Positions 1 to 64,000 of a DNA stretch of 64,000 nucleotides are shown in pieces. The stretch's first letter is position 1. Every line of letters starts with the position of its first letter. A program made the translations under genes and the position numbers. Origin of the DNA: Fibrobacter sp. Its GTDB lineage: Bacteria; Fibrobacterota; Fibrobacteria; Fibrobacterales; Fibrobacteraceae. The notes beneath the pieces are model-generated. The model saw only the letters and a list, made by a program, of their open reading frames with translations, had not been told where the DNA came from and did no database searches. The stretch is from positions 1-64,000 of the forward strand of contig JAGCPZ010000009.1 in the NCBI GenBank assembly GCA_017965445.1, read 5' to 3'.

Positions 1-29
1 AACCAAAGAGCTTCCTCAAAGAGGTAAAT

Positions 30-635
30 ATGTCCTCCTTCCGCGGACCTAAAGGTAAAGTAGCACGCTCTCTCGGCGTTGCCGTTTCTCAGAAGACTCA
101 AAAGGCTCTCGACCGCCGCAACTTCGCACCTGGCCAGCATGGTCAGACCCGCAAGAAGTCTGCTTCCGTTTACAAGCAGCAGTTGGTCGAAAAGCAGCGT
201 CTTCGTTTCACCTACAACATTTCCGAAGCTCAGCTTGCCAAGGCATACAAGGAAGCTAACCGTCGTGAAGGTTCTGCAGGTGACAACCTGATGATCTTGC
301 TCGAAACACGTCTTGACGCTGTCGTCTATCGCATGGGTTTTGCCCGTACGATTTTCGCTGCCCGTCAGTACGTTGCACACGGTCACTTCACTGTGAACGG
401 TGTTCGTAGCTTCTCTCCGAGCCGCCTCATCAAGGCTGGCGACGTGGTTGCCGTTCGTGAACAGTCTAAGGAACACGTGCAGATCAAGGAAGCAATCGCT
501 TCTGCAGCTGCCGCTCCGGAATACTTGTCTGTCGATCTCGGCAAGATGCAGGGTACTCTCGTGAAGCTTCCGCTTCGCGACCAGATCCCGGTCAAGCTCG
601 AAGAACAGCTCGTCGTGGAATACTATTCTCGTTAA
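30..635 (+). CDS. rpsD: 30S ribosomal protein S4
   Basis: Primary 16S rRNA-binding protein that nucleates assembly of the 30S body. The 201-residue product is full length for the family. It has the basic N-terminal region (start MSSFRGPKGKVARSLG) and, from about residue 92, the S4 RNA-binding domain (TRLDAVVYRMGFA, then VNGVRSFSPSRLIKAGD). The ATG is preceded by a clear GAGGT ribosome binding site five bases upstream. It is followed by a terminator and then by a minus-strand gene. The usual neighbours rpoA and rplQ of the alpha operon therefore do not follow it here; what lies upstream is outside the window. Identification is secure. Confidence 0.98.
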   Translation: MSSFRGPKGKVARSLGVAVSQKTQKALDRRNFAPGQHGQTRKKSASVYKQQLVEKQRLRFTYNISEAQLAKAYKEANRREGSAGDNLMILLETRLDAVVYRMGFARTIFAARQYVAHGHFTVNGVRSFSPSRLIKAGDVVAVREQSKEHVQIKEAIASAAAAPEYLSVDLGKMQGTLVKLPLRDQIPVKLEEQLVVEYYSR

Positions 636-676
636 TAGAAAACCGTCCCGAGTTGCAAAGACTCAAGCTTTTAAAG

Positions 677-705
677 ACGCTCGCAGTAATGCGGGCGTTT
701 TTATT
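677..705 (+). terminator. Rho-independent terminator of rpsD
   Basis: An 8-bp stem (ACGCTCGC with GCGGGCGT, one T-G wobble) with a 6-base loop, followed by a T-rich run. It lies about 40 bases after the rpsD stop and ends that transcription unit. Confidence 0.85.
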
Positions 706-892
706 TTATCACAAAAGCAAGTTTTTCTTCGTAAGACAAGTCATTTATGGACTTGCCTACTTTTTGAGCGTAAGCAACGAGCGCTCGATGATCATACCTA
801 CAAGAAGGAGCGTCTTTATAAGGATTTGGAAAACCCAAATATTCGCTTTGAATATCCGCTAAATTCATGGTCTTTTTATCAATTCCACTCAT
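701..892 (-). CDS. Small conserved-looking protein overlapping a GNAT gene
   Basis: Product of 63 residues starting MSGIDKKTMN; no family recognised. The chosen ATG overlaps the last 14 bases of the upstream GNAT-like gene, and a GGAG lies ten bases before it inside that gene, which suggests translational coupling. The C-terminal part (DHRALVAYAQKVGKSINDLS) looks like a small helical domain. An ATG eight codons further in is an alternative start, and a longer reading upstream would overlap the neighbour more. The stop overlaps the rpsD terminator region. Function unknown; the pairing with an acetyltransferase-like gene recalls toxin-antitoxin arrangements, which is inference only. Confidence 0.6.
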   Translation of the reverse strand: MSGIDKKTMNLADIQSEYLGFPNPYKDAPSCRYDHRALVAYAQKVGKSINDLSYEEKLAFVIK

Positions 893-1433
893 ACGTGTAA
901 TTCTCCAAAAGCTTTTGGGCCGCATTAGGTTCTATCAAAAAATGATACGGATGAAGAATTCCAACGAAAGAACATCCGAGCAACTCAATATAGTGATTTA
1001 GAAGTTCCTTGTTAAGAGCAAAACCATACACAAAGCCATCAAAGCCCCATTTAAAAGACATGTCCGCAGCGATTGCAAAAAGATGACCACCTACACCACT
1101 ATATTTTTTCTTTCCAAATAAATATATGTTATTTCTTGGAGCAGTACAAGCCCAATGCAAATACACAGCTCGGATATCAGAGTCTTGTTTTAGCGCAACA
1201 AGCCCCTGTATTTCATTATTTCGTTTTAGAGCTAGCGCAAATACATCAACATTTAAAGGGACCTTAACCCAATCAATTCCCCAACCATTGGACGAATTAT
1301 ACTTTTTTAGAACAGAACGACTTTCTATTTTAAAAACGAAAGTTTCTTCTATCAATCCAGTTTCCAAATCCTTGAGACACGGAACTAATTCATCAAGCCA
1401 TATATCAACACAGCCTTTTAATATATCTTTCAT
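879..1433 (-). CDS. GNAT-like acetyltransferase
   Basis: Protein of 184 residues with a GNAT-like core. Strands around FALALKRNNEIQGLVALK are followed by an acetyl-CoA pyrophosphate-binding-type loop (SGVGGHLFAIAAD) near residue 112 and a helix leading to a FALNKELLNHY segment. The ATG was chosen because an AGGAG lies five bases upstream; a further nine codons upstream are open but lack a site. Base composition is more AT-rich than the flanking genes. It overlaps the following 63-residue gene by 14 bases. The family assignment is by pattern and the acceptor substrate is unknown. Confidence 0.65.
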   Translation of the reverse strand: MKDILKGCVDIWLDELVPCLKDLETGLIEETFVFKIESRSVLKKYNSSNGWGIDWVKVPLNVDVFALALKRNNEIQGLVALKQDSDIRAVYLHWACTAPRNNIYLFGKKKYSGVGGHLFAIAADMSFKWGFDGFVYGFALNKELLNHYIELLGCSFVGILHPYHFLIEPNAAQKLLENYTYEWN

Positions 1434-1632
1434 TTTTTCTCCTTTCCCGCCTACATGCAAAAAAAACGGGATTACTCTTTTTTTACGAATATAGAATCAT
1501 AGAATGTCAAATCATGACATTTTCAATTTTATTTGAGTTTTTATGTGCGTTTCGATAAACACCAACAACACTTTTTCAATATTTCATCTTGTAAACAAGA
1601 CAGTAACCCAATACATTTCTATTTTACTTGTC

Positions 1633-2751
1633 ATGAGAAACATCTTTGAAGAAATTGGTAAGACTCCCGCCGAAATCGAGGCAAAACTGAACAAGGCTTT
1701 CGCCCAGCTCTTTGCGGGCGACCGCGAAAATGAACGCATTTGCTTTGACAAAGGCGACGACATGGCGTACATTGTGGATATCGGCCACAACGACATCCGC
1801 TCCGAAGGCATGAGCTATGGCATGACTGTTGCAGCACTCCTCGGCAAGCAAGACCTTTTTGACAAGCTCTGGAAGTTTTCCAAGACGCACATGAAGAACA
1901 CCGAGGGCGATTTGAAAGGCTATTACGCCTGGCAGGTTTCGACCGCCGATTTCTCGATGATGGACCCGGGAGCAGCCCCGGATGGCGAAGAATATTTTGC
2001 AGCAGCACTCCTTTTCGCCGCAAAGGTTTTCAATAACGAAGAATACAAGCGTGACGCAGTCGAACTCATCAACGACATGGCGCACAAGCCGCAGTCCGGC
2101 GACGTCTATACAATGATGGATGCGAATGCGGGCCTCGTGCGATTCTCGCCGATGAAAGGCAACGACTACACCGACCCGAGCTACAACACGGTCGCGTTCT
2201 ACAGAATGTACGGTGAAGCAAGCGGTGATGAAATTTGGAACAAGATTGCAGACAACAGTGTTGCCTACTTGAAAAAGGCTTGCCACCCGGTCACGGGACT
2301 TGCCGCCGACTACAGCGAATTTGACGGTACGCCGAAGAAAACGCCGTGGCATCCGGAAAGCGATTGTTTCTGCGGAGATGCATGGCGCGTTGTTTGGAAT
2401 ATCGGACTTGACGCCGCAAAATTGCAAGACAAAGGCAAACGCGCCGACGTGAGCGAATGGGAAATTTCTGCAGTCCGTAAAATTCTCGGCTACCTCCACA
2501 GCCGCCGCCCGTACCTCGCCGACATGCGTGTTGACGGGAGTGCATTCCCGCGCGAAGCAAGACTTGCCACGGGTGGCCTCATTGCCATGAATGCAGCAGC
2601 AACGATAGCGCTCCCCGCAGGCGATCCTCTCATCAAGCCATTTGCAGAAGACCTGTGGAACATGGAAGTCCCGACAGGAACTTGGCGCTACTACGACGGA
2701 TTACTTTATATGCTCGGGCTCCTCGCCTGCTCTGGGAAATTTGACGTGTAA
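1633..2751 (+). CDS. GH8 reducing-end xylose-releasing exo-oligoxylanase-like glycosidase
   Basis: Glycoside hydrolase family 8 protein of 372 residues. The stretch DIGHNDIRSEGMSYGM carries the family's general acid glutamate (about residue 58), followed by KGYYAWQVS and a long alpha/alpha-barrel pattern ending in TGTWRYYDGLLYMLGLL. There is no signal peptide, and the closest family type I know with this length and motif is the cytoplasmic Rex enzyme, which trims xylose from the reducing end of xylo-oligosaccharides. That role fits a hemicellulose degrader. The ATG at 1633 was chosen over an upstream in-frame start at 1543 because the intervening 30 codons are AT-rich and do not resemble the family; no good ribosome binding site is visible at either. 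GH8 is confident, the exact specificity less so. Confidence 0.88.
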   Translation: MRNIFEEIGKTPAEIEAKLNKAFAQLFAGDRENERICFDKGDDMAYIVDIGHNDIRSEGMSYGMTVAALLGKQDLFDKLWKFSKTHMKNTEGDLKGYYAWQVSTADFSMMDPGAAPDGEEYFAAALLFAAKVFNNEEYKRDAVELINDMAHKPQSGDVYTMMDANAGLVRFSPMKGNDYTDPSYNTVAFYRMYGEASGDEIWNKIADNSVAYLKKACHPVTGLAADYSEFDGTPKKTPWHPESDCFCGDAWRVVWNIGLDAAKLQDKGKRADVSEWEISAVRKILGYLHSRRPYLADMRVDGSAFPREARLATGGLIAMNAAATIALPAGDPLIKPFAEDLWNMEVPTGTWRYYDGLLYMLGLLACSGKFDV

Positions 2752-2760
2752 GAAATTACT

Positions 2761-2830
2761 GGACCCTTCGCTACGCTCAGGGTGACGAAAGCGAAACGTC
2801 ATCCTGAGTGCGGAACGCCCGAAGGCTTCA
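2761..2830. repeat. Head-to-head pair of CTTCG...CTCAGGATGAC-type repeats
   Basis: Two copies of an interspersed repeat lie in opposite orientation after the GH8 gene: ACCCTTCGCTACGCTCAGGG followed by TGAC, then GTCATCCTGAGTGCGGAAC and onward. Related copies occur near 24427, 51266, 56498 and 56549. The pair lies between convergent genes and could form hairpins that end transcription from both sides. Confidence 0.7.
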
Positions 2831-2837
2831 GTCATTT

Positions 2838-4163
2838 CTAGTGTTTCTCGACAACGCGGCCTAGCGGGGTCTGCATCTGGCGGCGCTGTTCGGCATAGAT
2901 GGTCGGTGCAACGATGTGATAGATAGCCTCTTTCACCATCGTCCCGACGTTGAACGCGAAAGAATCGAACACGTAGCGATAGCTTTCAATCGTATCGTCA
3001 AAGCCAATGACATACGGCGGAGACAACTTTTTCGCCTTGAAAAAATCTATCAGCGATGCCGCCACCCAATCATTCGAACAGACAAACTTATCGAGAGTCG
3101 CGTTTTGCAACAAGGATTCAAGAATGTTGTTCAAAAAATCCTGACGTTCAACGCCATCACGTTCCGCGGCATCAGCCAAATCAAACGGTGAAGCAAACCG
3201 GTCATCGACAAGCGGAATCACGTTGGCACCGGCTTCCAGCAAGCCCTGCAATCTGGCTTTAGACCAGAAGCTCGCATGATAAGGCGAAAGGTAATGCACC
3301 TGCCCCACATTTTTATTCTTGAGGTAACGCCCGACAATCACACCAGCTTCCTTGCCGAACGCCACATTATAAAAAGCCCATTTCTTTTTATTGCGCGCAA
3401 TTACAGGAATAACGTCAGGTGCGTATTCCCACCAAACTGAAATCGGATTTTTAAACGAAGCGAAATGAGCAAACAACTTCGAGGCATCATCGACAAGCCA
3501 CGTCGAAAGGAACACCCCTAAACAATGCGAGTCGTTCTTTACAACAAACTTTTCACCTGTCGATAAAAAAAACTGGTTCAATGATTCGTGATAACCAATA
3601 AATTTCACAGCTATTTTCTGTTCCGCAGCAATCTGCGCAAAAGTGCGGAAAACATCGGACTCGCGTTCCGACTCAATTTTCAAACGCCCAAATTCATCAG
3701 AGCGATGAACAAACAGAACATAATTCAGTTTTTCAATACGGCGTTCCTCGCTAAAGAAGAATCGGTGCCCCACATGCCGCAAAATACCCTGGGAACATTT
3801 CAGCATCAGGAATTTCTTGATAATGTACGGAGAGACGTTATAACGGTTCGACAATTCCTTGCACGAAGGCAGTTCGTCAAACGCATTCAAGAAGCCACTG
3901 TCCAAATCGTTCTGAAACAACCGTTCCACAACAGAATAGACACTTTCTTCAGGCTTCACTTCAATCACGGGCGCTTCGCCCCAAAAACAGCCCTTACCAT
4001 GAACAAGTTGAATGCGGCCTTCTTGTGCCAGAAGCCGATACACTTTATGAACCGTATTCACAGAAAGATTCAGCCGTTCCGCCATTTTCCGCACGGATGG
4101 CATTTTTTCGCCATCACGGAACCCAGCATCTATAACAGATTTTTTTACATCTTCGATTAACAA
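2838..4163 (-). CDS. GntR-like transcription regulator with tandem winged helices and a periplasmic-binding-protein-like domain
   Basis: Protein of 441 residues. Residues 1-63 form a GntR winged helix (KMPSVRKMAERLNLSVNTVH is the helix-turn-helix). Residues about 73-135 look like a second winged helix (ELPSCKELSNRYNVSPYIIK). From about 148 onward there is a LacI/PBP1-like sugar-binding fold (GVIVGRYLKNKNVGQVHYLS, then PPYVIGFDDTIESYRYVFDS). The start is TTG at 4163, preceded by AAGAGG nine bases upstream and by an in-frame stop just before it. It is convergent with the GH8 gene and divergent from a secreted protein gene. A role in sensing a sugar and controlling nearby carbohydrate genes is plausible, but the ligand is unknown. 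Confidence 0.8.
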   Translation of the reverse strand: MLIEDVKKSVIDAGFRDGEKMPSVRKMAERLNLSVNTVHKVYRLLAQEGRIQLVHGKGCFWGEAPVIEVKPEESVYSVVERLFQNDLDSGFLNAFDELPSCKELSNRYNVSPYIIKKFLMLKCSQGILRHVGHRFFFSEERRIEKLNYVLFVHRSDEFGRLKIESERESDVFRTFAQIAAEQKIAVKFIGYHESLNQFFLSTGEKFVVKNDSHCLGVFLSTWLVDDASKLFAHFASFKNPISVWWEYAPDVIPVIARNKKKWAFYNVAFGKEAGVIVGRYLKNKNVGQVHYLSPYHASFWSKARLQGLLEAGANVIPLVDDRFASPFDLADAAERDGVERQDFLNNILESLLQNATLDKFVCSNDWVAASLIDFFKAKKLSPPYVIGFDDTIESYRYVFDSFAFNVGTMVKEAIYHIVAPTIYAEQRRQMQTPLGRVVEKH

Positions 4164-4231
4164 CTTTCAAAACCTCTTCAATTCATAAAATAAAAAAAAT
4201 TTCCTCATCGAAATTTTGTACATTTCCTTTT

Positions 4232-4843
4232 ATGAGAATCGGATTAATATTTATACTTTTATCAGTTTGTATTGCCGCTGCAGCCCCAGCTAAAAAGAGT
4301 CCTTCAAAGAACAAGTTCAAAGACCCGCGTGACGGGCACACATACAGGATTGTCAAAATAGGAAACCACAACTGGCTTGCCGAGAACCTTACATACAAGA
4401 CTCGCGGCAGCTACTGCTATAACGACGACAACGACAACTGTCACAAGTATGGTCGTCTCTACACATGGAAAGCGGCCATGAACGCCTGCCCCACAGGATG
4501 GCGACTTCCCGACCGCAAAGACTGGAATTTTTTGAGCAAGTATCTTGGTGCAAGCAAGAAAAATGGTTTCAGGGTCAAGCAAGCAGGCCAGAGAATCTGC
4601 TTTGGCAACAACGAAATGTGGAGTCCATACTGCGAAGCAACCAAATCGTCATTCAACGTTCCTGGCCAAAACGACGCCCATTTTGCATACGAAGACATGG
4701 ACAAGTCCGCGTTCTTCTGGACAGCGACCGAAGAGACGACTTACATTGCAAACTTCGTGACCATCGGTGGTTACAACGAACGTTATGCGGAACGCGCCAT
4801 CGAAGAGAACAATGCGTTTTCCGTCCGCTGCATCCAGAAATAG
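4232..4843 (+). CDS. Secreted Fibrobacter major paralogous domain protein
   Basis: Secreted protein of 203 residues. A signal peptide covers residues 1-18 (MRIGLIFILLSVCIAAAA), and the rest is one copy of the Fibrobacter succinogenes major paralogous domain (TIGR02145 type). Landmarks are DPRDGHTYRIVKIGNHNWLA, the CPTGWRLPDRKDW segment, a FFWTATEE box and the final FSVRCIQK. The same landmarks close the two large lipoproteins at 42.9-47.3 kb. The function of this domain is not known; cell-surface location is inferred from the signal peptide and paralogues. It is divergent from the GntR-like regulator with 68 bases between them, so both may share a control region. Confidence 0.88.
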   Translation: MRIGLIFILLSVCIAAAAPAKKSPSKNKFKDPRDGHTYRIVKIGNHNWLAENLTYKTRGSYCYNDDNDNCHKYGRLYTWKAAMNACPTGWRLPDRKDWNFLSKYLGASKKNGFRVKQAGQRICFGNNEMWSPYCEATKSSFNVPGQNDAHFAYEDMDKSAFFWTATEETTYIANFVTIGGYNERYAERAIEENNAFSVRCIQK

Positions 4844-4886
4844 CGAATATCGATAACCTAAAAAAAAATTAAAGTTTATACAAAAC

Positions 4887-4912
4887 GCCCCAGAAGCAGA
4901 ATCTTCCGGGGC
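4887..4912. terminator. Bidirectional terminator between convergent genes
   Basis: A 10-bp stem (GCCCCAGAAG with CTTCCGGGGC, one imperfect pair) around a 6-base loop lies between two convergent genes. T runs on either side are short, so it could serve both strands weakly. Confidence 0.7.
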
Positions 4913-4945
4913 TTTAAATGTAATTACAACAAGTTAACGATTATC

Positions 4946-5488
4946 CTAGTTTTTGAGCAATCCTTGTTGTTTGTGGCGTGGCGGAGGAACGTCTGTCCTC
5001 ACATCATTCCTGCCATTTAGATTGCGGTTTATCTTTTCGCATTCGCTTATGGAACGAGCCACAAAGAACCTGTCCTGTCGCGGGTCATAGCACTCAATAC
5101 GATCAGCCCTGTTGCGACGGAAATCAATTTTCATCCAGATATCGCCATTGGTGCAGTAGAAATTATAGTAGCGTTCCTTTTCGCCACGGATGCACTGACC
5201 AAAGCTATACATCTGTTGTTCGTTTTGATAACGTTCCATAAGGATTCTATCGTAACGGTCGCACTTCGGTTCCGCATAAGTGCAACGGATCTGCGGAGGA
5301 GGTGGTGGCGGTGGCGGAGGTGGTGGTGGTTGTGGAGACGGCGGTGATGGCGGAGGAGGTGGCTGAGGAGCCGGAGGAGTTACGCGTTCGCTTTCACTCT
5401 TCTTTTTGTTGATGTTAATCGTCAACGCCATTGCGGATGTGCTTAGAAGCAAAAGCGACATGGCTGCCGATATAATTACCTTATTCAT
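4946..5488 (-). CDS. Secreted proline-rich protein of unknown function
   Basis: Product of 180 residues. Signal peptide residues 1-21 end at AMA. A very proline-rich stretch follows from about 37 to 66 (runs of 5-12 prolines broken by S and Q). The C-terminal domain of about 110 residues holds six cysteines (CTYAEPKCD, GQCIRGEKE, FYCTNGDIW, ECYDPRQD, SECEKINRN) and is likely disulfide-bonded. No family recognised. The proline stretch probably acts as an extended spacer across the envelope or away from the surface, which is inference. It is convergent with the preceding gene. Confidence 0.8.
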   Translation of the reverse strand: MNKVIISAAMSLLLLSTSAMALTININKKKSESERVTPPAPQPPPPPSPPSPQPPPPPPPPPPPPQIRCTYAEPKCDRYDRILMERYQNEQQMYSFGQCIRGEKERYYNFYCTNGDIWMKIDFRRNRADRIECYDPRQDRFFVARSISECEKINRNLNGRNDVRTDVPPPRHKQQGLLKN

Positions 5489-5847
5489 AAGTCCTCATCT
5501 TATCTAAATTGTTATAACAAAAATAATATATAAAAGAGCTCTTTCAAAAACAACAAATAATTGTTGCAACAACAACTTTATCATAATTTGAGAGAATTAT
5601 TCTGCGCAAAAAAAATGAATGCAACCTTACGATGCATTCATTCATCTAAATAAATTTGTAAGCGGTCGCCGCGCTCGGCTTTAGATTAATGAAAAACAAC
5701 TTCGTTGTTTTTTTAGATATTGCGCCTCGGTCATGTAAGTCCGCAAGCGGCCTCCCGCGACACTCGGCTTATATCAACTTATCGCTTTGCGATTCTTTAA
5801 TCAGCGGCTCGGCAATGTCCATGCAAGCATGGCCGCTGCACTCGCCT
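5489..5847. repeat. Gene-free stretch with a three-copy interspersed repeat and small hairpins
   Basis: The right part holds one partial copy (5659-5682) and two fuller copies (5722-5768 and 5807-5849) of a repeat of about 45 bases, beginning GCCTCGGTCATGTAAGTCCG and ending CGACACTCGGCTT. The copies are separated by small hairpins: AAAAACAAC-TTCG-GTTGTTTTT at 5692-5714, and ATCGC-TTT-GCGAT near 5781. A further copy lies on the other strand at 24248-24289. The left part (5489-5640) is AT-rich and should hold the promoter of the proline-rich protein; no clear -35/-10 pair was picked out. Confidence 0.7.
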
Positions 5848-6438
5848 TCAAATTAATTCTTCCGCGGTGATTTTTTCGTCGTGTTCGGGTTCTTGATAGC
5901 GGATTTCCGGCACCTGAACCTGGTTCTGGAAATAAGCCTTATGCGCTGCAATCACTTTTTCACGAGCAAACGCAGCATCCTTCCATTCACCAATCTGAAC
6001 ATCCTTCCCTTCCAGTTCCTTGTAGTTCTGGAAGAAATTCTTCGTGATACGGAGGAACATCTGATCGACATCGGAAATATCGCAGAACGGACGCGGGTTG
6101 AACGTCGGAACGCCTAGAACCTTATAATCTTTCTTGCCACCGTCGGTCATATCAAGCGCACCAATAACGCGGCAAGTACAAACCGTACCCGTAATCATGG
6201 ATGCGGGGCTGTAAATAAGCATATCCAAAGCGTCGCCATCATCGGCCTTAGTGCTCGGAATAAAACCATACGTGCAGGGGTAGCTCATGGAGCTCAACAG
6301 GCAACGGTCCAGACGAAACACATGCAAACGTTCGTCATATTCATACTTCAAATTCGTGTCTTTGCCGATTTCCACGACGCAATCCACTTCATAGGGATAT
6401 TTGCGTCCGATAGGAAGATCCAGGTAGTTAATGGACAT
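5848..6438 (-). CDS. ppa: Inorganic pyrophosphatase
   Basis: Soluble family I pyrophosphatase, 196 residues, hydrolysing PPi to two phosphates and so driving biosynthetic reactions. The substrate and metal site shows as YPCTYGFIPSTKADDGDALD, containing the D-x-D-x-x-D signature; downstream are GTVCTCRVIGAL and the F-x-x-Y-K-x-L-E-G-K region. Length is close to that of bacterial enzymes, with a short charged C-terminal tail (EPEHDEKITAEELI). The gene stands alone between a repeat region and an outer-membrane protein gene. Confidence 0.95.
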   Translation of the reverse strand: MSINYLDLPIGRKYPYEVDCVVEIGKDTNLKYEYDERLHVFRLDRCLLSSMSYPCTYGFIPSTKADDGDALDMLIYSPASMITGTVCTCRVIGALDMTDGGKKDYKVLGVPTFNPRPFCDISDVDQMFLRITKNFFQNYKELEGKDVQIGEWKDAAFAREKVIAAHKAYFQNQVQVPEIRYQEPEHDEKITAEELI

Positions 6439-6546
6439 TTGTTCTCCATAGGCCCACGTTGAGCCTCTTTTTTTTATTTCAAAATTGCAAGATAAATTTA
6501 ACTTTTTTTTACAAAAAAAACAAGGGGGCGTTCTTTAGTCTAGAGG

Positions 6547-7881
6547 CTACCTATTGCGCCAACGAGACGTTGCAGGCTTGTCAAAGAACCCAAAGTAAAA
6601 TTTCGGTTCGCCATAATCGGGGCTATAGCCGACTTCAAAACGGATACGGTCAATAGCAGGAAGGACTAGATGAATACCGCCATACACGGCTCCTTCATAG
6701 TTTTTCCACTTGGGGGCTCCTTCGTCCCAAAGCAGGCTGCCATCAAACCCGGCCACCAGCTGGAGACCATAGAAGAAATTGACTCCACACAGCGAAGCAG
6801 GGCGGCGTTCCAGCAACACAAAGCGTTCTTCGAGCGTAAGCAAAGCTTCATGAATGCCCAGGTACATCGAATCGGCATAATGGCCACGGAAAGAATTTTC
6901 GCCGCCATGATAGAAGTAATCATAACGGTTTACAGTCCCCGGACGCAAGCGCACCAACGCCGAAGCCCCAGTCACAAAAGGACCGAACGAATAATAGGCA
7001 CGGCCATCTTCCAAGAATTCCGTATAATGCTCATCGTTCATCTCGCGGAAACCCATGTGCATCACGGAACTTTCAAAGTAAACGCCCTTGCGGGTATCAA
7101 TTTCGCTATTGCGGAAATCCACAGCAACGCCAAGTCCAAATTCCGGCAAATGCCCCGGACCGCCTTCTAGATAACGGTAGGCCGTATGTCCAAGAAGGGC
7201 AAAATGCGGAATCAGTCTCCATTTTACATCCAAACTAAATATCCAACTGGCATCCCGGAACCCGCGAATATCATCCCAACTGTTCGTACGCAAGAACTCA
7301 AAGTTCCAGCCTACCGGGAGTTCCATGAAGTAGGGAGAGCTGGCATAGACGGCGTACTCATTTTTTTCGAAAATCGGGCTGACCGCCGTACGGTATTGCA
7401 ACTCGGCACGAATGTCTTCGCCAAGAACGTTCAAGTTCGCAAGCGCAAGTCCAATCATGAAACCATCGCGGTCCGATGTCTTGGTCGTGGGAGACGGAAT
7501 CCAACGGAAAATTTCCTTGAAATGATAGACAAGCTTTGTTGCATTTAGGGAATGCGACGGTTCAGCGGCGCCTGCAAAGATGTCGTTAATAGACTCTTTA
7601 GCCGGTTCGCAGGTCACGGTAATATCGGTAAAAAGGTCGAGATCTTGGAGTTTCAGTTTTTCCAATTCAAAGATTTTTTGCGAAAAAGACGCCCCAACTT
7701 TGTGAACGAGTTCCCGCAAAACAACGTGGTCTTTTGTGTATTCAAGCCCCTTAAGTTCAATCGAAGCGATTGGAGTTCCATCAGAACATTCATAAGATTC
7801 TTCATGGAAAACACTAAACTGCGCGGCATACGAAGATGCCACAACACCAATAAGAAACAATAAAAGCGTATTCGTTTTCAC
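6547..7881 (-). CDS. Omp85-superfamily outer-membrane protein with one POTRA domain
   Basis: Protein of 444 residues beginning at a GTG. Signal peptide residues 1-19 end in YAA. Residues about 38-90 resemble one POTRA domain (PIASIELKGLEYTKDHVVLR, then LQDLDLFTDITVTC). The remaining 300 residues alternate as in a beta-barrel and contain GGENSFRGH, the counterpart of the conserved (V/F)RG(Y/F) motif of Omp85 barrels. BamA has five POTRA domains and TamA three, so this is a short form. Possible roles are assembly or secretion of an outer-membrane protein, or lipid handling. No partner gene lies next to it. Confidence 0.78.
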   Translation of the reverse strand: MKTNTLLLFLIGVVASSYAAQFSVFHEESYECSDGTPIASIELKGLEYTKDHVVLRELVHKVGASFSQKIFELEKLKLQDLDLFTDITVTCEPAKESINDIFAGAAEPSHSLNATKLVYHFKEIFRWIPSPTTKTSDRDGFMIGLALANLNVLGEDIRAELQYRTAVSPIFEKNEYAVYASSPYFMELPVGWNFEFLRTNSWDDIRGFRDASWIFSLDVKWRLIPHFALLGHTAYRYLEGGPGHLPEFGLGVAVDFRNSEIDTRKGVYFESSVMHMGFREMNDEHYTEFLEDGRAYYSFGPFVTGASALVRLRPGTVNRYDYFYHGGENSFRGHYADSMYLGIHEALLTLEERFVLLERRPASLCGVNFFYGLQLVAGFDGSLLWDEGAPKWKNYEGAVYGGIHLVLPAIDRIRFEVGYSPDYGEPKFYFGFFDKPATSRWRNR

Positions 7882-7932
7882 AATCTAAAAATAGAAAATT
7901 GCTATATTTGGAGCACTCCAATTGAGGTGATT

Positions 7933-8397
7933 ATGTTAGACTTTTTCGCAAACTACTGGCCCTACATCCTGATCCTGGTTGTGGGTATTCTTTTATTTTT
8001 CGCCATCCGAGGCGCCCTGAAAGGTTTAAAGGCAAGAAGCCCCTTCAACATGGAAAATATCCGCAAGAGCACCGAACCCAACTTCCTTGCTCTCCAGCAG
8101 AAGTCCAAGGCTTTGCTCGCCGACGCCGACATGATTTGCGAAATCAAGCCGGGTAGCGACCAGGTTATTCCCAAGAAAGAAGACATCAAGTTTTTCCGTC
8201 GCGCCGTTTCGCAGAAGTTCAAGCTTGCCGTTTTCCAGGTTCCGGGCACCAACAAGGTGGTGTTCTTCTTCTGCAAGACAGAAGCCGGCATCAAGAGAAG
8301 ACTCCAGAACTTGGTCATCAACCAGAAGTTCCGCGAAGGCAAGCCGCCCTACATGGACGAAGCTACCGGCGAAAAGCTGAGATATCCGAAGGCCTAA
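7933..8397 (+). CDS. Single-pass membrane protein of unknown function
   Basis: Product of 154 residues with one N-terminal membrane helix at about residues 8-27 (YWPYILILVVGILLFFAI), followed by a basic, probably cytoplasmic domain (NIRKSTEPNFLALQQKSK). A later segment KLAVFQVPGTNKVVFFFCKT looks like a beta hairpin. The ATG at 7933 follows a strong GAGGTGA; the GTG two codons upstream lies inside that site and is less likely. No family recognised. It is divergent from the Omp85 gene with a short shared upstream region. Confidence 0.75.
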   Translation: MLDFFANYWPYILILVVGILLFFAIRGALKGLKARSPFNMENIRKSTEPNFLALQQKSKALLADADMICEIKPGSDQVIPKKEDIKFFRRAVSQKFKLAVFQVPGTNKVVFFFCKTEAGIKRRLQNLVINQKFREGKPPYMDEATGEKLRYPKA

Positions 8398-8586
8398 CGA
8401 GATGAGAGACTGCTTCGCTTACGGACTAGAGACGAGAGTGGTTCGACAGGTTCACTAACGTTGTTTCATTCTAAGTGAGCATTGCGAACGAAGAATCCAG
8501 TGATCCTTTATGTTACATTGTCACCCCGGTCACTGTACCGGGGTCAACTTTTTTAAAGAAAATCTCAATAAGACAACGAAAGCCCA
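8398..8586. repeat. Intergenic stretch made of several repeat fragments
   Basis: Contains ACTAGAGACGAGAGTGG, related to the GACGAGA heptamers at 55375. Next is GTGGTTCGACAGGTTCACTA (8440-8459), which matches TGGTTCGGCAAGCTCACCAA near 24543. Last is a palindrome at 8523-8544 (ACCCCGGT with ACCGGGGT) of the ATGAC-ending family, read on the minus strand. No gene seen. Confidence 0.65.
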
Positions 8587-11196
8587 ATGCGCACATACAA
8601 AGACCTGGCCCTAGCCGAAGAAGAACAGAAGCTTGAAGCGGCGATAGAAAAGTCGCGGAACTTGCTTATCGAAGCCCCCACCGGAAGTGGCAAGTCGCTG
8701 TACATTCCATGGTTCCTGAGCAGGCACTTTAGCGGACGCATCGTCGTATTGCAACCGCGCAGAATTGCAGCCCTCGCCCTCGCCCAGTATTCGGCAAAGC
8801 TGCACAACGAACCGTGCGGAAAAACTGTCGGTTACCAGTTTAGGCAGGACAGTTGCAAGTCCAGCGAAACCCGTATTCTCTTCCAAACATACGGAAACTT
8901 TTTGCAGGAACTTTTGCATGGAAAACTCGATGCAGACTGGGTAGTGTTCGACGAATACCATGAGCGCAGGGCAGATATGGATTTGCTTTTTGCGTATTTA
9001 GTTAGACGTGAAAAGCCGCGGATTGCGGTGATGTCGGCGGCACTGAACCGCGACGAACTCGAAGCAGCCCTTGGCGGTAAATGTTTGCAGCTAGGCCACC
9101 CGCTTTACCCCGTACAAATCATACATCAAAAACCGGCCACGGGCACAAACACAAGCGCAGGTCAAGGTATCGAAAGCGAAGTCGTCCGCGCATTGCGAAC
9201 ACTGTACCGCAACAACATTTGGCAAACGACACTTGTATTCTTGCCCGGCAAGGCAGAAATCGCAAGATGCCACACGGCAGCAAGCGAGGCGCTTGGCGAG
9301 AATGTTGCCGAATTCTTGGAACTGTACGGAGGGCAGGACCGCGAAACACAGGACCGCATTTTCGAAGAAACGGAACGCCCGCGAGTCATCTTCACGACGA
9401 ACATCGCGGAAACGTCCATCACCGTCCCGAACGTCACGGGAGTTGTCGATAGCGGAATCGAACGCGTAAGCGAATACGACGACAGCGAAAAGGTGAACGT
9501 GCTGCGCACACTGCCGATTTCTATGCAAAACGCCATCCAGCGTAGCGGCCGTAGTGGACGAACGCAAAACGGCTGTGCCATCCGCCTATGGACCGAAGAC
9601 GCAGAAAAGCACATGCCGCAAGGCATCGTGCCAGAAGTTTTGCAAATCGAGCCCTCGGAACTCTTGTTGCAAAAAGCGATGCTAGAGAGTTTAGACGAGA
9701 GGGGATTCCCGATCGGAGCCGGGAATGACAAGCATGTTTTTACAGCGAGAACGCTAGCCCCCAGTACTTTCTCCATCATTCTGCCTACGGCGATTCCCGA
9801 GGCTCGAGAGAAAGTCGCCACTAAGCTTCTCGAAGGCTTTGGCATGCTCCAGGAAGGTCGCATCACGGAACTCGGCAAACGCGCCATCCAAACGCCGATT
9901 TCAAATATACCTTTAGCGCTTATTTTGGCAAAAGCGGAAAGAGCCGCAGACCTCCCCGACCTTTTGCTTGCCGCAATGGCATGGATTCATTCAGGAACGG
10001 AATTCGTTCAGAAGTCCAAGGTTTCGCTGGACTTGCTCACGCTTGCAAAAGATACGCTTTCGAAGGCAGTGAACGTCCCGAAAGAAGTGAGCTTTACGCT
10101 GAGGCAACTTAAGGATTATAGAGATAAGTTAGACGATAAATGCGGGGCAAAGCCTGCCATAGCAGGCGACTACAAAGGACCTTTAGGTCCGACCTCACAC
10201 CTCATCGCTCAACAGCTTCTAGCCGCATTCCCTGACAAGCTCGCGACTCCAAGCGGCTCCGCATACAAGTTAAGCAACGGCAATACGATTCGCTTGCAAG
10301 TGGCAGACCCGCCATATGCACTACTCGCCCTCACGATGTTACGTACCGGTGGCGGAAGCAAATCGGAACTTCGCGTAAGCCTTTACGTTCCCATCCCGCA
10401 GAACCTGCTCGGCGGCGATAATGAAATCGTCCGTTACGAACTCCTGTGGCGAAGCGGTCAGGAACGCTTTATAGGCGTCGAAATTCACGAAGACAACTCC
10501 CCCACCGGCGAAGTCCGCGAAATCAGCCGCAAAGAAGTTCTTCCGCAAGAGGCATCGCCAAAAGTTCTCGAAAAGCTTAAGGAACTTACCGTCAATGCAT
10601 GGCGGGACAAGCTCGAAAAAGAAAACTGGACCGGTCGCTACCAAACCGAAAACATGCAGACGCTCCTTATCAAAATGCGCCTGGCAGCAAAAATGTACCC
10701 GGACTTCGGGCTCCCAGAATTCAACGACGAAGACATGGAGCTGATTTTCAACGAACTCACGGACGGCATCTTTTTACTGCGCGACATCAACGAAGACCGT
10801 TACAGGAATATTGTCGAAGATTACTTCGGAAAGTCGATGCTGTCGTGGCTCAACAAGACTTTCCCCGACCATTACGTTTTGCCGAACGGCAAACGCGCCC
10901 GCTACAGCTACCAAGCAGTCGCCACCGCCGACGAGCAAAGCAGCGGCAAGATTGTCCAAAGCGCAGACGGCGTGCTTGTCGAAATTTCCGCCCGCATCGA
11001 GGACTTTATGCAACTCCGCGGAGAGCACAAAATCGCAGACGGCAAACTCAAAGTACGTTACGACATTCTCGCTCCGAACTTCCGCACGATTCAAAAGACG
11101 TGGGATCTCACAAGTTTCTGGCAGAACACCTACGCCGAAGTCCGCAAGGAACTCCGCGGACGCTATCCAAAACATCCGTGGCCGGAAACGGTATAA
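8587..11196 (+). CDS. hrpB: ATP-dependent RNA helicase HrpB (DEAH box)
   Basis: DEAH-type helicase of 869 residues, near the usual 800-850 for HrpB. Walker A is APTGSGKS (residues 30-37), motif II is DEYHERRADMD (from 122), motif III is SAA, and motif VI is QRSGRSGR (from about 318). The family's C-terminal region follows (WQNTYAEVRKELRGRYPKHP). Substrate and role of HrpB are poorly known. Two in-frame stretches look inserted: residues about 370-384, encoded by a palindrome of the ATGAC-ending intergenic family, and residues about 519-538, encoded by two adjacent small palindromes. Both lie in parts where I recall no matching sequence in other HrpB proteins; an alignment is needed to confirm. 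Convergent with the next gene. Confidence 0.93.
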   Translation: MRTYKDLALAEEEQKLEAAIEKSRNLLIEAPTGSGKSLYIPWFLSRHFSGRIVVLQPRRIAALALAQYSAKLHNEPCGKTVGYQFRQDSCKSSETRILFQTYGNFLQELLHGKLDADWVVFDEYHERRADMDLLFAYLVRREKPRIAVMSAALNRDELEAALGGKCLQLGHPLYPVQIIHQKPATGTNTSAGQGIESEVVRALRTLYRNNIWQTTLVFLPGKAEIARCHTAASEALGENVAEFLELYGGQDRETQDRIFEETERPRVIFTTNIAETSITVPNVTGVVDSGIERVSEYDDSEKVNVLRTLPISMQNAIQRSGRSGRTQNGCAIRLWTEDAEKHMPQGIVPEVLQIEPSELLLQKAMLESLDERGFPIGAGNDKHVFTARTLAPSTFSIILPTAIPEAREKVATKLLEGFGMLQEGRITELGKRAIQTPISNIPLALILAKAERAADLPDLLLAAMAWIHSGTEFVQKSKVSLDLLTLAKDTLSKAVNVPKEVSFTLRQLKDYRDKLDDKCGAKPAIAGDYKGPLGPTSHLIAQQLLAAFPDKLATPSGSAYKLSNGNTIRLQVADPPYALLALTMLRTGGGSKSELRVSLYVPIPQNLLGGDNEIVRYELLWRSGQERFIGVEIHEDNSPTGEVREISRKEVLPQEASPKVLEKLKELTVNAWRDKLEKENWTGRYQTENMQTLLIKMRLAAKMYPDFGLPEFNDEDMELIFNELTDGIFLLRDINEDRYRNIVEDYFGKSMLSWLNKTFPDHYVLPNGKRARYSYQAVATADEQSSGKIVQSADGVLVEISARIEDFMQLRGEHKIADGKLKVRYDILAPNFRTIQKTWDLTSFWQNTYAEVRKELRGRYPKHPWPETV
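9704..9730. repeat. Intergenic-type palindromic repeat inside hrpB
   Basis: ATTCCCG (9705-9711) pairs with CGGGAAT (9720-9726) and is followed by GAC, the same plan as the intergenic palindromes at 24500, 36814 and 51222. It is preceded by TTTAGACGAGAGG, like a GACGAGA heptamer. It is read in frame as ERGFPIGAGND. Confidence 0.75.
10145..10200. repeat. Two adjacent small palindromes inside hrpB
   Basis: GCCTGC-CATA-GCAGGC is followed closely by GGACC-TTTA-GGTCC, read in frame as AKPAIAGDYKGPLGPTSH. The pattern of adjacent micro-palindromes is typical of the spaces between genes in this window and unusual in coding sequence. Confidence 0.6.
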
Positions 11197-11287
11197 GTGG
11201 TTAGTGATTAGTGATTAGTGGTTAGGGATGTAATAAAAACGTTCTAATTACACATCCTGTTTACTAAACACTGTTTACTAACCACTA
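11195..11287. repeat. Heptamer arrays in inverted orientation between convergent genes
   Basis: Left arm: five units of TAGTGRT type (11195-11229). Right arm: four units of the complementary type TTTACTA/AACACTG/TTTACTA/ACCACTA (11260-11287). AGTGGTTAGT at 11196-11205 is exactly complementary to ACTAACCACT at 11277-11286, so the arms can pair over a short AT-rich loop. It starts at the hrpB stop and ends four bases before the stop of the facing gene, as a bidirectional terminator would. Confidence 0.75.
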
Positions 11288-11291
11288 AAAC

Positions 11292-12848
11292 CTACTTCAC
11301 AGTATAAACAGCTAGCGTCTTGCTGTACTCGTAACCTACAACCAAGAGCGGTTCCCCATTGGGGCTTTTTTCTGCAGGGATAAATAGAATGCCTTCCGGG
11401 CCCCTATCTTTCGGATCCATATAAAAGCCAACAATCTTGGGAGCACTTCCGTTTTCGATTCCTGTAATATCAAATACGGCAACGCCACTCGTGCGTTCGA
11501 GCCCGGCAAATGCATAGCGTTTTTCACCGACGACACCCGTCGTTACATTTTCCGGTTCGCAGCCTTTATCTTCACTGCGAGCATCCATCTTGACTTTGCC
11601 CTTCTTTGAATTCCAGTTAAAATAATCAGGCGCAACCTTAGAAATCGTCTGTTCAAACATGTCGCCGGAATCCCACATGAGGTGTCCCGTTTCGCCATCG
11701 AAGATGCTAATCGAGCGCGTTCCAAAGGTGTACATGTAAGGGCATTTGCCGTTCGCGGTCTTGTCCGGTGCGATGTCGCAGCGTTCCAAATTACTCACGG
11801 AAAGGTTCTTCACGTCTTCGAGCACGTCCCCAACAAACACGCTCGAATCAAGCACACCCTGCTGCACAAGCATCATCGGTGTCGTCACATCAGTCCAAGC
11901 CTTGTAATCGTTGACCGGAGCACCTTCATTCGCAGTCAAGACAAACGTCTTTCCATTCACCGAAAATGCAGAGATTCCATCGGGCTGGCGCAGGCCGCGC
12001 AACGGGTAATTCTTGATTTCAATTGTCTTATTCTTCTTGATATCAAGTCCGGAGCCGGGCACAGAGTGATCCACGTAACCGAGGGGGAACACATCTAAAA
12101 TCTTTTTCGATTCGACATCGAACTTGACAAGGGAGTTATTTTCTTGCAGACTAACCCAAGCCGTCTTGGAATCTGGCGACACTGTAATGTATTCCGGTTC
12201 GAGCGACTGCACAAAACTCTTTACGCCGGTTTTGCGGACACCCGCCGCCATGAGTTTCAACGTATCAAGTCCATTAAAATCCACAACCGTTTTTTGAGGT
12301 TTGATCCAAGACTTTGCGTCAGGCTTGGACACCGACAAAACGCCAATGCCGCCTTCCGGGTCTTCAGAGAAAGTCTCGTCCGGAGAACCTTCGCATGCGA
12401 CAAGTAAATTCAATCCATCGGGAGTGAACGTAATCATGTCCGGCATATAGCACAGTTCGTGCGAGCCAAGGACCTCGAGCTTTTTGTTATAGCGCATCAC
12501 CTGCACATGGCCCATTTTCCATTCCGGATTGTTGAGCAGGCTCACCGCCACAAAATCGCCGTGAACCGTAACGCTGGAAGCGCCACCCGGCAATTTCATC
12601 TCGCTTATCTTTTTCGGATTCGTCGGGTCCGCGATATCGACCACTTCAAGAACGTTTTCGCCACCGACCACGAACAGCACCTTCTTTTCGGGCATGAACG
12701 CCGAAATTTCAGCCGTCGTCATCGGAATCGAGGCTATCTGCGTCAACACAGGCCCCATCCGGAACGGTCCCGCCGGAACATCCGTTTTTTTCGCAAAAGA
12801 AAGTCCCGCTCCCAAAAGCAGACTCAATGCAAATGCAGTTTTTTTCAT
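11292..12848 (-). CDS. Choice-of-anchor I family secreted beta-propeller protein
   Basis: Secreted protein of 518 residues; signal peptide 1-19 (MKKTAFALSLLLGAGLSFA). Repeated blade-like segments (VVDIADPTNPKKISEMKLPG, DMITFTPDGLNLLVACEG, ITVSPDSKTAWVSLQENNSL) point to a beta-propeller. The late segments DARSEDKGCEPENVTTG and AFAGLERTSGVAVFDITG are hallmarks of choice-of-anchor I proteins. These are exported and sometimes annotated as phosphatase- or esterase-like, but the activity is not settled. The ATG at 12848 was chosen because the signal peptide starts there; 20 further open codons upstream do not fit. It starts 19 bases after the preceding gene and is probably in one transcript with it. 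Confidence 0.82.
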   Translation of the reverse strand: MKKTAFALSLLLGAGLSFAKKTDVPAGPFRMGPVLTQIASIPMTTAEISAFMPEKKVLFVVGGENVLEVVDIADPTNPKKISEMKLPGGASSVTVHGDFVAVSLLNNPEWKMGHVQVMRYNKKLEVLGSHELCYMPDMITFTPDGLNLLVACEGSPDETFSEDPEGGIGVLSVSKPDAKSWIKPQKTVVDFNGLDTLKLMAAGVRKTGVKSFVQSLEPEYITVSPDSKTAWVSLQENNSLVKFDVESKKILDVFPLGYVDHSVPGSGLDIKKNKTIEIKNYPLRGLRQPDGISAFSVNGKTFVLTANEGAPVNDYKAWTDVTTPMMLVQQGVLDSSVFVGDVLEDVKNLSVSNLERCDIAPDKTANGKCPYMYTFGTRSISIFDGETGHLMWDSGDMFEQTISKVAPDYFNWNSKKGKVKMDARSEDKGCEPENVTTGVVGEKRYAFAGLERTSGVAVFDITGIENGSAPKIVGFYMDPKDRGPEGILFIPAEKSPNGEPLLVVGYEYSKTLAVYTVK

Positions 12849-12867
12849 ATCAATCCCATCCCTTAAA

Positions 12868-13305
12868 TTAATCGATAATAAGCCACATGATAAGCATGCC
12901 AAGCCCAAAACTCGCAGCCATGGAAGCCCCCGTCATCATGCGGTCAGAACCTTCTTTTTCCTTTTCGGCTTCTTCTTTAGCCTTTTGCTTTTCGGTCTGT
13001 TCCTGACTAGCTTCGATAGCAACGCTCAGGGCCTTAGCGCAAGTTTCGTTGTTCTTCTTAAGCGTGTTGTAGCTCTGTTCCCAGTTTTCGCACTTGGCCT
13101 TCTCGATTTCGAGATCGGAGCGCAACGACTGTTTTTCTACAGTGCAGGCGCTGTCGCGAAGAGCCATCACGCTATCGCGCGCGGCTAACTCTGCGATGAG
13201 TCCTGCTTCTGCCGATTCTGCGGCAACGCTCACTCCAGCAAGGGAGCACGCAAGCAACACCGAAACAAGCAAAGCCTTCACAAAAGAACGAACAGCTGAA
13301 ACCAT
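12868..13305 (-). CDS. Exported coiled-coil protein with C-terminal membrane helix
   Basis: Product of 145 residues with an N-terminal signal or anchor segment (residues 9-29, SFVKALLVSVLLACSLAGVS). A long charged coiled coil runs from about 60 to 120, including EKQKAKEEAEKEKEG. A C-terminal hydrophobic helix lies at about 126-143 (ASMAASFGLGMLIMWLII). No family recognised. It lies ten bases after the PfkB kinase gene and 19 before the choice-of-anchor I gene, so all three are probably co-transcribed. Confidence 0.7.
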   Translation of the reverse strand: MVSAVRSFVKALLVSVLLACSLAGVSVAAESAEAGLIAELAARDSVMALRDSACTVEKQSLRSDLEIEKAKCENWEQSYNTLKKNNETCAKALSVAIEASQEQTEKQKAKEEAEKEKEGSDRMMTGASMAASFGLGMLIMWLIID

Positions 13306-13315
13306 ATTCCCTCAA

Positions 13316-14275
13316 CTACATCTGTGCGTAAATGCGCTTCCAGCCCTCTTCCGGGATTTGCGCGCCCATCACCTGGACCACCTCGTTCGAGACTACGCTA
13401 CCGAGATTGCCCGAGCGCTCCATGTCCCAGCCGTTCATATAACCGTACAGGAATCCCGATGCCCAGAGGTCGCCTGCACCCGTCGTATCTATAGCCTTTG
13501 CTGCCCCTGCCGACACACGAGTGACCACGCCGTCCTTCGCAATCAAGGCACCGCGTTTGCCGATTTTCACGACAGCCACCTTCGCCTTTTTCGCGAGAAC
13601 ATCAAGAGCGGCCTCTTCCTTGACGCCGGCGTATGCGAATGCCTCGTCTTCGTTCGCGATGATGATATCAATCATCTTGTTTTCGAAAAGTTCGTCGAAC
13701 AACTTGCGGCAAGCATCCACCACGCCAAACGAGCTAAAGTCAAGAGCCGTTTCGACACCGAGACTGCGGGCAAGCGTAAACGATTTCTTGAAGCATTCAC
13801 CGTTAAAAGCACGGTAACCTTCGGCATAGAGGAGACCCACGTCGTCATAGAGAGCCGGCGTAAAGTCATCGGAACCGAGAAAATCCGAAGCCCCCAAATA
13901 CGTCCACATCGAACGCTGTGCATCTGGCGTCACGGCAGAGAACACACAGCCCGTTGCGGCACTCGAAAGTCCGACCTTCGATTCCACGCCGTTATTCTTC
14001 AAATGTTCCTGGAAAAGCTTACCGAGATCGTCATCGCCCACCTTGCTGATGAACGCGGCCTTGCCTCCGAGACGAGCAACGCCCACCATCGTATTGCAAG
14101 TCGAACCGCCCGGCACGCGAATCGGATTTTCTAGAGAACCCAAAAACTTTTCCATCTGCGGCCAATTGACCATGTTCATGCCGCCCTTCTGCACACCCTG
14201 GGCAGCAATCCATTCGTCACTCACATTCGCCAAAATATCGACAAGGGCTGCGCCCATACCAAGAACTTTTTTCAT
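13316..14275 (-). CDS. PfkB-family sugar or nucleoside kinase
   Basis: Ribokinase-like (PfkB) kinase of 319 residues that phosphorylates a sugar or nucleoside with ATP. The N-terminal signature is PGGSTCNTMVGVARLGGKAA. The C-terminal signature DTTGAGDLWASGFLYG contains the catalytic aspartate and anion-hole glycines. The overall type is closest to the adenosine-kinase-like group (VLGMGAALVDI start), but the substrate cannot be fixed from sequence alone. Its ATG shares one base with the stop of the upstream rhomboid gene (TAATG), so translation is probably coupled. Confidence 0.88.
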   Translation of the reverse strand: MKKVLGMGAALVDILANVSDEWIAAQGVQKGGMNMVNWPQMEKFLGSLENPIRVPGGSTCNTMVGVARLGGKAAFISKVGDDDLGKLFQEHLKNNGVESKVGLSSAATGCVFSAVTPDAQRSMWTYLGASDFLGSDDFTPALYDDVGLLYAEGYRAFNGECFKKSFTLARSLGVETALDFSSFGVVDACRKLFDELFENKMIDIIIANEDEAFAYAGVKEEAALDVLAKKAKVAVVKIGKRGALIAKDGVVTRVSAGAAKAIDTTGAGDLWASGFLYGYMNGWDMERSGNLGSVVSNEVVQVMGAQIPEEGWKRIYAQM

Positions 14276-15156
14276 TACATTCCTCCGCGACGGCGACGCA
14301 ACTTGTCGCCCGCTCTTAATAAAAATTCACGTTCCGATTCCGTCAAAGATTGGATGCCTTCGCGTTCCACCTTCCTCAAGATATCGTCCATGCGTTTCTG
14401 TTCATCGACGTAGAACACTTCACCTTCGAGAACTTCCGGTTCAGATGCATCGTTTTCATCGGAACGCCTGCTCGAAGAACGTCCGCTATAATTTTCGGTT
14501 TTGCGTGAAAACAAGCGGGACAAGCCCGAAAGCAGAGAGTGATTCGGACTGTTCTGGTAAAGCGCCATGTAAATGAAACCGGCGACCACGCCGCCCAAAT
14601 GGGCAAAATGCGCAATCATATCGCCCGAGTTTGCAAAGAAAATATCGAGCGCAATCATCACCCACATGGCATGCTTGATTCTCATCGGGATGATAAAGAA
14701 CATCAGAATCATGCGATCCGGGAAGAACTTGTAATAGGCGACAAAGATACCCATCAAGGCGCCCGACGCACCGATAATCGGGTTATTGGTCAGGCCGAGC
14801 AGGCACATACCAAAACTGAACAGCGCCGCAAAAATACCACAGAAAAAGTACATCGAAGTAAAATGACGCGTGCCCATCCACTCCGCGACTTCGGACCCGA
14901 ACATCCAAAGCATGAGCATGTTGAAGAAGAAATGCATAAAGTCAACATGGATGAACATGTAGGTCACATAGCGCCAGAGCTCAAGCGGGACCCTCGGCAT
15001 AAAAGCACCGAAATAGCTAATGTAATCCGTCAGGCTCCCGTAACCGGCACCCAAGTTAACCTCAACACCACGCCCAAAGAACGCGATAACAAAGACAGCA
15101 GCATTTGCAAGCAACAACACCTGCAGCACCTTGGGCAAATATCTAAACGGTTTCAT
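14275..15156 (-). CDS. Rhomboid family intramembrane serine protease
   Basis: Polytopic membrane protein of 293 residues with the rhomboid signatures. WRYVTYMFIHVDFMHFFFNM carries the conserved oxyanion-side H-x-x-x-N. GASGALMG contains the nucleophile (about Ser131), and AHLGGVVAGF contains the base (about His186). Six membrane segments are seen, then a cytoplasmic tail (about 210-293) rich in Ser, Arg and acidic residues. Expected to cut membrane proteins within or near the bilayer. It overlaps the coaD end by 14 bases and touches the kinase start by one base, a tight minus-strand operon. Confidence 0.93.
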   Translation of the reverse strand: MKPFRYLPKVLQVLLLANAAVFVIAFFGRGVEVNLGAGYGSLTDYISYFGAFMPRVPLELWRYVTYMFIHVDFMHFFFNMLMLWMFGSEVAEWMGTRHFTSMYFFCGIFAALFSFGMCLLGLTNNPIIGASGALMGIFVAYYKFFPDRMILMFFIIPMRIKHAMWVMIALDIFFANSGDMIAHFAHLGGVVAGFIYMALYQNSPNHSLLSGLSRLFSRKTENYSGRSSSRRSDENDASEPEVLEGEVFYVDEQKRMDDILRKVEREGIQSLTESEREFLLRAGDKLRRRRGGM

Positions 15157-15736
15157 AAACCTTCCTAAACTCTTTTAAAAGCATTGAAACAATGTTCCTG
15201 GGAACATACTTGGAGAGAATCGCCCTCTGCTCGGCATCGCTTTTGGCGGCACCGCACTTGAGGAGCTCGCGGACAACGGAGCTGCTCACGGCAAGATGTT
15301 CCTGGGCACTGAGCAAAAGCACCGTTTCGACATCGCCGTCGCCGTAAATGACCTTGTTGTTCCAGGCGACCGCCTGTTCGGCATCCAGGTCAGAAGCGTT
15401 GCGGATACCACGCACTAGGTAACGCGCCCCCACAGATTTCACGAAATCCACAGTCAGCCCCTCATGGACGGCGACCGAGACGTTCGGAATTCCGGAGATC
15501 GCAGTTTGCACCATCGCCTTGCGGGTTTCAGCATCAAACAGGTTTTTCTTGCTTGCATTCTGGGCCACAAGGACAATCAAAGAATCATACAGCTCGGCGG
15601 CACGTTTCACAAGATCAAGGTGGCCGACAGTGAACGGATCAAAGGAACCAGCAAATACCGCCACACGACGTTCGCCATTCTTCACTTTGCAAACGTCATC
15701 CACCATCGGTTTTTGTGCTTTTGATTTCCACACCAT
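15143..15736 (-). CDS. coaD: Phosphopantetheine adenylyltransferase
   Basis: Fourth step of coenzyme A synthesis: 4'-phosphopantetheine plus ATP gives dephospho-CoA. The nucleotidyl-transferase motif GSFDPFTVGHLDLVKRA is present, followed by YLVRGIRNASDLDAEQAVAWNN and the late SSSVVREL segment. The family is about 160-170 residues; this product (197) has about 22 extra N-terminal residues before RRVAVFAGSFDP. An ATG at 15706 would shorten the extension, and the start is uncertain. It is first in the operon coaD-rhomboid-kinase. Confidence 0.93.
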   Translation of the reverse strand: MVWKSKAQKPMVDDVCKVKNGERRVAVFAGSFDPFTVGHLDLVKRAAELYDSLIVLVAQNASKKNLFDAETRKAMVQTAISGIPNVSVAVHEGLTVDFVKSVGARYLVRGIRNASDLDAEQAVAWNNKVIYGDGDVETVLLLSAQEHLAVSSSVVRELLKCGAAKSDAEQRAILSKYVPRNIVSMLLKEFRKVYETV

Positions 15737-15745
15737 GTGGTACAA

Positions 15746-15867
15746 TTTACAAAAATGCTAACAGAAAATGTAAGCTATGAGGTATGAGCACGGCACTTCG
15801 TGCCTTTGAGCTATGAGATATAAGCATTTACCCAAAGCGAAGCGAGCTCAGAGGCCAACGGCCGACC
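15746..15867. repeat. Intergenic heptad-type repeat and hairpin
   Basis: GCTATGA GGTATGA (15774-15787) is a two-unit heptad. A hairpin GGCAC-TTC-GTGCC (about 15792-15804) follows, then GAGCTAT GAGATAT. The style matches the longer array at 39064-39309. No gene seen. Confidence 0.55.
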
Positions 15868-16416
15868 TCAAGCCCCATTCCTGAAAATTATTAGCGACGA
15901 TTCGCCGTAGCGGCGAACTTGCCCTTGGAAATCGTCATCCTTGGCCCATTCGGGCAATTTGCGACTCGGAGCCTCGAAAACGGCGACACCACCAGGATTC
16001 AGCCACTCGATAAACGGACGCAAATCCGGGTAATCCATGTCCTTGAAAGGCGGATCCGCATAAATCAAATCGAAACCACCGTCTGCGCAAAGCACTTCTT
16101 TCTTGAGCGTCAGTACATTTGTCTCAAGAAGTTTAAGTTTGTCCGCAACACCCATCGCCTTGTACGAGCGTTCGATCATCCGCGCCTGCGGACGTGCAAG
16201 TTCCACCGCCGTAACGCTTATGGCGTCACGGCTCACCGCCTCAAGCCCCATGATGCCGCTCCCGGCAAACAGGTCCAGCATGCGGAATCCATCGACGCCT
16301 TGCAAAATGTTAAAGAGAGCTTCCCTTGTACGGGAAGCTGTCGGACGCGTTTTCATGGAATCCGGGGACTCGATGTTGCGTCCCCGTAAAAAGCCACCAG
16401 TAATACGAATCGGCAT
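15868..16416 (-). CDS. rsmD: 16S rRNA (guanine(966)-N(2))-methyltransferase
   Basis: SAM-dependent methylase of 182 residues that acts on G966 of 16S rRNA in the assembled 30S particle. Landmarks: RITGGFLRGRNIESP at the N terminus, the SAM motif DLFAGSGIMGLEA (48-60), and the catalytic DPPF (121-124). Its ATG lies one base after the stop of the upstream PilN/O-like gene, so it is the last gene of that operon. rsmD is often next to coaD in bacteria, as here. Confidence 0.94.
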   Translation of the reverse strand: MPIRITGGFLRGRNIESPDSMKTRPTASRTREALFNILQGVDGFRMLDLFAGSGIMGLEAVSRDAISVTAVELARPQARMIERSYKAMGVADKLKLLETNVLTLKKEVLCADGGFDLIYADPPFKDMDYPDLRPFIEWLNPGGVAVFEAPSRKLPEWAKDDDFQGQVRRYGESSLIIFRNGA

Positions 16417-16417
16417 A

Positions 16418-17398
16418 CTAGCGAAGGACGAACATTTCGATGCGCATCGCCGTCTGCGGATTCTTCTTTGCGAACTTGATATCGGTCTTGGGAACTCCTA
16501 TGCGAAGCGGAGATTCGGCAAACACGTTAAAGAAGTTCAGCAAGTCCGCAAAGTCGGCCGTCGATGTCACGTTATACGCATAGCGCTTATAGACACCAAA
16601 GTCTTCGACAATCGGCTTTTCAAGCCCCTTCAAAGCAACCTTGTTCGAAGAAGCCAAGGCCTTGAACGCCTTGATTTCAGAATTGATTTCGGAAGCGGGA
16701 ACAAAGCTCTGAACCGCATCCAAACGAGGTTGCGGAACGGAGAACTGGCCAAATGCAGCCACTTCGGTCGCGGCCTCAGATGCAATCGGAGACTGGAACG
16801 ACTTGCTCACCGCCTTGAGTCTGTCCATAAGCGTGTGCTGCGAAGATGCCTTTATGGCGACACCGCGAAGATAGTAGTAGTTCGGTGCCTGATAAACGCA
16901 CTGCGTGAATCCGATATCATCCGGGACAGCCGTGTTGAGGAACGACAGGAACTGAGCCAGCGATGTCTTCTGGAACGAGAGTTTCTCCAGCGGCAAGTAG
17001 CTATTGTATTCCGTTCGTTTGTTGTTAAAAAGAGCCTGCGGATTAATTTCGCCGACAATCGCATTTACCGGCATAGCCGCACGAGCCTTCGCAATGGCAT
17101 TTTCCTGTTCTGCGATTTCTGCGGCGGTCGGACCAGCAGGGGCCGTCGTAGCCGATTTTTTTGCCCCAATCAAGTTGAGATAGGAATCCGGCAAGACACC
17201 ATCCAACACCTCAGGAACGCCCTTGAAGCTGAGGAAGCCACTAAAGGCAACAAAAGCAACCAATGCCGCAAGAGCCGCAGTCAAATACTTTTTCTTGTGC
17301 TGGCGTTCCACATCAGCCACGTTAGTCACGTGCAAATGCTGTGAAACGTTACCGGCGGTAGATTTTTCTGCTACCGCAATAAGGTTCATGTGAATCAT
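16418..17398 (-). CDS. PilN/PilO-like inner-membrane protein
   Basis: Product of 326 residues. A short cytoplasmic N terminus begins MIHMNLIAVAEK, which resembles the INLLP-type peptide by which PilN binds PilM. One membrane helix lies at about 39-57, followed by a large periplasmic part with a PilN/O-like alpha/beta pattern. The ATG overlaps the PilM-like stop as ATGA. The start, topology and partner all point to the inner-membrane alignment subcomplex of a type IV pilus or type II secretion machine. The sequence is divergent, and it is longer than a usual PilN (about 200), so it may combine PilN and PilO roles. Confidence 0.65.
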   Translation of the reverse strand: MIHMNLIAVAEKSTAGNVSQHLHVTNVADVERQHKKKYLTAALAALVAFVAFSGFLSFKGVPEVLDGVLPDSYLNLIGAKKSATTAPAGPTAAEIAEQENAIAKARAAMPVNAIVGEINPQALFNNKRTEYNSYLPLEKLSFQKTSLAQFLSFLNTAVPDDIGFTQCVYQAPNYYYLRGVAIKASSQHTLMDRLKAVSKSFQSPIASEAATEVAAFGQFSVPQPRLDAVQSFVPASEINSEIKAFKALASSNKVALKGLEKPIVEDFGVYKRYAYNVTSTADFADLLNFFNVFAESPLRIGVPKTDIKFAKKNPQTAMRIEMFVLR

Positions 17399-18306
17399 AC
17401 ACCCTCCACCAAATTCAGAGCAGCACCAACAGCTCCGACACAGCAAATCATATCACCAGGGTTCACGCTTTCGTCAGACGGAAGCTGCGACAAGGACGTC
17501 ATGAGCGAAACGTTGTAATCACTCAACTTTTCCGTAAGGAGATTGACGAAGTGTTCGTTCGAGGCCATTTCACCACAAAGACGGACATCCGTTACATTCC
17601 TAACAGAATTTTCCGTTTCGGCAAGCTTCATCTGTTCGACAATTTCATTAGCAAGAATCGGATAAGCCGTATCCTCAGTCTTCCCGACCATCGAAAGAGT
17701 AGAAACGCAGCGCAGCGCCAACAGTTCGTCGCGGCGCATCCACATCAACGTGACGCCGGAGAAGTCCGCCTTCACGACGCATACGGCATCCTTGATTTTT
17801 TCGCCTACGTCCATGACGTTCAAAAGCGACAGCACATCGACTTCCATGGACTTCGGAGAGAGCACACGAGAACGGAAACCTTTGCGCAAGGCATCGACCC
17901 ACTCCTTGCGAACCGCCATCACAAGTTCGTTATAGCCCAGGGTGTCATCGCCGCTCAACGTCTTGGAATCGACAATATAGGCCCCGACTTCCGCATTGGT
18001 AAACAGTTCGAGATACCAAGTCAAATACTGTTCCTTGCTCGTAGCGGCCTCTGGCGGGACATAGACCTTGCGGATAATCGACATCGTCGCAGGCATCGTC
18101 ACCGATGTCGCCACGATATTTTCAATATGGTTTTCATCGATCCACTGCTGGAGCGTGTTTTCGAAAAGGAATATATCGTAAATGGGGTTGCACTCCGTCG
18201 GAAGGACGGCGGTCTTAAGAACCATTTTCTCGGATGGATCCACGAGGGCCACCTTCATGGAGGTGTCGCTCACTTCAATGCCTAGATATAACTTCGTACC
18301 ACTCAT
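17395..18306 (-). CDS. PilM-like actin-fold protein of a type IV pilus or type II secretion system
   Basis: Product of 303 residues with the actin-like fold pattern of PilM: an N-terminal LYLGIEVSDTSMKVALVDP strand-turn-strand, a central NELVMAVRKEWVDALRKGF segment, and VCVVKADFSGVTLMWMRRDE. PilM sits on the cytoplasmic face of the inner membrane and binds PilN. The next gene starts at an ATGA overlap and has the matching PilN plan. ATG at 18306 was chosen over one three codons upstream. Family similarity is moderate; the pairing raises confidence. Confidence 0.7.
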   Translation of the reverse strand: MSGTKLYLGIEVSDTSMKVALVDPSEKMVLKTAVLPTECNPIYDIFLFENTLQQWIDENHIENIVATSVTMPATMSIIRKVYVPPEAATSKEQYLTWYLELFTNAEVGAYIVDSKTLSGDDTLGYNELVMAVRKEWVDALRKGFRSRVLSPKSMEVDVLSLLNVMDVGEKIKDAVCVVKADFSGVTLMWMRRDELLALRCVSTLSMVGKTEDTAYPILANEIVEQMKLAETENSVRNVTDVRLCGEMASNEHFVNLLTEKLSDYNVSLMTSLSQLPSDESVNPGDMICCVGAVGAALNLVEGV

Positions 18307-18340
18307 AAAAAACACTTATGTAAAGTTTTATATCCTAAAA

Positions 18341-18856
18341 CTAATCAAAAATTATCGATTGTAACATGTTTTCAAGTTTTTTCTTTCCAATTCCATGCAC
18401 TTTTTTGAGGTCAGAAGGCCCTTTGAACGGTCCAAATGTGTTCCTGTGCACAATAATTTTCTCCGCAAGCTTGGGTCCGACCCCTTTCAAGGCGCATAAA
18501 TCTTCGGCACTTGCCGTATTGATGTGAAGCGGGAGCGAGACCGCCTTTTTCGGTTTCGGGTGGTGTCCGCGATGTTCAAACGAAGTCGAATCGGTCGAAT
18601 TGTCCAACGGGGCAAGGCCCGCAGAGTCACTTACTTTGTCTAGACTCATGACAAGACCCGCTCCAGCATCCGCCCCCGCAACCGCAGGTAACGGCGCGAT
18701 TTCAGATGCAGGTGGAGACGCATTCGCGACCACGATAGCATCGCCGACCTCGAACGACTCGATGGACGGAAGCCCCCATGGGAGATAGCGGATAACAAGA
18801 CCAATTGTAAAGAGGATTATTGCGAGTTTGAGTATTCTTTTTTCAGATGCGTTCAT
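18341..18856 (-). CDS. ComEA-like membrane-anchored helix-hairpin-helix protein
   Basis: Product of 171 residues. One N-terminal membrane helix (about 7-25, ILKLAIILFTIGLVIRYLPW) is followed by an acid/alanine-rich linker. The C-terminal helix-hairpin-helix pair reads HINTASAEDLCALKGVGPKL then LKKVHGIGKKKLENML. This is the plan of ComEA, which binds incoming double-stranded DNA at the outer face of the inner membrane. It lies just upstream of the PilM-like and PilN-like genes, so a pilus-assisted DNA uptake or secretion role is plausible. The ATG was chosen for the AAAAGG before it; an ATG seven codons upstream overlaps kdsB. Confidence 0.78.
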   Translation of the reverse strand: MNASEKRILKLAIILFTIGLVIRYLPWGLPSIESFEVGDAIVVANASPPASEIAPLPAVAGADAGAGLVMSLDKVSDSAGLAPLDNSTDSTSFEHRGHHPKPKKAVSLPLHINTASAEDLCALKGVGPKLAEKIIVHRNTFGPFKGPSDLKKVHGIGKKKLENMLQSIIFD

Positions 18857-18864
18857 TGCCTTTT

Positions 18865-19590
18865 CTAAAGGGAACATCTAGATAAAGGATTTAGCAAACG
18901 ATCTAATAAAATTTTCTCGACGTGGGTCGCGTCCGAGGGAACGTCCACCGAGATGCTCGGGTAAGCGCTCTGGACTATGCGGATGGGGCGACGCCCAAGG
19001 ATTCGCATCTGTTCCAACGAACGCTCCAGCTCTATTTTACTCTGCGGAAGCGAGGCAAACTCGTCGCGGGCTTCGCGGGAGTAAGCGTAGATGCCCTGGT
19101 GCTGGAACCAGCGGTTCGATTCTGCAGGCGGCACCGACCTTGTAAAGTCGATAGCCTCGCCATCGCGAACGAGCACTTTCACGACGGTCTTAAGTTCTGC
19201 TTCTGCAGGGTTCAGCGGGCATGCCACTGTCACCCAGCAGTTAGGATGCTCCGAAAGGTCTTTAGCGACATCGCGGAGCACCGAAGGTTCTACAAGCGGT
19301 TCGTCACCCTGAAGATTCACGACCAGGTCGAGACCGAGCTTTTGGGCTGCCTCAGCCACGCGGTCGGAACCTGTAGCGCATTCACCCGTCATTACGCAGT
19401 CAAAGCCAGCCGCCGTGACCACCGCCTCGATTGCCGGGGAATCTGTGGCGCATACGATATGCTCGAAGCAACCGGCAAGCAGCGCACGTTCCATCGTGCG
19501 AACAATCATCTCCTTGCCGTTGAGTTTCAGGAGCGGTTTTCCCGGAAAACGGGACGACCCCATGCGGGCCGGAACAATGCAGCTGACCAT
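18865..19590 (-). CDS. kdsB: 3-deoxy-manno-octulosonate cytidylyltransferase
   Basis: Makes CMP-Kdo from Kdo and CTP, the activated sugar for lipid A-core synthesis, in the cytoplasm. The 241-residue product has the N-terminal IVPARMGSSRFPGKPLLKL, CATDSPAIEAV and VVNLQGDEPLVEP, all family hallmarks, and is of normal length. It shows that the cell makes Kdo-containing lipopolysaccharide, in line with lptD at 39.4 kb. It lies 98 bases after gatC. Confidence 0.95.
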   Translation of the reverse strand: MVSCIVPARMGSSRFPGKPLLKLNGKEMIVRTMERALLAGCFEHIVCATDSPAIEAVVTAAGFDCVMTGECATGSDRVAEAAQKLGLDLVVNLQGDEPLVEPSVLRDVAKDLSEHPNCWVTVACPLNPAEAELKTVVKVLVRDGEAIDFTRSVPPAESNRWFQHQGIYAYSREARDEFASLPQSKIELERSLEQMRILGRRPIRIVQSAYPSISVDVPSDATHVEKILLDRLLNPLSRCSL

Positions 19591-19687
19591 ATTGGAAATT
19601 CGCGAAATGGCGCAACTGGGTTTCGCGGAAGTACGCTAAAACGCCCAAAGCGCAGGGATGCTGTAAAAGCACGCAAAAACGCGCCGA

Positions 19688-19969
19688 CTACATCACCTTC
19701 GGGATGGCGAAGTGGTCGTTTTCGACAGCCGGAGCGTTTGCGAAAGCCTGTTCGAGCGTAAAGCCCTGCACCGGCACGTCTTCGCGGAGGATGGTCGCGC
19801 CGTTTTCGACAGCGGTCATCGGTTCCACGTTCGAAAGGTCCAAAGCCTTCAATGCTTCGAGATGGTCGAGCATCTTGTCCAAGTGACCCTTGATTGACGG
19901 AATATCTTCTTCTGCAATGCTCAGGCGAGACAACTTCGCGAGTTTCAAAACTTCTTCACGTTCAAGCAT
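19688..19969 (-). CDS. gatC: Asp-tRNA(Asn)/Glu-tRNA(Gln) amidotransferase subunit C
   Basis: Small subunit (93 residues) of the GatCAB amidotransferase, which turns mischarged Glu-tRNA(Gln) or Asp-tRNA(Asn) into the correct aminoacyl-tRNA. The family pattern is clear: EVLKLAKLSRLSIAEEDI, then LDHLEALKALDLSNVEPM, LREDVPVQ and the C-terminal FAIPKVM. gatA and gatB are not beside it in this window. The space upstream holds an AAGTAGG heptamer array. Confidence 0.93.
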   Translation of the reverse strand: MLEREEVLKLAKLSRLSIAEEDIPSIKGHLDKMLDHLEALKALDLSNVEPMTAVENGATILREDVPVQGFTLEQAFANAPAVENDHFAIPKVM

Positions 19970-20007
19970 AAAAACCTCTTTTTTACAGGATGCAAGATAG
20001 AAAAATT

Positions 20008-20041
20008 AAGTAGGAAGTAGGAAGTAGGAAGTAGGAAGTTA
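20008..20041. repeat. Heptamer array, four perfect AAGTAGG units
   Basis: AAGTAGG at 20008-20014, 20015-20021, 20022-20028 and 20029-20035, then AAGTTA. It lies between the stop of the Rpn-like fragment and the start of gatC, eight bases from the former. Confidence 0.95.
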
Positions 20042-20048
20042 CGCAGTT

Positions 20049-20342
20049 TTACTTCGTCAAGACTAGCTCCTTGGAGAGCCTGCTTTGCCGAAGAGCGTCA
20101 AGCCTAGCCTCCATTTCTGCAATTTGCTCTTCGGACATGCCCATTTCTCGTAGGACTTTTTGAGTGTCGGTACGATTCTGAACAATTTCGGCTTCAGCAT
20201 TTTCAGCCTTTTGACGTTCTGCTTCGGCCTTTTGACGTTCCGCTTCGGCTCTTTGATCGGCTTCGGCAATCCGTTGGCGGAAAACATCGCCGGCGCTGAC
20301 AAATCCGTACTTTTGCCCAATGCTTTTGAATGCCATGTTCAA
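20049..20342 (-). pseudogene. C-terminal fragment copy of an Rpn-type nuclease gene
   Basis: The 97-residue reading (MNMAFKSIGQKYGFVSAGDV start) repeats the C-terminal part of the next upstream gene nearly word for word, then diverges into its own tail (EMGMSEEQIAEMEARLDALR). The similarity extends a little upstream of the ATG (20343-20365 against 20639-20665), so this is a tandem partial duplication. The nuclease core is missing. The ERQKAEA unit is duplicated relative to the parent. It could be expressed as a small coiled-coil protein, but a decayed copy is more likely. Confidence 0.7.
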
Positions 20343-20395
20343 CTCCTGTAGAACACCATTTCCTAAAAATAAGTATGACTTTCAGAATCAGCCGA

Positions 20396-21346
20396 TTATT
20401 GCCTTTCCGCTAGAATTTGTTCCTTGGAATAGCCGAAGTAAGCCATCGCGTTCTCAACAGAAATGACACCGTCACGCACCAGTTTCTTGGCTGTATTGAG
20501 CTTTTCCGCTTCAGCATTTTCAGCCTTTTGACGTTCTGCTTCGGCTCTTTGATCGGCTTCAGCAATCTGTTGGCGGAAAACATCGCCAGCGCTGACGAAT
20601 CCGTATTTCTGTCCAATGCTTTTGAATGCCATGTTCAACTCCTTCAGAACATCATTACCAAGGTACTCATTCAAATATAGACTAATCTTGTTCAGCAAAC
20701 AAGAGAGCTCGTTGCGCGGTAATTTCTGCAATTTGGGCACGAACTGGCGGAACACATCAAGAAAAGCGTCCTTGTCGTAGGCATGTACCATTGCCGCTAT
20801 TCCTAGGCCAGTCACCGCATCTTCACAAGCAAGACAATCGCTGTCTGGAATGTCGGACATGTTCACGAACGCACAGCGGAACGGCAACACCATGCCATGA
20901 AAATACTTGGGATAGTCCTTTTCGAGCATTTCCAACGGGTTCCAGTTTTCGCGCCCGTTATAGAATATGATTGCCATCGTCGGGAGTCCATCAAAAAGGC
21001 GGCCTTCGTCGAAGCGTTTCATTACGGAGCGTACATAACGCGCAAGCTGATTAAACGAGTCAGCGTCACGGCCGGACTTGTGTTCTACGAGGATTCCCAC
21101 AAATACGGGCGCTCCCGTAGCGACGTTCACGCGGAAAGCCAAATCCGCGTCACCCGTCTCGTACACCTCGGAATACGAATCCGGAATACGCACAAGCGTG
21201 TCCAAATTTACCGCAGCAAGGAAATCAGCAACATCAACATTTACTTTCCCCGCAAGTTCAAGCAGCAGCCTGAGATGATTTGTATCTGCGAACAACCAAC
21301 GGAAAAAAGCATCGTGAGGCTTTTTCGCCTCCTGTTTTTCTTCCAT
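20396..21346 (-). CDS. Rpn-family recombination-promoting nuclease (PD-(D/E)XK, YhgA-like)
   Basis: Protein of 316 residues. The N terminus KKPHDAFFRWLFADTNHLRL and the later LVRIPDSYSEVYETGDADLA and PVFVGILVEHKSGRDADSF match the Rpn/YhgA group. Within it D (GDADL) and E-x-K (EHKS) give the PD-(D/E)XK active site. Rpn proteins cut DNA and raise RecA-independent recombination. The C-terminal part is a charged coiled coil with alternating A-E-x-Q units. A partial copy lies directly downstream. Confidence 0.85.
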   Translation of the reverse strand: MEEKQEAKKPHDAFFRWLFADTNHLRLLLELAGKVNVDVADFLAAVNLDTLVRIPDSYSEVYETGDADLAFRVNVATGAPVFVGILVEHKSGRDADSFNQLARYVRSVMKRFDEGRLFDGLPTMAIIFYNGRENWNPLEMLEKDYPKYFHGMVLPFRCAFVNMSDIPDSDCLACEDAVTGLGIAAMVHAYDKDAFLDVFRQFVPKLQKLPRNELSCLLNKISLYLNEYLGNDVLKELNMAFKSIGQKYGFVSAGDVFRQQIAEADQRAEAERQKAENAEAEKLNTAKKLVRDGVISVENAMAYFGYSKEQILAERQ

Positions 21347-21640
21347 AAAATATCCTTTCTCTTTTGAAAGAAATTTTCATAAAAGCAAATGATTTAAGAA
21401 AGGATATAGATAACGATATAATAAATTCAGCCCATCAGAACTGATTGGTTATAATCTAACAAAGTCGTTCAAGAAAAACAAGAGGTTGTTTCGTTTTTTG
21501 TTTATTTTGTCAACAACAGTTAGCAAAATAAAAAGGAGATGCCCCGTCGGAGCGGGGCATGACATGCAAGGTTAGACTGCACAAAGCGACTTTGTCGCGA
21601 TTATTTCAATTCCTAACTCCGCTTTTCGAATTCCTAATTA
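21347..21640. repeat. Gene-free stretch with palindrome and heptad remnants
   Basis: AT-rich upstream region of the Rpn gene (about 21350-21530). It is followed by a palindrome of the ATGAC-ending family at 21539-21560 (ATGCCCCG with CGGGGCAT, then GAC). Before the pcrA stop lie TCCTAAC and TCCTAAT exactly 21 bases apart (21611-21638), a possible degenerate heptad. No gene seen. Confidence 0.65.
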
Positions 21641-24181
21641 CTATCCAATCACTTCCAGTGCGGCGTACTTGAGGATAATGGTCCTATTCATGTTGTCGCG
21701 GTCAAAACGCACATCAACGCGGGCATTTTCGCCGTTGCCGTAAGCCTTGACAATGACACCATTGCCGTATTTGGAATGGCGAACACGAGCACCGACGTGG
21801 TACGGATTCTGATTCACATCTTGACTGTATTCGTCATAAACGACACGCGGACCGCTTGGAACAGCGAGCTTTGCCGGAGCCACCTTAATCGGATTTCGAT
21901 AGACGATATGCTTGTCGTTCTTTTTGATTGAAGCAGGCACCGCCGCCGGGCGAGAACCATAAGAGCCGTATGAAGAACCGCCATAACTGCCGGAGCCGCT
22001 ACGCGAGCCATACGAGTTTCCGCTGTACGAGCGGTTTCCGTAAGACCCGGATGAGCCCGAATTGTCATAAGACCGCGACGAGCCATAGGAACCGCTTCCA
22101 TACGATGAACTGGAACGTGTATTTCCGACAAAAGAGGGAACCGACGGACGCGTGTTCAAGCACGGCGTAAAGTCAACGACGGACGGATCCAATTCCTTGA
22201 GGAATCGGGACGGTGCAAACGGACGGATATTGCCTTGAAAGAACCTTCGTTCGGCATGGTACAGATAAAGTTTCTTTTCGGCACGGGTACAGCCCACGTA
22301 GAACAGGCGGCGTTCTTCTTCCATCTGCTCGTTGATTTCGGCCATCGAGAGCATCGACGTTCCACGCACCAGTGGGAAGATTTCGTCATCGCAGCCCGCA
22401 ATATGCACCGTGTTGAATTCAAGGCCCTTTGCCATGTGGATTGTCATGAGCGTCACAAGGCCCTTCGACGTATCGACCTTCTTGTCGCCATCCGTCAAAA
22501 GCGAAATATCCTGCAAGAAAGCATCAAGCGTTGCGCCAGGATGGTCTTCATCAAATTCGCGGATGGCGTTAATCATTTCGTCCAAGTTTGCGATGCGTTC
22601 GTCAGCCGTAATTTCGTCTTCTTTGCGCAAGAATTCCTTGTAGCCCGTTTCATTGATAATAGTCTCGGCAAGAATCGGGAGCGGAGTTTCGCCGGAATTC
22701 ATCATGTTCTTCCAGCGAATCACAAGGTCGGTAAAGCCTTTGAGCTTCGGAGCGCCACGCCCCGTGCCGTTCGCTTCGAGGAGTAAATTGTCCCACAGCG
22801 AACCCTCGCCCGCCTTCACCTTGGCGAGCACGCCTTCGACAGTTGTCTTGCCGATGGCACGCGGCGGCGTATTGATAATGCGCAAATACGCAGCATCGTC
22901 TTTTTCGTTCGCCAACACACGTAAATACGCAAGAATATCCTTGATTTCCTTGCGGTCCCAGAACCTCGTTCCGCCAAAAATCACCGATGGGATGCGCAAA
23001 TCGTTGAGCGCCTTTTCAAGCACGCGTGACTGGGCGTTCGTGCGGTAGAAAACAGCCGTCTTGGCATAAAAATCAGGCCCCGCCTGCGCAATCGTCTTTG
23101 CGATGTTCGAAGCCTCGGAACGGTCATCCTCAAAATAACGCACGTGAATGAGCTCGCCCGCCTCTTCCTTGGAATAAACGACCTTCTGCATTTCAGCAGG
23201 GCGAACGTTATGCGCAATCACGGAACCCGCGCCTTTCACGATATTCGCGGTCGAGCGGTAATTGCGTTCAAGCTTTACAATCGTCACTGGAGCAAAATCG
23301 CGGTGGAAATTGCGGATAATCTTGATGTTCGCGCCACGCCAACCATAAATACTTTGGTCGTCATCACCCACCACCGTCACATTCTTCGTCTCTGGATTGA
23401 TAAGCAATTTCAAAAGTTCATACTGAACATCGTTCGTATCTTGATACTCATCGACCACGACGTACTGGAACTGGCGTCTCAGCTGTCTCACAAGTTCCGG
23501 CACCATCTGCAACATACGAACCGTATTGAACAGCAAGTCATCGAAGTCCATCGCGTTCGATTCCGTAAGCTTTTTCTGGTAAGCCGCATAATAGCGGGCC
23601 TTACGTTCTTCGTCTGCAAATTCTGCGTTCATTGCCGCAATTTCCGGCGTCTGCAAAGTCGCCTTGTCACCCTTGTACAAAATTGTATTCTTGTAACGCG
23701 AAATCGCTCCATGAACCTTTTTCAGTTCAGCAGCATCGTAATCTTCACCCAAATCGTCCTTCAAGATTTCCTTGAGAATTCGCTTCTGGTCATCGTCATC
23801 GTAAATGGAAAAATTTGCATCGAACCATTTGCCGCCAAGCGCCTGAATCACAAAATCTTTTGCAAGGCAGAGTTTCAACAACTTAAGACAAACAGAATGG
23901 AACGTACCCATCCACATAAAAGGCAAGCGGTTATTCAGAAGTTTCTGGATACGGTCCTTCATCTCGCGAGCAGCCTTGTTCGTAAACGTCACTGCCAAAA
24001 CGCGATTGGATTCTACATTGTGAAACGAAACCAAATGGGCAATCTTGTAGGTAATGCAACGCGTTTTTCCCGAACCTGCGCCCGCCAAAATCAGCATCGG
24101 GCCATTAATCTTTTTGGCGGCTGAGGCCTGTTCCGGGTTCAACTCTTTATCTAAAACACTACCATCTACAATATTTGCCAT
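21641..24181 (-). CDS. pcrA: UvrD/PcrA-type ATP-dependent DNA helicase
   Basis: SF1 3'-5' DNA helicase of 846 residues, used in excision repair, replication restart and displacing RecA or RNA polymerase. Motifs in order: AGAGSGKT (33-40), VVVDEYQDTND, GDDDQSIYGWRGANI, TLMTIHMAKGLEFNTV. The C-terminal region has a long low-complexity linker of about 60 residues rich in Ser, Gly and Tyr (SSSSYGSGSYGSSRSYDNS and on), then a folded end (VGARVRHSKYGNGVIVKAYG) like the Tudor-like domain by which PcrA binds RNA polymerase. The symbol is by closest type; uvrD is equally used. Confidence 0.93.
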   Translation of the reverse strand: MANIVDGSVLDKELNPEQASAAKKINGPMLILAGAGSGKTRCITYKIAHLVSFHNVESNRVLAVTFTNKAAREMKDRIQKLLNNRLPFMWMGTFHSVCLKLLKLCLAKDFVIQALGGKWFDANFSIYDDDDQKRILKEILKDDLGEDYDAAELKKVHGAISRYKNTILYKGDKATLQTPEIAAMNAEFADEERKARYYAAYQKKLTESNAMDFDDLLFNTVRMLQMVPELVRQLRRQFQYVVVDEYQDTNDVQYELLKLLINPETKNVTVVGDDDQSIYGWRGANIKIIRNFHRDFAPVTIVKLERNYRSTANIVKGAGSVIAHNVRPAEMQKVVYSKEEAGELIHVRYFEDDRSEASNIAKTIAQAGPDFYAKTAVFYRTNAQSRVLEKALNDLRIPSVIFGGTRFWDRKEIKDILAYLRVLANEKDDAAYLRIINTPPRAIGKTTVEGVLAKVKAGEGSLWDNLLLEANGTGRGAPKLKGFTDLVIRWKNMMNSGETPLPILAETIINETGYKEFLRKEDEITADERIANLDEMINAIREFDEDHPGATLDAFLQDISLLTDGDKKVDTSKGLVTLMTIHMAKGLEFNTVHIAGCDDEIFPLVRGTSMLSMAEINEQMEEERRLFYVGCTRAEKKLYLYHAERRFFQGNIRPFAPSRFLKELDPSVVDFTPCLNTRPSVPSFVGNTRSSSSYGSGSYGSSRSYDNSGSSGSYGNRSYSGNSYGSRSGSGSYGGSSYGSYGSRPAAVPASIKKNDKHIVYRNPIKVAPAKLAVPSGPRVVYDEYSQDVNQNPYHVGARVRHSKYGNGVIVKAYGNGENARVDVRFDRDNMNRTIILKYAALEVIG

Positions 24182-24605
24182 CCTGCACCTCTAGTCGATA
24201 TACAGATGTGCAATATAGTAATTAGTAGGAAGTTAGACAAATGCGTAGGCCGAGCGTCGCGGCCAAGCTTGCTTGGACATGACCGAGGCCAGCATTAAAC
24301 GCCGTTGGCGTTCGTGGCTGCGATTATGACATATCAAAATACAAGTATTCTGCTGCGTCATAACCTTGCGCACTATTGGGACTTGAGCATAGCGAGAGTA
24401 CAAGTTAGAAGTAGACAGAGGAAAGAGTCATCCTGAGCGAAGGGCTTCGCCCGAAGTCGAAGGATCCAGTTAAGGTTTAGGCTCTTATAAAAACAGGAGA
24501 TGCCCGATCAAGTCGGGCATGACAGGACGAAAAGTCCCGGATGGTTCGGCAAGCTCACCAACCTTAGTCCGGAATGACAAGGCAAAAATTTCTATAACCT
24601 AGCGA
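24182..24605. repeat. Gene-free stretch packed with repeat elements
   Basis: In order: degenerate heptads AGTAATT AGTAGGA AGTTAGA (24217-24237); a minus-strand copy of the GCCTCGGTCATG repeat (24248-24289); hairpin AACGCC-GTT-GGCGTT (about 24298); heptads AGTTAGA AGTAGAC (24403-24416); a CATCCTGAGCGAAGG element with inner hairpin (24427-24470); palindrome ATGCCCGA/TCGGGCAT then GAC (24500-24523); and ATGGTTCGGCAAGCTCACCA (24541-24560) followed by TCCGGAATGAC. It lies between the gspE-like stop and the pcrA start. No gene seen. Confidence 0.75.
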
Positions 24606-26531
24606 CTATTCATCAGCAGTAGATGCGCCGACGGCTTGTTCGAGCGTGGTGAGGCCTTGCAGAGCCTTGTTGATGCCGTCCATACGCAACGTAATCATTT
24701 CGCAAGACTTGATGGCCTCGCGCTTGATTTCGTCACCGGAAGCACGCTTAATCACAAGGTTACGCACAGCTTCGTTCGGCACGAGGAACTCGTAAATGCC
24801 GCAACGGCCCTTGAATCCCGAGCCATCGCACTTGGGGCAGCCCTTGCCATGATAGAACTGCATATCCGGTGCGAGGTGGAGTTCGTCGCGGAGTTCCTGC
24901 GATATTTCGACAGGTTCCTTGCAGTTCTTGCAAATGCGGCGCACAAGGCGCTGGGCCAAGACGCCCTTGATAGCGGTCGAGACAAGGAACGGTTCCAGTC
25001 CCATTTCGAGCAAACGAGGGAACGCACCGGCGGCGTCGTTTGTATGGAGCGTACTGAAGACCAAGTGACCCGTCAAAGCAGCTTCGATAGCCATCGTCGA
25101 GGTTTCCTGGTCACGCATTTCACCGATCATGATAACATCCGGGTCCTGACGAAGCAAGGCACGGATGCCCGCCGCGAACGTAAAGCCTGCGGCATTGTTA
25201 ATCTGCCCTTGGTTCACACCGTCAATATTCAATTCCACCGGGTCTTCCATCGTCGAGATGTTGATGGTGGAATCCAAAATTTCTCGAATAGAAGCGTAAA
25301 GCGTCGTAGATTTACCGGAACCCGTCGGACCGGTCACCAGCACAATGCCGTTCGGGGCATTAATCGCATCGATAAACTGCTTCAAGACGCGGGCATCGAA
25401 GCCCATTTCACGTAGCGGGAACTGACCCGAGTTCGGGTCCAAAATACGCATAACGATTTTTTCGCAGACGCCACGCTTACGGAGCGATATCGGGAACGAG
25501 CTCACACGAAGGTCAACTTCGGAGCCCTTGTAACGCACGGTAAAACGTCCGTCCAACGGTTTACGCTTTTCGGCGATGTCCATTTTAGACAAAAGCTTAA
25601 TACGCGAAAGAATCTGCGGCATGAGTCGTGCGGGAATCGGGGACATCACTTGCAAGTCACCGTCAATGCGGTAACGCAGCTTGAGGAACGTCTCCTGCGG
25701 TTCCAAGTGAATATCAGATGCATGGCGGGCAATCGCTTCGTGAATCAAGGTCGTCACGATTTTCACCACCGCGCGGCCTTCTTCGTCGGTCAGTTCCGGC
25801 TCATCACTTGCGCTACTACCGCGTTCGACGGTCTCAAGTTCTTCGTCCTTGTTTTCGCCGATAAGTTCTGCAAGGGATTCTTCAGCCGGACCGTGCCCCG
25901 CATAGAGGATATCTATGGTTTTCTTGATGTCCTGCTCGGACGCCATGACGACATCGACATTGCGCTTGACCTTGAACTTGATAGAGTCCCTGAGGCGCAC
26001 GTTCGTCGGATCCGCCATTGCCACAACAAGCGCCTGGCGAACATCCCTTGACACGTAAAGCGGAACAATCTTGTACGCCTTGCACTGGTCTTCCGACAGG
26101 AACTCATAGACTTTTTCGTCAAGCTTAATGGAATCGAGTTTTATGAACGGGACCTCGAACTGGCAGCAGAGAATATCGGTGAGCTTCTTTTCGTCGATAA
26201 AACCCATTTCGACAAGCAGACGACCAAGACGCTTGCCTCCAGACGTTTTCTGTTTTTCAAGAGCTTCGTTCAACTGATCCGGCGTGATAAAGCCTTGATC
26301 CAAAAGCATTTCACCAATACGTTTCTTGGTGACACTCTGCATTTGAACGCCCAAAATGTCCGTCAAGGCTTCTTGCTTGACCATCCCGGCTCTCACAAGA
26401 ATCTGGGCAAGAGTAACTCTCTTCCCCAACTGCGCCTGATACTTGACTTCTTCCTCGGCGTACCTCAACTGGTCTTCGTTAATCAAGTTAACGCGAACCA
26501 ATAACTGTCCTAAGCTGCTTGAATCCTTCAT
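24606..26531 (-). CDS. GspE/PilB-type secretion or pilus assembly ATPase
   Basis: Protein of 641 residues. Two N-terminal MshEN-type modules lie at about 5-62 (LGQLLVRVNLINEDQLRYAE) and 71-130 (RIGEMLLDQGFITPDQLNEA). Walker A is GPTGSGKS (401-408), the Asp box is around EDPVELNIDGV, Walker B is MIGEMRDQET, and the His box is FSTLHTND. A four-cysteine zinc motif follows (CKNCKEPV, CPKCDGSGFKGRC). It drives pilin or pseudopilin polymerisation at the inner membrane and is the likely motor for the PilM/PilN-like proteins at 16.4-18.3 kb. Its ATG overlaps the thiL stop as ATGA. Confidence 0.92.
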   Translation of the reverse strand: MKDSSSLGQLLVRVNLINEDQLRYAEEEVKYQAQLGKRVTLAQILVRAGMVKQEALTDILGVQMQSVTKKRIGEMLLDQGFITPDQLNEALEKQKTSGGKRLGRLLVEMGFIDEKKLTDILCCQFEVPFIKLDSIKLDEKVYEFLSEDQCKAYKIVPLYVSRDVRQALVVAMADPTNVRLRDSIKFKVKRNVDVVMASEQDIKKTIDILYAGHGPAEESLAELIGENKDEELETVERGSSASDEPELTDEEGRAVVKIVTTLIHEAIARHASDIHLEPQETFLKLRYRIDGDLQVMSPIPARLMPQILSRIKLLSKMDIAEKRKPLDGRFTVRYKGSEVDLRVSSFPISLRKRGVCEKIVMRILDPNSGQFPLREMGFDARVLKQFIDAINAPNGIVLVTGPTGSGKSTTLYASIREILDSTINISTMEDPVELNIDGVNQGQINNAAGFTFAAGIRALLRQDPDVIMIGEMRDQETSTMAIEAALTGHLVFSTLHTNDAAGAFPRLLEMGLEPFLVSTAIKGVLAQRLVRRICKNCKEPVEISQELRDELHLAPDMQFYHGKGCPKCDGSGFKGRCGIYEFLVPNEAVRNLVIKRASGDEIKREAIKSCEMITLRMDGINKALQGLTTLEQAVGASTADE

Positions 26532-27514
26532 AGATGCGACCACGCCTGTGCGATTAAATTTATCCTCCCCCCATCCGGTTTATTCAGATATACTCCGCTA
26601 CCGACATCCACGGATCCAATTTCGTGGATTTCACCTTCTGGAGGTTCATTGTACAAATATATAGTTTTTGTAAGATTAGATGTGAAAAGGAGTTCGTATT
26701 CTTCACCCCCATTTAGGGCAAAATCGAGGGGAGATAGCCCAAAATACCGGCACATTTCGATAACATCCGGGTCAATGGGCAGTTTTTGCTCGTCAATTTC
26801 GATGGAAACGCTTGACGAAAGCGCCAAATGGTTCGCCTCGGAACTGAGCCCGTCACTGATATCCATACAGGCTCCGCGCACGCCGGCCTTCACCAGTTGT
26901 ACCCCCATGTCCTCGCAAATTCTTGGAGAAAGATGGTAATCGACCAACCTTGGGAAGCGTGCGGCCTCTTCCGGACGGTTCATCAGAATCCAGAGTCCCG
27001 CTGCGGATTTTCCGAGAGTCCCCGCCACATAGACACGGTCACCTGGTTTTGCTCCACTGCGAAGGAGAGTCGTTTCACCGTCCGTTGTTCCGAGGAGCGT
27101 TGTCGAAAACATCCCCACATCACCGACAACCGTGTCTCCCCCAATCAATGTAACTCCTCTTCTCGCAAAGCCTTGCGCAAAAAATTTTGCAATTTGGTTT
27201 CGAGTTTCTTCGCTCCAGTTCCGGTTTACGCAAAGTCCGAGCAGCGCAATTTTGGGGCGACCGCCCATCGAAGACACGTCTGATACGTTGGACACAATGT
27301 GCTTCTCGACCGCCTGTTCAGGACTAGACCAGTCCATCCGGAAATGGACGTTCTCGACCGACAAGTCCTTTGTCACAAGCCAGCCGTCGAAGATAGCACA
27401 GTCATCCCCCGCCGCAAGCCAGCTGCGATACGCAGGCGGGTCCTGCTTTAAAGGAACGGCCCCTTCTAACAATTTGCTTACAAACCTAAATTCGCCAAGG
27501 TCAGGGAAGTTCAT
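26528..27514 (-). CDS. thiL: Thiamine-monophosphate kinase
   Basis: Last step of thiamine diphosphate synthesis, phosphorylating TMP with ATP. The 328-residue product has LAAGDDCAIFDGWLVTKDLS, NVSDVSSMGGRP, LIGGDTVVGD and CMDISDGLSSEANHLA, the metal and ATP motifs of the family. Normal length. It overlaps the following ATPase gene by four bases (ATGA), a fixed coupling to an unrelated secretion gene. Confidence 0.95.
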   Translation of the reverse strand: MNFPDLGEFRFVSKLLEGAVPLKQDPPAYRSWLAAGDDCAIFDGWLVTKDLSVENVHFRMDWSSPEQAVEKHIVSNVSDVSSMGGRPKIALLGLCVNRNWSEETRNQIAKFFAQGFARRGVTLIGGDTVVGDVGMFSTTLLGTTDGETTLLRSGAKPGDRVYVAGTLGKSAAGLWILMNRPEEAARFPRLVDYHLSPRICEDMGVQLVKAGVRGACMDISDGLSSEANHLALSSSVSIEIDEQKLPIDPDVIEMCRYFGLSPLDFALNGGEEYELLFTSNLTKTIYLYNEPPEGEIHEIGSVDVGSGVYLNKPDGGRINLIAQAWSHL

Positions 27515-27581
27515 ATTCTTTTCAAGGGAAAATTAAAATGATCGACCAATAATTTAACAATAAACTTTCTATACTTTAGGC

Positions 27582-28037
27582 GTGGGACACATATTTTTCA
27601 TAACGCCATCATCGCCCGGCAGTTTAGACAAGCTGAACCAGTGGACTTTCCGCTGGCTTTTAGAACATGGTAATATGGCAGATGATTCCACGCTCTACAC
27701 TTGCAATTCCATCGAAAGCGCACAAAGTCTTTTGGAATCCGCACTGATTATCGGGCAATCTCCGGCGCTCATCATCTTTGACCACGCCGACCATGCGACC
27801 GAGAAGAACCTTGCATTCAGCAAGGAACTGCACAATGCCATTCCCGAATCGTGGATTATCGAAATCATTCCCGAAGACATGCCGCTTCCTGCAGATTCAG
27901 GTGATGACAGCACGTTCTGGATTAGGCGCCCAGTCAACGAAGAAGAATGGAACGCCACGCTCGAAAGCGTATTGCACAAGAACGGTTGTCCGCAATGGGC
28001 GAAGTGGACCGGGAACAAGACTTACAAAAGTTTTTAA
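27582..28037 (+). CDS. Unknown cytoplasmic protein, possibly a degenerate receiver-like domain
   Basis: Product of 151 residues beginning at a GTG. Alternating strand/helix pattern: IFFITPSSPGSLDKLNQW, then QSPALIIFDHADHATEKNLA, then SWIIEIIPEDM, then FWIRRPVNEEEWNATLESVL. This order is similar to a response-regulator receiver fold (a central IIFDH in place of the phospho-acceptor strand, and a late R in place of the conserved K), but the match is weak. It lies 17 bases before the next gene and is likely co-transcribed. Confidence 0.65.
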   Translation: MGHIFFITPSSPGSLDKLNQWTFRWLLEHGNMADDSTLYTCNSIESAQSLLESALIIGQSPALIIFDHADHATEKNLAFSKELHNAIPESWIIEIIPEDMPLPADSGDDSTFWIRRPVNEEEWNATLESVLHKNGCPQWAKWTGNKTYKSF

Positions 28038-28053
28038 ATAGCGGTAATCAATC

Positions 28054-29037
28054 ATGATTAAAGGCGTCAGCTATTTTGGAGTGCGCTCACCGAAGCTCGC
28101 ACTCGTTGACCTCGCACATATAAAAGAAGCTGGGTTCAATGCAGTCCTCCACACATGGAGTGAAGAAGACCTGCAATATTACTTCGATACGATGAAACAA
28201 ATCGTGAACGAGTCCGCCGCCATGGGGCTTTCCGTCTATGTGAATCCGTGGGGCGTAGGCCGCGTGTTTGGCGGTGAAGCTTATTCGGAACTCACCGCAC
28301 GCAATCACGACATGTGCCAGGTGGCGCTCGACGGGAAGCCGAAAGTGGCCGCCTGCCCGAACCATCCGGAGTTCCGAGCCTACATGCACCATTGGATAGA
28401 AGTTGTCTGTAACACAGATGTTTCCACGATTTTCTGGGACGAGCCGCACTTTTACTTCGAGAAGGGCGGACTTAGCAACTGGAGTTGCCGCTGCGAAAAA
28501 TGCAGCGAGTTGTTCCGCGCACGTTTCGGCTACGAGATGCCCGCCGAACTTACAGACGACGTAAAGCAGTTCCGCGAAGATTCGCTTATTGATTTTCTGA
28601 AAGAAATGACAGAGGACGTTCACGCACGCGGCAAGCGCAACTGCGTCTGCATGCTACCGCCATGGTTCCCCGCCGGGCTCGATGACTGGAGCAAAGTCGC
28701 AAGACTCGAAGCGGTCGATGAAATCGCCAGCGACCCGTACTGGGAACGAGGCGCCACCGAAGAATGGGTCCGCGAAAAGTACCGCGAAACCGCGAACAAA
28801 CTTGTGGAAGTCGCCACGCGCTACGGCAAGTCCGTGCAGATGTGGGTGAAAGCTTACCAGATCGAAGCGGGCCGTGAAAACGACCTCGCCATCGCCGTCG
28901 AAGAAAGTCGCGCCGCAGGCATCAAGAACATATTCGCCTGGAGCTACCGCGGCACAGAGACGCTCAGCTGGCTAAAAAGCGACGACCCGGACCGCGTTGC
29001 GGAAGTATTCCGCTCCGCAGTAGGATGTAAGAAATAA
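28054..29037 (+). CDS. Unknown TIM-barrel, glycosidase-like protein
   Basis: Product of 327 residues without a signal peptide. A beta/alpha-barrel pattern is visible: ALVDLAHIKEAGFNAVLHTW, SAAMGLSVYVNPWGVGRVFG, TDVSTIFWDEPHFYF, GKRNCVCMLPPWFPAG, VDEIASDPYWERG, QMWVKAYQIEAGREND and IKNIFAWSYRGTETLSWL. The FWDEPHF acidic pair and the SDPYW strand sit where barrel glycosidases keep catalytic acids. A CRCEKC cluster (about 148-153) could hold a metal. I do not recognise a named family. Adjacent to the 27582 gene and convergent with an acetylxylan esterase gene, so a carbohydrate role is plausible but unproven. Confidence 0.7.
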   Translation: MIKGVSYFGVRSPKLALVDLAHIKEAGFNAVLHTWSEEDLQYYFDTMKQIVNESAAMGLSVYVNPWGVGRVFGGEAYSELTARNHDMCQVALDGKPKVAACPNHPEFRAYMHHWIEVVCNTDVSTIFWDEPHFYFEKGGLSNWSCRCEKCSELFRARFGYEMPAELTDDVKQFREDSLIDFLKEMTEDVHARGKRNCVCMLPPWFPAGLDDWSKVARLEAVDEIASDPYWERGATEEWVREKYRETANKLVEVATRYGKSVQMWVKAYQIEAGRENDLAIAVEESRAAGIKNIFAWSYRGTETLSWLKSDDPDRVAEVFRSAVGCKK

Positions 29038-29045
29038 GCAGGATA

Positions 29046-30614
29046 TTACTTCATCACGCGGATGGTCGTAGAACCTGCGCGGGACTTCACGAGGTACGCG
29101 CCTTTCTGTTTGACGAGTGCACGGACCTTCTGCGAAACATCTTGAGAAGTCGCGGCCTCGACACGGCCCACATGCGATCCGAGCATGTCAAAGACATCGT
29201 ACGTGACGGGCGTTTTAGATACAGCAAAATTTGTCCGAATTGATGTAGAAGGATCCGCGAACTCAATCCAGTCAATATTCACAAAATTTCCCGTAATCAA
29301 GAGTTTCAGCACATGCTTGCCGGCATCGAGTTTCACGCTACCGAGTTCAACATCTTCATACACGCTCCAGTCCTCGCCCGTCTTCGGGACCGTCTTTGCA
29401 GGGACAAGTTCTTTATCGTCCAAGAGCAAGCTGAATCCGGACGTTTCCGACCCCGACGCGACATGAGCCTTGACATCGAATGAACCGTTGGCCGAAACAT
29501 TCACGGTGTATTCCAGCCACTCGCCTTCTTGCGTGTAGCCAAGAGCGTAGTTGTCGCCGCCCTTTTCGATATCCACGCCGTCCTTGCGATATTCCCCGCC
29601 CTTGTTCTCGGAATCGTTATCCTCGTACGAGGAATTGCCGTTACCAATCCCGTTGATGTCGTAATTTTCAGCTTCGATTTTCCCAGGAATTTTCGCCGGT
29701 TCGCCAGCAACAACGCTATCGCCCTCGACCTTGCCAAACGGCTTCTGCGGAACAGGCTCCACGGGTTTGCGGTTCACGGCCTTGAGCATCTGCTCCGCAT
29801 AGCGCTTGCCGAATTCTACATAAGCGTCGTGATTGAAATGGTAGCGATCAACGCCGTTGCCCTTCAAATTTTCGGACGAAGCGTAATAAGTATTGTCCAT
29901 TGAATTTGGGAGTTTCGACACGCGGTCGGAATAGCAACAGCCTTCGCGCAAGAGCTCACCCGCCACGAACGGCACCGTATCGGAACTCATCCCCAGCGCC
30001 TTGAGAATGTCGTCACGGGTTTTCTTCACAATCTTTGGCCAGTCCGGGTAACCGCCGTCCGTTTCGCCCTGATGGAAAATGAAGCCCTTGATGACGCCCA
30101 CCTGCTGCGCCTTTTTCGCGATGTCGATAATGGTCTTGGTCACGTTACCGTCGCTAGCGTATTCCTTCGCATAGTTCTGGAGCCAGCTTTCGGCAGTCGA
30201 GAGGTAGCTCTTGTACTGGTCCTGGTCAAACAGCTTGATGCTCGCGCCGCCCACTGCCACGGGGATAATCGCGACTGTCACGTCGGGCATGCTGTCGGCC
30301 ATCGTGCGCCCGAACCAATCGGCAATCGAAATCGTGTTGCCGCAGTTGAATAGCGAAGGCACCGCCGGATAAACTTCGCCGAGCGTGTTGCGGCCCTTAC
30401 CCGAGCATTTTTGCGTCGCAAAAATCTTGAAGCGCGGGTTTTCGGCCTTGTCGGCACTCTGGGCATCGGCAGTGCCGCCCATGTTGGACTGGCCGTACGC
30501 AATGTAAACGTGGAAATTCGGGTCCGGAGCCGCTTTTGCCAAAGCCGCACCAAACAGCACAATGCCCGCGACAACGCATGCCACGGACGCAAAACCGGAA
30601 AATTTTTCAAACAT
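29046..30614 (-). CDS. CE6-type acetylxylan esterase with CBM6 module
   Basis: Secreted enzyme of 522 residues. Signal peptide residues about 1-27. The SGNH/SASA-type esterase domain spans about 30-285: AYGQSNMGG carries the serine nucleophile, FIFHQGETDGGYPDW is the next block, and DRYHFNHDAY carries the histidine. A CBM6 carbohydrate-binding module spans about 318-455 (GKIEAENYDINGIGN start, NIDWIEFADP end). The C-terminal 60 residues (TYDVFDMLGSHVGRVEAA, YLVKSRAGSTTIRVMK) look like a surface sorting or binding domain. It removes acetyl groups from xylan. ATG at 30614 was chosen because AGGGAGA lies eight bases upstream; the ATG two codons earlier is too close to that site. Confidence 0.9.
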   Translation of the reverse strand: MFEKFSGFASVACVVAGIVLFGAALAKAAPDPNFHVYIAYGQSNMGGTADAQSADKAENPRFKIFATQKCSGKGRNTLGEVYPAVPSLFNCGNTISIADWFGRTMADSMPDVTVAIIPVAVGGASIKLFDQDQYKSYLSTAESWLQNYAKEYASDGNVTKTIIDIAKKAQQVGVIKGFIFHQGETDGGYPDWPKIVKKTRDDILKALGMSSDTVPFVAGELLREGCCYSDRVSKLPNSMDNTYYASSENLKGNGVDRYHFNHDAYVEFGKRYAEQMLKAVNRKPVEPVPQKPFGKVEGDSVVAGEPAKIPGKIEAENYDINGIGNGNSSYEDNDSENKGGEYRKDGVDIEKGGDNYALGYTQEGEWLEYTVNVSANGSFDVKAHVASGSETSGFSLLLDDKELVPAKTVPKTGEDWSVYEDVELGSVKLDAGKHVLKLLITGNFVNIDWIEFADPSTSIRTNFAVSKTPVTYDVFDMLGSHVGRVEAATSQDVSQKVRALVKQKGAYLVKSRAGSTTIRVMK

Positions 30615-30741
30615 TCCCATATCTCCCTATTGGTTAACAACAGTATTAAATTACCTAGAAAATGCAAAGAATGTAAACACAGAGCAAAAAAATTCATAGA
30701 CAAACTGTCTATAAAGAGCGGGAAAATAGAGGAAATTATAC

Positions 30742-30767
30742 TAGAAAAGCCCCCGCGATGCGGAGGC
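30742..30767 (-). terminator. Rho-independent terminator of efp
   Basis: On the minus strand GCCTCCGC and GCGGGGGC (one mismatch) enclose a 3-base loop and are followed by TTTTCTAG. It lies about 40 bases after the efp stop. Confidence 0.75.
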
Positions 30768-30808
30768 ATTTAAGGTCGCAAAAATGCGTATAGAGCCGAA
30801 CGGTCTTA

Positions 30809-31393
30809 TTACTTCGCGCGTTCGAGGTAAGAACCGTCGCGGGTATCGACGCGAATCTTGGTGTTGTTTTCGATGAAGAGCGGAATCATCACCTTGGCGC
30901 CAGTTTCGAGAGTGGCTTCACGCATCACGTTACCGCTGGTGTTGCCCTGAACAGCCGGAGGAGCGTCAACAATCATCAAGTCAACGAATGTCGGCGGGAT
31001 AACTTCGATCGGGAGCGTTGCCTGAGTCTTCGGGTCCTTCCACCAAGTCACTTCAACAGTAGCGCCATCGAGAAGCCAAACTTCGCAACCATTGAGAGCT
31101 TCCTTGGCAATTTCCATCGTTTCCTGAGTGGTGTTGTCCAAGAAGTACCAAGTAGAACCGTCATTGTAGAGGTAAGTCATTTCGGTGTAGGTCACATCAG
31201 CTTCTTCCACCGTATCACCGCTCTTCCAAGTACGTTCGAGAGTACGGCCAGTCACCAAGTTCTTGATACGAACGCGGTTGAAAGCCTGACCCTTACCCGG
31301 CTTCACAAACTGGTTTTCGATGATTTCGTACGGCTGACCATCAACCATGATTTTCAATTTTTTACGGAATTCGTTGGTGCTTACAGTACCCAT
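30809..31393 (-). CDS. efp: Translation elongation factor P
   Basis: Protein of 194 residues that enters the ribosome E site and rescues stalling at consecutive prolines. The three-domain EF-P pattern is complete. The tip loop KPGKGQAF places a lysine at residue 34, the same as the beta-lysylated lysine of E. coli EF-P. The epmB gene next to it supports modification by the EpmA/EpmB route. The ATG has AGAGGA upstream. Polyproline-rich proteins such as that at 4946-5488 are natural clients, by inference. Confidence 0.97.
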   Translation of the reverse strand: MGTVSTNEFRKKLKIMVDGQPYEIIENQFVKPGKGQAFNRVRIKNLVTGRTLERTWKSGDTVEEADVTYTEMTYLYNDGSTWYFLDNTTQETMEIAKEALNGCEVWLLDGATVEVTWWKDPKTQATLPIEVIPPTFVDLMIVDAPPAVQGNTSGNVMREATLETGAKVMIPLFIENNTKIRVDTRDGSYLERAK

Positions 31394-31434
31394 ATTATCC
31401 TCTTGTTGATTTTGATTCTAAATTTAGCAATATA

Positions 31435-32403
31435 ATGGACAATTCTGTTAAAGTTTTCACGCATATTTCTGAATTTTTAGACTATTTGGGCAAAGATTTT
31501 ACAGGTTTGACAAGCGAGATGCAGGCAAACCTCGACCAAAGTCCCTCGTTTGCCTTCTATTGTTCCAAACATTTCGCAGACCTCATCAAGAAATCGGGCG
31601 AACCCGCCAAACTGCTACGCGAGGTTCTACCTTCGACAGAAGAACTCAAGGACGCCCCAGGCTTTGTCGATGACCCCGTTGGCGACCTCCCCGCGGGCAA
31701 GTCCGAATGCATCTTGCAAAAGTACGAGAACCGCGCCCTCATCGTTTCGACTTCTGCCTGCGGTGTGCGCTGCCGCTTCTGCTTCAGGCGCAACTACCCA
31801 TTCCAGGACACTCAGAATATCGCGAGCGAAGTTTCGAACTGGCTCGATGTCCACACGAACATCTGGGAAGTCATCCTCTCGGGCGGAGACCCGCTTACGC
31901 TTGGGCCGGGACCGTTCCGCGACCTCGTAGAAGCAATTGCATTCCACCTGTCCGTGACGACGCTCCGCATCCACACGAGACTCCCCGTGATGCGTCCCGA
32001 CCTCGTGATGCAACATTTCGAGCTTTTGCGCGAACTCCCCGCGCGATTCAATTGCGTGCTGGTCGTACACGCAAACCACCCCGACGAACTGGACGAAGAA
32101 TCCGCCACCGTTTTCGCACAACTGAAATTCAGCGGTTGGACACTCTTGAACCAAAGCGTTCTTTTGAAAGGCGTGAACGACGACGCATCGACTCTCGAAA
32201 GCCTCTGCCGCAAGCTTTTTGAGCAGGGAGTCCTCCCCTACTACTTACACCAGCTCGACCATGCGAAAGGTGTAGCACATTTCGAAATCAGCGACGAACG
32301 CGCCCGCGAACTCATCGCGCAAATACGCACAAAACTCCCCGGCTACCTCGTACCGAAACTCGTTCGAGAAATCGCTGGTGAGAAAAGCAAAACGCCGGTG
32401 TAG
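31435..32403 (+). CDS. epmB: EF-P-lysine 2,3-aminomutase (radical SAM)
   Basis: Radical SAM enzyme of 322 residues in the KamA/EpmB group, converting lysine to (R)-beta-lysine for EF-P. The iron-sulfur motif is CGVRCRFC (Cys109, 113, 116), followed by FRRNYPF. Later landmarks are EVILSGGDPL, IHTRLPVMRP, NQSVLLKGVND and LPYYLHQLDHAKGVAHF. Length is near the E. coli protein (about 340), and it lacks the extra C-terminal domain of catabolic lysine aminomutases. It is divergent from efp with only 41 bases between them. epmA is not in the window. Confidence 0.93.
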   Translation: MDNSVKVFTHISEFLDYLGKDFTGLTSEMQANLDQSPSFAFYCSKHFADLIKKSGEPAKLLREVLPSTEELKDAPGFVDDPVGDLPAGKSECILQKYENRALIVSTSACGVRCRFCFRRNYPFQDTQNIASEVSNWLDVHTNIWEVILSGGDPLTLGPGPFRDLVEAIAFHLSVTTLRIHTRLPVMRPDLVMQHFELLRELPARFNCVLVVHANHPDELDEESATVFAQLKFSGWTLLNQSVLLKGVNDDASTLESLCRKLFEQGVLPYYLHQLDHAKGVAHFEISDERARELIAQIRTKLPGYLVPKLVREIAGEKSKTPV

Positions 32404-32420
32404 AACTGGCGTCACGCTTT

Positions 32421-34262
32421 TTATTCACGTCCGATAATGCTATCGATGCACTTTGAAAATTCTCGAACATTATCCTTTTGATATTGCAGAGCATCTGATT
32501 TCGAATCATTTCTGGAAGATTGCAGATAAGCTGAGTTTTCTTCGCGGCATAATTCGGGTGGAACATCATTCTTCTTGCTATAATTGCCAACGCAAGCTAT
32601 TCCATTAGACGAAAGAGTTACTGCCACGGTATCGCTATAACGAACAAAATCCACTTTCAAGTCAAATGTGCGACCTTCATGTGTAAACTTCATGCTCTTT
32701 TTCGTTTTTTCTTGAACCGTAATTCCATATTTTTCGGGACTAAAGTCAGACCTTGAATAAAAAACATCTTCGAACATAATGGAGTGTTTATCGTTCAAGA
32801 AACCGAATATATCTTCCACAAAATTCGTGTTCATATAATCATAGTTCGGCACATCACCAACACGGTGTTCTAATTTACCTCCATCGAGCCTAAAAAACTT
32901 TTCGTAAGCATCATTGCCGCAGCCATAGACACTATCGACATAGAGGCACGGCGAAGTACGCCAAGTGCCATCCAACACACCAGAAGTTCCGCCAACCCAT
33001 TGTACAGTAACAAGCTCTTTTGTTATTTCATCCTCATCAACGTACGAAAGCTGCAAAGTATCATTACGGAAGTTATAAGCAAAACGATCTACATCTTCAA
33101 AATAATAGTCCGGATCATAGTAAAGCTTTCCATCTTTTCTAAAGCAGCCCCCAAAGATTTCAAGTACAAATGTTACAGAATCCTTGGATTCATCAACAAA
33201 AGCTTTACCCACTTTATTCAAACGAGCTGATTCAAAAGCAGTTTGCACATCAAGATTTCCAGACTTTTCATTTGAAGATGAATTCGTTCCGCGACGAACA
33301 AGGCTTTTCACGCAGCTTGCAAATTCATCACTATTGTCTTTACGGTAGCTCAAGCTCCCTCTGCCATTTTCATAAAGGTAATCTGCATTTTCTTCGCGGC
33401 AAATTTCAGAAGAAACATTATCACGTTCACTCAAATACGCCGTACAAGACAGCCCCTCAGAGGACAACGTTACAGAAGCTGAGTCAGATACTTGAACATA
33501 ATCTACATTCAATTCATATTGGTGTTCTTTATAAACGAATTTCATATTTTTATTCGTTCTTTCTTGAACTGTAAATCCTAAACCTGAAAGATCATTATCC
33601 ATACTCATCACTTGACCGCGCAAATCAAAATCTATACGATTTTCATGTCCAGTCATAAATAACGCAAGATTTTCAACAAAGCTAGAATTCATATAATCAT
33701 ACGTTTTATTTTCAGAAACGCGGGTTTCTACATTTCCATTATTGAATTGGATAAATAGATTTTCCATATCATTGGAACAACCATATTCATCACCAAATGA
33801 AGTACATGGCAAATACATCCATACACCATTCAAATCACCGGGATTACCTCCAATAAGATAAAAGTTTAAGTCGTATAGCGAGCCCTTTTCATGATTGATG
33901 AAACCATAGGACAAGACAAGCGTATCACCATGGAAATCATATGCATAAGTCCTTGAACTTGCAAAATAGAAATCGGAGTTATAGGCATAAACGCCATTAT
34001 CATTTTTCAAGCATCCGCCAAAAGTTTCATAAACAATCGTTAAAGAATCCTGAGATTCATCAACAACAACCTTGCCCAATTGCGATACGCGAGCAGAAGC
34101 AAAAGCGGTCTGCACATCAATGATTCCGCCATCATCATTCGATGATGTATTCGTGTCCTCGGTAAAGCCGGAACACCCTGCAAGTAGCGTAATACCGGAA
34201 AAAACCATTGCGCAAGCAAGGCACATGGCAATTAAATTTTGTATCATATTAATCTTTTTCAT
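32421..34262 (-). CDS. Lipoprotein with two tandem copies of an unknown domain
   Basis: Product of 613 residues with a lipoprotein signal peptide (lipobox LLAGC, about residues 25-29). The body is two similar halves of about 275 residues. Each begins VQTAF-S-R with VDES-DS and an FGGC segment, includes a Y-F-D-L-SY block, a YDYMN-FVE motif, and ends with a segment carrying E-C/LCREENA-YL. Cysteines are conserved between halves. No named family is recognised. The ATG at 34262 follows GGAG; the start overlaps the TIGR02147-type gene upstream by 14 bases. Confidence 0.78.
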   Translation of the reverse strand: MKKINMIQNLIAMCLACAMVFSGITLLAGCSGFTEDTNTSSNDDGGIIDVQTAFASARVSQLGKVVVDESQDSLTIVYETFGGCLKNDNGVYAYNSDFYFASSRTYAYDFHGDTLVLSYGFINHEKGSLYDLNFYLIGGNPGDLNGVWMYLPCTSFGDEYGCSNDMENLFIQFNNGNVETRVSENKTYDYMNSSFVENLALFMTGHENRIDFDLRGQVMSMDNDLSGLGFTVQERTNKNMKFVYKEHQYELNVDYVQVSDSASVTLSSEGLSCTAYLSERDNVSSEICREENADYLYENGRGSLSYRKDNSDEFASCVKSLVRRGTNSSSNEKSGNLDVQTAFESARLNKVGKAFVDESKDSVTFVLEIFGGCFRKDGKLYYDPDYYFEDVDRFAYNFRNDTLQLSYVDEDEITKELVTVQWVGGTSGVLDGTWRTSPCLYVDSVYGCGNDAYEKFFRLDGGKLEHRVGDVPNYDYMNTNFVEDIFGFLNDKHSIMFEDVFYSRSDFSPEKYGITVQEKTKKSMKFTHEGRTFDLKVDFVRYSDTVAVTLSSNGIACVGNYSKKNDVPPELCREENSAYLQSSRNDSKSDALQYQKDNVREFSKCIDSIIGRE

Positions 34263-35085
34263 TTTTTTCTCCAACTTGTTTGCTCAATGGAAAGAGCTGT
34301 AAATTCAATCGATAAACTCGATTGTAGCTTTTCACGTTCGCTACAATCTCCGCAACTTTTTTGCGGAAGGCATCAAGTTCTGCAGCAAGGCGCTCGTAGG
34401 CTTCACGGTCAAGCCCCATCGTCATTCCGGAGATGTGGCGGTAATCGCGCGAATAACGTTCCAGAGAATCAGCCGCCAAATGCGCATACTGCTTTTGCAT
34501 ATTGACGACCGTCGCCGATACCACTTCGCGGGTACTCGAAACACCTTCGCTAGTTTGCACGTAATTTCCGCATTCATCTTTTTTCAAAAGCCCAAGCGAT
34601 TCCTGCAAGTCCAAGGATTCGCGGGCTTCGGCGGCAGAAATGGCGGGCACAAGTGCATGCCCCATTTCAAGAGGCGTTGCACCCTTCATAATCGGGGCAA
34701 GTTCCCGGAGCGCAGGGTTTGCCCACGACGAGAAATACGCAAACGACTTCGCTTCCAAAAATTCCACACGGTTTTCGCTAGCAATTTTCATCATCTTCTC
34801 AAAAGCAGCTTGACGGATTTCAGAGCGTGCGGAATCGCAAAATTCAACCATCGCCCGAAAATATTCGGCCTGTACACCAGACAAGTTCATCGCCGGCAAG
34901 ACCTTTTCAACAGCAACTTTTGAAAGTCGCGTTTTACCGTCGCAAACAAGCTTCAAAAACCCCGAAGACGAAAATCCCGCAAGTTTTGCAAATTCGCGCC
35001 ACGTAAATGCGGAACACTTTTTACGGCTTTCGTAAAAGTCTCGTATGTACGAGCGGTAATCTCTATATTCAAAAACAGATTTCAT
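34249..35085 (-). CDS. TIGR02147 (DUF4423)-type regulator-like protein
   Basis: Product of 278 residues matching the Fibrobacter-expanded TIGR02147 group. It starts VFEYRDYRSYIRDFYESRK, and then has a helix-turn-helix-like stretch (FTWREFAKLAGFSSSGFLKL, about 27-48). A mid block LGLLKKDECGNYVQTSEG resembles a winged helix, and the C-terminal helices include FRKKVAEIVANVK. The function is not established; a DNA-binding role is likely from the helix-turn-helix. It overlaps the start of a lipoprotein gene, so the pair is co-expressed and the regulator may control that unit. Confidence 0.85.
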   Translation of the reverse strand: MKSVFEYRDYRSYIRDFYESRKKCSAFTWREFAKLAGFSSSGFLKLVCDGKTRLSKVAVEKVLPAMNLSGVQAEYFRAMVEFCDSARSEIRQAAFEKMMKIASENRVEFLEAKSFAYFSSWANPALRELAPIMKGATPLEMGHALVPAISAAEARESLDLQESLGLLKKDECGNYVQTSEGVSSTREVVSATVVNMQKQYAHLAADSLERYSRDYRHISGMTMGLDREAYERLAAELDAFRKKVAEIVANVKSYNRVYRLNLQLFPLSKQVGEKNEKD

Positions 35086-35240
35086 AATTCTTAATCAGCT
35101 TTATCTGCTTTAAAAATAAAATTAATTCATGCAAAAATCAACACTAATGAAACAAAATTTGATATTTTCTTTAAATTTTAGCAATTTTATCAACAAATCA
35201 ATTATTTTTACACCAGTATAAGAAACACAATGTTTCATAT
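35086..35240. other. AT-rich upstream region of the TIGR02147 gene
   Basis: Strongly AT-rich leader between the dcuB terminator and the TIGR02147-type start. It must carry that unit's promoter; no convincing -35/-10 pair could be chosen by eye. No gene seen. Confidence 0.4.
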
Positions 35241-35273
35241 AAAAAATTCTCGCCCAGCATCGACTGAGGCGAG
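35241..35273 (-). terminator. Rho-independent terminator of dcuB
   Basis: On the minus strand CTCGCC and GGCGAG (35249-35254 with 35268-35273) form a stem followed by AATTTTTTAT. It lies about 30 bases after the dcuB stop. Confidence 0.7.
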
Positions 35274-35304
35274 GAAAAAGTGACGTCATTCCGAATTTAC
35301 GGCG

Positions 35305-36675
35305 CTAGTAGATCAGCTTTACAAGCAACGTTCCGACAATCGTCGAAACGATGACGCTTACCAAGCCCGGCCGCATAAAGCTGTGGTTCAGCAAGTACTT
35401 TCCGATGACGGTCGTGCCCGAACGGTCGAAGTTCACGGTCGCAATGTCGGACGGATAATTCGGGATGAAGAAGTAACCATAAACACTCGGGAGCACGCCC
35501 AACAGCACAGGGCCTTCGATATTGAGGCTGTACGCCAGCGGAAGCATCGCCACAACCACCGCCCCCTGCGAATTGATAAGCACGCTCACCGCAAAAAACG
35601 CAAACGCGATTGCCCACGGGTAATGCTGCACAATATCCTTGAGCCCGCCCTGCATCACGTCCATGTAATTTGCAAAGTAGGTATCGGCAAGCCACGCGAT
35701 ACCGTAAATGGCGACAACGGCGACCATACCGCTCTGCCACACGGCTCCCGCCACGGCCTTCTTGGGTTTCGCGTTGCAAAAAAGAATCATGAACGCCGCC
35801 GCCGAAATCATCACGATTTGGATGATAATGTTCATCGCCAGCGGTTTCATCTGCTCCACGCCATCGACAATCTTGCCCGTCGGAAACTGTGGACGAATAT
35901 CGTGCCCTGTAATCTGGCAAATGGAAAACAGCACAATCACGCCAAGAGCCGCAAGAAAGATATACACCGCATGTTTTGCCTCTTTCGGGACTTTTTTGTC
36001 AAGCACGGAAGCCGTACTCCCGAACATGTATTCCTTCATCTGCGGGTCCTTGAGGCGCGCCTGGAAAGCCGGGTCCTTATCGAGATCGAGCCCTCGCCTG
36101 TACGAAACAGCCGCTGCCGCCATAAGTCCGCAAATGCACGCCGGAATCGTAATTGCGATAACCTGCAAATTGTTGATGTCAAATCCGTTCTTGTTCGAGA
36201 TAATGACAAACGAAGCGACCGCCGCCGCAATCGGCGAACATGTAATGCCCACCTGCGAAGCGACCGAAGCTACGCCGCACGGGCGTTCCGGGCGTATTCC
36301 CTTCTTGAGGGAGATATCGCAAATAATCGGCATCAGTGTATAGACCACATGCCCTGTTCCCACGAGCACCGTCAAGAAGAACGTGCAAAGCGGAGCGAGG
36401 AACGTAATGTGGTCCGGATGCCGACGCAATAGGCGTTCTGCAACCTGGATAAGCCAATCCATACCGCCAGAGGCCTGCAAGATTCCCGCACAAGTCACGG
36501 CGGCAATGATGATGTAAATAACATCCGTAGGCGGGTTTCCCGGTTTCATGCCAAAGCCGAGCACCAGAATGGCAAGACCAATACCCGAAATAGCCCCAAG
36601 CGCAAGGCTCCCGTAACGCGAACCTACATAAAGCGCCAGAAGCACCACCAACAGCTGAATAATCATCAATGCCAT
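35305..36675 (-). CDS. dcuB: Anaerobic C4-dicarboxylate transporter (DcuA/DcuB family)
   Basis: Inner-membrane carrier of 456 residues with 10-12 membrane segments. Family hallmarks: GKPGNPP-type stretch (MKPGNPPTDVIYIIIAAVTC), ILQASGGMDWLIQVAERLLR, VGTGHVVYTLMPIICDISLK, IRPERPCGVASVASQVGI. DcuA/DcuB exchange fumarate, malate or aspartate for succinate under anaerobic growth. In a succinate-producing organism succinate efflux is the likely job. Whether A or B type cannot be fixed; the symbol is by nearest recollection. It has its own terminator and stands alone. Confidence 0.88.
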   Translation of the reverse strand: MALMIIQLLVVLLALYVGSRYGSLALGAISGIGLAILVLGFGMKPGNPPTDVIYIIIAAVTCAGILQASGGMDWLIQVAERLLRRHPDHITFLAPLCTFFLTVLVGTGHVVYTLMPIICDISLKKGIRPERPCGVASVASQVGITCSPIAAAVASFVIISNKNGFDINNLQVIAITIPACICGLMAAAAVSYRRGLDLDKDPAFQARLKDPQMKEYMFGSTASVLDKKVPKEAKHAVYIFLAALGVIVLFSICQITGHDIRPQFPTGKIVDGVEQMKPLAMNIIIQIVMISAAAFMILFCNAKPKKAVAGAVWQSGMVAVVAIYGIAWLADTYFANYMDVMQGGLKDIVQHYPWAIAFAFFAVSVLINSQGAVVVAMLPLAYSLNIEGPVLLGVLPSVYGYFFIPNYPSDIATVNFDRSGTTVIGKYLLNHSFMRPGLVSVIVSTIVGTLLVKLIY

Positions 36676-36937
36676 ATAATCTCCTTCGATGAAGTCTAAA
36701 TAAAAATATCCTAAAAATTTTCTTTTTTCAAAAAAAAATCTGCTATTGATTCATAAAAACAAAAAAATGCCCATATTTTCATCCATTACACAGCAAAAAA
36801 CAGATTAAAGGAGATGCCCGCTCGAAAGCGGGCATGAGACTCAAGACTTAATAAGAGATTGCTTCGGCACTTTGTGCCTCGCAATGACGAGTTCGGCGAT
36901 TTTCGCGTTTTTTTTCACAGCGATTATCGGCGATCTT
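36676..36937. repeat. Intergenic stretch with two palindromic elements
   Basis: Palindrome ATGCCCGCT/AGCGGGCAT at 36814-36835 is followed by GAG, a member of the ATGAC-type family. Next is ATTGCTTCGGCACTTTGTGC (36852-36871) running on to CTCGCAATGACG, a nested hairpin element. The part near dcuB is AT-rich and should hold its promoter. Confidence 0.7.
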
Positions 36938-37522
36938 TTACAGAACGCCCTTGCTGCTCGGAACGCCCTTCACGTTACGTGAAGGAGCCACAGCCATAGC
37001 CACGGCACGGGCAAACGCCTTGAAAATGGATTCCAGGCAATGATGGTTGTCGTTGCCATAGAACAATTCCACATGCAAGTTCATGCGGGCATTTTCGCAG
37101 AGGCTCTTGAAGAAATGTTCAAACATGCTGGCTTCGATTTCGCCGGCCGTCGCACCCGGGAGTTTGACGTTCCAGACGAAGCCGATGCGGTTGCTAAAGT
37201 CGATGCACACGCGGGAAAGCGCCTCGTCCATAGGAACAAAGTAAAAGCCGTAACGTTCGATACCCTTCTTGTCGCCAAGGCATTCAACGAGCGCCTGGCC
37301 GAGCACAATCGCGATATCTTCCATGCTGTGGTGCATATCGACTTCGACATCGCCCTTGCAAGTCAAATCCAGGTGGAACCCACCGTGGACTTGGAACAAG
37401 TTCAGCATGTGATCCAAGAAACCCGAGCCCGAATTGATTTTACCCCTAGAGGCATCGTCCAAATTCAGGAACAGTTCAATATCGGTTTCACTTGTCTTGC
37501 GAGAAATCTTAGAAGAACGCAT
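36938..37522 (-). CDS. hisB: Imidazoleglycerol-phosphate dehydratase
   Basis: Sixth step of histidine synthesis. The 194-residue product is the monofunctional form. Metal-site motifs: SGSGFLDHMLNLFQVHGG, DMHHSMEDIAIVLGQAL, and EHFFKSLCENARMNLHVELF followed by GNDNHHCLESIFKAFARA. No other his genes are beside it. It starts eleven bases after the RodZ-like gene. Confidence 0.95.
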   Translation of the reverse strand: MRSSKISRKTSETDIELFLNLDDASRGKINSGSGFLDHMLNLFQVHGGFHLDLTCKGDVEVDMHHSMEDIAIVLGQALVECLGDKKGIERYGFYFVPMDEALSRVCIDFSNRIGFVWNVKLPGATAGEIEASMFEHFFKSLCENARMNLHVELFYGNDNHHCLESIFKAFARAVAMAVAPSRNVKGVPSSKGVL

Positions 37523-37533
37523 TTCAAGCCTCC

Positions 37534-38481
37534 TTAACGAAGAACACGACCGTCATACACACTGAACCGAGCCACACGGCCAAACTTCGGCTGCGGAATC
37601 GGAGTTTCAACTCCGTTCAAGAACATCTTGCCAATGGCGCGCGGTTCACCGATAACAATGTACAACGTACCTGACGCCGTATAGACGAGCTTGTTATCGA
37701 CAGTCGCGATATTCGCTTCCTTTACAAATTCGTCATCGTCTTCGTCGCGCTTGATGCCGACCCAAGAACGCATCTCGCCAGAACCGACGAGTTCAATTTT
37801 CGTGCGGCCATTATCCGAGACCGGCCCAGTAGGAGCCTTGACGGTATCTTTCTTGGAATCAGAAGAGATAAATATCGTTGCCGAAGCCGGAAGATTTTCC
37901 GCTTTTTTCACGGCCTTATCGACATCGGCCTGCGTCACCGTCTCGTTCTTTTCATCCTTGATGGAATCAACAGGAACGGCCTCAGCGCCATCCGGCATGT
38001 CCTGGACCAATTCCGAAGAATCTTCAGGCGCAACCACCGCCGGAGGATTGGCGTTTCCACCGGCAGACGCATTTTCCTTAGTCACAAAGTGGAACCCGAC
38101 CACAAAAAGAATCGCAATTATCACGATAGCTATTGGCACAGCCTTGCTACGCGGTTTGGCTTCTTCTTCTGCAATAGGGGCGATATGCTGAATCGGCTCG
38201 GCATCGCGCAGTGCAAAATGGGAACCGATTTCATCGCTATAAATTTTCAGGACAGCCTTGGGATCCAGGCCCAACTTGACACTGATGGAATTCAAGTAGC
38301 TACGGACATACGCTTCCACGGGGAGAGATTTCCAATCACTCGCCTCGATAAAACGGAGCATCTTCAGCGAAATTTTCGTACGTTCCGCAAGATCTTCTAT
38401 CGAAAGCCCTTGAGATTCACGAACGCGGACCAAAAAGTCGCCGAGTCGTTCGTTAGGATTTTTCTCATTTACCTGAACCAT
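37534..38481 (-). CDS. RodZ-like helix-turn-helix membrane protein
   Basis: Product of 315 residues with the RodZ plan. An N-terminal cytoplasmic helix-turn-helix (about 12-72: GLSIEDLAERTKISLKMLRF, then LPVEAYVRSYLNSIS) is followed by one membrane helix (about 114-133), a low-complexity linker, and a C-terminal DUF4115-like periplasmic domain (SWVGIKRDEDDDEF, LYIVIGEPRAIGKMFLNGVE). RodZ links MreB filaments to the wall-synthesis machine and sets rod shape. It lies between maf and hisB with short gaps, probably one transcript. Confidence 0.85.
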   Translation of the reverse strand: MVQVNEKNPNERLGDFLVRVRESQGLSIEDLAERTKISLKMLRFIEASDWKSLPVEAYVRSYLNSISVKLGLDPKAVLKIYSDEIGSHFALRDAEPIQHIAPIAEEEAKPRSKAVPIAIVIIAILFVVGFHFVTKENASAGGNANPPAVVAPEDSSELVQDMPDGAEAVPVDSIKDEKNETVTQADVDKAVKKAENLPASATIFISSDSKKDTVKAPTGPVSDNGRTKIELVGSGEMRSWVGIKRDEDDDEFVKEANIATVDNKLVYTASGTLYIVIGEPRAIGKMFLNGVETPIPQPKFGRVARFSVYDGRVLR

Positions 38482-38484
38482 TTA

Positions 38485-39057
38485 TCACACCTTAACTTGT
38501 AATCCATCCAACATTTCCAGCGTACGTGCAACGGGCAATCCGACCACATTGTAGTAACATCCGTTGATGGACTTGATCAGGCGCGCACCATTCGTTTGAA
38601 TGCCGTAGGCACCTGCCTTATCCATCGGGTCTTTAGAATTTACATAATCTTCAAGTTCCTGTAAGGAACAGTTTCTAAAAATGACCTCTGTTTTCTCCTC
38701 GGACGCACAAAGAATCTCCCCTGCACGCGCAATCGCGACACCGGTAATCACCCAATGACTCCGATTGTTTAATTTATTGAGCATATCAAGGGCGTCCACC
38801 TCGGATTTCGGCTTACCAAGAGGCTTACCGTCCAAAAAGACGAGCGTATCAAAACCGAGTACAAACGCGTCGCGCTCCTGGCGGGATACAGACAAAGCCT
38901 TGATGCAGGCGTTTTCACGGGGAAAGTCCAGCGGATTCGTACTCGTAGGCTTTTCGTCTTCGCCCGAGACGACCACGCGGAAGTTGACTCCCAACTGTTT
39001 CAAGATTTCGGAACGGCGCGGTGAACCGCTAGCAAGGATTATTTGGTCTTTAGTCAT
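38485..39057 (-). CDS. maf: Maf-family nucleoside triphosphate pyrophosphatase
   Basis: Product of 190 residues. Maf proteins hydrolyse dTTP, UTP or modified pyrimidine nucleotides, clearing non-canonical ones. Hallmarks: ILASGSPRRSEILKQLG, the catalytic-type GFDTLVFLDGKPLGKP, and DPMDKAGAYGIQTNGA. Ends with YYNVVGLPVARTLEML. It starts the maf-rodZ-hisB run. Confidence 0.94.
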   Translation of the reverse strand: MTKDQIILASGSPRRSEILKQLGVNFRVVVSGEDEKPTSTNPLDFPRENACIKALSVSRQERDAFVLGFDTLVFLDGKPLGKPKSEVDALDMLNKLNNRSHWVITGVAIARAGEILCASEEKTEVIFRNCSLQELEDYVNSKDPMDKAGAYGIQTNGARLIKSINGCYYNVVGLPVARTLEMLDGLQVKV

Positions 39058-39392
39058 TGGTTGTTTTTAGGTTATAGGTTTTAGGTCGTAGGGATTAGGT
39101 CGCTGCGCTTTGAGCTATGGGGTCGGCACGTTGAGCCTCTGAGGTCGCTTCGCTTGGGCTATGGGGTCGGAGCTGAAGCTCCTCTGGGCTCGCTCCGCTT
39201 TGGGCACGCTCGTAAATTCGCTCTGAGGTAGCCTTGCTTTGCAAGGCTTTGGGCAATCGCCCATACCCCAGAGGGCCACAGGCCCGTGCTCATAGCTCAT
39301 AGCCCAAAGGGAGCCGCAGGCGACCGCGCCCATTCCCCACAACCTCTCTCGTCTTTCGTCTCCAGGCTCGAAGAGCCGTTCTATCGTCTAAT
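39058..39392. repeat. Gene-free stretch of degenerate heptads and GC-rich micro-palindromes
   Basis: From 39064 the sequence runs in sevens: TTTTTAG, GTTATAG, GTTTTAG, GTCGTAG, GGATTAG, GTCGCTG, CGCTTTG, AGCTATG, GGGTCGG (to 39126). Later blocks such as GGGCTATGGGGTCGG, CTTTGCAAGGCTTTGGGC, GGCCACAGGCC and GCTCATA GCTCATA GCCCAAA (39288-39308) continue the style. It lies between the lptD stop and the maf start. An open frame of 75 codons here is a by-product of the repeats, and no gene is supported. Confidence 0.75.
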
Positions 39393-41873
39393 TTAATCAT
39401 AATACTTCGTGTCGGTGCTGCCTGCGTTCAGCTTGATATCCGGCAAGTCGCGCACATACACAGAGAAACTCCAACCAGCGGCAGGGCCCGTCGGCGTCCA
39501 AGTGAAATCGAGTTGCCAGCAATGCAACACACGCTTGAACGTAAATTCATGCGAGACAAACTTGCCCTCGTTATAATCGTAACGGGTGCTATAGGAAACA
39601 TCCCAGTTGATTGTCGGCTGGAACGACGCAGAAATTCCTGTCGAGTGGGAGATGTTGTCTTTGAACAAATTCTTTGCCACGCGCGTACTGCTGAACGAAT
39701 AACGGTAATCCAGGCTCAGGTTCCATTTCAGCATTTCGTATTTTTCCATCTGCGACGGAAGCCCGCCATTAAACGAACCGCTCCAGTAAAAATGCTTTGA
39801 AAGTTCATAGCCCCAGTACGTGAGTTCCGGGAATTTTACTTTATTCGGAGTTGATGTGTACTTATGATAAAAGCTGTGGCGGGTATTGATGGTAAACATG
39901 TAATCTTGTAAAATCTGGAATCCAAACGACGAGGAAATATCCGAGAAGTTGAGCGAGTCCGCAGCGAAGTTGTACGAGAAACTATGCCTTGTCGTGAGCA
40001 AACGGCGTGTACCGTACTGGTCTTCGGCCATTTTTGCTTTCTTTGTCGAATCACCCCGGGTCGTATCGACATGGCCGGCCACCTTGAGGTACTTGATGTC
40101 AAAGTCGTTACTCAGGCTAAAACCGATAGTCTGTTGTTTTTGCTGATACGGATACTGCCCCAAGAACGGATGCGGGGCAAACGTCTTGACGGTATCGATT
40201 TCTGGCGCATACGTGTAAGAAACGCTCGGCGACAGCACATGGCGAATACCTGTGAAACGCCCGATTTCTGGGACCCAGATACCGTAGAGTTTTGTATCGG
40301 CGGTCAAGCTGTAGCTATGATTGTAAGCCACATCGCCATACGAGCCCTCCCCCGGATTGAAGCTCATGTATCGTTTTCGTTTGTACAAGGAATCGTTCGG
40401 ATTACGCCAAGACGTACCCGTCCAATATCCCGAGAACGTCGCCCGCGGCGTGATGTTGATGACATTGAAAAGTCTTCCCGAATAGTCGATGGAATAAGTT
40501 CCCGCATACCCTACATAATGCGCCGTTGTATCTTCATCCTGCAATTCGTCCCTATCACGCCGCATGTGGTAATTAAATCTATTCGTAAAGCTGTAGTTGA
40601 ACTTTTCGAGGAACGACTGGAACGAACCATCCTCTGCGGCAACTTCGCCTTCATCCAGTTCGAAGCTGAAAAGATTTCCGCTCATTCGGAACTGGATATC
40701 GGGCAAGTCGCGTTCAAGCATTCCGGTCGTCAAGTTGTGGCTCTGTGATACCTTGACCGTCAAGCTCTTATTATTGCCGAACTTTCCGGAATACGCAAGA
40801 GACGCATTGGCCTGCTGGTTCAAAATCGTACTTGCTTCCAAGGAATTTTTCTTACGGACATCCGTGCTACTGACAAATGAGCCCTGACCGCTCAACGTGT
40901 GCCTAGCATCGGGGGTCAAGTTCTGGTTGTGCAAGAACGAAATATCGTAGCCACTGCGGCTAAAGTCAAATTCCTGCAAATAGCTCGTGTACCGCAGGTA
41001 GCCATCTAGCAGATAGCGTTTTTTGTAGCGGATTTCGCCCGATAGCGTCGAACGTTCAAAACGGCCCTCTTCACCTTCGATAATGTCGCCCGAAATCGTC
41101 GCATCCCAGTAATCGTTCGCGGCGTAGTAGAATCCGATGTTGCGCAAATAGAAGCCCTGCTTCTGGTCACCACCGAACTTGGGAGTCAAAAGGCCCGACT
41201 TGCGACCGCTCTTGAGCGGAGCCACAATCATCGGAAGAACCGCCACCGGCACGTCGGCAATGTTGAGCACCACGGGCCTTGCTGTAATCGTCTCCTTGGG
41301 TTTCACCACCATGCGGCGCCCGTAAAAATAGAAGTGCTGGTGCGTCGTATCGTTACACGTACTGAAATCGCCTCGAGCAATCTGGATTCGCGTATCCGGC
41401 AAACGGCGGACTTCCATGCCGTTCAGTTGCTGGTTGTCCTGGAACGTCGTCGCGTAATAGACCTCGCCTATTTTAGACTTGAGGTTGTACTTGAGGCGCA
41501 TTCCCGACAACGACGGGTTCTTGGTCTCGCGAAGCACGGGGTTCCCAGACGCCGCCAGAATTTGGTTCTTCTGGTCCATCCAAATCGTGTCCGATTCTAG
41601 CGTCGCGGTACGGTACTTGAGTTGCGCCGACTTGTTCAAGTTGAACGTCGATGTTTCCACGTCATAGACCAAATCGACCGCTCGGTATTCAATCGTATCC
41701 ACTCCGGTCGTATCGTTCATCCAATCCACTTCCGTCGTATCTTCTTCGACCTGGACGCGCTCTTCGAGTTCAAAGCGGGTCATCTCCTCGCCATAGGAGC
41801 AAGGAGCAAAGACCGCAGTCAACAAAAACACAAAAACGGCCCACAGCAAACGATGGGTTTTGGATAAAATCAC
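39393..41873 (-). CDS. lptD: LptD-like LPS-assembly outer-membrane protein
   Basis: Product of 826 residues. LptD places lipopolysaccharide into the outer leaflet. After the signal peptide (SKTHRLLWAVFVFLLTAVFA) comes an OstA-like beta-jellyroll region (about 55-200: VDLVYDVETSTFNLNKSAQL, RTATLESDTIWMDQ, MRLKYNLKSKIGEVYYATTF). A long barrel follows (GRKSGLLTPKFGGDQKQGFY onward). The start is uncertain: GTG at 41873 gives a good signal peptide and leaves room for a promoter, while an ATG at 41921 has no ribosome binding site and sits next to a palindromic repeat. Agrees with kdsB in showing an LPS envelope. Confidence 0.85.
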   Translation of the reverse strand: MILSKTHRLLWAVFVFLLTAVFAPCSYGEEMTRFELEERVQVEEDTTEVDWMNDTTGVDTIEYRAVDLVYDVETSTFNLNKSAQLKYRTATLESDTIWMDQKNQILAASGNPVLRETKNPSLSGMRLKYNLKSKIGEVYYATTFQDNQQLNGMEVRRLPDTRIQIARGDFSTCNDTTHQHFYFYGRRMVVKPKETITARPVVLNIADVPVAVLPMIVAPLKSGRKSGLLTPKFGGDQKQGFYLRNIGFYYAANDYWDATISGDIIEGEEGRFERSTLSGEIRYKKRYLLDGYLRYTSYLQEFDFSRSGYDISFLHNQNLTPDARHTLSGQGSFVSSTDVRKKNSLEASTILNQQANASLAYSGKFGNNKSLTVKVSQSHNLTTGMLERDLPDIQFRMSGNLFSFELDEGEVAAEDGSFQSFLEKFNYSFTNRFNYHMRRDRDELQDEDTTAHYVGYAGTYSIDYSGRLFNVINITPRATFSGYWTGTSWRNPNDSLYKRKRYMSFNPGEGSYGDVAYNHSYSLTADTKLYGIWVPEIGRFTGIRHVLSPSVSYTYAPEIDTVKTFAPHPFLGQYPYQQKQQTIGFSLSNDFDIKYLKVAGHVDTTRGDSTKKAKMAEDQYGTRRLLTTRHSFSYNFAADSLNFSDISSSFGFQILQDYMFTINTRHSFYHKYTSTPNKVKFPELTYWGYELSKHFYWSGSFNGGLPSQMEKYEMLKWNLSLDYRYSFSSTRVAKNLFKDNISHSTGISASFQPTINWDVSYSTRYDYNEGKFVSHEFTFKRVLHCWQLDFTWTPTGPAAGWSFSVYVRDLPDIKLNAGSTDTKYYD

Positions 41874-41930
41874 GGTTCCACAAGATAGAAAAATATGAAA
41901 ACGAGAAAAAAATATTCTCATAAAAAAGAC

Positions 41931-41956
41931 GACCCCGACACAATGGCCGGGGCGAC
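41931..41956. repeat. Palindromic repeat upstream of lptD
   Basis: GACCCCGACACAATGGCCGG then GGCGAC, a degenerate member of the CCCCGG...CCGGGG family. It lies between the PDZ gene stop and the lptD start. Confidence 0.55.
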
Positions 41957-41984
41957 ATATTCAAAATAATTACAAATGGGGGAA

Positions 41985-42794
41985 TTACTTAAGCACGGCG
42001 TTCATGCCACTCACGCTGCCATTGTGGTCAATGGAAATCACGTAGCGACCGCTCGGAAGCTTGGAACCGTCCCAGGCAAGCGTATTCACACCGGCCATGG
42101 CGTTATCGAGATTCAACGTGGTCACCTGTTCGCCATCGGCGTTCAGGATGGTAATGGTTGCACGGCCCGTAGATTTGAGCGTGAACGAAATAGCCTTGCG
42201 GTTGAAAAGGCGGAGGCTTGCGTCGCCTGTGCGGACAGCGGTCGGCTTCGAAATCTTCGGAGCGGACTTTGCCTTTTCAATATAAATTCCATTGACATCA
42301 GCCGATGCAACAGAAACATCGTTCTTGATGAGGTTTCCGTGACGGAGCACAGCTACGAGCTGCTTTTCGTTTTCGGTAGCGCTGGCAAACGTTTCGAGTT
42401 CCTGCACGTTCACGCGTTCCTTGTCACCGTACCAGTTCTTGACGGCCTTGTTGTCCAAATCCTTCACCGTAATCTGAGCACGACGGACAATAGCGGAATA
42501 CGTTTCGCCATTGCTCATGTACGTGATTTCGAGCGGCTTGTTGACCTGGCCACGAAGTTTAGCCTTGGAAAATTCAATGTCCTGACCCTTGAGGCTCACA
42601 CCATCGACAGCGGTAATGATATCACCGGCCTGGATGTTTGTTTCTGCAGCCGGAGTGCCCGGAATGACTTCAGCCACGTGGACGCCCTCTTTCACCTGAT
42701 AAATGGTGATACCGACACCACCAAAAGATTCGTCAGCCATAAGCGGAGCAGTCATCATCGCAGCAATCAAAGAAGCCTTAACAAAATTATTCAT
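41985..42794 (-). CDS. Exported PDZ-domain protein with C-terminal sorting-like domain
   Basis: Product of 269 residues; signal peptide about 1-20 (MNNFVKASLIAAMMTAPLMA). A PDZ domain lies at about 24-105 (VHVAEVIPGTPAAETNIQAG, DIITAVDGVSLKGQDI). A middle region of unknown type follows, then a C-terminal FlgD/Por-sorting-like Ig segment (ATITILNADGEQVTTLNL, LAWDGSKLPSGRYVISID). No protease domain is present, so it is a binding protein rather than a DegP-type enzyme. ATG at 42794 follows AAGGAGA; open codons upstream lack a site. Confidence 0.82.
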   Translation of the reverse strand: MNNFVKASLIAAMMTAPLMADESFGGVGITIYQVKEGVHVAEVIPGTPAAETNIQAGDIITAVDGVSLKGQDIEFSKAKLRGQVNKPLEITYMSNGETYSAIVRRAQITVKDLDNKAVKNWYGDKERVNVQELETFASATENEKQLVAVLRHGNLIKNDVSVASADVNGIYIEKAKSAPKISKPTAVRTGDASLRLFNRKAISFTLKSTGRATITILNADGEQVTTLNLDNAMAGVNTLAWDGSKLPSGRYVISIDHNGSVSGMNAVLK

Positions 42795-42943
42795 GATATT
42801 CTCCTTAAATTTCTTCCTTAATATATAATAAAAAGTTGTTATTTCAAACAGATTCAAGCCAAAAATATATGGAATATAACGGTAAAAATCCCCTTCAATG
42901 CAACGGACGGGCGCATAAGCGGTCCGTTTCGGCTAGTACAAAC

Positions 42944-45118
42944 CTATTCCTTCACGCAGCGGATAGTCATCAAATCGTCCGTATTTTTCTGATCCTTATA
43001 ACAAGCCATGTCATTGAATCCTATATGAAAGATCCAAACATCATCTGGATTTTGTCGATTAGAAGCCCAGTAATAAGCATCGCTCTTTCCACTTTTATCA
43101 CTCGGATTTTTACTCGTTCCAAAAGACAAGAACGATGTTCCGTATGTATTGCATTCAAACCCAGAGCAAATAGAACCGATTTGAGACACTAGCTGTTGGT
43201 TATAGCAGTTTTGCAAATACATGGAAAGGCGATCATATCCTTTTTCCAATGAATTGACAACAGCCGAATCAGGCAGTTTCCACCCAGCTGGGCAAGCCGT
43301 TTTAGCGGCTTCTTTCGAATAAAATCTACCGGCGATTTCGCACCCTTCTTGAACAGGGACGCTTTGCGCTCCGGTCGGGACATACCTCAAGTTTTCGGCC
43401 ATCCAGGTATAGCCATTGACTTCGACGGTCCTGTAAGTTGCGCCGTCGCGGTCGTCCGTCAACATACCATACTGGACATTCGGATTAAAGTAATATTCCT
43501 TCGGCAAATCGCAACTCCAATTTCTTGAATAATACCACTTGCCGTTATAGCAGATGTAATCTTCTTTCAAGCCGTCTTTCCAGTCACGGATTCTCTTGCC
43601 CTCGGCATCGCAAGGAGCGTCGTAAAAATCGGCCCACGCATTTTGATGGCAAACATAAGTCATATTCGTATCAATGAGACCTTGGACGGTTTTACCTTCA
43701 GCATCGCAAGGTCTGTCGCCAACATCCGCTTCCCTTTGCGTTGCGGCATCCCAGCCCGTATCGCGGCAGATATAAAAGATTCTCCCCTTATAGTCCTTGG
43801 TTCCGCTATCCACTATTTTCCCGACACGGTCGCAAGGAACATTTGTCGTTGAAATTTCCATTTGATCCGCAATTTTCCACTTTGAATTCTTGCACAAGTA
43901 ATACGTGCTGGTGTCTGTCGGGCTTTTCACGAGCTTGGCCGATTCGCCGCAAGCGAGGTCTTGCACTTCGTAGTCCATTTTCGTAGCGACATTCCAGCCA
44001 TCGGCCTTGCAGATATAGTAACGTTCGCCTACAGTCGGACTCTCGATTACCTTCCCGACTTTATCGCAAGGGACATCCTTGGTATCTTCTTCAAAACTAC
44101 TCAAAAACGTCCACCCGTTCACATTGCAAAAATACAATGTATCGCTGATGATGTTTTTTAAGCCGGCCCGCTGGACAGCACCAAACATTTTATCGTCGCA
44201 ATAAGGCAGCCCTATGCATTTCCTATAGAGATTGCTGAATATGTAGGTAGGAGGCACCTCCTCGTAACCAGTCGCGGCACACCCACGTTGAGCAGCATTA
44301 CTCGCCCATACACGAGCCCTTATATAAACTAAATCTGTCGTAGCTTGACCCCAACCTGGTGTTAAAGAAACATTCCATATACCGCAATATTCAGAACGGT
44401 CTAACGTTCCTTTTTCAGAAAAAGACTTGATAAAACTGGAGACAGCAACAGTGTCAAGAGAGAAAAAATAGTTCAAAGCATGTTCTACGTTAGACCTCGT
44501 AAATCTGGCATTGCGTTCTTGCAGCGGATTTTCGCGGAACAACGTGTCCAGTCCCAAAGCTGCCATAAGTTCTTCCTTAGCCTTTTTTTCGGCATCCGCC
44601 GCAGCGACTCCGTTTGAAACAAGTTTTGCGGTTCGTGCCTTGATAATCTGCGTATAAGGGAAAATCGCAAGAGACGAAGAATCCACTGAGATACCAATTC
44701 CCATGCCTGTGACTCCCCCTGCAGCACCTCCTGCAGCACCAGCACCTCCTGCAACACCCCCGCCACATCCAAAGCTACTGGACATTTCCTCGTCTAAAAA
44801 GTCGAGATAATTTGAATTGGATGGGACCGTTCCAGAAGAACTGAACTTGACACTTTTCCCTGAAGAAGACGATTGCACTGCAACACTTGACTTGCCACCT
44901 TCCGAAGCAAGCGAACTCGACGTGGGCGTTTTTCCCGTAGCAGAAGATTGTGCCGTAGTTGACAAAGGCACGTCCCCCGTCGAAGACGACAGTTCGTCAA
45001 CGCTCGAAGAACTCTCTTCCGCGAGAACGTCGCCGACATCATCGACCTCGGCAACATTCTCCGATTCCGAGCAGGCGATTAATGCCACGACAGACAGCAA
45101 ACAAGCAAATTTTTTCAT
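42944..45118 (-). CDS. Large lipoprotein with repeated Cys modules and a Fibrobacter major paralogous domain
   Basis: Product of 724 residues. Lipoprotein signal with lipobox LIAC (MKKFACLLSVVALIACSESE), then a Ser/Thr-rich spacer with runs such as ESSSSVDELSSS, then a Gly/Ala-rich patch (CGGGVAGGAGAAGGAAGG). A middle domain is followed by five or six repeats of about 45-50 residues with the pattern CD-x-GK, YYICKADGW, AT-x-x-D. The C-terminal domain of TIGR02145 type (GYTWMAENLRY, CPAGWKLPDS, YYWASNRQN, TIRCVKE) closes it. Likely surface exposed. It lies 17 bases after its paralogue. A stem AACGGAC/GTCCGTT lies downstream at 42902-42928 without a T run. Confidence 0.85.
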   Translation of the reverse strand: MKKFACLLSVVALIACSESENVAEVDDVGDVLAEESSSSVDELSSSTGDVPLSTTAQSSATGKTPTSSSLASEGGKSSVAVQSSSSGKSVKFSSSGTVPSNSNYLDFLDEEMSSSFGCGGGVAGGAGAAGGAAGGVTGMGIGISVDSSSLAIFPYTQIIKARTAKLVSNGVAAADAEKKAKEELMAALGLDTLFRENPLQERNARFTRSNVEHALNYFFSLDTVAVSSFIKSFSEKGTLDRSEYCGIWNVSLTPGWGQATTDLVYIRARVWASNAAQRGCAATGYEEVPPTYIFSNLYRKCIGLPYCDDKMFGAVQRAGLKNIISDTLYFCNVNGWTFLSSFEEDTKDVPCDKVGKVIESPTVGERYYICKADGWNVATKMDYEVQDLACGESAKLVKSPTDTSTYYLCKNSKWKIADQMEISTTNVPCDRVGKIVDSGTKDYKGRIFYICRDTGWDAATQREADVGDRPCDAEGKTVQGLIDTNMTYVCHQNAWADFYDAPCDAEGKRIRDWKDGLKEDYICYNGKWYYSRNWSCDLPKEYYFNPNVQYGMLTDDRDGATYRTVEVNGYTWMAENLRYVPTGAQSVPVQEGCEIAGRFYSKEAAKTACPAGWKLPDSAVVNSLEKGYDRLSMYLQNCYNQQLVSQIGSICSGFECNTYGTSFLSFGTSKNPSDKSGKSDAYYWASNRQNPDDVWIFHIGFNDMACYKDQKNTDDLMTIRCVKE

Positions 45119-45135
45119 CTTTTCCCCTCTTAATT

Positions 45136-47280
45136 TTATTCTTTGATGCAACGAACCGGCACGTAAGTGGTATAGTCGTATTCCTTACCTGCGTACATTT
45201 CTCTAAGATCTTCGCCCCACCAAAAATCAACATCAATCCCATTAATGTAGGCGATACGGCGTTTCTTTTCTTGAGTCGGGCTCATCCACATAAGATAGGA
45301 TCCTCCTTGCCCACCATATAAACTAAAGTCAGGTTGGTTACTGATTCTTCCTGTCGGAATAAAACTCAAGCCGTGAGGGTCATTCGTTCCTCTAGAATAA
45401 AGCAGCGAAAATAAATTTCTAACATCCAATGGCGAACCTCTAAAATCTTCAATATCGCTAGAATCAGGGAGCCGCCACCCCTCGGGGCAAACTTCTGCGG
45501 CAGTGTATAAATCGTAGAAACGCCCCAAATTTTTACAGCTGTCTTGGAGACAAGTTGTCGATTGAGGATTGTCCGTCAAGAATGTTCCCTCGTACTTCAT
45601 GTTTTCGGCCATCCAAGTTTTGCCTTTAAAAACAGTCGTACGGTAAATGCGATGGTCGCGTGGGTCTTCGAAACTTCCGTAATCAAAATCGGGATTGAAA
45701 TAATATTCAGTGGGGAAATCCGTGTGCCATTCGCCTGCGCGCCGCCATGTTTTGTTATAACAAATGTATCGATCGAAGCCTGGGTTAACATTTTCATTTT
45801 TAACGGTGACACGCATATTGTCGGTATCGCAAGGCATATTGAAAAACTCGGTCCACATTCCGTCATGGCAAACGTAGTACAAGTTCGAATCCGACGGACT
45901 TTGGTACGTCTTGCCCTCGCTATCACATTGTGCGTTCAATGTTTCAAAATCTATTTGCTGGGCGTAATCCCAGCCGCGGTCAGCAAAACAAGGAGCTTCT
46001 TGATGACCATTATGGGTTCTGCAAAACGCCGTCGTTCGGCAAACGTAGGTGACATTTGGTCTGTTCGGGCTTTTGTAAAGTTTACCATGTTCATCGCAGG
46101 GAACGTCAAAAGTTTCTGCATCGATGGTCATCGCCTTATGCCATCCCGAATCTAAACTGCAAACGAACGAAGTATCGGGACGTTTAGAATAAAATACGTA
46201 TTTACCTTCTTTGTCACATGGATTTCCATCAGTTGCAAGTTCCATCTCATTCGGCGTATTCCAGCCATCATCCCTGCAAACGAACGGGACCGTACCCAAA
46301 TACGCATAAATATGCTTTACCTCGACGACAGTCCCGCGATTGGACTGGTCGCAAATAGGAAGGTTCATGCACTTGCGTCTTGTCTCATTGACCAATTCTA
46401 GCGGGATGGGGCGTGGCATGCCTCCAGCGCATCCTTTCGATTCGAAAGCACTGTTGTCGTATAAAGTGTAACGGGGATAGGTGTTAAAAATATTGGGATA
46501 ATATCTTCCGTTTTTTCTTTCACTTTTGTAGTTGTCCAAATCCTCAAAATTGCAGTAATGCTCGAATAAAAGCGTGCCATTCTCTGCAAAATAATCGTTC
46601 ACGCCCTTATAAAAATCGCTTTGCGTCGTGCCGCCAAAAATATAGTCGAGAGCTCGACTGACGGTGACCTTTGTGACACCTGATTTTTTATTGATAACGG
46701 AATCGATTCCCAAGGCCTCGAACAGTTCCGTTTGTGCGATGCATTCAGCCTGCTGCTTTGGTGCAATTCCCGATTCGGAAAGTTTTTGGATACGCTTTTC
46801 GAGAATCGTGTCGAGCGCAACCATGTGCACGGGAGGATTGCGTGCAAGGAGAGTATCGTAATAGGAGGCGTAATCACTCGCCCCAATTCTGCTAACGCCT
46901 GAACCTTTGACAAAGGAGGCAACACCGCAGCCGGCTCCGCCGCCCTTATCCCAAGAATAGTCTTCGCTGGAAGCAATAGAATCTAGACCGTCTGTGAGAA
47001 TCATAGACGCGCAAATTTTTATGCGCGTTATGGCTGCGGACGAGGATATGGACGAGGACGATTCGCTTACGCTAATTGATGAACTGGAAAAAAGTACGCT
47101 TTCCGTAGCCGACGAAAGTTCAGTTGAACTCGACAGTTCGGCAAAACTCGAAGAACTCTCTACGGCGAGAACGTCGCCAGAGCTACCGAAGTCGCCAAAA
47201 GCATCTGAATCGACAACATTCTCCGATTCCGAACAGGCAACCAACGCCATCACCGCCAAAAGACACAAAAAATTTTTCAC
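45136..47280 (-). CDS. Large lipoprotein, paralogue of the downstream gene
   Basis: Product of 714 residues starting at GTG with GGGGGAGGA four bases upstream. Lipobox ALVAC, a Ser-rich spacer (LSSSTELSSATESVLFSSSS), a middle domain, then repeats with CDKEGKYVF, FVCSLDSGWHKAMTIDAE and CDEHGKLYKSP patterns. It ends with the TIGR02145-type domain (GKTWMAENMKYEG, CPEGWRLPDS, YLMWMSP, PVRCIKE). Same order of parts as the next gene, so a tandem duplication with strong divergence. Function unknown; adhesion or fibre binding at the surface is a guess from the genus. Confidence 0.85.
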   Translation of the reverse strand: MKNFLCLLAVMALVACSESENVVDSDAFGDFGSSGDVLAVESSSSFAELSSSTELSSATESVLFSSSSISVSESSSSISSSAAITRIKICASMILTDGLDSIASSEDYSWDKGGGAGCGVASFVKGSGVSRIGASDYASYYDTLLARNPPVHMVALDTILEKRIQKLSESGIAPKQQAECIAQTELFEALGIDSVINKKSGVTKVTVSRALDYIFGGTTQSDFYKGVNDYFAENGTLLFEHYCNFEDLDNYKSERKNGRYYPNIFNTYPRYTLYDNSAFESKGCAGGMPRPIPLELVNETRRKCMNLPICDQSNRGTVVEVKHIYAYLGTVPFVCRDDGWNTPNEMELATDGNPCDKEGKYVFYSKRPDTSFVCSLDSGWHKAMTIDAETFDVPCDEHGKLYKSPNRPNVTYVCRTTAFCRTHNGHQEAPCFADRGWDYAQQIDFETLNAQCDSEGKTYQSPSDSNLYYVCHDGMWTEFFNMPCDTDNMRVTVKNENVNPGFDRYICYNKTWRRAGEWHTDFPTEYYFNPDFDYGSFEDPRDHRIYRTTVFKGKTWMAENMKYEGTFLTDNPQSTTCLQDSCKNLGRFYDLYTAAEVCPEGWRLPDSSDIEDFRGSPLDVRNLFSLLYSRGTNDPHGLSFIPTGRISNQPDFSLYGGQGGSYLMWMSPTQEKKRRIAYINGIDVDFWWGEDLREMYAGKEYDYTTYVPVRCIKE

Positions 47281-47689
47281 AAATCCTCCCCCAAAATCCC
47301 GGAACCAACACTCATCTAAAATACATTCAAATTATTTAGATGTTCCACAAAAAAACGACGCCTCCAGAATAAGCGTTGCGAGCAGCTCATTTGTAAGGGA
47401 AATCGCTCAAATTATTGAAAAATGTAGTTTTCGAGGTCAAAATTATATTGAAAAATGTAAAAAGCCTCGAAATTTCACTAAAAGCGCCATTTTTGCTTCA
47501 TTGAGCGTTTTCTTCCTCCACCTTAACTTCGGGGATTCCAAACTTGACCTGCGAAGCAGGGAAATTCTCTTGAGAACGTATTTCAGGAAGAGGCAATGGC
47601 GGGAGATCTTGACAATCCAGTAATTTTATCAGAGCAAGCATAAACACATTGAACCTAATCACGCGTGAGTATGTAAAGTTTGATGGAAT
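47281..47689. other. Gene-free stretch upstream of the paired lipoproteins
   Basis: About 409 bases. The right-hand end follows the stop of the 195-residue secreted protein gene; the left-hand end carries the ribosome binding site and must hold the promoter for the lipoprotein pair. AT-rich around 47340-47480 with a repeated TATTGAAAAATGTA (47416-47429 and 47448-47461). No palindromes of the intergenic families and no heptamer array were seen. The plus-strand open frame here is not supported. Confidence 0.5.
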
Positions 47690-48277
47690 TCACCGACTTT
47701 CCTGAATAATAATCCTACCAGAACCACTTTCATTAATAATCATTCCAGGAGATTCACCATTTTGAATCTTTCTAGCACGGTTCTTGCTCACATAATTGGA
47801 CGAGCCACGAATATTCTGAACACCTCGTGTTGGCGTAAATTCAAATTCACCATTTTGTTTACGGTACTCAAAACCTGTTCGATGATACCAATATAACGCT
47901 GACAATAATTCTGAGGATTTCCATTCACTCCATTCGTCACCCATTTTCCGAGTACGGTACGAATTTTCTTCAACCCAAATAGTTCCTTTAACTTCAATAC
48001 CATTTAATCGATCCGCTTGTGAATACACTTTTTGCTGAGTGTAATCAACACGACATTGATCAATTTCATATTCAATATCAGCATCGCGAGTCATTTCAAA
48101 ATAGTAGCATCGTTTATTTTTTACCACTATTTTTTCACCATACATTTCGTCCAATGTTTGAGCAAGCGTTATCCCATGCTTATCCTTAACTTGTAACAAG
48201 AATGGATGGAACTGCAAATCGTAAGCGAATGCAGAAATAAATGAAACAACTATTATCAAAATAAACAATCTAGACAT
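47690..48277 (-). CDS. Secreted protein of unknown function
   Basis: Product of 195 residues; signal peptide about 1-18 (MSRLFILIIVVSFISAFA). The body has paired aromatic and charged strands (RCYYFEMTRDADIEYEIDQC, two cysteines likely bonded, then GTIWVEENSYRTRKMGDEWS) and a basic C-terminal tail. No family recognised. AT-rich. It starts three bases after the NERD-domain gene stop, so the two are co-transcribed. Confidence 0.72.
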   Translation of the reverse strand: MSRLFILIIVVSFISAFAYDLQFHPFLLQVKDKHGITLAQTLDEMYGEKIVVKNKRCYYFEMTRDADIEYEIDQCRVDYTQQKVYSQADRLNGIEVKGTIWVEENSYRTRKMGDEWSEWKSSELLSALYWYHRTGFEYRKQNGEFEFTPTRGVQNIRGSSNYVSKNRARKIQNGESPGMIINESGSGRIIIQESR

Positions 48278-48280
48278 ATT

Positions 48281-48883
48281 CTACCTTTTTTTCATTTCAC
48301 AAATTTTCTTCTTATGAAGAGCTTTATTTACAGACTTATCTTTTTGCAATGATTGTATTGCTGAAGTAAATTCAGAAATTTGCTGTGACGATAAAACATT
48401 CGGCAAATTATTATAAAACCACAAAAAATTCGCATCGCAAATAGTCGCATAAGGAATTCCATCACCAAGATTTGCATTATTACCAAACACCACCAAATCT
48501 ATGCACAAACTCTTCATATTAGGAAAATTTTCACATAAAGCCTGAATATGTCCATAATTTTGATGATGAGGATTTTTCATATAATATTTTTGTTTTCCGT
48601 GATTAACAAAAACTTTCCATTGTTTATCTCGTTCACGACCAACAATCAGTCCTATATATGTTTTCTTTTCTATTACAAGAACACCTTTAGGAGTAACTGC
48701 AATAACATCTATTTGTTGGACGCCACGGCTTCCACAAATATACACATCAGTAAAAACGGGACAATTTATTTTTTCTTTAATAAGTTTAGCTGTATATCTT
48801 TCACCAATATACCCAACAATATCATTCTGATAGATTTTCATCAAAATGATAAATGTCAAGAACAAGAAAAAAATTATCAACAT
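48281..48883 (-). CDS. Membrane-anchored NERD-domain nuclease-like protein
   Basis: Product of 200 residues. One N-terminal membrane helix (1-16), then a NERD domain (about 22-140): GYIGERYTAKLIKEK, GVQQIDVIAVTPKGVLVIEK, and a DKQWKVFVNHGKQKYYMKNP block. The ID-x-V...VIEKK arrangement matches the D and E-x-K of the PD-(D/E)XK nuclease fold. NERD proteins are DNA-processing or unknown enzymes. Strongly AT-rich. Flanked at 3 and 36 bases by co-directional genes. No ribosome binding site is obvious. Confidence 0.8.
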   Translation of the reverse strand: MLIIFFLFLTFIILMKIYQNDIVGYIGERYTAKLIKEKINCPVFTDVYICGSRGVQQIDVIAVTPKGVLVIEKKTYIGLIVGRERDKQWKVFVNHGKQKYYMKNPHHQNYGHIQALCENFPNMKSLCIDLVVFGNNANLGDGIPYATICDANFLWFYNNLPNVLSSQQISEFTSAIQSLQKDKSVNKALHKKKICEMKKR

Positions 48884-48919
48884 AAAAATATGAACCGAAC
48901 AATTAATAAACTTGTCAAC

Positions 48920-49534
48920 TTATTCTCTATGTGTCAATGCTATAATATTCATTATTAAAGCCATCGCAATAAGCACCATCGATAGGAAAATACCGAAGCC
49001 AGGAGTAACAGATAACATTCCCATGGCATCTGTGGAAAGATTTCTACACGTAAAATAACCGACTAGGAAAGTCAGCCATATATACAAAACGGAAATACCG
49101 GCAGCCACTATTGCATGTACCGTTTTATTCATAAAACTAAACACAGCTGCAGCAATAACACAAACAAATATTCCCGCCACCCATGGAGACGCATCGTAGT
49201 GTGTTGATTTATTTTTATACGAAGAATCAAATTCTCGCGCAAATTGGTCAAAAGATCCCACAGACGATGTTCTTATATCGCCGCCTATAGTAACTTCATA
49301 GGCATTAAACTCAGCTATAGGAACCTCTGAACAAGTAACTGTAAAAAGAGGCAAAACCAAAGCCACTAGAACTAACAAGTATGGTATTCCTGCAATACGA
49401 TTCAACATACAACCAAGCATAGTCGTATTCGAAACTTTTTTTATTTGAGGAGAACCAAATGCCTTTTGATATTGTTCATAAGCATCTTTTTGGTCACTCG
49501 ATGGCAAAGTTTTTTTTATTTCATCTAAAGTCAT
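48920..49534 (-). CDS. Polytopic membrane protein of unknown function
   Basis: Product of 204 residues. A cytoplasmic N terminus of about 45 residues (MTLDEIKKTLPSSDQKDAYE) is followed by a membrane helix (about 50-67), an external loop of about 55 residues with one Cys (VTCSEVPIAEFNAYE), then three more helices (about 118-135, 140-160, 175-198). No family recognised. It sits between the GLUG lipoprotein (24 bases) and the NERD gene (36 bases). Confidence 0.7.
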   Translation of the reverse strand: MTLDEIKKTLPSSDQKDAYEQYQKAFGSPQIKKVSNTTMLGCMLNRIAGIPYLLVLVALVLPLFTVTCSEVPIAEFNAYEVTIGGDIRTSSVGSFDQFAREFDSSYKNKSTHYDASPWVAGIFVCVIAAAVFSFMNKTVHAIVAAGISVLYIWLTFLVGYFTCRNLSTDAMGMLSVTPGFGIFLSMVLIAMALIMNIIALTHRE

Positions 49535-49558
49535 AGAAAAATTTCCTTATCATTTAAA

Positions 49559-51100
49559 CTACTCTTCCCATTTCAAAATTGGATAGCCATCATTCTGTTC
49601 GGAGTCATAAACAAAATCGTCACCGAGGAGTTCAGCAAATTTTTTAGATTTCATTTCTTTTTCGGTTTTGGGAGTCGCGACTCCGCCACCGTTATTTTGT
49701 CCAAATGGTTCTTGGTCGCCTTGTTTGAGGTAATAGTAATCAGCCATTGTGGTGTTGAAATTATAGCCAATCATCAAGCCTACAAGGGAATCACCATCGA
49801 CTTTGCCGGTACTGTAAATGGATTGACTTACACCAACTTCATTATAACCAGCAATTCCACCAACATACGTGTCACCCAATACATTTCCCACATTATAAGC
49901 AAATTCAGTATTCGAGTTTTTGGCATAACCAAAAACACCCGCAGTATAAAAAGTTCCTATAATAGAGCCTTCATTTGACAACATTGAATTAGCAGAACAA
50001 TCATTCTTTCCAACAATTCCTGCAGTATATTTCGCGCCCTCTACATAACCACTATTTTTTGCACCCTTTAATGTAGCTTGTTTACTATTCGTTGAACATG
50101 AATACACATATCCAAAGTAACCAGCAATGCCCGCAGTCCCCTCTTTTCCCGAAATGTTTCCTTTATTTTCAGCATTCATTAAAACAGAATTACTACCTAA
50201 TGAACCAGCTATACCTCCAGTGCCCGCAGTACCTATAATTTCATTATAATTTATTGCATTAGTTATTCTTATATTTGTTCCACTACCAATAACGCCACCA
50301 ACAGTTTTGGATCCAGAAATCAATCCATAATTTTCAACATTTTCTATAACTCCAACATTATTACAACATACAGATTCATATGCACCAACAACACCACCCG
50401 TTGCATTTCCCACTCCAATAACAGAGGCTTTATTTATAGCACCTTTTATAATACCAGCACCTCTTAAAACACCCAAGACACCAGCGCTTCGATCACCACC
50501 GCTCACCCAAGAGTTCTCCACAGTTACATTTTGCACTGTTCCGCTACTATTCCCGAACAGTCCATTATGCGTACTGGTCGTATTGATGAACATTCCACTC
50601 ACCGAATGTCCGTCGCCATCAAACAACCCCGTAAACGACACACTTGAATTTCCGATGGGAGTCCACTTGTGAAGTTTTGCAGAATCCGCAACAAAACCTC
50701 CCTTGTCGTCAATTATTTTACCCTTATTGAGCACAATATCCGCACCCAACTTGTAGTATTTGCCTTGATACGCTTTGTCGTTTGCTCCAATGACAAAAGA
50801 CAACTTTGCCAACTGCTCTGCCGTCAGAATCACATACGGGCTGAGCTTGGTTCCTGCACCACACGCAAAATTTTTTGCGGTCGTACCGTCCCAAACCTTA
50901 CCCGGTTCACCGACGCAATCTTCATCAGGTTCTTCCGTTGCACTACTCGTTGCTTTGCCGCCTTTGCTGCTAGAACTAGCTCCTTTTTTAGCGGAACTGC
51001 TTATTTCGAGAGAATCCTCATCGTCAAACGAATCAACAGTCTGCGAGCATGCTCCAAGCATGGCAGATAACCCTAATAAAAAAATCCACTTGTAACACAT
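49559..51100 (-). CDS. Lipoprotein with GLUG-repeat beta-helix
   Basis: Product of 513 residues. Lipobox LGAC (MCYKWIFLLGLSAMLGACSQ), Ser-rich spacer (EISSSAKKGASSSSKGGKA), then a right-handed beta-helix made of GLUG-type units (GLFGNSSGTVQNVTVENS, AGVLGVLRGAGIIKGAIN, GGIAGSLGSNSVLMNAENKG, GGIAGYNEVGVSQSIYSTGK). It ends SEQNDGYPILKWEE, a common terminus of GLUG proteins. Such proteins are usually surface adhesins. First gene of the four-gene AT-rich cluster. Confidence 0.85.
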   Translation of the reverse strand: MCYKWIFLLGLSAMLGACSQTVDSFDDEDSLEISSSAKKGASSSSKGGKATSSATEEPDEDCVGEPGKVWDGTTAKNFACGAGTKLSPYVILTAEQLAKLSFVIGANDKAYQGKYYKLGADIVLNKGKIIDDKGGFVADSAKLHKWTPIGNSSVSFTGLFDGDGHSVSGMFINTTSTHNGLFGNSSGTVQNVTVENSWVSGGDRSAGVLGVLRGAGIIKGAINKASVIGVGNATGGVVGAYESVCCNNVGVIENVENYGLISGSKTVGGVIGSGTNIRITNAINYNEIIGTAGTGGIAGSLGSNSVLMNAENKGNISGKEGTAGIAGYFGYVYSCSTNSKQATLKGAKNSGYVEGAKYTAGIVGKNDCSANSMLSNEGSIIGTFYTAGVFGYAKNSNTEFAYNVGNVLGDTYVGGIAGYNEVGVSQSIYSTGKVDGDSLVGLMIGYNFNTTMADYYYLKQGDQEPFGQNNGGGVATPKTEKEMKSKKFAELLGDDFVYDSEQNDGYPILKWEE

Positions 51101-51169
51101 ACCGGCTCCCGAACGATTTTCTTTATAAAGATATACTCAGCGGGAGTTCAAAACAAATATTTTTTATGC

Positions 51170-51194
51170 AAAAAACGCTCCGTTTTGGAGCGTT
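51170..51194 (-). terminator. Rho-independent terminator
   Basis: AACGCTCC and GGAGCGTT (51174-51181 and 51187-51194) with a 5-base loop, followed on the minus strand by TTTTTTGCAT. It lies downstream of the 372-residue secreted protein gene after a block of repeats. Confidence 0.75.
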
Positions 51195-51221
51195 TGGGGG
51201 CATTTTTGCTATAAAAAGGCG

Positions 51222-51355
51222 ATCCCGGCACGGGGGCCGGGATGACAAAGCAAGATAAAACGCACTGGATCCTTCGCTCCGCTCAGGATGACGAATGTGT
51301 GCATCAGGATGACAAATCTGTACGTCAGGATGACGTATGTGTGCGCGAGGATGAC
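51222..51355. repeat. Palindromic repeat plus a 21-bp tandem array
   Basis: Palindrome ATCCCGGC/GCCGGGAT (51222-51243) is followed by GAC. Next is a CTGGATCCTTCGCTCCGCTC element ending AGGATGAC (51264-51292). Its end is then repeated as 21-base units (TCAGGATGACGAATGTGTGC and one base, 51283-51303; 51304-51324; 51325-51345) with a partial fourth to 51355. The array stops five bases before the stop of the next gene. Confidence 0.85.
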
Positions 51356-51359
51356 GGCG

Positions 51360-52478
51360 CTATTCCATTTCGATTAGTTCGCGGGATTCTTCTGCGGAGG
51401 GGCGGTCGTCTTCGTAGTCCTTGAGGGTCTTTTCGCCGGGGACGATGACGAGGCCGAGCGTTACGGGTTCGCCCTTCAAGTTGATGTAAGCTTCCAGATA
51501 AAGTGTTGTGGAGAGGCGGATAAGACGGAGGTCCATCATGGTGCCACCCTTGTGGATGCTCATCGGATTACGGTTGAAGAAGAGGAACTTCTTGTTGATG
51601 TATTCAAAGCGGTCGTCTTTGTAGTTGATGGACCATTCGGTGTCGCCGTCGTTTTCCTGGCGGTAGGTACAGCGATCGTTGTCGATGTCGCATTCGAAGC
51701 TGGCGCTTTCCTGATAGCGTTTGTTCCATTCGCGGCTGAAGGCGCAAGACTGCACGCGGGAGCCGCCATTGCGTTTCTTGTTCAGCTGGTCGTTAATGAC
51801 AACGTAATCCATCTTCATGTTCTTGACCTGATTATAGACGTTCATGAGGATGATGTAGGCTTCGATATCCTTGGGGCATTTACCAGTGAGGTTCACGTCT
51901 TCGTGGGCTTTCAAGAGAGTTTGTTGTAAATCAATGTCGATGGCATCGGGGATTTCGCTTTTCTTGATTTTGTCAAGAGTTTCTTTAGGCGGCACATAGA
52001 CGACCTTGTCGCCTTTCTTGACTGCATAACCGAGCTGGTCGCGAACGTAGTCTAAGCATTGTTGCACGTGGACGTGAACTGTATTCGAGCCGCCCGAAAC
52101 AAAGTCGGCACCGATGCGCACGTTCCATTCGTCCGCCGTATTCTTGGCTTTCTTGTCAAGTTCGCAGAACTGGTCTTCACGAGTACCGTCTACAAAGACC
52201 ATGTTCACGTGAAGTTTCGTCACGAGGGATTCTTCCTTGTTGAGGGCGCTTCCCATGCTCCAGAACTTGGGATTCAGGCGGAGGACTTCGGCAAAGGCCT
52301 TGTCACCATCGAACGCGGGCAAGAGCGAGTCGTTACGGGCATTCTTTTCTTGCAAGAGTTCGGAATAAGACGTTTTAACGTCCATGTTGTTGAACGCATT
52401 TCGAGCAACCGCCGAAAAAGCGGATGTTGCAAGCATAGAACATGCCAAAATCACAGATAAACGTAACGCAGAGAACAT
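51360..52478 (-). CDS. Secreted protein of unknown function
   Basis: Product of 372 residues; signal peptide about 1-22 (MFSALRLSVILACSMLATSA). A first half with helical, charged segments is followed by a strand-rich half (ASFECDIDNDRCTYRQENDG, WSINYKDDRFEYINKKFLFF, MMDLRLIRLSTTLYLEAYIN, GEPVTLGLVIVPGEKT). Paired cysteines FECDIDNDRC probably bond. No family recognised. It starts ten bases after the metal permease gene and ends next to the repeat array at 51222-51355. Confidence 0.72.
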   Translation of the reverse strand: MFSALRLSVILACSMLATSAFSAVARNAFNNMDVKTSYSELLQEKNARNDSLLPAFDGDKAFAEVLRLNPKFWSMGSALNKEESLVTKLHVNMVFVDGTREDQFCELDKKAKNTADEWNVRIGADFVSGGSNTVHVHVQQCLDYVRDQLGYAVKKGDKVVYVPPKETLDKIKKSEIPDAIDIDLQQTLLKAHEDVNLTGKCPKDIEAYIILMNVYNQVKNMKMDYVVINDQLNKKRNGGSRVQSCAFSREWNKRYQESASFECDIDNDRCTYRQENDGDTEWSINYKDDRFEYINKKFLFFNRNPMSIHKGGTMMDLRLIRLSTTLYLEAYINLKGEPVTLGLVIVPGEKTLKDYEDDRPSAEESRELIEME

Positions 52479-52488
52479 TTTCCCTCTC

Positions 52489-53295
52489 CTATTTTTTTAC
52501 AATCTTTTTCACGACAAAGTTTAGCAAATACAAAACGACTCCGCCAGCAATAATCGTGGGGCCCACGACAAAATTCAGCTGGCATGCGACCAAAAGTCCA
52601 AGCACAACGAGAACGAGCGAAACGCCAACCGAAATCAGCATCATTTGCGACAGGTTCTTGGCGTAGCATTCCGCAATGTACGCCGGAATCGTCAAAAGTG
52701 CGATAACCAAAATCATGCCCACCGCCTGCACGGCAATCACGACCGTGAGGGCAATGAGCGCAATCAAGAGCATATAATAATTCAACACGGGAATGCCGCG
52801 GACACGAGCAAACTCGGGGTCGTACGAAATCGAAAGGAAATTGCGGTAGCAAATGGATACCGAAGCCAAGATGAACACGAGCAACGCACCCATCCACCAG
52901 AGAAGTTCCGTCGGGACGGTTAGAAGGCTACCGAACAAGAAACTCATCATCTCGCCACTGTAACCCGGCGTCAGGTCCGTGAGAATCACGCCCAGCGCCA
53001 TGCCCGCCGCCCAGATAATCCCGATGAACGTGTCGGAGTGTTTGCGGTCACGCCACGTGAGAGCGCCCATAAGCATCGCGCAGGCAAGCGCAAAGCCAAG
53101 CGAGCCTAGCATCGGCGAAAAACCGATAAAGCATGCCAGCCCGACTCCGCCAAAAGAAGCGTGCGCCACGCCGCCCGAAAGCGAAACGAGGCGATTCACG
53201 ACAACATACGTTCCCATGACGCCACAGGCAAAGGCGACAAGCACCGCTGCGATCAGCGCATTCTGCATAAAATCCATGGAAAGTAAGTCGAGCAT
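52489..53295 (-). CDS. Metal ABC transporter permease (ZnuB/TroC family)
   Basis: Inner-membrane permease of 268 residues with seven to eight membrane segments. ABC-3 family hallmarks: RLVSLSGGVAHASFGGVGLA, the HSDTFIGIIWAAGMALGVIL stretch, ISYDPEFARVRGIP, and MILVIALLTIPAYIAECYAK. It should import zinc or manganese with a separate ATPase and binding lipoprotein. Neither lies next to it: downstream is a secreted protein gene and upstream is a heptamer array and a nucleotidase gene. Confidence 0.9.
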   Translation of the reverse strand: MLDLLSMDFMQNALIAAVLVAFACGVMGTYVVVNRLVSLSGGVAHASFGGVGLACFIGFSPMLGSLGFALACAMLMGALTWRDRKHSDTFIGIIWAAGMALGVILTDLTPGYSGEMMSFLFGSLLTVPTELLWWMGALLVFILASVSICYRNFLSISYDPEFARVRGIPVLNYYMLLIALIALTVVIAVQAVGMILVIALLTIPAYIAECYAKNLSQMMLISVGVSLVLVVLGLLVACQLNFVVGPTIIAGGVVLYLLNFVVKKIVKK

Positions 53296-53300
53296 ATTAG

Positions 53301-53347
53301 AGGTTTCAGGTTTCAGGTTTCAGGTTTCAGGTGTCAGGTTACAGGGG
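53301..53347. repeat. Heptamer array, AGGTTTC units
   Basis: AGGTTTC four times (53301-53328), then AGGTGTC and AGGTTAC, then AGGGG. On the minus strand it forms the last codons and stop of the HAD gene and then runs up to five bases from the permease ATG. Confidence 0.97.
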
Positions 53348-54035
53348 TGACAAGGTGGTCTTTTAAATTTAGTAAATGCGGGATATGAAAATCCACCCAA
53401 GCGGGCGCTTGGATGTTCGGATTCACGAGAACGGTCGTCCAGCCGCGTTCATGGGCGGGTTCAAGGTTGCGAAGTGAATCTTCGAGTAACACAATTTGCG
53501 TTTTATCAGGGCATTTTTTGTCGAAGACGTCACGCGACTCCAGCCACTTTTCCATTTTTTCGTAGGCGCTCGCATGTGGTTTGCCTTCCCAATCCATCAT
53601 CCTGAGGTCAAAAACATCCTCGATGGCGGAATCAATCTGCATGTGCGCCATGCCGGCACGGCTCCAGTCCCCTCGCCCGTTCGTAAACACGTAGCGGTGG
53701 CCATTGAGACTTTGCAAAAGCGACAACTTTTCGGGCGCCACCTTCGGATAAATCAAGTACTCCGGTTCATGGATAAAGTCGAAAAAATCATCGGGCAAAG
53801 TGCCGTTCATCGCCATGAGCCCCGCAAGAGTCGTACCGAAACGGACCAGATAATCCTTGCGGATTTCTGTCGCGCTTTCAAACGACCCGCCGACTGTTTT
53901 CTGAACAAATTCCGCAATGCGGTGATCAAGTGAATTGAGGACAAAACGTTCCTCTTCGCCGTAAAGCGTCAAGTCGTAATCGAACAACCAAATTTTCGAA
54001 GAGTCGTTTCTAATGCCGATATCCAGCGCGCTCAC
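53334..54035 (-). CDS. HAD-family pyrimidine 5'-nucleotidase-like phosphatase
   Basis: Product of 233 residues of the SDT1-like HAD group, which dephosphorylates pyrimidine nucleotides. Motif I is WLFDYDLTLYG (nucleophile Asp), motif II FTNGRG, motif III GKPHASAY and motif IV VLLEDSLRNLEPA. Helical cap between I and II. The last codons and stop lie inside the AGGTTTC heptamer array, so the C-terminal end (LVTPVT) is repeat-derived. Confidence 0.88.
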   Translation of the reverse strand: MSALDIGIRNDSSKIWLFDYDLTLYGEEERFVLNSLDHRIAEFVQKTVGGSFESATEIRKDYLVRFGTTLAGLMAMNGTLPDDFFDFIHEPEYLIYPKVAPEKLSLLQSLNGHRYVFTNGRGDWSRAGMAHMQIDSAIEDVFDLRMMDWEGKPHASAYEKMEKWLESRDVFDKKCPDKTQIVLLEDSLRNLEPAHERGWTTVLVNPNIQAPAWVDFHIPHLLNLKDHLVTPVT

Positions 54036-54047
54036 GAAACAAACCTC

Positions 54048-55355
54048 TTAATATCCCATCGCGAGCCCGCCAATTTGACGAGCGAGATATGTGGCGTAAT
54101 TGTCCGTCATGCCGCTTACGAAGTCGAGCACCTGATGGTAAGCTTCCGCGGTCGTTACGCTCTGGCCGATTTTCGCTTGACCGATAAGGCGCACGATGCG
54201 GCTTGCACGGTACGAATTACGGCCGTTCTGGCGATAGTCATAGACGCCATTGATAAACGCGTCGAGCACGGTGCTGAGCGTCGTGTAGCTACCGACTTCG
54301 AGTTCCGTCTTGCGGCGGTCCGGGTAAATACGTTCAACTCCAAGGCGCTTTGCAATGCGGATGCCTTCCATCGTATCGGAACGGGAAAGGTCTATCAAAT
54401 GCTTGTCGAGCGTCCCATCCATGATGCGATCGTAATTTTTGACGAAAAGAACGGCCACGTCGTCAATCAGGTTCTGAATGGCGTGCCCACGGATACTGCT
54501 GAGGAAATCCCTAAAGTTTTGGCCGTTTTCTTCGAACTCGCGGTCGATATCAACTTCAGGGCCGCACAGATAAATAAACATGTCGCGTACATCGCCGAAC
54601 GAGAGAATCCCCAGTTCAATAGCGTCTTCGACATCGAGGATAGAATAGCAAATGTCGTCCGCCGCTTCCATCAAATAAACTAACGGATGACGAGCCCACA
54701 CGCCGTTCTTGATTTCTGGAATGCCAAGGACCTCGGCCGTTTCGCGATAAAGTTCAGCCTCCGTTTGGAACAAACTCGTAGGGCAACCGTAATGAGCAAG
54801 ACGCGGATACTTGATCATGGAACCAATTGTTGCAAAAGTAAGACGCATGCCGCCATCGAGGAAATGGTATTCCAGTTTGCTCAAGATGCGATGGCCTTGC
54901 GCGTTGCCGTCAAAATTTTCGAAGTCTGCAATTTCCTTTTCGCGAAGTTCAGCCATCGGTGCGGAATTGCGATTCTTGCGGAACCATTCACGAATAGCAG
55001 CTTCACCTGCGTGACCGAACGGCGGATTGCCAATGTCATGAGCGAGGCATGCCGATTGCACAATCGTCCCGAACTGGTATTCGTTCACATACTTCGGCAA
55101 ATACTTTTTAATCAAGTGATACACAGTAATCGCAAGGCTACGGCCCACGCTTGAAACTTCCAAACTGTGCGTGAGGCGGCTATGGACATGATCGTTCACC
55201 GAGAACGGATGGACCTGAGTCTTGCGGCCTAAGCGACGGAATGCAGTAGAAAAAACAATGCGGTCGTAATCACGATGAAAGTCGGAACGGTTCGGGTCCG
55301 GATCGGCCGGGTGCCCATAACGCGTTGCAGAAAGAAGCGTATCCCATTGTAGCAT
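54048..55355 (-). CDS. dgt: dGTP triphosphohydrolase-like HD-domain protein
   Basis: Product of 435 residues. Cleaves dGTP (or dNTPs) to the nucleoside and triphosphate. HD-type metal motif: TQVHPFSVNDHVHSRLTHSL, then ACLAHDIGNPPFGHAGEAAI; later LMEAADDICYSILDVEDAIE. Matches the dGTPase family end to end. The ATG at 55355 (MLQWDTLLSATRYGHPA) was chosen because twenty codons upstream are made of a GACGAGA heptamer array. It lies 12 bases before the HAD gene, so the two nucleotide-cleaning enzymes are co-transcribed. Confidence 0.9.
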   Translation of the reverse strand: MLQWDTLLSATRYGHPADPDPNRSDFHRDYDRIVFSTAFRRLGRKTQVHPFSVNDHVHSRLTHSLEVSSVGRSLAITVYHLIKKYLPKYVNEYQFGTIVQSACLAHDIGNPPFGHAGEAAIREWFRKNRNSAPMAELREKEIADFENFDGNAQGHRILSKLEYHFLDGGMRLTFATIGSMIKYPRLAHYGCPTSLFQTEAELYRETAEVLGIPEIKNGVWARHPLVYLMEAADDICYSILDVEDAIELGILSFGDVRDMFIYLCGPEVDIDREFEENGQNFRDFLSSIRGHAIQNLIDDVAVLFVKNYDRIMDGTLDKHLIDLSRSDTMEGIRIAKRLGVERIYPDRRKTELEVGSYTTLSTVLDAFINGVYDYRQNGRNSYRASRIVRLIGQAKIGQSVTTAEAYHQVLDFVSGMTDNYATYLARQIGGLAMGY

Positions 55356-55374
55356 GGGCAAAATATAGATTTTA

Positions 55375-55402
55375 GACGAGAGACGAGAGACGAGAGACGA
55401 GA
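55375..55402. repeat. Heptamer array, four GACGAGA units
   Basis: GACGAGA at 55375-55381, 55382-55388, 55389-55395 and 55396-55402, then GAGAGTA. It lies 20 bases upstream of the chosen dgt ATG, in its leader or promoter. Confidence 0.95.
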
Positions 55403-55507
55403 GAGAGTATGACAATTAATCACTACAATGAGTCGCGACAACTGTACGAAGCACAATTGGCATGACTACAACTCTCTGCCTTTAATGATTTGACAGAAAC
55501 ATCGTCT

Positions 55508-56362
55508 CTACCGGTTTCCCTTGAGCATAAGCGTTGGTTGTTTTTTATTCCGGATGACAATATTCGAAGAGTTTTTGGACGCTGGAGTGCCGTTGACTTT
55601 ATATGGACAAGAATTATCTATACGCAGATTACGGTGATTCATAGAATTCTCGTTTATCCTTGAGCCACTGCAAGAAATAGAATCTGAACCATCATTACAA
55701 CGATAATCATCGTAATCACATTCGTAACCTAAATCATTCCATAAAGATCTATCAAAAAACACGCCCCCTCCAAAATTCCAGTTTTCATCATCTTGATAGC
55801 GACAATAAAGAGCAGTTCCATAACTACTCCAAGAAAAAACACCATAACATAACGCTTTGTAGGCCGAATCTTTTTTGTAGACAAACAAACTAACTAGAAC
55901 ATTAAAATATTTCAATGTAGAATCATACGCATTCAAAAAATTTTTATAATTATTATTAGTAATTATTTCAAAAAGAGTATCTGGAAAAATATCAAGATAT
56001 TCAAAATCATCTTTGACAAAGGTTCCGTTCAAGAACTTCGACGTATCCAGCGCCCCTTTCCCAAAGTTTTCTTTGGGAATCCAAATGGAATCATTAGTAA
56101 CACAATCAAATGGAGTTTTTTCAAATGCATAGGTATAATTCACAACACGCATATCATAATCCATGCCATGCTTTAACCCCCCGTAACAATATCTATTTGA
56201 ATAAATATAGATTCCATTTCGATTGGTATCAGTCGTTAAATGTTCCAAAGAATCGTTCCCAAAGAAGTAGTGGTCATTATTTCCCAACATCGTAAAACTA
56301 TCCCATGTTTTACCCCAAACGATTGCAGAAAGGCATAAAAGTAATAAAGATACTTTCTTCAT
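55508..56362 (-). CDS. Secreted protein of unknown function
   Basis: Product of 284 residues, AT-rich; signal peptide about 1-17 (MKKVSLLLLCLSAIVWG). Aromatic-rich strands (NRNGIYIYSNRYCYGGLKHG, KALCYGVFSWSSYGTALYCR) and a Cys-rich patch YECDYDDYRCNDGSDSISCS suggest disulfides. The C-terminal tail is basic (KQPTLMLKGNR). No family recognised. Confidence 0.72.
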   Translation of the reverse strand: MKKVSLLLLCLSAIVWGKTWDSFTMLGNNDHYFFGNDSLEHLTTDTNRNGIYIYSNRYCYGGLKHGMDYDMRVVNYTYAFEKTPFDCVTNDSIWIPKENFGKGALDTSKFLNGTFVKDDFEYLDIFPDTLFEIITNNNYKNFLNAYDSTLKYFNVLVSLFVYKKDSAYKALCYGVFSWSSYGTALYCRYQDDENWNFGGGVFFDRSLWNDLGYECDYDDYRCNDGSDSISCSGSRINENSMNHRNLRIDNSCPYKVNGTPASKNSSNIVIRNKKQPTLMLKGNR

Positions 56363-56607
56363 TTTATTCTCCTTTCTTGTATGGCTGGGACCTTGGACAT
56401 TTTCTTTGCTACTATTTAATATAATTCTTAGAAACCGTATATTGACAGTAGCTTGCTAATTTGCTAGAGAATTTCGTGTAAATTTTTCGTATAAGTCACT
56501 GGATCCTTCCTCCTTACTGTCGTCAGGATGACGGTGTGCGAAACATTCCTGGGTCCTATCGAGGCTTCGCCTCTCCAGGATGACGGAGAAAAATTGCAGT
56601 TTGTCGT
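56363..56607. repeat. Intergenic stretch with two CTGGATCC...AGGATGAC repeats
   Basis: CTGGATCCTTCCTCC to GTCAGGATGAC (56498-56532) and CTGGGTCCTATCGAGGCTTC to CCAGGATGAC (56548-56583) lie in tandem, 50 bases apart. The first part is AT-rich leader of the secreted protein gene. No gene seen. Confidence 0.7.
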
Positions 56608-57606
56608 TTACTGTAGAGTGCCAGCGTCAACCCAGACGAATTTGGAAGCATCGAGTTTTTGTTCGCCATCGAAACGATAAGCGGCAAGACGACCGTCACC
56701 GCGATAGCCCGCGACGCTGTAATCCAAGCAGCAAACGTTATTTCGAATAAGTTCTGGCAGTCCCAACAGCCAATAATGCCCAAAGAAAACAGGGCGTTCG
56801 TTTTCGCCATAAAAATCGCGTTCGTGGACTTCACGCGAAACCTCGCAAGGCGGCAACTCCACGCCCGGCTGAAAGCTCAGTTGCTGCAAGTTCGCATTTT
56901 TCGGGTCCATCCACCAACGGATTCGCGTGCGTTTGCGAAGCACTCCTTCCCCATCACGGAACGTCAAGCCTTCCGGCAAACTCATTTCCGGGCCTTTCAA
57001 GAACAAATTTATCGGATCAAAAATAGAATCTGCGTATTCGTGATATTGGTCGTTCGCACGCGCAATCAGTTCATCAAAATTTCCATCTGCAAAAGAACGG
57101 ATGCCCACCGCCTTTAGCGTTTCGGCACTCTTCAAATCAAAGCACGCATGCTGCGCCCGGAACGTTTCTGTTTCCAGATAAAACGGGAGCGTCTTTAGGA
57201 AATCCAGCATTTCCAAAAACTCTGCCTTACGCCCACGGTAACTTTCGACGGTTTTGACGTGAATCGCTACTTTGTTAAAAGCGTGTTCGCGCAGATAACC
57301 CCCGCGAATTGCATGAATGTAATGCCCCCCGACGCCATTCTCATGCCAGAAGCTTAGCGCATTAAACTCGTGATTGCCCATCAACGCCACGGCAGAACCC
57401 GCATCGCGCATGGCACGCACGAGATTCACCGTCTCACGCACTTGACTGCCACGGTCGATGTAATCGCCCAAGAAGACGACCGTCCGCGCATCTCCGGGAT
57501 AGCGATAGGCGCCACCACGTTCTTCGTAGCCCAACTTTTTAAGGAGCACCACGAGTTCATCGTAGTGCCCATGAATATCGCCGATAAAATCAATCGAGGT
57601 GTTCAT
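56608..57606 (-). CDS. Calcineurin-like metallophosphoesterase
   Basis: Product of 332 residues. Di-metal phosphoesterase motifs: DFIGDIHGHYDELV, VFLGDYIDRGSQVRET, LMGNHEFNALSF, and the late VFFGHYWL. Similar in plan to PrpE/ApaH-type serine/threonine or dinucleotide phosphatases; substrate unknown. The ATG shares a base with the thyA stop (TAATG), which also settles the start, so it is coupled to thyA. Confidence 0.87.
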   Translation of the reverse strand: MNTSIDFIGDIHGHYDELVVLLKKLGYEERGGAYRYPGDARTVVFLGDYIDRGSQVRETVNLVRAMRDAGSAVALMGNHEFNALSFWHENGVGGHYIHAIRGGYLREHAFNKVAIHVKTVESYRGRKAEFLEMLDFLKTLPFYLETETFRAQHACFDLKSAETLKAVGIRSFADGNFDELIARANDQYHEYADSIFDPINLFLKGPEMSLPEGLTFRDGEGVLRKRTRIRWWMDPKNANLQQLSFQPGVELPPCEVSREVHERDFYGENERPVFFGHYWLLGLPELIRNNVCCLDYSVAGYRGDGRLAAYRFDGEQKLDASKFVWVDAGTLQ

Positions 57607-58418
57607 TACACCGCAATCGGAGCCTTGATAGTCGGCCACGGGTCATAATCGACAAGTTCAAAATCTTCGAACTTGAAATCGAACAAATCCTTGACATCGG
57701 GATTCATCTTCATTGTCGGGAGGCTGCGCGGCGTACGCGAAAGCTGTTCACGCGCCTGGTCAAAGTGGTTGCTGTACAAATGCAAATCGCCAAAAGTATG
57801 GACAAATTCACCTGCTTCGTAACCGCAGACCTGAGCAAGCATCATCGTCAACAGCGAATAAGACGCAATATTGAACGGCACACCGAGGAACATGTCCGCG
57901 CTGCGCTGGTAAAGCTGGCAGCTGAGCTTACGCTTGCCGCTAGCACCGACACCGCCCACGTAGAACTGGAACAGGCAATGGCAAGGCGGCAAGGCCATCT
58001 TATCGACTTCCGCGACATTCCACGCACAAACGAGATGCCTACGCGAATCGGGGTTGTTCTTGAGGCTGTTGATGAGGTTCGCTATCTGGTCGATATGTCC
58101 GCCATCGGGAGTCGGCCAGCTGCGCCACTGATGACCATAGACCGGGCCCAAATCACCGTTCTCGTCGGCCCATTCGTCCCAAATCGTAACCTTGTTGTCG
58201 TGCAGATACTTGATATTCGTATCGCCTTTCAAGAACCACAGCAACTCATGAATAATGCTGCGCAGGTGGAGTTTCTTTGTCGTAAGGCACGGGAAGCCCT
58301 TGGAAAGATCAAAGCGGGTCTGGCGACCAAATACGGAACGAGTACCTGTGCCAGTGCGGTCGGAACGGTCAACACCGTTGTCGATAATATCTTGGAGTAA
58401 GTCTAAGTATTGCTGCAT
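57606..58418 (-). CDS. thyA: Thymidylate synthase
   Basis: Folate-dependent synthesis of dTMP from dUMP. The 270-residue product has [20 protein letters not shown], the [20 protein letters not shown] block, the active-site cysteine in [12 protein letters not shown], and [20 protein letters not shown]; ends KAPIAV, the family terminus. The ATG at 58418 was chosen; eleven open codons upstream derive partly from a palindromic repeat. Coupled to the metallophosphoesterase gene. Confidence 0.97.
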
Positions 58419-58441
58419 ATTGTTAATGTAATAAAAAGGTG

Positions 58442-58466
58442 ATCCCGGCACAGAGGCCGGGATGAC
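58442..58466. repeat. Palindromic repeat upstream of thyA
   Basis: ATCCCGGC/GCCGGGAT (58442-58449 with 58456-58463) followed by GAC. Stem identical to the copy at 51222. Confidence 0.8.
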
Positions 58467-58523
58467 AAAGCAAAGGGTAACATAGTCCTGAACGACTCAT
58501 CGCAAACAGTGCATCATTCAAAA

Positions 58524-58551
58524 CTCACCGCTCACGGCTCATAGCTCACCG
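58524..58551. repeat. Heptamer array, CTCACCG units
   Basis: CTCACCG, CTCACGG, CTCATAG, CTCACCG at 58524-58551. It supplies the last codons and stop of the 83-residue gene on the minus strand. Confidence 0.9.
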
Positions 58552-58790
58552 CTCTCAAAAAGATCCACGCGCTTGTATTGCTTCGCGACTTTGCCATCGA
58601 CTTCGGCGGCGGTCTGTAAAAGTCGTTTGTTCAAAGCCTGCAAAATCAGGTCTTGCGTGTGCTTGGGCACAGGCTTCTTGCCAAGGCGGGCCTTCTGCAC
58701 CATCTTATGGTTCAAGTTCACAGGCATCATTTCCACGAGGTCGTGGTTGCTAAAGTTGTTTGCAGTCAGTATTTCGTCAAGTTTTGTCAT
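58539..58790 (-). CDS. Small helix-turn-helix-like protein
   Basis: Product of 83 residues. The stretch LTANNFSNHDLVEMMPVNLN then HKMVQKARLGKKPVPKHTQD resembles a short Xre-like DNA-binding fold with a basic recognition helix; this is a pattern call. ATG at 58790 (MTKLDEILTANN). The C-terminal residues ESGEL and the stop are read from a CTCACCG heptamer array, so the original end has probably been replaced. A longer upstream reading is only palindromic repeat. Confidence 0.65.
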   Translation of the reverse strand: MTKLDEILTANNFSNHDLVEMMPVNLNHKMVQKARLGKKPVPKHTQDLILQALNKRLLQTAAEVDGKVAKQYKRVDLFESGEL

Positions 58791-58984
58791 ATCGTAAATG
58801 TAGAAATTCAAGAACAACTGACCCCGGCACAGAGACCGGGGTGACAGAGTAGTAAGCGGTTCGCCATTAACTGACCCCGGCATCCCGTCCCCATTCGCGG
58901 ATCATGACCACATAAGCACAAATGTGCTAAGTGGTCAAAGAGAATAAATCCGGGACAGGCTCAGACCGGGGTGACAAACGAAAA
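58791..58984. repeat. Two palindromic repeats, one with a nested hairpin
   Basis: First: ACCCCGG/CCGGGGT at 58821-58842, then GAC. Second: outer arms GACCCCGG (58873-58880) and CCGGGGTG (58966-58973), with TCCCG/CGGGA further in (58883-58887, 58951-58955). In the loop is a separate hairpin GACCACATAAGCAC...GTGCTAAGTGGTC (58906-58936). No gene seen. Confidence 0.75.
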
Positions 58985-58986
58985 AA

Positions 58987-59011
58987 AGCCCCAGGCTTAA
59001 CGCCCGGGGCT
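58987..59011 (-). terminator. Rho-independent terminator of the ompA-type gene
   Basis: On the minus strand AGCCCCGGGC and GCCTGGGGCT (one G-T pair) enclose a short loop and are followed by TTTTTTT. About 26 bases after the stop. Confidence 0.9.
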
Positions 59012-59037
59012 TTCGATTAAGACTTTTTAATCACGAC

Positions 59038-61413
59038 TTATTCGACGTAGTTGCTTTCGCACTTCATACCGTCATTTTCCGGTGTGACGAAGTGCATTTC
59101 AATACGACGGTTCATTTCGCGACCATCTGCCGTGGAGTTATCGTCAACCGGGCAGGTAGAGCCGAGACCAACAGCCTTGATGCGCTTCTTAGCGACACCG
59201 AACTTCGTGAGCTGCTTCATGACTGCCTTAGCGCGGCGATCAGAGAGCTTGAGGTTGCTCTTAGCCTTACCGCGGTTGTCGGTATGACCCTGGATCACAA
59301 TCTTGAGATCCTTGTATGCTTCGTCTTCCTTGAGCTTCTGAGCGACGCCCTTAAGGATTCTCTTAGCATTTGCGTTGACGGTAGCAGAGCCGCTCTTGAA
59401 GGAGATACCTTCGAGCTTTTCGACCTTCTTCTTCGGGCAGCCGAAGCCATCGTCACCAGCTTCAGCCGGGCAGCGATCCATACCGGAGCAGACACCTTCG
59501 AAGAGGTTGAACATGTTCTTTTCAGTGACCCAAGCATCGCAGACGCCGTCCTTATCGAGGTCCGGATCCGGGAGCGGGCAACCATCGTTAGCGGCAGCAC
59601 CGTGTTCGAGCGGGCACTTGTCGAGACCCTTACAGGTCTTGGAGATGAACCATTCCTTAGCAACAGATTCGTCTTCGGCAGCCTTTTCGAAGTAGTAGCC
59701 GAGCTTCTTCTGGACAACCCATTCGTCGCAGACGCCATCGCCGTCGCTATCCGGATCATCCCACGGACAACCCTTATTGCCAGCAGCACCAGCTTCACCC
59801 GGGCACATGTCGTAACCGGTGCAAACGCCGGTGTACTGATCGAGCTTGTTCTTGTCAGTTACCCACGGAGAGCAGAGACCGTCGCCATCCGGATCCGGAT
59901 TGTCTTCCGGGCAACCGTTGTTGACGAGCGTACCAGCTTCAGCTGCGCACTGGTCGATGCCTTCGCAAATATCCTTGAACTGATCCTGCATACCCTTCTG
60001 GCTGACCCAAGCATCGCAAACGCCATCCTTATCGGCATCCGGATCGTCGGTCGGGCAACCATTGGTGCTGCTACCCTTTTCGTTCGGGCACTGGTCGATA
60101 CCAGAGCAAATGTTGCTGAATTCGCCAAGAACGCCCTTTTCAGAGACCCAAGCGTCGCAAACACCGTCTTCGTCGGTATCCGGGTTACCCATCGGGCAGC
60201 CGGAGTTCAAACGGTGACCATAATCATCCGGGCAACGGTCATCGGCATCAGCAACACCATCGCCATCGCGGTCCTGCGGAAGCAGGAAGCCGGACCAAGA
60301 AAGACCGCCAAACAAAGCGTACTGCGGATTCACGCGAATCTTGGTAGCCTTGGTGAGGTTTTCGTCGTTTTCGAGAACATAAGCATAGTGGAGGTAATTG
60401 TCGTTACCCACATAAACAGAACCACCGAGCTGGACATCGAGGCCAATCGGCAGGTGGAACACGATACCACCAGTGACCTGCTTCATGTCGAGCTTTTCCT
60501 TAATAGGAATATCACCCAGCGGGTCGAGATAACCCGTCTGGGAGTTCACACGGTTCCATTCGAAATCCTTGGTCTGGAGATCCATATAGAATTCACCAAA
60601 CACAGAGAGGAAGTCGAGAGGATAGAATTCGACAGCTGCGCTAATGAACGGGAAGTTTTCGAATTCGAGGCCGCTGGCCTTACCCATGGACATCTTGTAA
60701 CCGCCGTTCACGTGAACGAGGAGCGGGAGAGCGTCGATCTTGGTAAGATCCAACGTGATAGCACCGCCAACCGTCAAGTCAGACTTCTTGGCACCCCACG
60801 GGAATGCGAAGCCCTGCTTGCTGATGTATTCCGGTTCGCGAATCCAAAGACCCTGCTTCGTTTCCTTAGCGGTCTTGAAAGAGAATCTGAAGAAGGCAGC
60901 TACATCCACCGGGATATCGGACGGAATCGGGGCACGAGCCTTCAAGTTAGCGGTCAGGTTACCGATGTAACCCTTCTTTGTACCGGCAAGCGGATTGCCG
61001 TCGCATGCATAGCTGTTGATTTCAGCTTCGGTGCACTTGGTGTTGCCGTTGAACTGGTCGTAATAGACCGGCAAAGTCACACCGATATCGAAGTAATCCA
61101 AAAGACCGATGGCAAAGCCCACGTAAGCGTTGACACCGATATAGCTTGCGACTTCAGCCTTCTGCGTTTGGCCAGAGGGCAAATATCTCTCCAATGCATG
61201 ATGAACATCTTGTTCAGGCATGGCCTGGAACATCTTGTTGCCAAATGCATAATCGCCCAAAGCTGAAAAAACCAGCTTCGAATGTCCAAGAGACTGAGCT
61301 GACTGTGTCTTGTTGACACCGACGAAGCTCGTCTTGTTTATCGTCTGGGCATGTTGACTAGCAAAAGCGGATACCGCCATTGCAAAAGCCAAACCCATTG
61401 CTACTCGTTTCAT
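59038..61413 (-). CDS. OmpA-family outer-membrane protein with thrombospondin type 3 repeats
   Basis: Product of 791 residues. Signal peptide about 1-18 (MKRVAMGLAFAMAVSAFA). Residues about 20-390 form a beta-barrel (LGHSKLVFSALGDYAFGNKM to YALFGGLSWSGFLL). About 395-690 is a chain of acidic calcium-binding TSP3 repeats (DRDGDGVADADDRCPDDYG, DTDEDGVCDAW, DPDSDGDGVCDEW), each with spaced Cys. The C-terminal OmpA domain (about 705-785: ISFKSGSATVNANAKRIL, VIQGHTDNRGKAKSNLKLSD) binds peptidoglycan. It links wall and outer membrane. AAGGAGA precedes the ATG. Long antisense open frames here are shadows of its acidic repeats. Confidence 0.93.
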   Translation of the reverse strand: MKRVAMGLAFAMAVSAFASQHAQTINKTSFVGVNKTQSAQSLGHSKLVFSALGDYAFGNKMFQAMPEQDVHHALERYLPSGQTQKAEVASYIGVNAYVGFAIGLLDYFDIGVTLPVYYDQFNGNTKCTEAEINSYACDGNPLAGTKKGYIGNLTANLKARAPIPSDIPVDVAAFFRFSFKTAKETKQGLWIREPEYISKQGFAFPWGAKKSDLTVGGAITLDLTKIDALPLLVHVNGGYKMSMGKASGLEFENFPFISAAVEFYPLDFLSVFGEFYMDLQTKDFEWNRVNSQTGYLDPLGDIPIKEKLDMKQVTGGIVFHLPIGLDVQLGGSVYVGNDNYLHYAYVLENDENLTKATKIRVNPQYALFGGLSWSGFLLPQDRDGDGVADADDRCPDDYGHRLNSGCPMGNPDTDEDGVCDAWVSEKGVLGEFSNICSGIDQCPNEKGSSTNGCPTDDPDADKDGVCDAWVSQKGMQDQFKDICEGIDQCAAEAGTLVNNGCPEDNPDPDGDGLCSPWVTDKNKLDQYTGVCTGYDMCPGEAGAAGNKGCPWDDPDSDGDGVCDEWVVQKKLGYYFEKAAEDESVAKEWFISKTCKGLDKCPLEHGAAANDGCPLPDPDLDKDGVCDAWVTEKNMFNLFEGVCSGMDRCPAEAGDDGFGCPKKKVEKLEGISFKSGSATVNANAKRILKGVAQKLKEDEAYKDLKIVIQGHTDNRGKAKSNLKLSDRRAKAVMKQLTKFGVAKKRIKAVGLGSTCPVDDNSTADGREMNRRIEMHFVTPENDGMKCESNYVE

Positions 61414-61458
61414 AGAGTCTCCTTGTTTTGAACCAACCGTAAATGGAAAGTTCCTTAT

Positions 61459-61464
61459 ATTATA
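61459..61464 (-). promoter_or_regulatory. Likely -10 element for the ompA-type gene
   Basis: On the minus strand an exact TATAAT lies about 45 bases upstream of the ATG, in an AT-rich leader. A -35 element at the right distance (GTTATA-like) is weak. Confidence 0.5.
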
Positions 61465-61591
61465 GTAATGTTTAGTAAAAATATAACACTTTAATAAAAA
61501 GTCCGCACTCGTATTTGTGCAAAAAGATTGATAAATTATACATAGTTTTTGAAAAATTTTCATTTCATTTCTTTTTTTTTACAAGATTTCG

Positions 61592-62290
61592 TCAATAAAA
61601 CGTACTTTCGAAAACATCTGGAAACATTCGGCACATGCTTGTAAACCCACGTTTACCAATTATGATGTGATCGAGCACTGGGATTTGCAAAATTTTGCCC
61701 GCAGCGCAGAGCACTCGCGTGATAGAAATATCTTCCGGACTAGGCTCCAGCGACCCCGACGGATGATTGTGTACGAATATGACAGACACCGCCCTATCTT
61801 CTATAGCCATGGCAAAAGCTTCACGCGGATGCACGGGAGTCTGGTTCACAAGCCCCGTCGTCAATTCGTGAATACGAACAATGTAATTTGCCGAATTCAA
61901 CGAGATTACAACCAAATGCTCTTGCGACTCGTACTTCATATACGCCACACGCGAAAGGATATCCTCCGGCACCGATACGGGAATCGCCTTGTCGCTCAAG
62001 ATAAAGCGGCCGGACAGTTCCAGACAAGCTAAAATCTGCGCAGCCTTGACTTTCCCAAGCCCACGAATTTTCCTGAGGCGTTCAAGCGTAGGGACCGACG
62101 TTTCCATCGATAAAAACTCCGAAAGGCGCCGAGACAATTCGAACACGCTGCATTCGTGACTGCCACTCCCCAAGATAAGCGCAAGCAGTTCCTCGTTGCT
62201 CAGGGAACTCGCCCCCGAACTTTCGAGCTTTTCGCGCGGCATCAAGTTGAACACGGGTTTCGGCAACAAAGCGACCTGACTATGGTTCAT
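61592..62290 (-). CDS. radC: RadC-family JAB-domain protein
   Basis: Product of 232 residues. N-terminal helix-hairpin-helix region (LRKIRGLGKVKAAQILACLE) and a C-terminal JAB/MPN metalloprotease-like domain with VHNHPSGSLEPSPEDISITR and LDHIIIGKRGFTSM. RadC was once linked to DNA repair, but its true role is unsettled. ATG at 62290 follows AGGAGA; a GTG directly before it is less likely. Confidence 0.93.
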   Translation of the reverse strand: MNHSQVALLPKPVFNLMPREKLESSGASSLSNEELLALILGSGSHECSVFELSRRLSEFLSMETSVPTLERLRKIRGLGKVKAAQILACLELSGRFILSDKAIPVSVPEDILSRVAYMKYESQEHLVVISLNSANYIVRIHELTTGLVNQTPVHPREAFAMAIEDRAVSVIFVHNHPSGSLEPSPEDISITRVLCAAGKILQIPVLDHIIIGKRGFTSMCRMFPDVFESTFY

Positions 62291-62364
62291 CACATTTTCT
62301 CCTATAAAAGCGTTTCTACTATATTAACACGCTTTTTTCAGGGATTTGTCCCGAAATTTTTTGT

Positions 62365-62396
62365 AAAAAAAAATGCCCGTCACACAGAGGCGGGCA
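62365..62396 (-). terminator. Rho-independent terminator of the porin-like gene
   Basis: On the minus strand TGCCCG...CGGGCA (62374-62379 with 62391-62396) is followed by TTTTTTTTT. About 35 bases after the stop. Confidence 0.8.
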
Positions 62397-62430
62397 AAAA
62401 AACGCACGAGCGCAGAAAAAATGTCAACAA

Positions 62431-63426
62431 TTACAAGAAGAAGTAGTTGACATAGAACTGGAGCGACATCCACTTGGTACTGTTGGTCACCACAAGTTTA
62501 TTGCCGTTGTCATCCGTCAAGAACTTACCGGTTTCTCCATCATAGAAATCCACCTTGTCGTCCTTTTCCAGACCAACGAGGTCATAGTTAAAGCGGACGC
62601 CGATTTCAATATCGTGATTGTTTGTCCTGAACGTGCCACCAATGCCGGCAACCAGGGACGGGATAAACGTCTTGACCTTCCATTCATCCAGTTCCTCGCT
62701 ATACTTGACATATTCGCCCTTTTCCGAATCATAGACCATGAGCGAATTGCCGTCTTTATCCGTGTAATCGATGGAATGACCTGTTCCAAAATTAAAGTTC
62801 AAGCGACCGCCAGCTTCGACAAAAAGGTGCTGGATAGGAGTCACACGCACGACCAAAGGGACATTCAAGTTAATGAAGGCACGGTTTTCATTAACCTTGT
62901 ACTCCTTGTATATCCAATCATAACCGCTACCGATTTCCCTCAAGGACAAGCCAATACCAATATTCACTTCGGGAGCGAACGTCACGAGTTCGTTGATGCG
63001 GTACTTGACGGCAAGACCGATATCAAAGGAATAACTGTCCCAGTCTTCTTTTTTGCCCATGTATTCCGTGAACAAGTCATTGGTCGGATACCCCGCCAAA
63101 AAACCAAAACCGAAACCAAAGTGGATACCAAAATTCAGTACAGGGCTTGGGTACGTAAGTTCCGAAGGATTGCCAGACGCGGCAGTAGTCGCCGCGCCAC
63201 CGTAAGCAGCACCGCTGTTCGAAGAAACGCCCTTCGAAGCGCCACGGGCCTCTTCATAGGTTTTGTATTCAGGTTCGTCTGCAGGAAGTTTGTTACCGTA
63301 ACCGTCATCGACGGTACCTTCTTGCCTTGCAGCCGGAATATCATTACCATAACCGTCATCTTCGGCAAAAGCGTTAGTGCCGAGACACATCATGGCGATT
63401 GTGGACGCGAGAATGAGTTTTTTCAT
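62431..63426 (-). CDS. Porin-like outer-membrane beta-barrel protein
   Basis: Product of 331 residues; signal peptide about 1-20 (MKKLILASTIAMMCLGTNAFA). Two DDGYGN units follow (EDDGYGNDIPA and VDDGYGNKLPA), then a short Ser/Ala-rich linker. From about 95 a beta-barrel with alternating strands follows (NFGIHFGFGFGFLAGYPTND, VKYRINELVTFAPEVNIGIG, LFVEAGGRLNFNFGTG), ending in LQFYVNYFFL with a terminal aromatic typical of BAM clients. AGGAG precedes the ATG. Paralogous to the partial gene upstream. Confidence 0.85.
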   Translation of the reverse strand: MKKLILASTIAMMCLGTNAFAEDDGYGNDIPAARQEGTVDDGYGNKLPADEPEYKTYEEARGASKGVSSNSGAAYGGAATTAASGNPSELTYPSPVLNFGIHFGFGFGFLAGYPTNDLFTEYMGKKEDWDSYSFDIGLAVKYRINELVTFAPEVNIGIGLSLREIGSGYDWIYKEYKVNENRAFINLNVPLVVRVTPIQHLFVEAGGRLNFNFGTGHSIDYTDKDGNSLMVYDSEKGEYVKYSEELDEWKVKTFIPSLVAGIGGTFRTNNHDIEIGVRFNYDLVGLEKDDKVDFYDGETGKFLTDDNGNKLVVTNSTKWMSLQFYVNYFFL

Positions 63427-63532
63427 TTGTACTCCTAAACAACTCGAAATGTTATAAAATCTGCTAGTTGAGAGATAAAATACAAAAAATGAGGAACAAA
63501 TTATGGAAGTTGTAATCAAAAAATCTGGAAAA

Positions 63533-64000
63533 CTACAAGAAATAGCCCGTACAACCAATTTGCAGGCTCCAAGGTTTCATCGGGGACGCTTCTCGATAGG
63601 CGGCCCCTCTTGTCATCTCGACAATTCCCTCCTTTTCGATGCGGGTCATGTCAAAGACAAGGCGCATTCCAAGGAAAAGATTCCGACCGATATTAAATCC
63701 CCCACCCAAGACAAGCGACCATCCGAACGGTTCTACAGCAAATTCAAAGGACTCATCATCATTGTCATCGGCAGACGAAATATCGCCATCAATATTCAGG
63801 TTAAACTGGGCTCCCGCTTCTAGATAAAACTTCGATGTAGGCACGACACGAACCAGTACCGGGAAAGAAAAGCCATATATGGTCATTAGAAAATTTGTCC
63901 TGTCGCCAGAGGGCTCTTTGGGCGGAAGGCTATAAACATCATCATCTAAATGCAATTGAGACATCTTAAATTCCGCCTCGCCCACAAAACCGACAAAACT
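63533..64000 (-). CDS. Porin-like outer-membrane protein, 5' end outside window
   Basis: Only the C-terminal part is inside the window; the frame stays open to the edge (SFVGFVGEAEFKMSQLHLD), so the start is missing. Strands match the downstream paralogue: FPVLVRVVPTSKFYLEAGAQ with FNLNIDGD, LVLGGGFNIGRNLFLGMRLV, and the end WSLQIGCTGYFL with a terminal aromatic-hydrophobic pair. A GTG at 63985 could be taken for a start but has no reason to be one. Confidence 0.8.
   Translation of the reverse strand, partial: SFVGFVGEAEFKMSQLHLDDDVYSLPPKEPSGDRTNFLMTIYGFSFPVLVRVVPTSKFYLEAGAQFNLNIDGDISSADDNDDESFEFAVEPFGWSLVLGGGFNIGRNLFLGMRLVFDMTRIEKEGIVEMTRGAAYREASPMKPWSLQIGCTGYFL

Follow-up and report, generated by a model that had tools for sequence, protein, structure and literature searches.

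In-frame copies of a dispersed GTC-tagged hairpin repeat in hypervariable loops of the Fibrobacter helicase HrpB

The hrpB gene and its in-frame hairpin

The window (the whole 64,000-nt stretch of DNA analysed, from a Fibrobacter genome with a 2.76-Mb assembly, hereafter the own genome, G000) carries an open reading frame for an HrpB-like DEAH-box RNA helicase (Table 1), whose named relatives in GTDB belong to Fibrobacter. Pfam identified PF08482, PF00271 and PF00270 in its product, including the HrpB C-terminal domain, and the closest solved structures, compared by sequence and by fold (Foldseek), were those of E. coli HrpB (6eud and 6heg), while the NCBIfam HrpB equivalog cut-off was not reached. 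An AlphaFold2 model of the protein had a mean pLDDT of 81.6, with values below 50 at residues 374-392 and 520-533, which fall in the hypervariable sites that we call hotspots 2 and 3, as well as at residues 783-789. The original prediction, that a structure model would place a palindrome-derived segment of HrpB in a loop, thus agrees with the disorder modelled at 374-392.

Table 1. Features of the hrpB locus in the window, and the second repeat-filled gene of the own genome.
Feature	Position	Strand	Description
HrpB-like DEAH-box RNA helicase ORF	8587..11196	+	869 aa, intact; Pfam and structure matches
Hotspot 1, residues 139-143	9001..9015	+	almost empty here, with VRREK and the remnant TTAGACGTGAAAAG
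Hotspot 2, residues 369-396	9691..9774	+	from alignments; between helix 357-371 and helix 405-418
Heptamer unit TTAGACGAGAG	9691..9701	+	single unit of the GACGARA heptamer, which occurs in dispersed arrays; encodes LDER
REP-like hairpin with leader	9702..9730	+	encodes GFPIGAGNDK; carries the tag GAC(A) at 9727-9730 (minus strand: TGTC)
Hairpin stem	9705-9711 / 9720-9726		ATTCCCG / CGGGAAT
Hairpin loop	9712-9719		ATCGGAGC
Hairpin tag	9727-9730		GACA
Hotspot 3, about residues 514-535	10128..10193	+	decayed heptamer TTAGACGATAAA and two further palindromes
Hotspot-3 palindromes	10152-10167; 10177-10190		GCCTGCCATAGCAGGC; GGACCTTTAGGTCC
Topoisomerase (PF01131)	L153, 703-4140 (own genome, contig 32)		three hypervariable, repeat-filled loops across the genus

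Within this intact gene, a dispersed hairpin repeat has a copy of 26 nt at positions 9705-9730, in frame within residues 369-396, with AGACGAGAG at 9693-9701 on its 5' side, and the insert as a whole is composite, made of the heptamer, the hairpin and about 30 nt more. For the heptamer arrays, the sequence GACGARAGACGAR had 96 matches in the own genome versus 0 in the control. Folded alone, the window hairpin is modest (z -1.5 over 42 nt), whereas its counterpart in the nearest relative, L039 (CCGGTCGGAGCCGG), folds better (z -3.4), so we regard the window copy as slightly decayed. The case for a repeat copy therefore rests on the match to the repeat family and on the gap in relatives, not on fold energy. 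Just upstream of hrpB, at 8514-8546, lies a TGTCACCCCGG...CCGGGGTCA hairpin, a GTC-tagged relative with AC replacing AT, which adjoins TTCGACAGGTTCA and one AGACGAGAG unit.

Searching for the family with the pattern TGTCATNCCSN{4,18}SGGNAT, we found 153 copies in the own genome and 0 with the reversed pattern as control, which, together with the comparative gap, upholds the claim that an intergenic palindrome lies in frame in hrpB. Every genus genome searched held between 2 and 211 copies, versus 0-22 in genomes outside the genus. Because codon-usage scoring for gene calls was weak, we compared candidate host genes with Pfam, which gave no hit for L156; L166 overlaps only the edge of a predicted gene. 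Eight of the 96 distinct own-genome copies examined lay inside real-looking genes, all of them forward: one in hrpB, three in a topoisomerase, single in-frame repeats in a dihydrouridine synthase (Dus), an ABC ATPase and a Fib_succ_major lipoprotein, and one in an ORF without a Pfam hit. Further in-frame hosts in this genome presumably include, judging by look, a PrmC-like methyltransferase, a Lon-like protease tail, a YidC-like N-terminal region and an aminotransferase. The GACGARA heptamer arrays sit both in and between genes of the own genome. Phase variation by heptamer slippage was considered and set aside, as 7-nt units would shift the frame, yet 73 of the 74 hrpB ORFs compared below are intact and no sign of it was seen. 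On Fibrobacter repeats, the literature searched contained nothing relevant.

Repeat-filled loops across the genus

Aligning 74 Fibrobacter HrpB ORFs, we found three hypervariable loops, at residues ~141, 369-396 and ~520, that together hold in-frame copies of at least five repeat families. Hotspot 1, nearly empty in the window, has up to ~75 extra residues in relatives, and the hotspot-2 linker, measured from the conserved EPSELLLQK to LPTxIP, ranges from 10 to 87 residues. The closest relatives in which the loop is short, L031 (AMLETPTFKII) and L035 (AMLETNDSKII), with 91% HrpB core identity, have 24 residues fewer than the window at hotspot 2, and L071 groups with them but has other repeats there. 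The gap in relatives that had been anticipated therefore exists, although its size is 24 residues and not ~14, the insert being composite. L039, with 96% core identity, has the same hotspot-2 insert as the window, so the insertion is not recent in the window species.

To trace the source of the loop DNA, we compared hotspot segments with a 0.79-Mb set of non-hrpB DNA, using 765 length-matched controls from the rest of hrpB and leaving out L074, whose frameshifted hrpB would leave hrpB sequence in the database. Matches at E<=1e-5 were found for 12/51, 24/51 and 14/51 segments at sites 1, 2 and 3, respectively, versus 0/765 controls, and these matches covered 20-50 nt at 90-100% identity. Hairpin density was about sevenfold higher in hotspots than in the core (2.66/kb vs 0.39/kb), and GTC-tagged inverted repeats occurred in 31/51 site-2 segments versus 1/765 controls. 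Most inserts share one DNA plan, namely [C/T]GTC, an arm starting from AT or AC, an interior, the complementary arm and C, and are accompanied by GACGARA heptamer arrays and TTCGACAGGCTCA-type repeats, while the peptides that they encode look unrelated (e.g., RRSRIKSGMTD, VIASEAKQS, VILSEAHQGEVEGS, CHSGAEQRGAIES, SMDPISRPADSFQGD). One could suppose instead that low-complexity loop codons converged on charged, flexible peptides and that the likeness in DNA is a by-product of protein drift, as loop lengths vary outside the genus too and the insert peptides are hydrophilic. We consider such convergence extremely unlikely, given that near-identical matches elsewhere are confined to hotspot segments in this test, that entire tagged hairpins are conserved as DNA, and that a given nucleotide repeat can be read in one frame at one site and in another frame elsewhere, the heptamer giving FRRETRDE at site 1 and LDERRETR at site 2.

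Nearly all genomes in the comparison are metagenome assemblies, and the L074 gene (Fibrobacter RUG12637) is frameshifted exactly at hotspot 3, beside a short duplication, which could reflect a new disruption of the gene or else a misassembly. Both facts would fit intergenic repeats placed into hrpB by faulty assembly or binning, an explanation to which we assign almost no weight, as 73/74 ORFs are of full length (>=800 codons) and the same insert is common to several species (L040, L042, L044 and L069; L001 and L039). In L065 and L080, hotspot 1 contains a ~90-nt CGTGTGAGCC...GAGCCGAACGG-type module, duplicated in tandem and in frame to give peptide repeats of ~31 residues. An Rfam match to CRISPR-DR28 at 10146-10169, on a hotspot-3 palindrome, scored 23.9 bits against a cut-off of 35 and was taken as chance.

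The topoisomerase offers a second case, as three of its sites behave like the HrpB hotspots among 13 genomes. At its site 1 the own genome has ~80 extra residues composed of heptamers, TTCGGCAGGCTCA, two CCS-type hairpins and CCTGA-type repeats, and two other genomes (G014 and G001) have a short linker there, with flanks 92-97% identical.

Turnover, orientation and reading frame

Mapping repeat content onto a tree built from 763 columns of the HrpB core, we counted at least 3, 8 and 6 changes for the CCS-type hairpin and at least 7, 8 and 7 for heptamers at sites 1, 2 and 3, respectively, although such counts on a tree alone cannot separate gain from loss. Seven species with 94-98% core identity (L048, L066, L068, L073, L076, L078 and L081) carry at site 2 any of five repeat types or none (heptamer-type, ATGGACCC-type, CCS hairpin, CCTGAGC-type, GCGAGC-type, or nothing), and in the two of them that have a CCS hairpin the stems differ. 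In L033, one REP hairpin is nested inside another repeat. We favour gain over loss because the inserts are identical in kind to dispersed repeats, not from exact junctions, and insertion is thus the probable direction of change, as judged from sequence. Neither a clean target-site duplication nor a before/after pair with identical flanks was found, the loop flanks being degraded; target-site duplications, a trait of MITEs, were likewise not seen by eye in the hotspot-2 sequences, among which there was no intact-flank pair.

This turnover bears on whether the hotspot hairpins might have been retained as mRNA elements acting in pausing, stability or cleavage, in which case insertion would be regulatory and not neutral. 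Hairpins are enriched in the hotspots, and REPs have been hypothesised to stabilise mRNA or to end transcription (PMC3733652). Near relatives nonetheless differ in content, with many copies hairpin-free (heptamers) and some loops empty; decay is seen in the window copy, and no Rfam family scored above its threshold, so a role in RNA appears improbable to us.

Comparing codons between the window and L039, we counted 119 synonymous and 30 nonsynonymous differences in the core of hrpB, versus 11 synonymous and 25 nonsynonymous in the hotspots; HrpB outside the hotspots is under purifying selection. The nonsynonymous excess in the hotspots, their fast turnover, and the recurrence of the pattern in two nucleic-acid enzymes could also be read as adaptive, with repeats recruited for function and rewriting loops of the helicase and the topoisomerase, and intragenic REPs elsewhere are reportedly frequent in replication and repair genes (PMC3733652). 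We think adaptation unlikely, since peptides are wholly different between species and the loops of several species are empty, which looks like tolerance, and since the insert in a rickettsial guanylate kinase was reported to be neutral or slightly harmful (PMC2229807).

Orientation and frame were strongly skewed. The hrpB ORFs held 35 CCS-type hairpins in forward orientation and 0 in reverse, read in the GMT frame 30 times, in the GND/GHD frame 5 times and in the TGA frame 0 times, with the caution that these 35 rows include related or duplicate genomes and are not independent. In coding sequences of the own genome, 8 copies were forward and 0 clearly reverse, versus 12 and 35, respectively, between codirectional genes (hypergeometric probability ~1e-4, with three of the eight in one gene), such that the genic orientation of this hairpin is opposite to its intergenic preference. 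Stop codons do not explain the bias, because all three reverse frames are mostly open. The two readable forward frames are hydrophilic (GRAVY -0.62 and -1.49) and encode Cys in 13/69 and 15/63 cases, whereas the reverse frames have GRAVY values of -0.16, +0.52 and -0.70 and encode Cys in 72/72, 11/77 and 43/66. These properties suggest that the filter on inserts acts at the protein level.

Known palindromic repeats and the proposed explanation

Among described repeats, the closest in plan is the superfamily of CGTC-tagged REPs, in which TGTC is a frequent variant of the tag, stems run 8-9 bp from AT, no dedicated transposase is known, and in-frame intragenic copies have been reported, including Rickettsia RPE-4 and RPE-6; Neisseria dRS3 is also a member, and the five phyla listed do not include the Fibrobacter group (PMC3733652). 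The Fibrobacter elements resemble it in their terminal [C/T]GTC tag and in a stem whose first two positions are AT, and more loosely in a short loop and a C-starting tail. The window copy is tagged TGTC, site-2 elements nearly all carry [CT]GTC, and the base before GTCAT was T or C in 39/40 hairpins from loci that were not chosen by the TGTC pattern. Stems pair over 8 bp from AT in most copies of the family (7 bp in the window copy, 9 bp in L039). Loops of common copies have 4, 5 or 6 nt, versus 4-5 nt in CGTC-tagged REPs, with some subfamilies far longer, and the three-base tail is mostly CTC, versus a CCA consensus. Fibrobacter also differs in having many subfamilies per genus and the same protein loops struck repeatedly.

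No dedicated transposase emerged in Fibrobacter either, within the Y1_Tnp class searched. Of 25 genus genomes, 8 carried Y1_Tnp (PF01797; IS200-type), with no relation to hairpin copy number, and three genomes with 187-206 hairpin copies (G014, G019 and G006) had 0. The own-genome Y1_Tnp copy (L169) is not flanked by GTC-tagged hairpins, in contrast to GTAG-tagged REPs with their flanking RAYT; the Fibrobacter tag is GTC, and the own genome has no REP-flanked Y1 transposase. A RAYT/IS200 mover was accordingly rejected, as Y1_Tnp occurs in a minority of genomes and without flanking hairpins.

In-frame palindromes have already been described in Rickettsia, Wolbachia and elsewhere (PMC10969869, PMC2229807, PMC4224334, PMC3733652). 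The proposed likeness to Rickettsia RPEs holds in that both are dispersed palindromes lying in frame in unrelated genes whose products apparently still function (PMC10969869, PMC2229807), here with relatives lacking them; the main RPEs, unlike ours, are ~100-150 bp long and encode one conserved peptide, whereas Fibrobacter units measure ~26-45 nt, use more than one reading frame, are stacked with other repeats, and are replaced between species at a single site. Wolbachia palindromic elements in addA, addB and priA likewise show several in-frame insertions into DNA-processing genes, with variability among strains (PMC4224334), a likeness in insertion pattern in a different host. The nearest precedent for reuse of a site is recB, where two Xanthomonas species carry different REPs at about the same coding position (PMC3733652), as against dozens of species, several repeat families and six sites in two genes in Fibrobacter. 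New, as far as the literature searched shows, are same-site replacement over dozens of species, subfamily stacking and the orientation filter.

We interpret the feature at hotspot 2, with a probability of roughly 0.88, as an in-frame [C/T]GTC-tagged intergenic REP in an HrpB loop that is disordered and probably exposed to solvent, one of recurrent arrivals of which most are purged. GTC-tagged repeats and heptamer arrays would keep arriving in Fibrobacter genes, where most would presumably be removed, and survivors would be those combining an open reading frame, a hydrophilic peptide and a loop tolerant of almost any length. The three loops of HrpB and the three of the topoisomerase may then act as traps recording successive insertions, nested insertions and deletions, and for the helicase, carrying such a peptide is most probably close to neutral. 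The original prediction was right in kind but too small, in that what it described at one site recurs across the genus as an invasion of tolerant loops by REPs. Its suggestion that the element is still mobile gains from the turnover, which would fit continuing mobility, and not from any Y1_Tnp-class partner. More tentatively, and somewhat short of even odds, live activity may be inserting GTC-tagged repeats genome-wide, placing near species-specific repeats in the same helicase and topoisomerase loops and providing a steady source of new peptide; if so, these loops would be a running record of insertion.

Protein-coding palindromes have so far been treated largely as a rickettsial oddity of isolated insertions. 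With dozens of species in one free-living genus, the rate, orientation, frame and tolerance of insertions become measurable, and both the neutrality of insertions and the mover of transposase-less REPs become testable. Automated Fibrobacter protein alignments and domain calls warrant caution, as they contain repeat-derived segments. In the own genome, VIASEAKQS- and DSGSMTGMT-type repeats are read in frame in serine-rich lipoprotein linkers at L218, L219 and L139. The window also holds longer direct repeats at 20223-20659 and 59455-60203 (141 nt at 91% identity; 131-nt units at 62-70%), which are unrelated to the hairpin.
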